This document shows positions 1 to 29,910 of a stretch of 29,910 nt of DNA, piece by piece. The notes beneath the pieces were generated by a model. The model had not been told where the DNA came from, did no database searches, and saw only the letters and a program-made list of their open reading frames with translations. Both the position numbers and the translations under genes were made by a program. The stretch comes from a virus: positions 1 to 29,910 of the IMG/VR virus record IMGVR_UViG_3300033998_000366, one strand, 5' to 3'. Numbering within the stretch: position 1 is the stretch's first letter; every line of letters begins with the position of its first letter.

Positions 1-49
1 TGCCCTGGTAAATTACCTGCATCTTGCGGTTTTTCAGGCGTTTGCTCAC
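1..49 (-). CDS. 5' end of an early leftward gene (partial)
   Basis: Only the first 16 codons lie in the window, reading MSKRLKNRKMQVIYQG. The start is a GTG at 49-47, preceded by a strong Shine-Dalgarno sequence (AAGGAGGTGA on the minus strand) that overlaps the end of the upstream XRE gene. It would be the second gene of the leftward early operon driven from the divergent switch. The basic N-terminus would suit a small DNA-binding protein, but too little is present to assign a function. Confidence 0.6.
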   Translation of the reverse strand, partial: MSKRLKNRKMQVIYQG

Positions 50-62
50 TGAGATCACCTCC

Positions 63-308
63 TTACTGGTTTGCCGCCTCGGCGGTGGCGGATTGTTCCG
101 TGGTATCACATGCCACACCCGGGCTAAAAAAAATTTCTTCAACTGTTTTCCCGAGTGCTTTTGCGATGCGTACTTTTACTTCATCCCTGGGTTGACATAG
201 CCCTTTTTCGTACCTCCAAATAAGTGTACGATCAACGTTCACTAAGCTTGCTAGTTCAGCCCTTGTTATTCCTGCTTTTTTTCTGAAATATTCAAGATTG
301 TTGCCCAA
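63..308 (-). CDS. XRE-family transcriptional regulator, Cro-like
   Basis: An 81-residue protein made almost entirely of one helix-turn-helix domain. Residues about 5-60 fit the HTH_3/XRE fold, with the turn around ITRAELASLVNVDRTLIWRYEKG. The start is TTG at 308-306, preceded on the minus strand by AGGGGGTG at good spacing. It is the first gene leftward from a divergent control region and lies opposite a second XRE gene. That is the usual cro/cI arrangement of temperate Gram-positive phages, so it is inferred to be the lytic-side regulator. The C-terminal 15 residues are low-complexity. The regulator family is clear, but the Cro role rests on gene position and could be a different early regulator. 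Confidence 0.8.
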   Translation of the reverse strand: MGNNLEYFRKKAGITRAELASLVNVDRTLIWRYEKGLCQPRDEVKVRIAKALGKTVEEIFFSPGVACDTTEQSATAEAANQ

Positions 309-332
309 GTTAACACCCCCTTTTGGTGTCGC

Positions 333-349
333 GTTGCATTACATACCAC
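333..349. promoter_or_regulatory. Putative operator O1
   Basis: GTTGCATTACATACCAC shares the GTTG-N9-CMAC frame with three nearby sites. Its dyad is imperfect. It lies just downstream of the predicted leftward transcription start, where a bound repressor would block elongation or clearance. Confidence 0.5.
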
Positions 350-355
350 ATATCT

Positions 356-372
356 GTTGTATATAATACCAC
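356..372. promoter_or_regulatory. Putative operator O2
   Basis: GTTGTATATAATACCAC has six of eight half-site positions complementary around a central T. It covers the predicted -10 box of the leftward promoter. Confidence 0.6.
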
Positions 373-391
373 ATTGTTGATTGACGTGCAA
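363..391 (-). promoter_or_regulatory. Leftward (lytic-side) promoter
   Basis: On the minus strand TTGCAC (391-386) is followed by a 17-bp spacer and TATTAT (368-363), with a TGG extended -10 element. Transcription would start near 356 and read into the Cro-like gene. Both boxes lie inside putative operators O2 and O3. Confidence 0.6.
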
Positions 392-392
392 C
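376..392. promoter_or_regulatory. Putative operator O3
   Basis: GTTGATTGACGTGCAAC has the same length and the same outer GTTG/CAAC arms as the perfect site at 445-461. It covers the predicted -35 box of the leftward promoter. Confidence 0.6.
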
Positions 393-408
393 ATCTTTTT
401 TGGAAAAT

Positions 409-437
409 CTTTAATTTTTTTTGTGGCTTGGTATAAT
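409..437 (+). promoter_or_regulatory. Rightward (lysogeny) promoter, extended -10
   Basis: A consensus TATAAT at 432-437 is preceded by TGG, giving the extended -10 TGGTATAAT. The -35 region is weak (CTTTAA at 409-414), as is common with extended -10 promoters. The start site would fall near 444, directly before the palindrome at 445-461. Confidence 0.65.
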
Positions 438-444
438 GTTATTG

Positions 445-461
445 GTTGCATATTATGCAAC
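445..461. promoter_or_regulatory. Putative operator O4, perfect 17-bp palindrome
   Basis: GTTGCATATTATGCAAC is a perfect inverted repeat of 8-bp arms around a central T. It begins about 8 bp downstream of the rightward -10 box, so it overlaps the likely transcription start of the repressor operon. A protein bound here would shut off or autoregulate repressor synthesis. Confidence 0.75.
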
Positions 462-482
462 ACATAGGAGTGAAGTGGTTAA

Positions 483-890
483 ATGCTCAAGGAATTCAGT
501 TCAACAATAAAAACCGCGAGATTAAAGCAAGACTTGTCTCTTCGAGATCTGGCTGAGCTCACAGGACTTGATCATAGTTACATCGCAAGGCTTGAAAAGG
601 GTGGCCCAAAGCCATCACGCGATACGGTGTTAAAACTTGCAAAAGCACTAAAGATACCAGAAAATACCTTGCTTGTAATGGCGGGCTATTCTGGCGACCC
701 CTCCACTCCCGCCTGGTGGCACCGCGATACCCCGCCATCGGATGTGGAACTGGAGGAATTCCTAAAAACCGCCAACATTTATTTTGACGGTGCTCCCTTA
801 AACGAGGAAGATAAAGAGGACATACTTACCTACCTGAAGGTAAAATGGGAACGCGAAAAGAAAAAACGGAAAAAGGAAAACAAAAGATAG
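483..890 (+). CDS. XRE-family phage repressor (ImmR/cI-like, no autoprotease domain)
   Basis: A 135-residue protein. An N-terminal helix-turn-helix (about residues 6-62) contains the recognition region LRDLAELTGLDHSYIARLEKG. The remaining 70 residues are acidic to lysine-rich, ending in a run of Lys/Arg/Glu. There is no S24/LexA-type Ser-Lys autocleavage domain, so RecA-stimulated self-cleavage is unlikely. A separate ImmA-type peptidase lies four genes downstream, so inactivation by proteolysis in trans, as for ImmR/ImmA of ICEBs1, is the likely mode (inference). It is the first gene rightward from the switch, with AGGAG at 466-470 and the ATG at 483. It probably binds the 17-bp sites upstream. 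Confidence 0.8.
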   Translation: MLKEFSSTIKTARLKQDLSLRDLAELTGLDHSYIARLEKGGPKPSRDTVLKLAKALKIPENTLLVMAGYSGDPSTPAWWHRDTPPSDVELEEFLKTANIYFDGAPLNEEDKEDILTYLKVKWEREKKKRKKENKR

Positions 891-901
891 AGGTGATAAA
901 A

Positions 902-1123
902 TTGGTCTCTCGCCGTTTTCTAGTTGTAATCGAGCAAGACGAAGATGGCAAGTACATTGCTTCTGTACCCTCCCTCCCCGGCTGTCATACCCAAGCAGAC
1001 AACCTGGCCGAGTTGGAAAAGCGGGTTCAAGAGGCAATCAAACTTTATCTTGATGAAAAAAGCGATTTCATTTCCGCGTCGGAAAAATTTATAGGCATCC
1101 ACCAGGTTGAGGTACAGCCATGA
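902..1123 (+). CDS. hicB: HicB-family antitoxin
   Basis: A 73-residue protein read from TTG at 902, chosen because AGGTGA at 891-896 gives good spacing. An ATG at 845 would extend the protein back into the repressor gene as a lysine-rich tail. Residues 4-50 carry the HicB partial RNase-H-like fold, with the signature FLVVIEQDEDGKYIASVPSL then PGCHTQADNLAEL and a helix ending EAIKLYL. HicB neutralises HicA and often represses the operon. It lies 11 bp after the repressor gene and overlaps hicA by ATGA. The antitoxin-first order is common for hicBA. No C-terminal DNA-binding domain is seen, so operon control probably falls to the phage repressor. Confidence 0.88.
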   Translation: MVSRRFLVVIEQDEDGKYIASVPSLPGCHTQADNLAELEKRVQEAIKLYLDEKSDFISASEKFIGIHQVEVQP

Positions 1124-1356
1124 CAAGGCTTGCTATTATCTCTGCCGAAGATATGGAGCGGATACTTATCCATCTCGGTTTCGTACGCCAAAGACAGGTG
1201 GGTAGTCATGTCCTGTTCACTCATCCCGATGGGCGCTGTACGGTTGTTCCATTCCACAAGGGAGAAGATTTAGGCAGGGGCCTAATCAGAAAAATCCTCC
1301 GCGATATAGATATATCCCCGGAAGAATACGAAAAGTTGAGGCAAAAAGTCACGTAA
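1120..1356 (+). CDS. hicA: HicA-family mRNA interferase toxin
   Basis: A 78-residue protein with the double-stranded-RNA-binding-like HicA (YcfA) fold. The key segment is GSHVLFTHPDGRCTVVPFH. GSH carries the catalytic histidine, and VPFHKGEDLGRGLIRKILRD is the conserved C-terminal half. HicA cleaves mRNA when free of HicB. Its ATG overlaps the hicB stop, so the pair is translationally coupled. Located within a lysogeny operon, the pair could stabilise the prophage or act in phage exclusion. That role is inferred; the family assignment is firm. Confidence 0.9.
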   Translation: MTRLAIISAEDMERILIHLGFVRQRQVGSHVLFTHPDGRCTVVPFHKGEDLGRGLIRKILRDIDISPEEYEKLRQKVT

Positions 1357-1357
1357 C

Positions 1358-1391
1358 AAACCTGCTACTCTTAATAGTTGTAGCAGGTTTT
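1358..1391 (+). terminator. Hairpin terminator after hicA
   Basis: A perfect 11-bp stem pairs 1358-1368 (AAACCTGCTAC) with 1380-1390 (GTAGCAGGTTT) around an 11-nt loop. The U-run is short (TTTT), so termination may be partial. It separates the repressor-hicBA unit from the peptidase gene. Confidence 0.65.
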
Positions 1392-1452
1392 GGCTTAATT
1401 TATGGATGTGACATTTTTCGACACCGTTTTTATGGACAAGCAGGTGATCCCT

Positions 1453-1875
1453 GTGGACTATATTAAGAGAGCCGTTAAAGAATTGGTTGAAGAATATGAA
1501 ACCAGCGATCCCTACCGCCTGGCCCGCTTAATGGGTATTGACGTAGATGAATTTCCCTTTCGCCGGATTAAGGGCCTGATCCTCGAAATAGCTGGTAAGG
1601 TTACCATTGTCCTCAATGCGAATCTTCCGGAATGGTTGAAGCGGGTTGTTTTAGCTCATGAATTGGGTCACCGGCAATTGTCGCCGCAGGGGGTGGGATA
1701 CTTTTTCCTGGCAGAACACACTCTTATGGAGTCGCGGGTTGAATACGAGGCCAACAGGTTTACTGTAGAACTGCTCACGTGGGGCGAAGAACCGGAGCTT
1801 GATGAAACCCTGGAGCATTTTGCCGCCAGGGTTGGGTTACCAGTGGAAATGATGCGGTATAAGGTAATCTGGTAA
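1453..1875 (+). CDS. ImmA/IrrE-family metallopeptidase
   Basis: A 140-residue zinc peptidase of the M78 family. The helix VVLAHELGHRQLSP holds the HExxH-type motif HELGH, and E113/E118-type acidic residues follow in ESRVEYEANRF, the usual third-ligand region. I chose GTG at 1453 because AGGTGAT at 1442-1448 precedes it. The ATGs at 1402 and 1432 have no ribosome binding site, and the first would lie right after the terminator. In ICEBs1 and related phages ImmA cleaves the XRE repressor on induction. The short autoprotease-less repressor upstream fits that pairing. The hairpin just before the gene could keep its level low. Confidence 0.85.
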   Translation: MDYIKRAVKELVEEYETSDPYRLARLMGIDVDEFPFRRIKGLILEIAGKVTIVLNANLPEWLKRVVLAHELGHRQLSPQGVGYFFLAEHTLMESRVEYEANRFTVELLTWGEEPELDETLEHFAARVGLPVEMMRYKVIW

Positions 1876-1936
1876 TATGAATGTAGACAAAAACAAATAT
1901 CTCAATCTCTTATTTTTAAAAGGAGGGATGTACATA

Positions 1937-2740
1937 ATGAGATTTCGTTTAATTATTACAATGGTTTTATGCTTCCTGGTAACCGTTGCAGCCGGATGTG
2001 GTACTAATGCAAACTCTACTCAAAAAACACCGAAGGATGTTATTAAAAATGACAAAATAGTAGAATTATCCAGTGACCCAGATAAATTTAAAGGTTATCC
2101 AGTAGAATTAACTGGACAAGTTTTTACCAGCCCTGAAATAAAAGATGGGAAAACCGCATTTCAAATGTGGGGCGACCCTAAAAATAGCGAATATAATATC
2201 GTGGTTTATTATAATAGCACGTCAAGTGACGTTGCAACCAATGCTTATGTCAAAGTTAAAGGAAAAGTCAATGGAAAATTAGAGGGTACAAATGCTTTTG
2301 GCGCTAAAATTACCGCTGTTACAGTAATGGCAGATACTATTGAAAAAGTCGATCCTGTTGATATTCTTGCTCCTACTAAATTAAAAGTAGATGTAAATAA
2401 AACATCTAACCAAAACGGATACTCAATAACATTGCAAAAGGTTGAATTCGCAGACAATGAAACACGGGTATATTTAGCAGTTAAAAACGGGACAAGTGAT
2501 AAAATCCATTTTTGGGGACATAACGCTAAAGCGCTTCAGAATAATAAACAATTAGACTCTGAAATGTTCTCCGACTACCCTGAAGTGCAATCTGAAATTC
2601 TACCCGGTGTAGTTAGTGAAGGCATCGTGGTTTTCCCTGCGCTTGATATAAACGCAAAAAAGGCTACTTTTGTTTTTGATGGCTCATCTGATAATTTTGA
2701 TATATCTATTGAACCGATGTCATTTGACGTATCGTGGTAA
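1937..2740 (+). CDS. Prophage lipoprotein with OB-fold-like and DUF4352-like domains
   Basis: A 267-residue predicted lipoprotein. ATG 1937 is chosen because AAGGAGGG (1919-1926) is correctly spaced and the next residues form a signal peptide, MRFRLIITMVLCFLVTVAAG, followed by the lipobox Cys (C21; -3 residue Ala, slightly off consensus). A Ser/Thr/Asn-rich linker follows. A beta-rich segment (about residues 40-140, with a GYPVELTGQV start) resembles tRNA_anti-like/OB folds, and the C-terminal half resembles DUF4352-type immunoglobulin-like domains. The gene is much more AT-rich than its neighbours (16 G/C in the 60 bases 2041-2100), a sign of separate acquisition. Its place between repressor genes and integrase matches that of superinfection-exclusion lipoproteins such as Ltp of TP-J34, so that role is proposed but unproven. 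Confidence 0.7.
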   Translation: MRFRLIITMVLCFLVTVAAGCGTNANSTQKTPKDVIKNDKIVELSSDPDKFKGYPVELTGQVFTSPEIKDGKTAFQMWGDPKNSEYNIVVYYNSTSSDVATNAYVKVKGKVNGKLEGTNAFGAKITAVTVMADTIEKVDPVDILAPTKLKVDVNKTSNQNGYSITLQKVEFADNETRVYLAVKNGTSDKIHFWGHNAKALQNNKQLDSEMFSDYPEVQSEILPGVVSEGIVVFPALDINAKKATFVFDGSSDNFDISIEPMSFDVSW

Positions 2741-2768
2741 CTAAAATTAACTAAAGATTTGTTTTAAG

Positions 2769-2793
2769 CGCCTGGCTTCCCCCAGGCACTTTC
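2769..2793 (+). terminator. Hairpin terminator after the lipoprotein gene
   Basis: GCCTGG (2770-2775) pairs with CCAGGC (2782-2787), with an outer G-C pair beyond one mismatch, followed by ACTTTCT. It is a short, moderate terminator separating the AT-rich gene from the recombinase. Confidence 0.5.
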
Positions 2794-2813
2794 TATGTTC
2801 GAGGTGATGCCGA

Positions 2814-4547
2814 ATGCCACGTCCCAAGAATTTGAGCAAGCCCAAGCTCCAGCCCGGCTATGTTCCGCCTTCCAAGAGAAAACCGAAGGCTGCTATATAC
2901 GTTCGTGTAAGTACGCATTATCAGGTGGATCGAGACTCTCTTCCCTTCCAGCGCCAAGAACTTGAAAACTATAGCCGACATGTCCTGAATATAACCGACT
3001 GGGAAATATTTGAGGACGCCGGTTATTCCGCAAAGAATACCGACCGGCCGAAATACCAGGAGATGATGGCCCGCATCCGCAAGGGCGAGTTCACTCATCT
3101 TCTGGTCTGGAAGTTGGACCGAATTAGCCGCAACCTGCGGGACTTCACCGAGCTTTGGGATGAACTTAAGGAATATGGGGTTACCTTTGTCTCCAAAATG
3201 GAGCAATTTGATACCTCGACCGCTATGGGCGAGGCCATGCTCCGAATTATCCTCGTGTTTGCTGAACTGGAGAGGAAACTTACGGCCGAGAGGGTCTACT
3301 CCATCATGTTGTCCCGCGCCCAGAAAGCCCTTTGGAACGGCGCCCCTGTTGCCCTGGGCTACGATTGGGACCCCGAGAATGAAACCATTAAAATCAACCC
3401 CGAGGAAGCTGAACTGGTTCATCTTATTTTCGATCTGTACGAAGAAAAGCAATCCGCCCTTGCCGTTGCCGAGTGGCTCCATGAAAACGGGAAAAAAACG
3501 AAACGGGGCGGCACCTGGGGTTCCAAAAGCGTTATCGATATACTTCGCAACCCGATTTACATAGGCGTCTACCGCTGGAATTACCGCCAGTCCGGCCGGG
3601 GGGAACTTAAGCCCGAGGATGAGGTTATCACCGTGGAAAACGCTTTGCCGGCTATTATCTCCCGGGAACAATGGGAGCGGGTGCAAAAGCTCCTCGACGG
3701 TAATTACAAAGGCCGAAGGGACCAGCAACGCCGGGCCAAGCATCTTCATATCTTGTCGGGCCTGATCAGGTGCGGTTACTGCGGCAAGACCTATATATCC
3801 GCCCGCAACACCAAGCCTCATAAGCACAATTATCACCCCTCTTATTACCGGTGCGGCACCTATATCCGTAACCGGCAATGCCGGAATAAGACGGTGAGCG
3901 GGCTGTATATCGAGCCTTTTGTCCTGGAATACCTCCGCGCCTATGTTAAGGCGGCCAGGTCCGCCACATCCCCCGCATCTTTCCAAACGGAGTTGCTTAA
4001 GGCCTTTGGCCGCGAAGAAATCGAGTATATTGACCTGCCCATTATGGATGCCGGGCTCACGAGTATCCTGGGCGGCATGGCCGAGGCTGTATCCGTTCAG
4101 CCCCGGCCCATCATGAACGAGAAGCTGGAGTCCTTAAAAAAGCAGAAACAAAAAATAGAGCGGGCCCTTGCCCGCCTCGATGATGCCTATTTTTTCCCGG
4201 AAGGCCACAATGCCATTTCCAAGTCGGAATACCTTGTTAAGAAGGCTGAATTCCAGCAGCGCCTGAGCAAGGTCGACAGTGAAATAGCGGCCCTGGCCTC
4301 TAAGTACTCCTCTACCATGTCCGTAGATATAGAAATGTTTTCCCGCTTCCTTCTGGTCCACAACCTCTATACCGCGGATAATATCCGCGATGTCTTACCT
4401 GCCCTAGATAAGCAGGTCGTGCAGGATTTCTTGCAGCAGGTCATTAGCTTTATAGAAGTGGCCGACGGAAGGGTTACCAAAATCGCTTTCAACTCGCCTG
4501 ACGGGGAAGTAATTCACCGGTTTGTCTACCGTGAAATGCCTTCATAA
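2814..4547 (+). CDS. Large serine recombinase (phage integrase)
   Basis: A 577-residue large serine integrase. The resolvase domain spans about residues 25-165: IYVRVST holds nucleophile S33 and R31, and WKLDRISRN holds the active-site arginines R103 and R106. The Recombinase domain (about 175-300) follows, then a zinc ribbon with C320, C323, C347 and C356 (RCGYCG and YRCGTY/RQCRN). A coiled coil at about 430-485 is of the kind that controls integration versus excision. The ATG at 2814 follows GAGGTGA. These enzymes recombine attP with attB without host factors, and excision needs a directionality factor, which I do not see here. The gene converges on the late operon, with the lysis genes on the other side of a short gap. 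Confidence 0.93.
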   Translation: MPRPKNLSKPKLQPGYVPPSKRKPKAAIYVRVSTHYQVDRDSLPFQRQELENYSRHVLNITDWEIFEDAGYSAKNTDRPKYQEMMARIRKGEFTHLLVWKLDRISRNLRDFTELWDELKEYGVTFVSKMEQFDTSTAMGEAMLRIILVFAELERKLTAERVYSIMLSRAQKALWNGAPVALGYDWDPENETIKINPEEAELVHLIFDLYEEKQSALAVAEWLHENGKKTKRGGTWGSKSVIDILRNPIYIGVYRWNYRQSGRGELKPEDEVITVENALPAIISREQWERVQKLLDGNYKGRRDQQRRAKHLHILSGLIRCGYCGKTYISARNTKPHKHNYHPSYYRCGTYIRNRQCRNKTVSGLYIEPFVLEYLRAYVKAARSATSPASFQTELLKAFGREEIEYIDLPIMDAGLTSILGGMAEAVSVQPRPIMNEKLESLKKQKQKIERALARLDDAYFFPEGHNAISKSEYLVKKAEFQQRLSKVDSEIAALASKYSSTMSVDIEMFSRFLLVHNLYTADNIRDVLPALDKQVVQDFLQQVISFIEVADGRVTKIAFNSPDGEVIHRFVYREMPS

Positions 4548-4743
4548 AAGCGGCTTTCTTAGTGTCTCACTTTTACCATCTGACAACCGAAGGTAAATGT
4601 GATATACTTTCGCCGACGATCATCTTTATCGCTCATTAATGTCCATCCCTTCCGATTTTTAAGACTCACAACTATTATACCGTACGGTCCGGCCCAAAAC
4701 AACAAAGGGAGGGGCCGGCCTACCCGCGCCCCTCCCTTACGTG
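4548..4743. other. Convergent intergenic region; candidate attP location
   Basis: This 196-bp non-coding gap lies between the integrase stop and the holin stop. Besides the late terminator it holds an imperfect inverted repeat (CGAAGGTA at 4588-4595 against TACTTTCG at 4605-4612) and a perfect 10-bp palindrome ACCGTACGGT at 4679-4688. Large serine integrases use attP sites of roughly 50 bp with imperfect dyads, usually next to the integrase gene, so attP may lie here. Small ORFs crossing it have no coding character. The attP assignment is inference. Confidence 0.4.
4705..4738 (-). terminator. Late operon terminator
   Basis: A perfect 11-bp GC-rich stem pairs AAGGGAGGGGC (4705-4715) with GCCCCTCCCTT (4728-4738) around a 12-nt loop. 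On the minus strand it is followed by TTTGTTGTTTTG. It lies six bases beyond the holin stop and marks the end of the leftward structural and lysis operon. Confidence 0.85.
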
Positions 4744-5097
4744 TTACGTCTGCTTGGCCCATTCCTCTCCAAACTCGTCCTTGAATGTCCTCAATGCCGC
4801 TTCGATTAAGCCCTTGATCTCCTCGGGTGTCACCTTCAGGCCCAGCTCCCCAGCTCTGGCCGCCAGCCACTCGGCGGCCTTTTGGTATTTGTCAGGACCG
4901 TGCAGGTCCTTGTAGACCTGTTCTACGAAACGCACTGCCAGGGTAGCGAGCTCCTGCTTCATTGCCAGCTCTTCCTGAATGCGTTTGACTCTTTCGGTCC
5001 CCAACCGCCTGCGCAAATATTCCACCGCCAGTGCGGCCAGGGTAGGAATAAGAATAGCCAGCAGGTAGTAAGCAAGTTGCAATAGTTTATCCTCCAT
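4744..5097 (-). CDS. Holin, LLH family
   Basis: A 117-residue protein. An N-terminal hydrophobic helix (residues about 6-26, LAYYLLAILIPTLAALAVEYL) is followed by a charged helical segment. The C-terminal part reads KYQKAAEWLAARAGELGL and TPEEIKGLIEAALR. This layout and these motifs match the phage_holin_LLH family. The protein would sit in the cytoplasmic membrane and release the amidase encoded directly upstream. It is the last gene of the late operon, five bases after the amidase and immediately before the terminator. The family assignment is from motif memory; holin function is well supported by context. Confidence 0.82.
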   Translation of the reverse strand: MEDKLLQLAYYLLAILIPTLAALAVEYLRRRLGTERVKRIQEELAMKQELATLAVRFVEQVYKDLHGPDKYQKAAEWLAARAGELGLKVTPEEIKGLIEAALRTFKDEFGEEWAKQT

Positions 5098-5102
5098 ACC
5101 AA

Positions 5103-5828
5103 CTACCTCCCGAGCAATTTAAGTACACGGTCCAGTAAAGCTACAACCTCGGCCCTGGTAATGGGCTGGTCTGGGCGGAAATTGCCCTGCTCATCCCCCT
5201 TGATGATACCCAGCTTCGCCAGCCGCTCGATGCTGCCAGCCGCCCAGTGGTTTGCCGGTACGTCCTTGAACATAGAAAACACCTCCTGAATGATTTTGAC
5301 GCCAATTACTTTGCCGATGCCCTTGGCTATTGCGACGGCGCATTTTTCCTGGAATTCAGGGCTTGCGAGCAGACGTTCTTCCTCGGGGTTAGAGATAAAT
5401 GCCAGCTCCGTCAACACCGCCGGCATGTTGGTCCGGCGCAAAACGTAGTAGTTGGCCGTTTTAACCCCACGGTTAGCCCTACCTGTGGCCGCTATCAGTT
5501 CGGCCTGGATGGCTTTTGCGAGTACCTCTCCCTGGCCACCAAACTTATAGCAATATGTTTCGGTGCCCTTTGCTTCCGGCGTTCCAGCGGAATTGCAGTG
5601 GATGCTCACGAAGTAGTCCGCACCAAAAGAATTTGCAATGTCGCAACGAGGTTGAAGGTCAATGAATACATCGCTGGTGCGGGTAAGCTTCACCTCCACG
5701 CCGGCTTTGCGTAGCTTTTCGGCTACCTTCAGCGCCACCGCCAGGTTTACATGGGCCTCTTTGAGGCCATTAGGCCCGACCGCCCCCGGGTCGCTCCCCC
5801 CATGGCCGGGATCAATACACACTCTCAC
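5103..5828 (-). CDS. N-acetylmuramoyl-L-alanine amidase endolysin with SLH anchor
   Basis: A 241-residue Amidase_3 endolysin. Zinc ligands are H9 (DPGHGG), E24 (LKEAHVNLAV) and H77 (VSIHCNS), and the catalytic glutamate is E141 (LTELAFISN). It cleaves the MurNAc-L-Ala bond of peptidoglycan. A single SLH domain (about residues 184-241, FKDVPANHWAAGSIERLAK and ITRAEVVALLDRVL) would anchor it to secondary cell-wall polymer in an S-layer-bearing host. There is no signal peptide, so export depends on a holin. GTG 5828 follows AAGGAGGTG. The SLH module in place of SH3, LysM or CHAP-type binding domains is less usual for phage lysins. Confidence 0.93.
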   Translation of the reverse strand: MRVCIDPGHGGSDPGAVGPNGLKEAHVNLAVALKVAEKLRKAGVEVKLTRTSDVFIDLQPRCDIANSFGADYFVSIHCNSAGTPEAKGTETYCYKFGGQGEVLAKAIQAELIAATGRANRGVKTANYYVLRRTNMPAVLTELAFISNPEEERLLASPEFQEKCAVAIAKGIGKVIGVKIIQEVFSMFKDVPANHWAAGSIERLAKLGIIKGDEQGNFRPDQPITRAEVVALLDRVLKLLGR

Positions 5829-5842
5829 CTAACAACACCTCC

Positions 5843-6196
5843 TTAAATTGTGGGTTTATTAGAAGCGCCAGTCTGCCCTTCTCCGCCGCCCTCGTCCCTC
5901 GGGGTATAAACCTGTTGTGGCGGAGGCGAGTAATAGCCATCATAAGGGTATGGTGGCTGGTACGGCGAAACCTGACCCCGCCGCCCCAGCGTAGGCCAGC
6001 CGATCCGCTCAATGGCCCGCTTCGCAATGGCCGCGATGATTGGGTATCCCAGGACCGTAAAAAAATCAACCTGGTTTGTGGAGATGTCCCCCGCCAGGGC
6101 TATTTTCACCCCCACAAACACGTACAGCCCCAGGGACGCAAGAACCGCCAGGTCCTCTATGGTGAACCCGTCCGGATCATTCCAAAAGCCCCTCAT
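5843..6196 (-). CDS. Small membrane protein of the lysis cassette
   Basis: A protein of about 117 residues, read from ATG 6196, where GGTGAGG gives a ribosome binding site (GTG 6205 is possible). It has two hydrophobic stretches (roughly LAVLASLGLYVFVGVKIALAG and FFTVLGYPIIAAIAKRAI) separated by a short polar turn, then a Pro/Tyr/Gln-rich tail. I do not recognise the family. The helical-hairpin shape and its position between a BhlA-like holin and the endolysin suggest a second holin, antiholin or other lysis accessory. Confidence 0.65.
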   Translation of the reverse strand: MRGFWNDPDGFTIEDLAVLASLGLYVFVGVKIALAGDISTNQVDFFTVLGYPIIAAIAKRAIERIGWPTLGRRGQVSPYQPPYPYDGYYSPPPQQVYTPRDEGGGEGQTGASNKPTI

Positions 6197-6201
6197 GGCC
6201 C

Positions 6202-6423
6202 TCACCGCCTGGCCCGCTCGAGCAGCTCGTCTATCTTAGCCTCCTGCCGGGCTAACGCCACCTGGATCAAGGTAGTTAACTGCTCTAAGGCCTTGGTGTT
6301 GTTTTGGACCACCTCGGCTAACTCCTGGTCACTCTTTTGCTTGAACCACTGGGCTACCAAGAAAATCAAGCCTGCCACCGTGAAAAATGCAATGCCATAT
6401 TGCGCGAGATCAGGCCCGGGCAT
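6202..6423 (-). CDS. BhlA/UviB-like holin
   Basis: A 73-residue protein with one N-terminal transmembrane helix (IAFFTVAGLIFLVAQWF) followed by an amphipathic, probably coiled-coil tail rich in Gln, Glu and Lys, ending ELLERARR. This single-span-plus-coil layout is that of BhlA/UviB-type holin-like proteins. ATG 6423 is chosen because AAGGGGTG lies about seven bases upstream; a GTG at 6432 would leave no spacing. It overlaps the start region of the next gene and comes directly after the receptor-binding protein. Confidence 0.7.
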   Translation of the reverse strand: MPGPDLAQYGIAFFTVAGLIFLVAQWFKQKSDQELAEVVQNNTKALEQLTTLIQVALARQEAKIDELLERARR

Positions 6424-6469
6424 ATGCCTCACCCCTTGGCCAGGTTATCATCGTTTTGCTCACCGGCAT
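6410..6469 (-). CDS. Possible 19-codon leader ORF
   Basis: ATG 6469 is preceded by an excellent ribosome binding site (GAGGAGGGG, minus strand 6478-6470) and opens MPVSKTMITWPRGEAYARA before a TGA inside the holin gene. It overlaps the holin start by 14 bases in another frame, so it could couple or tune holin translation. No known family; it may simply be chance downstream of a strong SD. Confidence 0.3.
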   Translation of the reverse strand: MPVSKTMITWPRGEAYARA

Positions 6470-6531
6470 CCCCTCCTCGTACAAAAACAAGATCGTCAAA
6501 CAACTTCTTCCGCCGTGTTCAAGAACTGGGA

Positions 6532-6551
6532 GGGCGGGCTATCGCCCGCCC
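6532..6551. other. DGR-type hairpin/cruciform downstream of the variable region
   Basis: A perfect 8-bp GC-only stem with a 4-nt loop begins 28 bp past the stop of the receptor-binding gene. In the sense (minus) orientation it reads GGGCGGGC, loop GATA, GCCCGCCC. Neither strand has a following U-run, so it is not an intrinsic terminator. DGR target genes are known to need a hairpin/cruciform of this size with a GRNA-type tetraloop just 3' of the variable repeat, and GATA fits that pattern. Confidence 0.65.
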
Positions 6552-6578
6552 AACAGATTTCAGGTTTCAGAACCCAGA

Positions 6579-7673
6579 TTACACGGGAATAAAAGCCGCG
6601 CGGAAGCCGATGCTGCCGACCGAGTCCGAGCGGGCGTCGTGCAGGTTCAGGGCGAAGACCCCCGCATGGGAACCAACGCCCCAACCCCCGCCCCGGATCG
6701 GGAGGCGCTCGCCGTAGTTACGCACCCAGAGGCCGTCGCCACCTAGACCGGTACCTGGGGGCTGGATAGCCAGATGTTTTAACATGGCCGGGGGCGTAAA
6801 ACCGGTTTCGGCCGTGAGGCTCTCAAAGGTCATGCTGCTCTGCCCGTAATAGGCATCCGTCGTCGGGTCGGTGGTATACATCGGGTTAGTCAGGTCCGGG
6901 CTCAGGATGGGGTCGCCGCCTACATCATGATCGGTCTGGGTGCTATCGCCCGCGGTGGTGTTATCGAAATAGGCCCCGGTACCCACCCAGCCGGTCACAT
7001 CGTGGCTATTGTTCTGGGTCTCGAAATTGTTTTGGGCTACCCCGCCGGCACCATGCACGTAAATCTTGCCGTCATGGAGTTTCAGGCCGTCAATCCACTC
7101 CCAGACGTTGCCATTCAGGTCGGCAATGCCAAAGGGGGTGTTGTCATGGTACCAGGATGCGGGCCCGGAACCAGTAGCCGTCCGGCCATCTTTATATACG
7201 CCTCCATCCAAGTATCGATAGACCACCTTGCCCCGCTCATAGCTGGCGCCTATGTCGGCCCCGTAATTGTTATTGCCCCTGGGAAGAAACCCATTTTTCC
7301 AGCACCACAGGGCAATGGCCGCCCATTCTGCATTGGTCATCAAGTGCCAGCCCTTACCCTTGGCAGTGCAGTAGCCCCTGGCCTGGTCAAAGTTCACATA
7401 GACCTTGGGGTCCTGCATCGGCAGGGAGAGGGCGCGGCCGCCCACCACTACATTCTGGAACTTGGAGATAAAGATTTCGTCGATTATCCGGCCGTTTACT
7501 ATAAACGCCGGATGAGGATCTGCCGGCCAGGTTGGGTCAATGTCGCTTAACTTGAAACGCGGGACCACTACCATAATCGAGGGGTAACCCAGGTCGTCAT
7601 AAAGCACTGTATTCTTCCCGCCAGAAGCAGCTTCTACAGCCTGCCGGTAGGTGTCTTTAATTGAAAAGATCAT
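6579..7673 (-). CDS. DGR-type variable tail protein (FGE-sulfatase/C-type lectin fold), receptor-binding protein
   Basis: A 364-residue protein. The first 60 residues are of a tail-attachment kind. From about residue 60 it has the formylglycine-generating-enzyme-like/C-type lectin fold used by DGR variable proteins: FISKFQNVVV, GKGWHLMTNAEWAAIALW, the NNNYGAD region and FGIADLNGNVWEWIDG. The C-terminus is the typical variable region, RGGGWGVGSHAGVFALNL (327-344) followed by HDARSDSVGSIGFRAAF (345-361). True FGE catalysis is not expected. It is likely the distal adhesin of the tail, as Mtd is in BPP-1. Its ATG overlaps the upstream stop (ATGA), and the lysis cassette follows. A hairpin fitting DGR targets lies just downstream. 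Confidence 0.88.
   Translation of the reverse strand: MIFSIKDTYRQAVEAASGGKNTVLYDDLGYPSIMVVVPRFKLSDIDPTWPADPHPAFIVNGRIIDEIFISKFQNVVVGGRALSLPMQDPKVYVNFDQARGYCTAKGKGWHLMTNAEWAAIALWCWKNGFLPRGNNNYGADIGASYERGKVVYRYLDGGVYKDGRTATGSGPASWYHDNTPFGIADLNGNVWEWIDGLKLHDGKIYVHGAGGVAQNNFETQNNSHDVTGWVGTGAYFDNTTAGDSTQTDHDVGGDPILSPDLTNPMYTTDPTTDAYYGQSSMTFESLTAETGFTPPAMLKHLAIQPPGTGLGGDGLWVRNYGERLPIRGGGWGVGSHAGVFALNLHDARSDSVGSIGFRAAFIPV
6582..6695 (-). repeat. Putative DGR variable repeat (VR)
   Basis: This is the 3' end of the receptor-binding gene, residues 327-364. Positions expected to vary (330, 332, 333, 336, 345, 346, 350, 352, 353, 354) are encoded GGT, GGC, GTT, CAT, CAC, GAC, GAC, GTC, GGC and AGC. All end in T or C, as codons derived from AAY in a template by adenine mutagenesis should. 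Intervening invariant residues (W331, G338-L344, R348, IGFRAAF) match conserved DGR positions. The 3' end is GC-rich (CGCGCGGC), as expected for an initiation-of-mutagenic-homology segment. No second copy (template repeat) was found in the window. Confidence 0.7.
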
Positions 7674-8020
7674 AACCCGCTACCTCCTTCAGTTTGGCTG
7701 GGCACTGCCCAAAGATTAAGGACTACTGAGTTAGTATCCAGAGGCAAAGCCTCCCGCGCCAGAACCGGCGCCCCGTTCTCGTCTACCTGGCCGGTGTCCA
7801 CCAGGTGATAGCGCCTTGGCGGAATGATGATGGTGGCCACGTACCATCGCCCCACGCCCTCTACCAGGTGGCCGTCGTCACGGCAGATATCGATCACCGT
7901 TTCCGTATCTTGCTGCCGGGCCGCTAAATCAATCGAAACGGCCCCGCCTCCGAGGGTCAGGACCGTTCCGTCCAGTGCGTAGTCGATTTTTGGCCCCTCA
8001 TTTACTTCTCGTACGATCAT
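7670..8020 (-). CDS. Conserved-looking tail accessory protein, function unknown
   Basis: A 116-residue, mostly beta-predicted protein with no transmembrane helix or signal peptide. It contains a basic-hydrophobic central strand, VGRWYVATIIIPPRRYHLVD, and an acidic N-terminal half. I do not recognise a family. It lies between the fibre-base protein and the variable receptor-binding protein and overlaps the latter by ATGA, so a linker, chaperone or adaptor role for the distal tail is the simplest guess. Confidence 0.7.
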   Translation of the reverse strand: MIVREVNEGPKIDYALDGTVLTLGGGAVSIDLAARQQDTETVIDICRDDGHLVEGVGRWYVATIIIPPRRYHLVDTGQVDENGAPVLAREALPLDTNSVVLNLWAVPSQTEGGSGL

Positions 8021-8032
8021 CCGCTCACCCCC

Positions 8033-9709
8033 TTAAGCGATATCCGGATTAACAATAGTCCAGCGTACCTGAATGTTATCCGCGGTGCCGGTAGGCCTGA
8101 TCTTGAACCCGTTGCTCGCCTTATCGTAGACCTCTAGCCGGCCAACCTTATCCAGGTCGCTGGCGCTTTCCACCGTGAGTAACACGTCATAATCCGGAGT
8201 GTCCAGCATCGGGTACCCCGCGGGGCTGACTAAGGCGAAGGGCTTGGTGTTGTAATAGTTCGGGTGCCCTGGTTCCAGCCGCCGCTGGTCTGTGAAAGTG
8301 CAGGCGCTCAGGTCTGTGCCTTGGTCGCCCGCCGGCACCGTGATCTGGTAGAGCTTCAATTTGCCCTCCGGGACGGCGGTGCCAAGGTATACTTTATATC
8401 TTCCAGCGCTGGCATCCCAGTCCAGCCAGGTGTAGTAGGTCTTGGCCACTGTGTCCGGGTTCGTGGGCACCGCAGCCACGTTCTGCTCATCCGGGATCAG
8501 GACGTCCTTACCATCTACATATACCTTAGAAACATTGCCGGCCGTATAAGTGCCGGTCTTTGTAACCTGGATGTTCCTCGAGTTGGGCACTCCGTTGATA
8601 ACTGCTCCCTCGACCACCAGCTTATTGTAGATGGTCACCGTGCCCTGTTGCAGCCGCTGCTTTTTCCATTTGTCCAGTTCGAGGTCGGTGCTCCTGACCG
8701 CCCGGGCAAGCTCCATTACGGTGGCTCCCATGGCTTCAATGCCGGGAGAGAGGTATTCCTTCAGGTCGGTTAAAAAATAGGTTGGCGTTACGTCCCTGGC
8801 CGCAATGACGTTGTGGAATAGTTGGTCTGGCCGCGGGTTGGGCTGCCCATAGGCCGGGGCGCCGTCAGGGTTATTCACGGCATCATAGGCCGTCTGGTTC
8901 CGTCTATGAACCTTAAATAAACTCAGGGCATAGACGTAACCGGTGGCGCATTTAAGGGCATCGCAGGCCGCTTCGGAACCGTCACCGGCCACGTAGAGCT
9001 TGCTGTCGGTACTCGACGGCGAGAAAGTGTAAGAGGTATCTGCCCCGGCCCCGCCCCAGGCCTTAACTTTGTCCCCATGGTTTACGCCGTCTGGATAGTT
9101 CACAAAGTCGACGTCGGCCACAGTCCGGATGCGCCACCTGAGTTGGATGCGCCGGGTGGTCTCGTCCCCGATGGTGGTATCCTGGAGATCGTTGGTCTGG
9201 GTGCCGCTCTGGACGCCGCCGTACTTATAGACGTTCTCGCTATCGGGTTCCGGGCTCCCTGTGGGCGCCACTTCCTCAAACCAGAACTCGATAAAAGCCA
9301 GGTCATCCCGGTAGCCCGAAATAGGGGCTTCCGGGAAAATAATGTCGTTAGCAGTGTCGCTCCGGTTGGCCCCGGCGATTTTGACTAGCCAGCCGTTGAC
9401 CAGGGCGTAGGTCTCGTTTAGTCGCAGGCAGTTTAGCGGATTAGTGACCTCTGTGGTCAACGCACCAAGGGCCAAAATGCCCGAGGGCATCAACTGCCTG
9501 AATAGTTGCGCCCTGAGATGATTTTGTACCTGCTGCAGCAGATTGATCTCGGCGTCCAGGGGGGGCTTGCCTTGTTGGAACATTACTGCCGTAAATCCCC
9601 GATCTGTTGGGTCCAGCAACCTGGAAACGCCAGTGGCTACCACAGGCCCCCCGGTCCACAGCTCGCGGGAAGTCGTATCGCCCTGGTACTTCACCAGCTT
9701 CTCTGCCAC
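8033..9709 (-). CDS. Tail fibre/baseplate wedge protein, DUF4815-like
   Basis: A 558-residue structural protein. The N-terminus (about residues 30-75) has RGFTAVMFQQGKPPLDAEIN, LLQQVQNHL and RQLMPSG, a pattern recurring at the start of large phage fibre or baseplate-attached proteins of the DUF4815 type. A beta-rich body follows, including LNETYALVNGWLVKIAG. The C-terminus carries a probable carbohydrate/fibre-type beta domain ending IQVRWTIVNPDIA. It sits directly after gpI and before the receptor-binding protein, so it probably connects baseplate and adhesin. The DUF name is from motif memory. Confidence 0.7.
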   Translation of the reverse strand: MAEKLVKYQGDTTSRELWTGGPVVATGVSRLLDPTDRGFTAVMFQQGKPPLDAEINLLQQVQNHLRAQLFRQLMPSGILALGALTTEVTNPLNCLRLNETYALVNGWLVKIAGANRSDTANDIIFPEAPISGYRDDLAFIEFWFEEVAPTGSPEPDSENVYKYGGVQSGTQTNDLQDTTIGDETTRRIQLRWRIRTVADVDFVNYPDGVNHGDKVKAWGGAGADTSYTFSPSSTDSKLYVAGDGSEAACDALKCATGYVYALSLFKVHRRNQTAYDAVNNPDGAPAYGQPNPRPDQLFHNVIAARDVTPTYFLTDLKEYLSPGIEAMGATVMELARAVRSTDLELDKWKKQRLQQGTVTIYNKLVVEGAVINGVPNSRNIQVTKTGTYTAGNVSKVYVDGKDVLIPDEQNVAAVPTNPDTVAKTYYTWLDWDASAGRYKVYLGTAVPEGKLKLYQITVPAGDQGTDLSACTFTDQRRLEPGHPNYYNTKPFALVSPAGYPMLDTPDYDVLLTVESASDLDKVGRLEVYDKASNGFKIRPTGTADNIQVRWTIVNPDIA

Positions 9710-9710
9710 A

Positions 9711-10880
9711 TTAGACCGCCTCCTTCAGTTCTTTCTTCCACATGTACCCCAGGACCGGCTTGCCGTTGAGGACCATGCCGGCCTCGGGATTGAACTTTTT
9801 GTATGTCCGCACATCCGGATGATTGATGATCTCCTGCCTGGTCTCGGTGGGCCCCCGATTTAGAAGGGTGCCGCCGTCATTCTTGACGGTGATCTCCAAA
9901 ACCGGATGATGGACCACCACCTGCTCGCTGGTCTTTGGCCCGGCGTTGAGCCTGGCCTGGCCGGTCATAGTTAAAGTCGGCGGGCTATTGAACCGTGGGC
10001 CCGTGAACCTGTGCTCAGTAATTGTCTCATCCCAGCCGTGGTCTACCACGTCCTCGATTACGGTACCACGGGCATTGAGCGCCGCTACCGGTGCCACAAA
10101 ACGCTTATAGGTCCGGCTGCCTGGGTGCTGGATTACCTGTTGTTGGGTGGACGTTGGCCCCTCGTTGGCCCTTCCTGTGCCGTTCAGTTTCAAACTGGGA
10201 CCATTGAGCCGGGGGCCGATGAATGTCTTGAAAGTAATGGTTTCGCTCCAGGAAGTGTCCTCGGTCACGGCCTCCACGGCACCGGCGGCATTAAACCGCG
10301 GCCCGGTGAACACCTTCCAGGTCTTGGTCTCCTGCCAAGAAAGGTCCTGGGTAACTGTTACCAGTGCCCCGGCCTGGTTCAGTAGGAGCATGCGGTCCGG
10401 GATGCCCACAGCTTCTACCACTGCATGCACTGGTTTCATAAAAACAATAACCGCCTCGATGGCAGTTACCCATTTCCACAGATCAGGTGCCAAATAGATC
10501 ATGGCCTTGTTTTTGTCCTCGTCAGGAATGTTTCGCCCGAGCCCGTAAAAGAAGGGCCATAATTCCTTGACCGATATGCTTACCCCATAAATTATGTTGA
10601 CAGTCTTTTCAATGCCCTCTCTGGTACCTCTCCACCTATAGATGTTCAGCAGGGACTTCAGTAGTAACCTCCTGTTATCTGGCCATCGCCATTTCCAACC
10701 GAAAGCTTTAAGCCATCTTTCTGCGGTTGTATCATCCATCCGCAAAAGGTCAAAGGTATCATAAAGCCGCTCAATGCCATCTTGGTGAGTTTTCAAGCCG
10801 TCATCTAGTACATCGATCAGCTTTGCCAGTTCTGTGTCTTGCTCAAACAGGCTCTGTGGCATGGTCTGTTTAAGTGACAT
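9711..10880 (-). CDS. Tail protein I (gpI-like) with a repetitive C-terminal extension
   Basis: A 389-residue protein. Residues 1-160 fit the P2 gpI-like phage tail family: LIDVLDDGLKTHQDGIERLY, an AFGWKWRWPDNRRLLLKSLL segment and a TREGIEKTVNIIYG motif. P2 gpI sits at the baseplate edge and connects to fibres. The remaining about 220 residues contain two alternating repeat types. W-x-ET-x-T...F-x-GPRxN occurs at about 182-197, 211-226 and 283-298. LN-x-GP...Q...HP occurs at about 238-253, 311-326 and 340-355. The extension is beta-rich and probably the fibre-docking part. It overlaps the end of the gpJ gene. Confidence 0.82.
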   Translation of the reverse strand: MSLKQTMPQSLFEQDTELAKLIDVLDDGLKTHQDGIERLYDTFDLLRMDDTTAERWLKAFGWKWRWPDNRRLLLKSLLNIYRWRGTREGIEKTVNIIYGVSISVKELWPFFYGLGRNIPDEDKNKAMIYLAPDLWKWVTAIEAVIVFMKPVHAVVEAVGIPDRMLLLNQAGALVTVTQDLSWQETKTWKVFTGPRFNAAGAVEAVTEDTSWSETITFKTFIGPRLNGPSLKLNGTGRANEGPTSTQQQVIQHPGSRTYKRFVAPVAALNARGTVIEDVVDHGWDETITEHRFTGPRFNSPPTLTMTGQARLNAGPKTSEQVVVHHPVLEITVKNDGGTLLNRGPTETRQEIINHPDVRTYKKFNPEAGMVLNGKPVLGYMWKKELKEAV

Positions 10881-12273
10881 TCACGGTCACCGTCCCTAAT
10901 GCTGGCAGGATATCGGCTGCTGGTATCACATCAGCAGTTGGCGAGTCAAAAACCACATTCGCTACTCCCTGAACACTCGCCACCCATGCTGTGAGTTTGG
11001 CAAGGTATATAGGCTTGCCGAAATCTATAGCCCACGAAATCTCATCTTCTTTACGAGCATAATCAAAAAATTGTTTGATTGCTTCATAAACCTTGCTTTG
11101 GACATCCGCAGGTGAATAACCTGGGGCAACTGTCACGGTACAACTCACGTCGACGTTAAGATACTTAGCCGGTTTCACGTCCACAGCCAATGTAAGAAGT
11201 TTGGGCCTGTTAACAGTCACCTCTTGCATTACCGCATCTAACAGAGCCTGACTCGGTGTTCCCCCACCTTCCGGAACCACATAGATGATCACCGTCAAAG
11301 GTGGGATAGTGGGATCTTGTTCATTGGTCAGCACTAGCACCCGCTGTACCCCCGTAACCGACTGGGCGGCTTCGGTAAAGTCGTTCCTGGTCACACACCT
11401 ATTAGTTGTAGTTACCCATGCGGGTATAGCTTCTCGCAAGTGATTAATATCCTCTTGGTCTTCGCCTCCAGCGGCAGGTTCGTTATTAGTTACCCGCACA
11501 TCAGCGAGGTAACCATTGGCATCATAAAGGACTGTTTCAACCATACTAATAGCACCGGCAGGAACATTACCCTCCCTGCCCCGGGTAACTTTATATTCAA
11601 CCTCAATCGTCGCCCCCTGGGGAGGAGCTTTGCCGTTTACACCATCGCCGAAAATCACCAAAACCGTTCCATCTTCCTGTAGCTCTGCGACATAATGCGT
11701 ATCCGTGCTCCCGCTCAGCAGAAAATCCCGCACCCTGGCCCACTCTTGGCCGTCTACTAAAACTCGCAGGCTATCCAACCATACCGGGCCGTAGGAAGTC
11801 TGGTAAACCTGGCTCGGTTCGCCGGTTCCGGTGAAGGTATCCTCCTTTTCCTCCACCTGTCTTGCGGCCACATTTACGCTGCTCTGGCCGGCAGGAATAA
11901 CCGCCGCTACGGTGGTCATGAAGGGAATGGGGTCTGGCCCGGGCGTGCTGGCCTTAGTTCCTATGGGAATGGCTATGTCAACGTTGGTAGGTTCCTGCAC
12001 CGAAAAAGTCAGAGTTACTTCGGCTGGCCTAGCTGACTGTACCTCGTATCCAACCAGACGGGCCCACCGCAGGAGGCTCTCGTACTTAGTAGCCGTATCT
12101 GGGAATAGCTCATGCTCTACCGCATCCAAACGATACTCCTGCTTTTCTATTTGGTCCGCAAGGCACTCAAGCAGGATATTACCGATGTGCTTGGCCTCGG
12201 TGTTCCAGTTGGGCCAGCGCTGCTTCACGAACTGCTTGAGTTCGGTTACTATCTCAGCATATGTCCTCCCCAT
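10870..12273 (-). CDS. Baseplate J-like protein
   Basis: A 467-residue baseplate wedge protein of the gpJ/Mu gp47 family. The N-terminal helical region includes FVKQRWPNWNTEAKHIGNIL, LRWARLVGYEV and ATKYESLL. A middle beta domain contains PIGTKASTPG, VLVIFGDGVNGKAPPQGATI and EVEYKVTRGREGNVPAGAI, the family hallmark with GDG and GxxGNVPAG. The C-terminal half, from about VTRNDFTEAAQSVTGVQRV, completes the fold. In contractile tails this protein forms the wedge around the hub together with gp25 and gpI, its two neighbours here. Confidence 0.92.
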   Translation of the reverse strand: MGRTYAEIVTELKQFVKQRWPNWNTEAKHIGNILLECLADQIEKQEYRLDAVEHELFPDTATKYESLLRWARLVGYEVQSARPAEVTLTFSVQEPTNVDIAIPIGTKASTPGPDPIPFMTTVAAVIPAGQSSVNVAARQVEEKEDTFTGTGEPSQVYQTSYGPVWLDSLRVLVDGQEWARVRDFLLSGSTDTHYVAELQEDGTVLVIFGDGVNGKAPPQGATIEVEYKVTRGREGNVPAGAISMVETVLYDANGYLADVRVTNNEPAAGGEDQEDINHLREAIPAWVTTTNRCVTRNDFTEAAQSVTGVQRVLVLTNEQDPTIPPLTVIIYVVPEGGGTPSQALLDAVMQEVTVNRPKLLTLAVDVKPAKYLNVDVSCTVTVAPGYSPADVQSKVYEAIKQFFDYARKEDEISWAIDFGKPIYLAKLTAWVASVQGVANVVFDSPTADVIPAADILPALGTVTVNVT

Positions 12274-12642
12274 CTATACACCTCCCCCCATAGTGGCCAG
12301 AGTTTCCCGGACTTCTCTGATCCCGGCCTCCGGGGCGCTCCACAGGATGTGCACCCGATACAATGCTTGATTGTAGTCATATGTTACCTGAGTATCCTCC
12401 ACCCTGGCCCGGGGTTCCCATGTTTCTATATCCCGCTTAACCATGCCGGCGATCACATCTTCCAACCCCGGTCCCGGATTACGAAAAACCACCAAGGCGG
12501 CGTGATTGCCGAAATCTGGAAAGCGCTGGTGCTCCCCGGGGATAACAGTCAAAATGCACCTGATTACTGTTGCAATTTCCTCGATCTCATTAGCTGGATA
12601 AGTAAAAGCCCCATCACCCTTGTGTTCGAGAAGGTAAAGCAC
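12274..12642 (-). CDS. Baseplate wedge protein, gp25/gpW-like
   Basis: A 122-residue protein. The open frame extends further upstream over the gpV gene, but GTG 12642 follows GGAGGTGATCC and sits seven bases beyond the gpV stop, so I take that start. Motifs include ANEIEEIATVIRCILTVIPG, HQRFPDFG and LVVFRNPGPGLEDVIAGMVKRDIETWEPRA, typical of the GPW_gp25 family, whose lysozyme-related fold starts sheath assembly at the baseplate. It lies between gpV and gpJ, the standard myovirus order. Confidence 0.85.
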   Translation of the reverse strand: MLYLLEHKGDGAFTYPANEIEEIATVIRCILTVIPGEHQRFPDFGNHAALVVFRNPGPGLEDVIAGMVKRDIETWEPRARVEDTQVTYDYNQALYRVHILWSAPEAGIREVRETLATMGGGV

Positions 12643-12646
12643 GGGA

Positions 12647-13066
12647 TCACCTCCAGAAACCGCACCAGATGGGCTTATCCGGGTCGCCGCCCTCGAACTC
12701 CACCCAAACCCCGGTGCCGGAAGGAATGTTCCAATCGGCAGGATTAACACCTACCACCTGGGGCAATACCTTGCGGGTCACGACAAGATAATTGCCGACC
12801 CCTAGCGAACCGGTCACTGGAGAAGTATGCTCCTGATCTGTAAATGCACTGTCCACATGCAGATCGTCTATGGTCCAGCCAGACGTATAAACCAGTTCCG
12901 GCGGCAGCGCCGGGTAGGCCCAGCTTTCTAGGATTTTAAACCCGAAGAGAGCGGGCACCTGCACCTTCACCCGCCCTTTCCCTTCCGGATCTTTGCCTAC
13001 CACCACTATGCCCCGGTATTTCCCGTAGATTTTAGGTTTCAATTCAGGTAAGCGGTGACTATCCAT
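12647..13066 (-). CDS. Baseplate assembly protein V, gp5-like OB domain
   Basis: A 139-residue protein with the N-terminal OB fold of phage central-spike proteins. YRGIVVVGKDPEGKGRVKVQV opens the domain, and GVWVEFEGGDPDKPIWCGFW closes it. Both patterns are typical of the Phage_base_V/gp5 family. There is no long beta-helix or PAAR-like tip domain, so the spike would be short or completed by another protein. Its gene overlaps the end of the gpD-like hub gene, with which it forms the hub/spike complex. Confidence 0.88.
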   Translation of the reverse strand: MDSHRLPELKPKIYGKYRGIVVVGKDPEGKGRVKVQVPALFGFKILESWAYPALPPELVYTSGWTIDDLHVDSAFTDQEHTSPVTGSLGVGNYLVVTRKVLPQVVGVNPADWNIPSGTGVWVEFEGGDPDKPIWCGFWR

Positions 13067-13842
13067 GCCTCATGCCTCACTTCGTGTATGCACTTAGTTA
13101 CGCTGCGCTTGCTGCTGTCCGGCAAGAGCACGTGGCATCCGGCCCGCAATCCGGCCTGACCCACGCAAATCAATTTTCCTTTCGGATCTGCAACCGCCAG
13201 CCTCTGAAGATAGTCCCGGGCCTCCGCCGGGCTGTGGAATACCTCCGCCACCCGAGTTTCAATACCGTCACCAACCGCTATCTCAAAGGCCTGGCCTTGC
13301 GGTGTAAACCCGGCGGCTACATACTTTTTGCCGGCTACGGCAGCCGGCTTATAATTAATGACTTGCTCCACCTTGACTTGGGGAGGTGCTGCCACATTTA
13401 CCGCTCCTTGCCCATCCCGCCATACTGGTACACTACCGGCCAGGCGGTAAAGAAAAGCTATATCGCTTTCGTTTTGTGCATAAGTCCGATCACCGCCAGC
13501 AATCTCAATCCTCCCAGTCTTTTCTCCCCTTTTTGAAAGCAATTTAACGATAGCCGCCACCCGCGGCCCCGGGTAAACCTCCTGAGTCTTGGTCTGCCAC
13601 TCCTGGCCGAATTCCAGGGCAATTACCTCTATGCGCTCCCCCCGACGCACCCGCCAGACTTTGTAGCCGGCCACCCGTTCCAGGTTGCCGGGCACACCAA
13701 AGACAACCGATACAGCATCACCTTTTTCCAGGTTGATCTGGTCCTTGCCGTCAAAAACGATGGTAAGGCTGCCTATTTCCTTGCGGTTCGTATCCCAAAT
13801 CAACGACACCGGGGAAGCCTGCGTGCCAGTTACCATGATCAT
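13039..13842 (-). CDS. Baseplate hub protein, gpD/gp27-like
   Basis: A 267-residue protein placed between a LysM tail protein and gpV, the usual place of the late-control gpD hub. Supporting patterns are an N-terminal beta domain with MVTGTQASPVSLIWDTNRKE, FGQEWQTKTQEVYPG, and the segment YAQNESDIAFLYRLAGSVPV, which corresponds to the conserved SDwdFL-RLA motif of the family. The C-terminal part contains ARDYLQRLAVADPKG and a GLRAGCHVLLPD element. The ATG at 13842 overlaps the LysM gene stop. Hub trimers cap the tube and hold the spike. Confidence 0.82.
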   Translation of the reverse strand: MIMVTGTQASPVSLIWDTNRKEIGSLTIVFDGKDQINLEKGDAVSVVFGVPGNLERVAGYKVWRVRRGERIEVIALEFGQEWQTKTQEVYPGPRVAAIVKLLSKRGEKTGRIEIAGGDRTYAQNESDIAFLYRLAGSVPVWRDGQGAVNVAAPPQVKVEQVINYKPAAVAGKKYVAAGFTPQGQAFEIAVGDGIETRVAEVFHSPAEARDYLQRLAVADPKGKLICVGQAGLRAGCHVLLPDSSKRSVTKCIHEVRHEAWIVTAYLN

Positions 13843-14066
13843 CTCTCGATCACTTCCAAGACGTCAGTATAAGCAGGAATCAAAATCACCGTTCCCGGCC
13901 CCGGTTCCAGGGTTGGGTCTTCTATGCCATTCGCTGAGGCAATGGCCCACCACAAATTTGGATTGCCATAGAAGCGGTTGGCCAGGTTACACCAGGTATC
14001 CCCACTGTTAACGGTATAAGGCTGACCCTTCCCATATAATTCCAACCTTTGCAGTGTGACATCCAT
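13839..14066 (-). CDS. LysM-domain tail protein (gpX-like)
   Basis: A 75-residue protein that is essentially one LysM domain: YTVNSGDTWCNLANRFYGNP, LWWAIASANGIEDP, then PGTVILIPA. In myophages such small LysM proteins act at the baseplate hub, where they may clamp the hub-tube joint; peptidoglycan binding is a secondary possibility. It follows the CIS-tube-like gene, with which it is often fused in contractile injection systems. Here the two are separate genes. Confidence 0.88.
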   Translation of the reverse strand: MDVTLQRLELYGKGQPYTVNSGDTWCNLANRFYGNPNLWWAIASANGIEDPTLEPGPGTVILIPAYTDVLEVIER

Positions 14067-14083
14067 CTTTGTATCACCCGACT

Positions 14084-14587
14084 TTAAGCGCGCTCGATCT
14101 TAATGCTCTGCTTTGCTTTTGCTTGATTAACTTTAGCCAGCTTGGGCTGCGGCGGTGGAGCGGGCGTTCCGTAATCTACCGTAGCCTGCACCTCAACGCT
14201 TATATCTCTTGGTCTTAATGTCGGCGTCCAGCTATTATACAGCACTTTCCATTCCTTTATCCTGATAGGTGCCTGGAAGCCGCCTATAGTCAAAAAAGCC
14301 AAAGGAGGCACATTGTTTGGCTTGACTGGGATAGCCAGTCGTCGAATAAACTCCACCTGTTTGCTAACCGCATCAACATTTCCCTGTGAAATAAACCGGC
14401 ATGCAAACCGGACCTGCCGCGCCCCTCCATGTTTAAAGTTCAATGGAGGAGCAACAGCACCATTAACTTCCGGTTCATCGTATACTGCCGTTTTAGAGTC
14501 CTCTAACGTGTACGGATTGGTCAAGAATTCAATAACCTCACCGGTGTCCATTCTAGCGAGCATTGCTCTCTGCGGTTTTTGGATCAT
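14084..14587 (-). CDS. Contractile tail tube-initiator / CIS tube-like protein
   Basis: A 167-residue protein with the pattern of the CIS_tube (Afp7/PVC7 N-terminal) family. It opens with basic strands (PQRAMLARMDTGEVIEFLTN), continues with a conserved middle (GGARQVRFACRFISQGNVDA, VEFIRRLAIP), and then PPLAFLTIGGFQAPIRIKEW with a strand ending PRDISVEVQATVDYG. It would form the baseplate-proximal ring of the inner tube. The LysM part that often follows within one polypeptide is here the next gene. It overlaps the tape measure stop by ATGA. The Pro/Lys-rich C-terminus is probably disordered. Confidence 0.75.
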   Translation of the reverse strand: MIQKPQRAMLARMDTGEVIEFLTNPYTLEDSKTAVYDEPEVNGAVAPPLNFKHGGARQVRFACRFISQGNVDAVSKQVEFIRRLAIPVKPNNVPPLAFLTIGGFQAPIRIKEWKVLYNSWTPTLRPRDISVEVQATVDYGTPAPPPQPKLAKVNQAKAKQSIKIERA

Positions 14588-17559
14588 ACCGGGACCACCC
14601 GCCTTACCTGGGCATCTTCAATGAATTCAATTACCGTCTCCGCTACCACTCTGCCGTCCAACACTAACTGGATCGGCTGGCGAATGGTTTCTGCTACCCT
14701 GGATATGGTACCAGTTACGGCGGCCGGCTGCTGTCTCGGTGCCGGCGCCGGTGGTGGAGGACTGGCGGGAACCGCCTGGGGTATCGGAACGGGCACCGAT
14801 CTTTCACCTGGAACCGTGCTCGCGGCCCCTGCTCCGGCAACTGCAGCGACCTCCGGCTGTGCGGCCATCTGTAAGGCGGGTGCGCCCGCCGGTTCCGAAG
14901 GCTCGTAGGCGGTTGCCATGGCAATCGTAGGTTGCGCAGTGAGCCCGTTCAACCGCTTGAAATCAGTTTCCACCTGGCGAGTAGCTTCCCGGCTGGTCCA
15001 CAGGATGTTGGTCATCGCCCGCTCTATATAGGACGGGGAATGAATGCCGAGTCCTTTTTTAAACCCTTCCCACAACCTGCCGGCCGCTTTTTTCGCCGCC
15101 TCCCAGAGCCGTGGGCCAAAGTTGATCAGGTTCTCGGCAACGCCAGTCAGGATATCCCATATCTGCCCGGGAAGCCCGCGGACGGTGTCCACCATGCCGG
15201 TTACCGCTTGACTGCCCGCCTGCCTGGCTGCGCTCCATAGTTCGGCGCCGATGTTGAGGATTGTCCCCGGCACCGTTACGAGAAACGCCCATATTCTCCC
15301 CGGCAGTTCGGCAAAAAAGCCCGTAATTGTCTCTATACCCTGCCCGATTATTTGAATGATCTGGGCCCACCAGACGGGTAGCTGTGTGGCCAGATTTACC
15401 ACGAAGGCCACTACTCGCCCGGGGAGGCTGGCAAAGAACCCCACCACAGCTTCTACTCCTTCCCAGACCAGGCGGAGCATGTATCCTATCCCGTACCCAA
15501 TCCAATAAGGAATATCCTCCAGGAACAGCTTGCTCAGGAACCCCGGTATTGAGCTTATAAAACCGGCAATGGCTTGCGGCAGTCCGGCGAACCAGGTTTT
15601 AATCGCATTCCACGCACCAATAATTCTCGCTCCTACGTCAATCAGGAAGGCCGAAAGCCAGCCCTTTATCTTCTCCCAGTTCTCGGCGATGAGCAAGGGG
15701 AGCCCAATCACCGGCATAAAGATGGCCAGGAGGTATTTCCCCCAGGCCGGCAACCCGGAAAACCATCCACCCAGCTTGTTCCACAAGCCGCCGATGGTGG
15801 CCGTTACCTTCTTCCAATTCCGGACGAGAAAGATTAGGCCTATGGCGGCCAGTGTCAACCCCCGAATAAGTGCCCCAATCGGGCTTGCACTCAAAGCAAT
15901 ATTTAGCCCCCATTGCGCCTTGGTCCATGCTAGAGTTGCATATCTAGCAAATACCATAGATGCTCGGGTACTTATTGTTGCAAGTCTAGTGGCCATCAGC
16001 CTCGATTTTAGTGCGGCCAACCTCTGGAGCAGCCAACTTATCGGAGTAGTCTTTAACGCTATATTGAGCAACCGTTGCGCTCCGCGCAAAGCCAAAGTAG
16101 CATCATGCACTCCGAGCATAGCCACTTTCTGCAGCAGCATCGCTGTTCGTGCTCCCATCGATGCAAGCTTTGTCCCGATAATTGTTCCTCGTAGTATCAC
16201 AAAGCCTTGGACAAAAGATGGAATCATTGACACAATAAGAAATCCTGCACCAGCTAATCCAGCCAGGGCTGAACCGCCTACCAAAGCCCAGGCTGCCGCC
16301 TTCTGCAAACCATCCGGCAAAGTGCTCCATTGTGCACTAAATTCCCTTAACCAACCAACTGCGGCGTTTACTGTTGGTAGGATGGTGTCTCCTATTGTAT
16401 AACCGATATCCCTAATCGTGTTTTGAAGTAGCTTTAATTGTGACTCTGTTGTCTTATATCGTTCTTGCGCTTCTCTGGTAAGAGCTGTATTCTCCCCCCA
16501 CGCTTTGGTTCCAATTTCCAGGCTCTGACGGAATAAATCGCCCGCTCCCGCTGCGCGGAGCAAAGCGTCTCTCACTTCAATTTCCGAGAGTTTTAATTGA
16601 TCGAGAACGGCAAATACATTCTCCCCGTTCTTACTCATTCTGCCGAGCCCTTCAATAAAAGTAATTATTGCGGTTGCTGCATCTTCTTTAAAGGCCTTCC
16701 TAAACTCTAAAGCGGACACCCCAGCTACCTTTGCAAATAATTCCAGTTGCTCTCCACCCGATTCGACCGCGTTAGCTATACTGATCATTACCCTCGACAT
16801 CGACGAACCGCCTGCTTCAACATTGATACCAACAGACGATAATGCTCCAGCAAAGGAAAGAATTTGAGCCTCGGTAAGGCCTATTTGGTGCCCGGCGCCA
16901 GCGAGGCGCAAACCCATTTCCACTATTTCACTCTCTGTTGTTGCCAGGTTATTACCTAATGCGACAACTGTAGATCCAAGGCGGTCAAATTGATCTTGTG
17001 GCATTTGGGTAATATTGGCTAACCTTGCCAAAGACGTGGCAGCTTGATCTGACGTCATATTAGTGGCTACCCCAAGATCGACCATTACCCTGGTAAAGCC
17101 CATGATAGCTTCTTTTTTTATCCCAAGCTGCCCCGCGGCTTCGGCTACTGCCGCAATTTCTTCGGCAGATGCCGGAATTTCTCTGGCCATTTCCCTAATC
17201 TGCTGTTTCAAGACAGCATACTCCGCTTCAGTTGCATCGACCGTCTTCCGGACTCCAGCAAAGGCGCTTTCGAACTGTACAGATGCTTGAACAGCTTTAC
17301 CTGCCAGCATGAGGCTGGCTGCTCCGATTCCTAACAAAGCGAGGCCGGTATTCCTCAATGCCCCTTGCACCCTGGCGTCTCCCAGGGCCCCCATCTGGCG
17401 CTCCATCTGGTCCAGGCTGGCCTTGGTCCTGTGATGCATTTCTTCGGCGTCTGCCGAGACGTTCTTAAAGGCCTGGTCTATCCGCCGCAGGCCAAGGGTG
17501 GCCTCGTCTTGCACGAAGAAGTGAAATCCCAGCCCCATCATGTTAAAATTGAGCGCCAT
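14584..17559 (-). CDS. Tail tape measure protein, TP901 family
   Basis: A 991-residue protein. The TP901-type core (about residues 60-400) has VQASVQFESAFAGVRKTVD, AEAAGQLGIKKEAIMGFT and SIANAVESGGEQLELFAKV. Hydrophobic segments lie around 425-470 (SALAGLAGAGFLIVSMIPSF) and 590-640 (GALIRGLTLAAIGLIFLVRN), consistent with membrane insertion during DNA ejection. The C-terminal third has repeated helix modules around GFFASLPGRVVAF, GFFAELPGRIWAF and RGLPGQIWDIL. These are followed by KKGLGIHSPS, a motif common near tape measure ends, then a Pro/Ala linker. At about 1.5 angstrom per residue, 991 residues predict a tail near 150 nm. Its ATG overlaps the chaperone extension stop (TAA at 17562-17560). 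Confidence 0.93.
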   Translation of the reverse strand: MALNFNMMGLGFHFFVQDEATLGLRRIDQAFKNVSADAEEMHHRTKASLDQMERQMGALGDARVQGALRNTGLALLGIGAASLMLAGKAVQASVQFESAFAGVRKTVDATEAEYAVLKQQIREMAREIPASAEEIAAVAEAAGQLGIKKEAIMGFTRVMVDLGVATNMTSDQAATSLARLANITQMPQDQFDRLGSTVVALGNNLATTESEIVEMGLRLAGAGHQIGLTEAQILSFAGALSSVGINVEAGGSSMSRVMISIANAVESGGEQLELFAKVAGVSALEFRKAFKEDAATAIITFIEGLGRMSKNGENVFAVLDQLKLSEIEVRDALLRAAGAGDLFRQSLEIGTKAWGENTALTREAQERYKTTESQLKLLQNTIRDIGYTIGDTILPTVNAAVGWLREFSAQWSTLPDGLQKAAAWALVGGSALAGLAGAGFLIVSMIPSFVQGFVILRGTIIGTKLASMGARTAMLLQKVAMLGVHDATLALRGAQRLLNIALKTTPISWLLQRLAALKSRLMATRLATISTRASMVFARYATLAWTKAQWGLNIALSASPIGALIRGLTLAAIGLIFLVRNWKKVTATIGGLWNKLGGWFSGLPAWGKYLLAIFMPVIGLPLLIAENWEKIKGWLSAFLIDVGARIIGAWNAIKTWFAGLPQAIAGFISSIPGFLSKLFLEDIPYWIGYGIGYMLRLVWEGVEAVVGFFASLPGRVVAFVVNLATQLPVWWAQIIQIIGQGIETITGFFAELPGRIWAFLVTVPGTILNIGAELWSAARQAGSQAVTGMVDTVRGLPGQIWDILTGVAENLINFGPRLWEAAKKAAGRLWEGFKKGLGIHSPSYIERAMTNILWTSREATRQVETDFKRLNGLTAQPTIAMATAYEPSEPAGAPALQMAAQPEVAAVAGAGAASTVPGERSVPVPIPQAVPASPPPPAPAPRQQPAAVTGTISRVAETIRQPIQLVLDGRVVAETVIEFIEDAQVRRVVPV

Positions 17560-17787
17560 TTAGCCACCCCCCTTAACGGCGTCCGCTTCCTCCTGAAGCC
17601 GCTCCATCAACCTTTGGTAAAGCGCGTTTTTCCAGCTTACCGGCATCCCCATGATCTCCGAGAACTGCTGTCCAAGCCCCGACCCCATGGTGCGGTACAT
17701 AAGCCAGAATACTTGCTCCTCCAGAGTCTCTTTGGTGATGCCTGTTAGAAATCTTATCGCCGGGTTTTCGTCGTCCCCCTCGGCAGG
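17560..17787 (-). CDS. Tail assembly chaperone, -1 frameshift extension (GT/E'-like)
   Basis: A 75-codon stretch open in the -1 frame of the upstream chaperone, ending with TAA directly before the tape measure ATG. It begins PAEGDDENPAIRFLTGITKE and ends LQEEADAVKGGG, and it carries a helical segment TLEEQVFWLMYRTMGSG. It has no start codon or ribosome binding site near its beginning. Production by slippage at 17787-17793 would give a 315-residue fusion (240 residues plus 75). Phages commonly make a minor chaperone form this way before the tape measure gene (lambda G/GT, P2 E/E'). Confidence 0.82.
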   Translation of the reverse strand, partial: PAEGDDENPAIRFLTGITKETLEEQVFWLMYRTMGSGLGQQFSEIMGMPVSWKNALYQRLMERLQEEADAVKGGG

Positions 17788-18506
17788 AAAAAATCAGGCC
17801 CGATAGGCAGGTCCAGGTCAAAGCTGTTTCCGCAGTCGGGGCATTCCACCACAATGGTAGTCTCCACGCCGCACTCTTTTTCCTGCACTTCGCCCCGGAA
17901 GGCCGCCGCATCGGAACCCGGCAATTCGTCAAAAAACTTCCTGGTAACCACCTTTTCCCCCTCAATTTCAACTGTCCGGAGCAGCATGGAGAAGGTCATC
18001 AGGCCGTCCGGGTTTTCCCGCCTGGCTATGGCCAGCTTTTGTTCATCTCTGCCCCGTAGCAAGCGCCATTTGATGGTCTTGCCCGTTTTAGGGAACGTAA
18101 AACTGAAGGTGTGGTCTGGCTCAGCATAGGCCGGGTCCTCCAGGTAGCGCACCGGCAGCTCGCCCAGGTTTTCCTCCCATTCGAACCTGGCGTCACATCT
18201 GGGGCAGCTAACCTTGAAGGCGTATTCATCCCCATAGGTCAGCCGCCGCAGTTGGATCATGGCAAAAACGCGGTCCCCGACCAGCATATCCATAACCTTG
18301 ATGCCTTCCGTCAATAAACAGGCCTGGAGGACGTTATTGATGGCCGCCGCGTCCTTTCGCTGACGCCGGTCCAACAGCATATTCTCCTCGGCGACCTTCA
18401 TCTCTCGCATTTGACCTTCCCAGCGCCCGGGGAAGAGGAATGTCCCGGGAGCTATTTCCGCCTCGGCAACAGTCTTGGGTAAGCGCAGATTTACCAGTTC
18501 GCCCAC
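17754..18506 (-). CDS. Tail assembly chaperone with zinc-ribbon-like cysteines (0-frame product)
   Basis: A 250-residue protein from GTG 18506, preceded by GGAGGG. It is placed between tail tube and tape measure, the standard position of tail assembly chaperones in myophages. The N-terminal half is helical, with TFLFPGRWEGQMREMKVAEE and AINNVLQACLLTEGIKVMDM. Two cysteine pairs (CPRCDARFEWEE and CPDCGNSFDLDL) resemble a zinc ribbon, as in T4 gp26-like baseplate/assembly proteins, and that is the alternative reading. The frame ends shortly after the slippery site, with FLPRGTTKTRR before TAA. Confidence 0.8.
   Translation of the reverse strand: MGELVNLRLPKTVAEAEIAPGTFLFPGRWEGQMREMKVAEENMLLDRRQRKDAAAINNVLQACLLTEGIKVMDMLVGDRVFAMIQLRRLTYGDEYAFKVSCPRCDARFEWEENLGELPVRYLEDPAYAEPDHTFSFTFPKTGKTIKWRLLRGRDEQKLAIARRENPDGLMTFSMLLRTVEIEGEKVVTRKFFDELPGSDAAAFRGEVQEKECGVETTIVVECPDCGNSFDLDLPIGPDFFLPRGTTKTRR
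17787..17793 (-). promoter_or_regulatory. Programmed -1 ribosomal frameshift site
   Basis: The minus strand reads T TTT TTC in register with the 0 frame (codons 239 and 240 of the chaperone), a perfect X XXY YYZ slippery heptamer. Slipping back one base opens the 75-codon extension that ends at the tape measure start. I did not identify the stimulatory RNA structure. Confidence 0.8.
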
Positions 18507-18530
18507 TCTAATCCCTCCCTAATAGCTTAA

Positions 18531-18553
18531 GAGCCCGCTTTTTAAGCGGGCTC
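18531..18553 (-). terminator. Hairpin at the tail tube gene stop (attenuator-like)
   Basis: A perfect 10-bp stem, GAGCCCGCTT with AAGCGGGCTC around a 3-nt loop, contains the tail tube stop codon. On the minus strand it is followed by TTAAGCTATT, not a clear U-run, so full termination is doubtful. Partial termination or 3'-end stabilisation could explain high tube/sheath versus low chaperone and tape measure output. Confidence 0.55.
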
Positions 18554-18997
18554 AAAGTAATCTATCGCCAGCGTAACCTTACGGATGAGCTTTTCATTGG
18601 CGGTGTTGTCCCAATCCCCGGCCTCAAACTCTCGCGGCCAAGCGCCGTAAACATTCCAGCGCCCTACTTCTTTACCGGTCCGGTCTTGTTCAATGATGGC
18701 CAGGTTCCGCTTGTAATCGTCTGGGTCCGCACCGCCGGTCTCCTGGGCCGCATCGAGGACCTGTTTGAACCAGTTATAGATCTCCAGGTTCTCGGTAGCC
18801 CCGTACTCCAGGGCTATATCCTCGAATTTCCCCTTACCAGGGGATTTATCTGGGATTAGCGCCCCGCCTTCTTCGTGCTCGATCACCTCTACGCTTGCCC
18901 GCAAAGGCCCGGCCTTCTGGAAGCCGGTTTGCACAATCCCATCAATCTCCACCAGGAACTTAAACTTGTCGCGAAACTTCCGCGCCCTACCTGCCAT
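18542..18997 (-). CDS. Tail tube protein, gp19-like
   Basis: A 151-residue protein of the T4 gp19-like tube family. Marks are FLVEIDGIVQTGFQKAGPL at the N-terminus, EVIEHEEGG, the ENLEIYNWFKQVL helix and the strand-turn GRWNVYGAWPREFEAGDWD. It polymerises into the inner tube through which DNA passes. It lies 16 bp after the sheath gene, the usual sheath-tube pair. The stop codon falls inside a strong hairpin. Confidence 0.92.
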   Translation of the reverse strand: MAGRARKFRDKFKFLVEIDGIVQTGFQKAGPLRASVEVIEHEEGGALIPDKSPGKGKFEDIALEYGATENLEIYNWFKQVLDAAQETGGADPDDYKRNLAIIEQDRTGKEVGRWNVYGAWPREFEAGDWDNTANEKLIRKVTLAIDYFEPA

Positions 18998-19013
18998 CCT
19001 TTATGCCACCTCC

Positions 19014-20549
19014 TTATTCAGTCTGCAGCTTGCGCTCAAACTCGAACCAGACGAACTCGGCCGGCCGGTGGGTGGCCAGGCCAATACGGCCGCGCAGGAG
19101 CCCCTGATCGATGGTCTCCTGGGTGTTCAGTTCCTCGTCGATTTTGACCACAAAAGCCTCCTGCGGGGTCGCCCCCTTAAGGCCGCCCTGCTTCCAGACC
19201 CCAAGCAGGAAGGCATTGATCGATCTGGTGAGCCGCTTCCACAACCCGGGCTCGTTGTTCTCGAACTCGGCACGCTGGGCGCCTTCCTCGATGGATTTCT
19301 CGCAGAAGATGAAGGTCCGGCGCTCGTTGATATAGGGGAAACTGCCGCTTCCGTCCAGGGTCCGGGCACCGTAAACCCTGATCCCGTAGCCGCGCAGGAA
19401 GGTGATGGGATTTATCCGGGCCGGATAGAGAATATCCCTTATTCCCTTGTCCTTGACCAGGTCGGTTTCAAATCCGATTACGCCTGCCAACAGCCCGTCT
19501 TCAATTCCGGCCGCCACTTTCCAGACGCCTTTTACCCCGTCCGTGCGGGCGTAGGCCCCGATAATGAAGCCACTGGGCGGCACCACCTTTTCCTTGCCGG
19601 TGGCCGGGTCCATAATCTTAACGTTGGGGTAATAGAACGCCCCGTAGGTGCTGTTGAACCCGGCCGTGGTTTCTACATAAGCTTTCACCTCGTCCGGCGT
19701 ATTGCCAAACGGCGGGTCCAGTATGGCGAAGCAGTCTCCTCTACCGGCGCAGTAATCCAGCACCCCGTTCTGGACGGCGGAGGTGGCCACTCCGGGCACC
19801 GCAATAAGCAGGCTCTCATCGATCACGTCAAGGGCATAGAGCCCGGTTCTGCCGGCCGGGGAGCCGATGTAGTCGGTATCGGCCAGGCCGGTCAGACCGT
19901 CGTCCCCGTTGGCCAGTGAAAATGTTCCGGCTGCCGGGCGGTCACCTGGGGCTGCCGTAGTGCTGTCCAGGTCGGTTACTGTGATATACTGGCTCTTGCC
20001 GTTAATTCTGCTTTCCACAAAATCGGTGCTGGTATCGACCATAGAAAGCTCGTCATAGGTTTCCCGCAGCACGTCCTGGCCGTTGACCGTTTCCAGAACC
20101 TCCAGCTTGAACTTATTGACCGGGTCCTTGGTGGCATCCGAAATCCGCACCTTGAGCCGGTTGCCCCATGTGCCCTCGGTCAGCGCATCCACCTTGAGTG
20201 TGCTAACTGGCACGCTGGCCCTATCCTGAAGGGTCACCGTGGCCTTTTTTGCGGTTAAGGTGGCCGGGTCACCGGGATTGGTGTAGTGAGCCGTCCTCAC
20301 CACGTAGACCCTCGCCCCACGCTTATTGAGGAACAGCCCATAAGCTGCATAGGCCAGCCAGCCGCTGGAAATAAAAGAGCCGAACTTCTTTACGAAGTCG
20401 GCCCAACTGGTCACCAACTCGGCCTTGCCGATAGGACCTTTTTCCGCGATCCCGATTAGTGCTGCCGTGCTAGTGGGCGCTCCCGGGATGGTGACCACCT
20501 GCGGCTGCGCTTCAGTAATAAGAGGGCCGGGGGAGAGAAACTCAGGCAT
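19014..20549 (-). CDS. Tail sheath protein
   Basis: A 511-residue sheath protein. The N-terminus PEFLSPGPLITEAQ and PTSTAALIGIAEKGPIG fits the strand-plus-domain opening of contractile sheaths. The middle contains VARTD-like elements (FIIGAYARTDGVKGVWKVAA). The C-terminal domain has INPITFLRGYGIRVYGARTL, YINERRTFIFCEKSIEEG and a terminal strand, the conserved part that builds the sheath mesh. Its presence establishes myovirus morphology. The start overlaps the stop of the small upstream gene (TAATG). Confidence 0.95.
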   Translation of the reverse strand: MPEFLSPGPLITEAQPQVVTIPGAPTSTAALIGIAEKGPIGKAELVTSWADFVKKFGSFISSGWLAYAAYGLFLNKRGARVYVVRTAHYTNPGDPATLTAKKATVTLQDRASVPVSTLKVDALTEGTWGNRLKVRISDATKDPVNKFKLEVLETVNGQDVLRETYDELSMVDTSTDFVESRINGKSQYITVTDLDSTTAAPGDRPAAGTFSLANGDDGLTGLADTDYIGSPAGRTGLYALDVIDESLLIAVPGVATSAVQNGVLDYCAGRGDCFAILDPPFGNTPDEVKAYVETTAGFNSTYGAFYYPNVKIMDPATGKEKVVPPSGFIIGAYARTDGVKGVWKVAAGIEDGLLAGVIGFETDLVKDKGIRDILYPARINPITFLRGYGIRVYGARTLDGSGSFPYINERRTFIFCEKSIEEGAQRAEFENNEPGLWKRLTRSINAFLLGVWKQGGLKGATPQEAFVVKIDEELNTQETIDQGLLRGRIGLATHRPAEFVWFEFERKLQTE

Positions 20550-20752
20550 TAGTTGTCACTCCCTTTCTTCCTGGCAGGCGCCTGGTCCGGCAGCACCTGG
20601 ATATATCCTGCTCGGAGGGCCGCCTGCACTTGATTTGCCTTCACATCGTTCTCGCTTATATCTCGTTTTTCTAATGGCAGCAGGTGAATGCTCTTACCGC
20701 CTCCCAGGTCTATAGAGAGGGGCGAGTTAAGCTTGTTTTTGATGGTGGGCAT
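20549..20752 (-). CDS. Small conserved protein before the tail sheath
   Basis: A 67-residue protein with a beta-type N-terminus (INKL-like strand, LSIDLGGGKSIHLLPLEKRD) and a short helix. No transmembrane segment. Small proteins with the LGGGKSIHLLP-type pattern often precede sheath genes in phages of Firmicutes, but I know of no defined function. It is coupled to the sheath gene by a TAATG overlap. Confidence 0.75.
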   Translation of the reverse strand: MPTIKNKLNSPLSIDLGGGKSIHLLPLEKRDISENDVKANQVQAALRAGYIQVLPDQAPARKKGSDN

Positions 20753-20767
20753 ATCCTACCTCCTCCC

Positions 20768-21328
20768 TCACTTCTTGAGGCTGCTTATCATTTGGTCCGT
20801 CCCGCCGGTAGCCCGGTTCTCATAAACCGCTTCAAACTGCTTGGCCAGTTTGCCGTCCTGGAACCTGCCGGTTTCCACTTCAACCCCCTCCACAACGAAA
20901 CTTCCCGCCGCCCTTCTGAGGTTGGCTGGCCCCGCAGCCCTCGGCCGCCCCATGGGTTCTACCGTTCGCATCGGGTATTCCTTACCGTTTACAGCCAGAT
21001 AAGGATTGGCCTCGAGGTATGCGGCCATTCTTTCGCCGATGCCCAGCACCTCCAGGGAGGTTTCCGCTACAACCTCAAAATCAAAGGCCAGGTTATAAGT
21101 AAGCACCGGGTCATATACCCGCACCGTACCCGCGGCCTCGTCTTTCAGTTGCACCGGCACGTTGGCATCGTCCAGCCTTATCCGGTCAGCATCGGGCAGG
21201 AAGAGAATAAGTACCGGCAACTTGGCGATCTCCAGCAAGTCGCTGTGCGTGGCTGACACTGTATTCGCCAAGACATTGGCCTTTAGGCCCTGTAGCAACG
21301 TTCGCATTACCGCTTCAAATTCGCTCAT
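20768..21328 (-). CDS. Tail terminator / tail completion protein candidate
   Basis: A 186-residue protein located between the morphogenesis protein and the sheath, where tail terminators usually lie. It has a helical start (FEAVMRTLLQGLKANVLAN), then DLLEIAKLPVLILFLPDADR and a long beta section with AFDFEVVAETSLEVLGIG. No hallmark motif is recognised, so the assignment rests on size and gene order. Confidence 0.65.
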   Translation of the reverse strand: MSEFEAVMRTLLQGLKANVLANTVSATHSDLLEIAKLPVLILFLPDADRIRLDDANVPVQLKDEAAGTVRVYDPVLTYNLAFDFEVVAETSLEVLGIGERMAAYLEANPYLAVNGKEYPMRTVEPMGRPRAAGPANLRRAAGSFVVEGVEVETGRFQDGKLAKQFEAVYENRATGGTDQMISSLKK

Positions 21329-21894
21329 TTACCGGCACCCCCGATGGTCCCCTGGGCCACGGTCTTAGCAAAAAGCTCCTGCCAGTTTTCCTGCTCGGCC
21401 TCGAATACCGGTTCGAATGTTGGGCGCCTCGGGATTCGAATGTACTTCGTCTCTTTTTTGAGATGCAGCCCCTGGTGGTGGAGCCAGGCCCGCATCTTTG
21501 GGGTTACCTCAATCAAAAGGTCTCCGCCCTCGCCGTCGCCCAATTCGTGAATAGCCGCGATATTGACCAGAGACTGACCATCAGAGCCCTTTGCCGTCCG
21601 CAGCACCCCTACGAAGACGGTTGCCCCGTCTATAACCCGGCTGGTGATACTGTTTCGCAGATCCCCGTGGTTGATGAGAGGTTTAGAGGACTCTTTCCGG
21701 GCAATGGTAAAAGGACGGTTGGGTGCGTATTTCTGTCCCCCGGGAGCCCCTTCGGTCATACCCCGCTTGAGCGCCTTAACCGCCGCTTGCCCTACCCGCG
21801 CCAGTCCGGTGCGATAGGCCTTCTGGTAGTCCTTATCTAGGCGGCTGAGGAAGGCCTTGGTTTTTGCCCAGTCACCGATCATTTTTACCCCCAC
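21325..21894 (-). CDS. Virion morphogenesis / neck protein (gpG- or HK97 gp10-like)
   Basis: A 189-residue protein. Motifs are KPLINHGDLRNSITSRV, followed by a strand pair, VNIAAIHELGDG and IRIPRRPTFEPVFEA. The L-x-x-xG-x-L-x-x-SI, HE/H-x-G and R-x-P-R-RP-F pattern is that of phage virion morphogenesis and gp10-like neck proteins. It probably joins tail to head. The start is GTG 21894, overlapping the upstream stop (ATAGTG), with an alternative ATG at 21882. Confidence 0.8.
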   Translation of the reverse strand: MGVKMIGDWAKTKAFLSRLDKDYQKAYRTGLARVGQAAVKALKRGMTEGAPGGQKYAPNRPFTIARKESSKPLINHGDLRNSITSRVIDGATVFVGVLRTAKGSDGQSLVNIAAIHELGDGEGGDLLIEVTPKMRAWLHHQGLHLKKETKYIRIPRRPTFEPVFEAEQENWQELFAKTVAQGTIGGAGK

Positions 21895-22268
21895 TATCCC
21901 TTCCTCCTCGCCTCGAATAAGACTTTAAGCATCCTCGCCCGGCCCCCGTAGTGAACCGCCGGCCGTATCTCAGTAATGTAAAGCTCGACCGGCTGGCCGG
22001 CTATGGCGGCAATCTTGTCACCCTTGTTAAGACCCCCCGGGGGTTCTTTTTCGATAAGTAGGTATCCCGTGGTCACCGGAGAATCCCCGCCAGCCACCAT
22101 ATTCAGGGCTTCAAACCGGTCATATTTGACCTGGGCCTTGACCGTGACCGGCACCGGCTCGTACTGCACCCCGGCCACGGGCTCCCGGAAGTCCGGGTCA
22201 AATTGGGTGGCCACCCGGTCAACACGATAAATGGTCACTTCTACCGGGTGAATGAGTTTCGGCCTCAT
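21894..22268 (-). CDS. Head closure (stopper) protein candidate
   Basis: A 124-residue beta-rich protein: VEVTIYRVDRVATQFDPDFR, VTVKAQVKYDRFEALNMVAG, GYLLIEKEP and GDKIAAIAGQPVELYITEIR. Its small beta-barrel pattern and its position after the gp6-like adaptor suggest a head-tail stopper. No certain family. Confidence 0.6.
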   Translation of the reverse strand: MRPKLIHPVEVTIYRVDRVATQFDPDFREPVAGVQYEPVPVTVKAQVKYDRFEALNMVAGGDSPVTTGYLLIEKEPPGGLNKGDKIAAIAGQPVELYITEIRPAVHYGGRARMLKVLFEARRKG

Positions 22269-22269
22269 G

Positions 22270-22887
22270 TTAGACCCCTCCGATGGCTATCGGGGCCCGG
22301 AAAAGGGCCAGCACACCGTCAATATCCGGGTCGCCGGTCAGGTCAAGGGTCGCCGCCAGCCGCTCCAGGGTGTAGGAATGGCCGTCGGTGCTCTCGCTGA
22401 CAATGCGGGCCCGCTTGCGCTCTTCCTGACCCTCGGCATCGCCCAGCAAGGGCAACTCCCGGATGACCAGCCTCTTGGCAACCTGCTTAATCATGGCGGG
22501 GGTCGTGTACTGCGTTCCCATCTTGTCCACAAAGCCCCAGGTTCCCTGGATAGAGACATTTTGGCGCCCCTCCGGCCATCCGGCCTCCCTGAAGATCTTG
22601 GGGTTGCGGCGGTCATCGGGGAAGAACCGGTTATAAACCTTATAGTCGCTGATGGCCTGGCCGTCTACGGTTACACTCACGACCTCAATAGGGAACACCG
22701 GCAGGAGAAGCGTTTCGCTGCCGTTTCCATCGAGGGTGATGGTCATAGCCCGGGGCTCAAACCACTGCCTGGTAACCCCATCAATATAGGCGGTGGCCAG
22801 ATCAATCAGCACAGTCAACCGGGTATCGCTGGCTTGCTCCAGGGTAATCCCCTCGTCGCGAATATCCTGGACCGTGCAATACGCCAT
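22270..22887 (-). CDS. Head-tail adaptor, gp6/DUF-type connector
   Basis: A protein of about 205 residues. ATG 22887 is preferred, as AGGTGATG lies upstream, over ATG 22893 or GTG 22896. It has a helical start (MAYCTVQDIRDEGI, LIDLATAYIDGVTRQWFEP), a beta middle (VVSVTVDGQAISDYKVYNRF) and a C-terminal helix with PAMIKQVAKRLVIRELPL. This helix-strand-helix layout is typical of gp6-like connectors that bind the portal. Followed directly by the stopper candidate. Confidence 0.75.
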   Translation of the reverse strand: MAYCTVQDIRDEGITLEQASDTRLTVLIDLATAYIDGVTRQWFEPRAMTITLDGNGSETLLLPVFPIEVVSVTVDGQAISDYKVYNRFFPDDRRNPKIFREAGWPEGRQNVSIQGTWGFVDKMGTQYTTPAMIKQVAKRLVIRELPLLGDAEGQEERKRARIVSESTDGHSYTLERLAATLDLTGDPDIDGVLALFRAPIAIGGV

Positions 22888-22896
22888 GACCATCAC

Positions 22897-23124
22897 CTAC
22901 CTGTGGATTAGCTTTTTCAGGGCCCGCACCTCGGCGTCGTACTTGCGGAACTCCGAGTTGGCAAACTCAATAGCCAGGTGTTCTACCACGTCAAGGCTAT
23001 CGTTGAAATAAAAGACCGTCCGCTTCGGGTTGCTGCGGTCTATGCGAACTAACTCTAATCCCCGCAACTTCAAATAGCCTGCCAAGGCCAGATCTGAAGT
23101 TGCAAACTCTTTAATCTCACCCAC
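22897..23124 (-). CDS. DUF5659-like small phage protein
   Basis: A 75-residue protein read from GTG 23124 (AAGGAGAGG just upstream, overlapping the previous stop). The open frame extends back over the neighbouring gene, but that part has no coding sense. The sequence FATSDLALAGYLKLRGLELV, then RIDRSNPKRTVFYFNDS, resembles DUF5659-type proteins of phages. Function unknown; it often lies near capsid or connector genes. Confidence 0.72.
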   Translation of the reverse strand: MGEIKEFATSDLALAGYLKLRGLELVRIDRSNPKRTVFYFNDSLDVVEHLAIEFANSEFRKYDAEVRALKKLIHR

Positions 23125-23137
23125 GATAATCCTCTCC

Positions 23138-23431
23138 TTAGCCGGTATAATTGTCTGACTTGACGGTCTTGAGCACCACGTCAGCCACAGTACTAGCCGT
23201 CCCTTGGCTGCCGGCTGCCACCGCTGCCGTGTTGGCATTCTGAGTATAGGTGGCATCCACATTCTCGGTGTGCACGTGAGCGTTGTACTTGGCAGCCAAA
23301 TCGTTATATTTGGCCTTCAGGTCATTGACCAGATTTTTCGTAGCCTCCAGGTCAGCCGCCATGTCGTTCAATATCCGCCAGAGTTTTTCCTGGTGGGCTC
23401 CGGCGTCCCCGATGTTATATGGGATTTTCAC
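23138..23431 (-). CDS. Small coiled-coil protein of the head region
   Basis: A 97-residue protein from GTG 23431 (AGGTGA upstream; GTGA overlap with the previous gene). Residues about 12-50 form a probable coiled coil (EKLWRILNDMAADLEATKNL, LKAKYNDLAAKYNAHVH). The rest is Ala/Thr/Val-rich. The coil-plus-HVH pattern resembles small trimeric fibres or head decorations, but I recognise no family. Confidence 0.7.
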   Translation of the reverse strand: MKIPYNIGDAGAHQEKLWRILNDMAADLEATKNLVNDLKAKYNDLAAKYNAHVHTENVDATYTQNANTAAVAAGSQGTASTVADVVLKTVKSDNYTG

Positions 23432-23634
23432 CGCTTATCACCTGCCGTTTCAAACAGCCCCGAGGCAAGTAGCCGCTTGGCAAGTTCTGGGTCCTCAACC
23501 TGCTGGGGAACATCCTTCACGAACTTTTTCCCGCCGGAAACCAGAGTGGCCGCGCCCTTTAGTATCAGCACGGCCACCTTTCCCTCTTGGATTTTCTCTT
23601 GAGGCGCTATATCTTTAGGCTGTTTTTCGGCCAT
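23428..23634 (-). CDS. Small basic protein downstream of the capsid gene
   Basis: A 68-residue protein with charged ends and a central segment VAVLILKGAATLVSGGKKFV. ATG start. It lies 16 bp after the major capsid gene and overlaps the next gene. No family recognised; a capsid accessory protein is possible. Confidence 0.65.
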   Translation of the reverse strand: MAEKQPKDIAPQEKIQEGKVAVLILKGAATLVSGGKKFVKDVPQQVEDPELAKRLLASGLFETAGDKR

Positions 23635-23650
23635 CTATTTTCGCCCCCTC

Positions 23651-24565
23651 TTAGACGATGTCATATCCAATTACCAGGGCATCGTCCACTACGATTTGGG
23701 CCGCGTCCACCCGGCCAGTCATAGTGTACTCGATGACCCGCTTCCTGGGCTTCCGCTCGCGGTCACTGGTGAATTCGCGTTGAATGCCTACCGCCAGGTT
23801 CTTCCGCAGGGTGAGGACAATCACGTTATCAGGGATAAAGTCGACCGGGAAGATGGTAATCCCTTTGTACTGCGGCAGCTTGCCCGTCTGCAGTAGCTCA
23901 TCCGCCCAGGCGGTCTGCCGGGTGGTCAACTGCTCGATATAGGCCTCGGCGACCGTGGGGGAGACATAGAACCTCAGCTCGGCTTTGTTGGCCTTCCACT
24001 TATTAGGCAGCATGTTCAACATGCCCGGAAAGACCACGCCCTTGTAGTCGGTGCTCCCGTTGGTATCAAACTTATGGGTGTTGGCGCTGCCCTTGGCCAG
24101 CTTGATAAAGCCATCATCAATCTGGACAAACGGGTCAGCAGAAGCAGTATCCCCGTTCCAGGCTAGGTCGGTCAGGTCGTTGCTGAACTGTAAGGCCAGC
24201 ATCCGGGCGATGTGGTCCTCCGCCCCCTTCTTCTCGATGTTATCCTCCAAGAAGGTGAGGGAAATGTCAGCCGGTAGGATTACCTCCACCGAGTTTAGTT
24301 GCTTCTTGCTGGTCTGAATGCCTGCGGTTTCGGTCGGCTCAGTGGCCTCCACGCCCTTACGGATAATCCGGTTGGCAACCCCGATAAAATCGAGGTCCTT
24401 GGTGGGCGCCCCCATTCGTTCGGTGCGGATATCCTTGAGGAAAGCCGACTGGTCTACCATATAGTCAATGAACTTGTTCGCCTGCTCGGGGTTCAATTTG
24501 CCCCCGGTAGCCAGGTCAGCCGAGGTGATGGCTGCCTTGGCAATCAGCACCCTATTAGAAATCAT
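23651..24565 (-). CDS. Major capsid protein
   Basis: A 304-residue protein placed after the scaffold and protease genes. Features include GKLNPEQANKFIDYMVDQSA and LKDIRTERM at the N-terminus, RKGVEATEPTETAGIQTSKK, a helix IARMLALQFSNDLTDLAWNG, and the P-domain/A-domain segments KWKANKAELRFYVSPTVAEA and LLQTGKLPQYKGITIFPVDF. The pattern fits the P2-family/HK97-fold capsid proteins of Clostridia phages. A clear E-loop cannot be fixed by eye. Confidence 0.88.
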   Translation of the reverse strand: MISNRVLIAKAAITSADLATGGKLNPEQANKFIDYMVDQSAFLKDIRTERMGAPTKDLDFIGVANRIIRKGVEATEPTETAGIQTSKKQLNSVEVILPADISLTFLEDNIEKKGAEDHIARMLALQFSNDLTDLAWNGDTASADPFVQIDDGFIKLAKGSANTHKFDTNGSTDYKGVVFPGMLNMLPNKWKANKAELRFYVSPTVAEAYIEQLTTRQTAWADELLQTGKLPQYKGITIFPVDFIPDNVIVLTLRKNLAVGIQREFTSDRERKPRKRVIEYTMTGRVDAAQIVVDDALVIGYDIV

Positions 24566-24580
24566 CTTGCTTGCCTCCTT

Positions 24581-25453
24581 TTAGCCGATGAATACGCCGC
24601 CCCAAAAGCCGGAGTCAGACTTCTCTACCTTATCCTTTTCCTCGGGGACCCTGTTGGAGATACCCCGCGCCTTCTCTACCACTTCCAGGCGGTCTTCCAG
24701 GGGCTTAACAGCCTCGGCCACAGTCGCCTTGATAACCTCCCGAAGCTCGTCCTTCTCCTGGCCGGCCTCCGGCTTCCCGTCCGCCTGCTTCTCCAGCTTC
24801 TCTAACCTCTCGCTAATCGGTTTAGTAGCCTCGTTAACCGCTTCGGCCACCATCTTGGCCAGTTCCTCTTTGGTCACTTGCGTTCCCTCCCCGTCTTGGT
24901 TATCGGCTTCGGCCTCGGCGATAATCTGTGCCAGCAAGCTGTGGGCGTCCTTGAGCGCCTTCAGCCGTGCCGCGCTAATCTTACGCCCCGCTTTCTCTAC
25001 AGGTTCCTCGGTATATAACTCTAAGGCCTTTGCTATACCAATTTGGTTCAATTTGCCTATTAAGTGGGCCCTGAACTCCTCGATTGAACTCGTGATCCTG
25101 GCAATCTTGTCGGTTACATCGCTTTCCAGGATGGCCCTGACCACGCTACGCAGGGTAGAAAAGGAGTTCCAGATCAGATCCCCCGTCTCCTGAACCTGCA
25201 TCGCCTGGGCAAAAGTCGGGATCTGAACCCCATCCTCTTTCTTTACCCCGCCGGTAAAGAACTGTTTCAGGACCTGGAAAAAACCCTTTATTTCCTGTTC
25301 TTCGGGCTGAACCGCGTCCTGTTCACCGCCCGGGCTCTCTGGCCAGTCGGCGGATTTAAAAATCTTAAACTGCCGCCGGTTGGCCCCTTTGTGTACCAGG
25401 CTCACCATTTGCACATCGACATTTCGCAGTTCCCCGGGTATCGGTTTATCCAC
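24581..25453 (-). CDS. Capsid scaffold-like protein
   Basis: A 290-residue protein from GTG 25453, preceded by AGGAGGTGA and overlapping the protease stop. The N-terminus reads VDVQMVSLVHKGANRRQFKI, an SLVHKGAN motif often seen in XkdF-type proteins. A long helical body follows, with C-terminal coiled coils (KEELAKMVAEAVNEATKPIS, ERLEKLEKQ, ELREVIKATVAEAVKPLEDR). The position directly before the capsid gene and the helical nature support a scaffolding role. In some relatives this and the preceding protein are one polypeptide. Confidence 0.75.
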   Translation of the reverse strand: MDKPIPGELRNVDVQMVSLVHKGANRRQFKIFKSADWPESPGGEQDAVQPEEQEIKGFFQVLKQFFTGGVKKEDGVQIPTFAQAMQVQETGDLIWNSFSTLRSVVRAILESDVTDKIARITSSIEEFRAHLIGKLNQIGIAKALELYTEEPVEKAGRKISAARLKALKDAHSLLAQIIAEAEADNQDGEGTQVTKEELAKMVAEAVNEATKPISERLEKLEKQADGKPEAGQEKDELREVIKATVAEAVKPLEDRLEVVEKARGISNRVPEEKDKVEKSDSGFWGGVFIG

Positions 25454-26456
25454 CTTGATTCACCTCCTCCTGTGCCTGTTCTGGGATTAACTCGGCAACG
25501 CCGGCCATGGAATAACCGGTAATCTCGTTTTTGAGGATGGCTTGCCAGGTTTCCTCTTTCAGCACCTTGGTACCCAGTACCCAGGCCCCTGGAGTAAAGT
25601 CCGGATCTCCCGGCCGGGCAATGAAACTTTCCACCACGACCCCCTCATCAGGTTCCCAGTCGTGCTGCTTGTCGATCTGGGTGAGACGCAGGTTCTCCAT
25701 GAACCGGTGGGCCATCTTTTCGATTTCCTCCGCAGTCATCCATTGGCCCTGGGAGTCCTTCTCGTTCGGAACATAAACTTCGCCGTAGACAATCCGCTTT
25801 TGCAGGTCCGCCTTCCTGAAGGCGATCTCTTTCTTTACCTCGCCGACCTCCCCGATCCCCAGCCGCTTGGCATGGGCCTGCAGGTGGGCCAGGGCCTTCT
25901 TCCGCAATTCCTCTGCCGTGATGCTGTCGGTGATCGGCTGTATCTGGTTTGCCCGGGCCAGGGCATTTCGCAGGTGCGGAAGATCCACCGTACTGTCATC
26001 GTTCGGGTCAGTTACTCCCTTCCCATGGTGCGGCAGGTGCCTGGCCCGCTTGTCCTTCGTGGCACCCCTGGAATAAGCCGGCTCAATCACGGCGAAAGCG
26101 GCATCCGGTAGATCGTTGAGCCTTCAAATGAAGGCGGTTGACCACTTCGCCTTTGTAATCTGTTCCAGCACCGCCTTCATGTCCATCACCTCCTTTTTTA
26201 CGTTGGTCAAGTCAGGGTGTTCCTTAACCCACCTCTTGACATCATTAAGCATCCAGCCCTTATCCTTGGGAAAAATTAAAGACTGGGCGACCATCGACCC
26301 AGTCCCGTTTTTCAGTTTTCCGACCACCATTTTTATGCCGTTGGTGTTTTGCAGCTCTATCGTCCGAAAAGTCCCCTCTTGAAAGTCGTCCGGCGCTCTA
26401 ATCCGGTAGCGGTAGCTTGTGCTGGTCTCATCCCAGCCCCTGGCCTTCTCAGGCAT
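25446..26456 (-). pseudogene. XkdF-like prohead protease gene interrupted by an in-frame TGA
   Basis: Two open stretches lie in one frame, 26456-26124 and 26123-25446, separated by TGA at 26126-26124. The first encodes about 110 residues (MPEKARGWDETSTSYRYRIR to KWSTAFI). After the stop the frame runs RLNDLPDAAFAVIEPAYSRG, a strongly conserved motif, then HLPHHGKGV, DLPHLRNALARANQIQP and an XkdF domain. That domain contains RIVYGEVYVPNEKDSQGQWM, IDKQHDWEPDEGVVVESFIA and ILKNEITGYSMAGVAE. No ribosome binding site precedes GTG 26090, the first usable start after the stop, and it would cut the DAAFAVIEPAY motif. Known relatives, as I recall, are single genes. Readthrough, re-initiation, true inactivation or a sequence error are all possible. 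Confidence 0.7.
26120..26135. repeat. 16-bp inverted repeat containing the interrupting stop codon
   Basis: GCCTTCAAATGAAGGC is a perfect 7-bp inverted repeat around AA. The TGA that interrupts the XkdF-like gene lies within it. It may be the footprint of a small insertion or template-switch event. Confidence 0.6.
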
Positions 26457-26826
26457 AATCAACCACCTCGCGCAAGTGCGGCGGCAGCAGCTCCACCGGG
26501 TAAAGCCTGGCCGCTATGCGGTCCAGGTACCACCACCAGCGCTCAAGCGGTGGTCTGGGCCGCATCTTCTTCCGTTCCCGCCAGCGGCCATCGTAAACGC
26601 ACCACTCGTTGATTTCCCGTGCATGCTTAATAACTTCTAAGTCTGCGCCGATTACCAACCGCTTTTGATCTTCCGTCAACTCATCCCAGTGCTCGTACAG
26701 CCAGTCCCGATCATAGACCAACCGGCTAATGGTTTCCTGCTCCAATACCGCATCGTTCCATTCAGGGTAAACCCCGATGGTATAGCCGTTAAGATAATCC
26801 TCTAACTTATAATCTCGCAATCTCAT
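26449..26826 (-). CDS. Hypothetical phage protein downstream of MuF
   Basis: A 125-residue charged protein, rich in Trp, Arg and Glu. Motifs include RLVYDRDWLYEHWDELTEDQ, KRLVIGADLEVIKHAREI and PPLERWWWYLDRIAARLYP. I believe similar DRxWLYEHWDELT proteins occur beside MuF genes in other phages, but no function is known to me. It overlaps the MuF stop by ATGA. If the MuF C-terminus is a toxin, this gene holds the position of an immunity protein, an inference only. Confidence 0.75.
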   Translation of the reverse strand: MRLRDYKLEDYLNGYTIGVYPEWNDAVLEQETISRLVYDRDWLYEHWDELTEDQKRLVIGADLEVIKHAREINEWCVYDGRWRERKKMRPRPPLERWWWYLDRIAARLYPVELLPPHLREVVDYA

Positions 26827-28223
26827 TCTTTATTCCCCCAGACCAATTCGACCCATCCCTGGCTTCTTTTGCCTTCAATGACCCGCTGTTCTAAAGATGT
26901 CCACTCATCTTTTCTGGGTCCGTAAAATGTCCTGATCTGCTGCATATCGGCATCAACAATGGCAATCCGCCAATCATCCCCGCCTCTGGCAAACGCGTAC
27001 TGCAAATGCCCGTCTTTCCCAAAAAAGACCAAAATCCTATTGGGTTTTTGCACTACTTCTTTGGCTTGCCTGATAAGTTCTTTATGGTCGGTTATCCCGA
27101 GTTCCGTATGCTTCAGGTGCCCCCTCGCTTTACGCTCCGGCCATGTATTATGAGCCAGGGCATTTAATTTGTTTGCCCGCTCGTAAGGAGTAAGGCTATT
27201 TAAATACTGCCGTATGCCCTCTTGCGCTTTGCTGCTTTTATCTCGTTCATAATCGACAGGAGTATCCTCTGGTACTATTGTAACACTTTCCCTTCTCACG
27301 GTCACCCTGGGCACAATCGTGCTGCGGCAGTGGAAGTGATAAGGGGGAGCGGCCATCCCTATTGAAAGATCCTTGGTTGGTTTCCCCCGGATATCCTCCA
27401 GCTTCAGCCAGGGCGCTATCGTTTTCACATCTTCTGGGCTTTTAGCATTCAGTAGGGCTTCCCTTAATTTTACGGCCTGCTCTACTTTGATTATGCGTCC
27501 GTTCATTTCCCTGCAAATGGCCGAAGTCCTTTCATCCATCACCGCAACAACCTCATACTCCGTTATTTCGGCCTCAACCATACCTTCGATAACTCCCAAA
27601 TTTCTGGCTCTGGTAATAGTGTTGGCCGCCAACCCCCGCCAATACGTATCTGATCGGTTGAAATGTTTCCCCAATAAAGCCTTCAACGCCTGGCCAACAT
27701 CCTCCCTGCCTAATCCCTGCTCTATAGCCAGTTCTTTTACCTTGCCCGCAATCATCTGGCCAAGCTGCTCGGTATAATAATTCCCGATCCAGAAGACTGT
27801 GTGTCGATTTAGCATCTCTATAGCTTGTTCATCAACAAGATTGAGGGATACCTCCATGCTAACTTCCGGCAAGAATTCCTTTCGGCCGTGTACATACGCA
27901 GCTATTATTATTACAGCCAGCCTTTCGGCCACAGAGGCGGCCATGCCTGGGCCAAGATGGTATTCTAGTGTCTTCAAGACCATATCAATCTTTTCTTTGG
28001 TCACCGGCTCCCCTAACTGGCGCAACTGTTCTACGGCAGTTTCAACAGCTTTCCTGGTCTGCTCATTCCACTGCCTGCCTAAAACTTTCTGAAGTTGTTT
28101 TTCAAGCTTTTCAATCTCTCCGGCCTCTTTGCGTACAGGCACGAAAAGCAGGAAGTCCAGGATAAAATCTATGCAGGCGGCCAGTTCCCGCCGTTCTTCC
28201 TTACTGAGCAAGGCCCAATTCAT
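26823..28223 (-). CDS. MuF/SPP1 gp7-like head morphogenesis protein with C-terminal toxin-like domain
   Basis: A 466-residue protein. Helical residues 1-200 lead into the MuF domain (about 185-305), with AANTITRARNLGVIEGMVE, MDERTSAICREMNGRI (229-244) and the closing PPYHFHCRSTIVP (293-305). MuF proteins are minor head proteins injected or packaged with DNA. After a linker, residues about 335-466 form an extra domain: NALAHNTWPERKARGHLKH, ELIRQAKEVV, KPNRILVFFGKDGHLQYAFA and the strand WRIAIVDADMQQIRTFYGP. This pattern resembles the PBECR (barnase/EndoU/colicin E5-D/RelE-like) nuclease domains found on MuF C-termini. Candidate catalytic residues are H369, H372 and nearby Arg/Tyr. It overlaps the portal gene by 23 bp. 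Confidence 0.85.
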   Translation of the reverse strand: MNWALLSKEERRELAACIDFILDFLLFVPVRKEAGEIEKLEKQLQKVLGRQWNEQTRKAVETAVEQLRQLGEPVTKEKIDMVLKTLEYHLGPGMAASVAERLAVIIIAAYVHGRKEFLPEVSMEVSLNLVDEQAIEMLNRHTVFWIGNYYTEQLGQMIAGKVKELAIEQGLGREDVGQALKALLGKHFNRSDTYWRGLAANTITRARNLGVIEGMVEAEITEYEVVAVMDERTSAICREMNGRIIKVEQAVKLREALLNAKSPEDVKTIAPWLKLEDIRGKPTKDLSIGMAAPPYHFHCRSTIVPRVTVRRESVTIVPEDTPVDYERDKSSKAQEGIRQYLNSLTPYERANKLNALAHNTWPERKARGHLKHTELGITDHKELIRQAKEVVQKPNRILVFFGKDGHLQYAFARGGDDWRIAIVDADMQQIRTFYGPRKDEWTSLEQRVIEGKRSQGWVELVWGNKE

Positions 28224-29784
28224 ATTCCTCCAGCCTCTTTCGCACCTCGATTAGGAAACTAGCAAACTTCTTGACCGCCTGGGCCCCATCTTCCGGGGAA
28301 GCCGCGGAAGCTATTCCGGACCGCAGTTTGGCCAGGTAAACCTCCAAGGGTTCCTCCAGCCAGTCGGCGCCCTTGGGATCGGGAAGTTCTTTGTTAAGGA
28401 TTTCCTCCATAATGCGCCGCGCTTCTTTGGTGGTCATTCCTGCCTTGACAAAGACGTTGAGTATTTCGGTCATGTCTTTGGCGTTGTCCGCCGTCGGTGC
28501 CAGGCTCTTGAACTCCCAATACTTCACGTCCATGGCAGGGAAGAGAAGCCGGTTAATGGTGAAATCAAAGTCGTCCCGTTCCGGCCCAAAAACCTGCTCC
28601 TCGGCCACCCGCTTGCTTTCCTCGGCAGTGGAGCGGTTGAAGTCCTTTGTTCGCCCGACATAGATAGGCGGCAGGCGGAAAGCCGAGCGCACTTTTTCCT
28701 GGTTCTTCTCGTCATACTCAACAAACAGGGCGTCCTTCTGCTGGGCTTCGGTCAGGGGTTTTATTTCAATGCCCGCCTTCTGGCCCGCCGGCGCCAGGGG
28801 GTTGGGCGTGGTCTCGGCTTCAATAACAAGGATCTTATGGAACCCCTTGCGCCCCTTGATGTTGTTCTGGATATAATCTTCTATTCGCTTAACGCTGTCT
28901 GAGGCGAGCCTACCGGAAACAAGAACGGCCAGAGGTGGGACCGCCTTATTGTCGAAATATTCATAGTTGACCTCTTCGGCCTGCCGGCTTCCCTGCACAG
29001 CAAGAATATTTCCTATCCACCTAGGAATTCCGTAAGGTGTCCGTGGAGAATATATCTTAAAATGAATAACCTCTGTGGCCAGCGTAATATCTGTTTTTTT
29101 TGCTTCTTCTTCGGTTAATACTTTTCCGGTTTTTGCATCGATGGGCCTGGGATCGCCAAATTCCTTAAAATATACCATAACTCCATCTCTGATCTGGACA
29201 AACCTGCGGAACCTTTTGCGATGTGGAATTTCTTCGTAAGTATTGTCCTCAGTTTTTATCCGGAGTTTGATATCCGTCAGATCTTTATCTAGAGGGGTGA
29301 GACGCATGGTATAACTCTCCAGGTGCTCTATCCCGGCAATTTCACCCTTGCCGTTCCGCAGTATCTCCCAGTAGGCATTGCCCGTCGTTTCCAGGTCTCG
29401 CCTGGTTTTCCGCCGGATCTTGGTAAAGCTCTCATCGGGATTGCAATACTTAAAGAAATTCCTTATCCGGCGACGTTCAGCCTCCACCTCGGAAGGATAT
29501 TTCCCGTCTGGGCCCGGCGTAACCCCCTCCGCCGGCTCAAGCGTAAAGCCAAATCCGTCAATATTGGTCTCCATGGCATCTATACACTGGCCCAGGATGT
29601 TGGAATACTCGGGGAGCAAGGTGAGCACCCGCAGGTCATAAGGCGGCTCGATTACTCCTCCTTCTCCATATAGCCCGGCAAACGGGTCCTCCTCCAGTTT
29701 GTTGCTGGTTACTATCTCCTTGCCGCCAAGCACCTGGGCCTTGTAGATGGTCGCCTGCAAGGCTTGTTCCTGGCTTTCGGCCAT
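28201..29784 (-). CDS. Portal protein, PBSX-like family
   Basis: A protein of about 527 residues from ATG 29784 (AGGTGAGAG upstream; the frame extends to GTG 29793). It has portal hallmarks: an N-terminal segment LPEYSNILGQCIDAMETNID, a GNAYWEILRNGKGEIAG strand, HFKIYSPRTPYGIPRWIGN and the crown/clip helix region FRLPPIYVGRTKDFNRSTAE. Twelve copies form the DNA channel and docking site for terminase. It follows the terminase gene by 13 bp and overlaps MuF at its end. The family name PBSX/XkdE is from motif memory. Confidence 0.92.
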   Translation of the reverse strand: MAESQEQALQATIYKAQVLGGKEIVTSNKLEEDPFAGLYGEGGVIEPPYDLRVLTLLPEYSNILGQCIDAMETNIDGFGFTLEPAEGVTPGPDGKYPSEVEAERRRIRNFFKYCNPDESFTKIRRKTRRDLETTGNAYWEILRNGKGEIAGIEHLESYTMRLTPLDKDLTDIKLRIKTEDNTYEEIPHRKRFRRFVQIRDGVMVYFKEFGDPRPIDAKTGKVLTEEEAKKTDITLATEVIHFKIYSPRTPYGIPRWIGNILAVQGSRQAEEVNYEYFDNKAVPPLAVLVSGRLASDSVKRIEDYIQNNIKGRKGFHKILVIEAETTPNPLAPAGQKAGIEIKPLTEAQQKDALFVEYDEKNQEKVRSAFRLPPIYVGRTKDFNRSTAEESKRVAEEQVFGPERDDFDFTINRLLFPAMDVKYWEFKSLAPTADNAKDMTEILNVFVKAGMTTKEARRIMEEILNKELPDPKGADWLEEPLEVYLAKLRSGIASAASPEDGAQAVKKFASFLIEVRKRLEEYELGLAQ

Positions 29785-29797
29785 TACTCTCACCTGC

Positions 29798-29910
29798 CTA
29801 CCCGATAATCAAAGCCCGGCCGCCTTCGCCTCCACCGGGCTCCCAGATCTGCCACGGCGTGGCTTTCCGCATCTGCCAGGCTATGCACAAGGCTGTTACC
29901 GTATCATCGT
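29798..29910 (-). CDS. Terminase large subunit, C-terminal end (partial)
   Basis: The last 36 codons before TAG at 29800-29798 are visible. The segment begins DDTVTALCIAWQMRKATP, which matches the HDD-type end of the terminase nuclease domain, and stops after a Gly-rich tail. The gene continues beyond the right edge. Its place just upstream of the portal gene is standard. Confidence 0.8.
   Translation of the reverse strand, partial: DDTVTALCIAWQMRKATPWQIWEPGGGEGGRALIIG

Follow-up and report, generated by a model that had tools for sequence, protein, structure and literature searches.

The variable protein gene and its target site

The window, i.e., the whole stretch of 29,910 nt analyzed here (virus record IMGVR_UViG_3300033998_000366), carries at the end of its tail and baseplate genes a gene of the DGR variable protein type together with the features of a DGR target:

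6579..7673, minus strand (7673→6579): variable protein (VP) gene, 364 aa, FGE-type C-type-lectin fold, TaqVP-like, probable tail adhesin
6593..6695, minus strand: variable repeat (VR); its 103 nt align to the template repeat (TR) found in relatives, with changes at 13/21 template adenines and at 0/82 other bases
6532..6551, minus strand: GC-rich hairpin GGGCGGGC-GATA-GCCCGCCC; z -4.7; 8-bp stem, GRNA loop; kept in relatives

The original prediction of an FGE/C-type-lectin-like protein was borne out, including its ending and codons; the ORF lies on the minus strand, and the C-terminus with the stop reads RGGGWGVGSHAGVFALNLHDARSDSVGSIGFRAAFIPV*. The ORF matched PF03781 (FGE-sulfatase, 2.4e-8), phrog_2889 (4e-132) and, over its full length, the variable protein TaqVP (PDB 5VF4; phmmer 1.8e-74). 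No function is assigned to phrog_2889. The AlphaFold2 model of VP had a pLDDT of 88, and TaqVP was its top PDB match in Foldseek (5VF4, E 2.7e-39, TM 0.89); the structural matches to Treponema TvpA and BPP-1 Mtd were far weaker. VP therefore shares both fold and full-length similarity with a solved DGR variable protein, and TaqVP itself is the variable protein of a prophage DGR with avd. Judging by the homology to TaqVP and Mtd and by the position of the gene at the end of the tail/baseplate genes, VP would bind a host receptor. RefSeq lists the phage DGR-type variable proteins H4, H6, H8, and H10 under the name "SUMF1/EgtB/PvdO family nonheme iron enzyme," a label that probably misleads. Elsewhere in the window, two overlapping small ORFs at 845-1356 resemble by eye a HicB/HicA toxin-antitoxin pair and lie near repressor and M78 peptidase genes.

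DGR target hairpins or cruciforms follow the VR and have a GC-rich stem of 7-10 bp and a 4-nt GRNA loop (PMC3240598). The hairpin found here after the VR, with an 8-bp GC stem and a GATA loop, agrees with this description, and many members of the VP family carry hairpins with GATA or GACA loops. At 41 nt, the hairpin-VR spacing is slightly larger than the 4-34 bp seen in a small set of DGRs (PMC3240598); the same spacing occurs in the closest DGR-bearing relatives (L002-L005). The sequence at the 3' end of the VR (homing sequence/IMH) is identical in the window and in DGR-bearing relatives.

Adenine signature and loss of the cassette

A search for relatives of the window gave 80 IMG/VR loci. 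RT (reverse transcriptase) is present in 64 of the surveyed relatives (a few records are duplicates). The closest distinct loci were L002-L005 (83-87% aa). The L003-L005 set, which includes a phage of Desulfovirgula thermocuniculi DSM 16036, shows the gene order variable protein–hairpin–avd–TR–RT. RT (PF00078) was detected in all four of L002-L005. Avd gave tblastn matches in all four as well, and bAvd (PF22296) was matched in L003 and L004 (5.6e-35 in L004). About 565 nt downstream, each of the four has a second copy of the VR, the TR, in which the variable codons are mostly AAT, AAC, and GAC.

Compared with the TR of L003, i.e., the template of a relative and not the phage's own, the VR of the window has all 13 of its 13 mismatches at the 21 adenines of that TR and none at the 82 other bases (P=1.9e-11). 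It lies at the 3' end of the target gene and differs from the L003 TR, taken as template, at adenines only. The own VR/TR pairs of five close relatives behave in the same manner, with 59/103 A sites and 0/412 non-A sites changed. The ten NNY codons singled out by the original prediction (330, 332, 333, 336, 345, 346, 350, 352, 353, 354) are exactly the codons differing from the L003 TR, in which the corresponding codons are AAT, AAC, or GAC. Between the window and L002-L005, the VR codons show 0.297 nonsynonymous vs 0.117 synonymous differences per codon pair; in the rest of the VP gene of the same five loci the pattern is reversed (0.135 vs 0.360). These comparisons, with 13/13 mismatches at L003 TR adenines, strongly support the original proposal that a DGR wrote the C-terminus of VP by adenine mutagenesis, using a template rich in AAY codons.

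The TRs of L004, L005, L126, and L133 differ in their AAY codons (e.g., AAT vs CAA, AGC, AGT, or GGT at one position), and the set of diversified residues therefore evolves between relatives. In L119, the best second VR copy was found ~6.8 kb from VP with mostly non-adenine differences (5/15 at A), perhaps marking a second target gene.

The components of a complete DGR, i.e., TR, DGR-clade RT, and Avd, were all absent from the window. The near-repeat of the VR by which the original prediction was to be checked was not found in the window, where the best other match to the VR was 51/117, at the background level. No TR copy above background was present in the window or in L001, a second record of this phage described below, and tblastn with the Avd of L004 gave no match in either. 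No RVT_1 match was obtained in the window record, where only 27 C-terminal codons of RT are left; the record is a 29.9-kb fragment, and the remainder of the phage might conceivably hold a second TR/RT. The place of the loss is marked by three features:

6512..6513: deletion junction; left = L004 position 9200, right = L004 position 10902; 1-nt (G) overlap
6429..6512, minus strand: remnant of the DGR reverse transcriptase (RT stub), comprising its final 27 codons and the stop, RKKLFDDLVFVRGGDAGEQNDDNLAKG*; agrees with the end of the L004 RT at 84/84 nt
6202..6432, minus strand: small gene following the lost DGR, with a start region that overlaps the stop codon of RT

According to blastn, positions 6504-7673 of the window correspond to L004 9209-8001 and positions 6193-6513 to L004 11221-10901 (96%). 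Measured against L004, exactly 1,701 bp (avd, TR, and most of RT) are missing from the window at 6513|6512. The alignments to L003 and L005 likewise cover either side of the break, and both sides are common to all three; in L002, the contig of which stops inside RT, the VP side alone is comparable. A direct repeat of ~10 nt at the junction, suggested by the blastn overlap, was rejected because the letter-by-letter comparison leaves 1 nt. The RT stub and the two-sided alignment to relatives indicate that the cassette was once present and was lost at this spot. The tail of RT may have been kept to preserve the start of the gene at 6202-6432. Across the junction, the identity to L004 goes up from about 87% to 96%. 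Two relatives may therefore have recombined here, instead of a single genome losing the segment; either way, the result would not differ.

These data also bear on the reading of VP as an FGE/EgtB/PvdO-type enzyme, or as an ordinary adhesin that was never under a DGR. Relatives do carry the nonheme iron enzyme name in RefSeq, and the PF03781 match fits it; however, the RT stub lies directly downstream of VP, the differences from a relative's TR are confined to adenines, the reversed nonsynonymous/synonymous pattern is confined to the VR, and the nearest solved structure is a DGR variable protein. Taken together, the RT stub and the adenine bias refute this reading, and we give it practically no credence.

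The sequences of some RT-less relatives suggest additional losses, in part with signs that these happened independently. The VP region of L049 (8941-9377) shares ~85% DNA identity with L044 as far as the stop codon, after which unrelated genes follow at once; its VR equals the TR of L044 at 75/75 non-adenine bases and differs at adenines only, and no RT was found in its 39-kb record. L009 diverges from L008 just beyond the VP stop. In L006 (9142-10692), avd is intact, and a short minus-strand ORF and a LAGLIDADG-type ORF replace TR and most of RT, of which a 51-aa tail is left. The notion that all RT-less relatives carry RT stubs was rejected: stubs were found in the window, L001, and L006 only, and L017 was dismissed as a carrier because its RT is cut by the contig end. 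As for other relatives devoid of RT and avd, with no close partner by which to date a loss, some may never have had a DGR.

Integrated and attP forms of the phage

A 28-mer spanning the junction was searched in IMG/VR, and L001 was the sole other record containing it. L001 is identical to the window over 11,097 nt except for one difference at window position 4583, at the att site, where the following features are found:

2814..4547, plus strand: large serine integrase (Resolvase, Recombinase, Zn_ribbon_recom), adjoining attP
4559..4636, minus strand: phage-borne MiaB N-terminal piece, MSDKDDRRRKYITFTFGCQM..., fused in L001 to host miaB
4584..4596: att core TTACCTTCGGTTG, common to attP (window), attB (host miaB in genome G049), and the prophage end in L001

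Past position 4583, L001 runs into host miaB and farther on into mutS; the window runs to its serine integrase. Genome G049 of the host species matches the 3,493-nt flank of L001 at 100%, and its miaB is uninterrupted there and contains the core TTACCTTCGGTTG. L001 therefore represents one end of a prophage, and attP lies within the window. The arrangement of these sequences suggests that the phage carrying the deletion probably still excises. The two records may originate from the same site or project. Through the MiaB piece (window 4559-4636; L001:10804-12387), integration gives host miaB a replacement N-terminus; the fusion in L001 reads ITFTFGCQM and then host NEHDSE, and miaB stays open.

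The two contexts bear as well on whether the junction could be an assembly artefact, the real phage having an intact DGR that the assembler skipped through the VR/TR repeat or because of hypervariability. VR/TR repeats do break assemblies, and L126, L128, and L002 end near VP or within the cassette. Here, by contrast, the junction joins the VP 3' region to the RT 3' end, with 1 nt in common, rather than VR to TR copies, and it recurs identically in L001, a separate contig in which the phage is integrated in miaB. As the same junction occurs in two genomic contexts, we regard an artefact as very improbable.

The host is a bacterium related to the heat-loving Desulfovirgula. The prophage was not present in G049, a draft genome, and G049 is thus not the actual lysogen. 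Among the RVT_1 matches in G049, four in number, all were of the group II intron type; the same search detects a DGR RT in Desulfovirgula genome G031.

A probably frozen adhesin and its counterparts

In our opinion, VP very probably belonged as target to a phage DGR that has since lost its machinery, with the adhesin frozen as last written. Relatives have VP-hairpin-avd-TR-RT at this place, both ends of which are retained in the window, and the VR bears the mark of adenine-specific copying from an AAY-rich template. About 1.7 kb is missing, with avd, TR, and the whole of RT except its final 27 codons; the loss would have occurred by an illegitimate join with a 1-nt overlap. It is presumably recent, given that the VR has no non-adenine difference and the RT stub no difference at all. 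With RT, Avd, and template gone, VP most likely keeps the form in which it was last written. The phage would bind with one fixed lectin tip, and switching through mutagenic homing would require a DGR acting in trans. Host-range switching by way of this gene, as inferred in the original prediction, finds no support for this phage: avd, TR, and nearly all of RT are deleted, and no DGR RT was found in the host-species genome G049.

Action in trans is the main alternative and is mechanistically possible, by analogy with BPP-1. The orphan VR would then still be diversified by the DGR of a co-resident or superinfecting L003-like relative, and switching would continue. The hairpin, GRNA loop included, is intact, as is the homing sequence that ends the VR on its 3' side, and BPP-1 phage devoid of avd, TR, and RT gets rewritten from donor plasmids (PMC3240598). 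The VR also equals the L003 TR at every non-adenine base, with the rest of VP ~20% divergent; recent loss, however, accounts equally well for this perfect match. Against rewriting in trans, the VR is identical in L001 and the window, G049 is devoid of a DGR RT, and there is no evidence of co-residence. We consider it unlikely for this phage. It is equally doubtful as a general rule, under which DGR-less phages would keep a functional VR and hairpin to be diversified by the DGRs of related co-infecting or co-resident phages; if it were true, the DGR would be a shared service and the loss of one's own would be cheap.

The preferred reading, a DGR lost and an adhesin left fixed, has parallels in known systems. 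One of the closest is the Thermus aquaticus prophage DGR (5VF4, PMC6328139): TaqVP is homologous over the full length (40-41% identity, TM 0.89), has the FGE-type C-type-lectin fold with the VR at the extreme C-terminus, and is followed by avd and TR, which is the ancestral order here. In contrast to that DGR, the window phage has avd, TR, and RT deleted. The DGR of Vibrio phage VHML (orf35-orf37, AY133112) has a VP of the same family (42.7% identity) with the RT gene downstream; unlike the window phage, VHML has an annotated RT.

Another close system is the laboratory phage BPP-1 deltaATR, deleted from avd position 48 to brt position 882 (PMC3240598). The extent is nearly the same, with VP, VR, and target hairpin retained and avd-TR-RT gone. 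In the window phage, the deletion is natural, affects another phage and VP subfamily, and is seen in prophage and attP forms. The window phage is thus a natural counterpart of BPP-1ΔATR, very probably with a recently decommissioned DGR and a frozen adhesin.

Incomplete or decommissioned phage DGRs were already known. RT genes broken by insertions or point mutations have been described (PMC3521204), and incomplete cassettes with truncated RT occur in 66/91 genomes of crAss-like phages (PMC7290462). The latter resemble our case in the natural loss of RT and TR, the truncated RT genes, and the retention of part of the target region; they differ in having a lineage 3 DGR without avd and another target protein, and in many of those genomes the target gene itself is truncated, whereas it is intact in the window. 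New here is a clean, letter-resolved deletion with VP intact, in both prophage and attP forms, in the TaqVP/VHML family.

VR codons by themselves are no proof of an active DGR. What was a general suspicion of adhesin hypervariation becomes a concrete event, in which a phage lineage dispensed with its own mutagenic machinery and yet continues to occur in integrated and attP forms. Set beside the intact L003-L005, the window phage offers a natural comparison, with and without the element, for studying when it no longer pays to carry a DGR.
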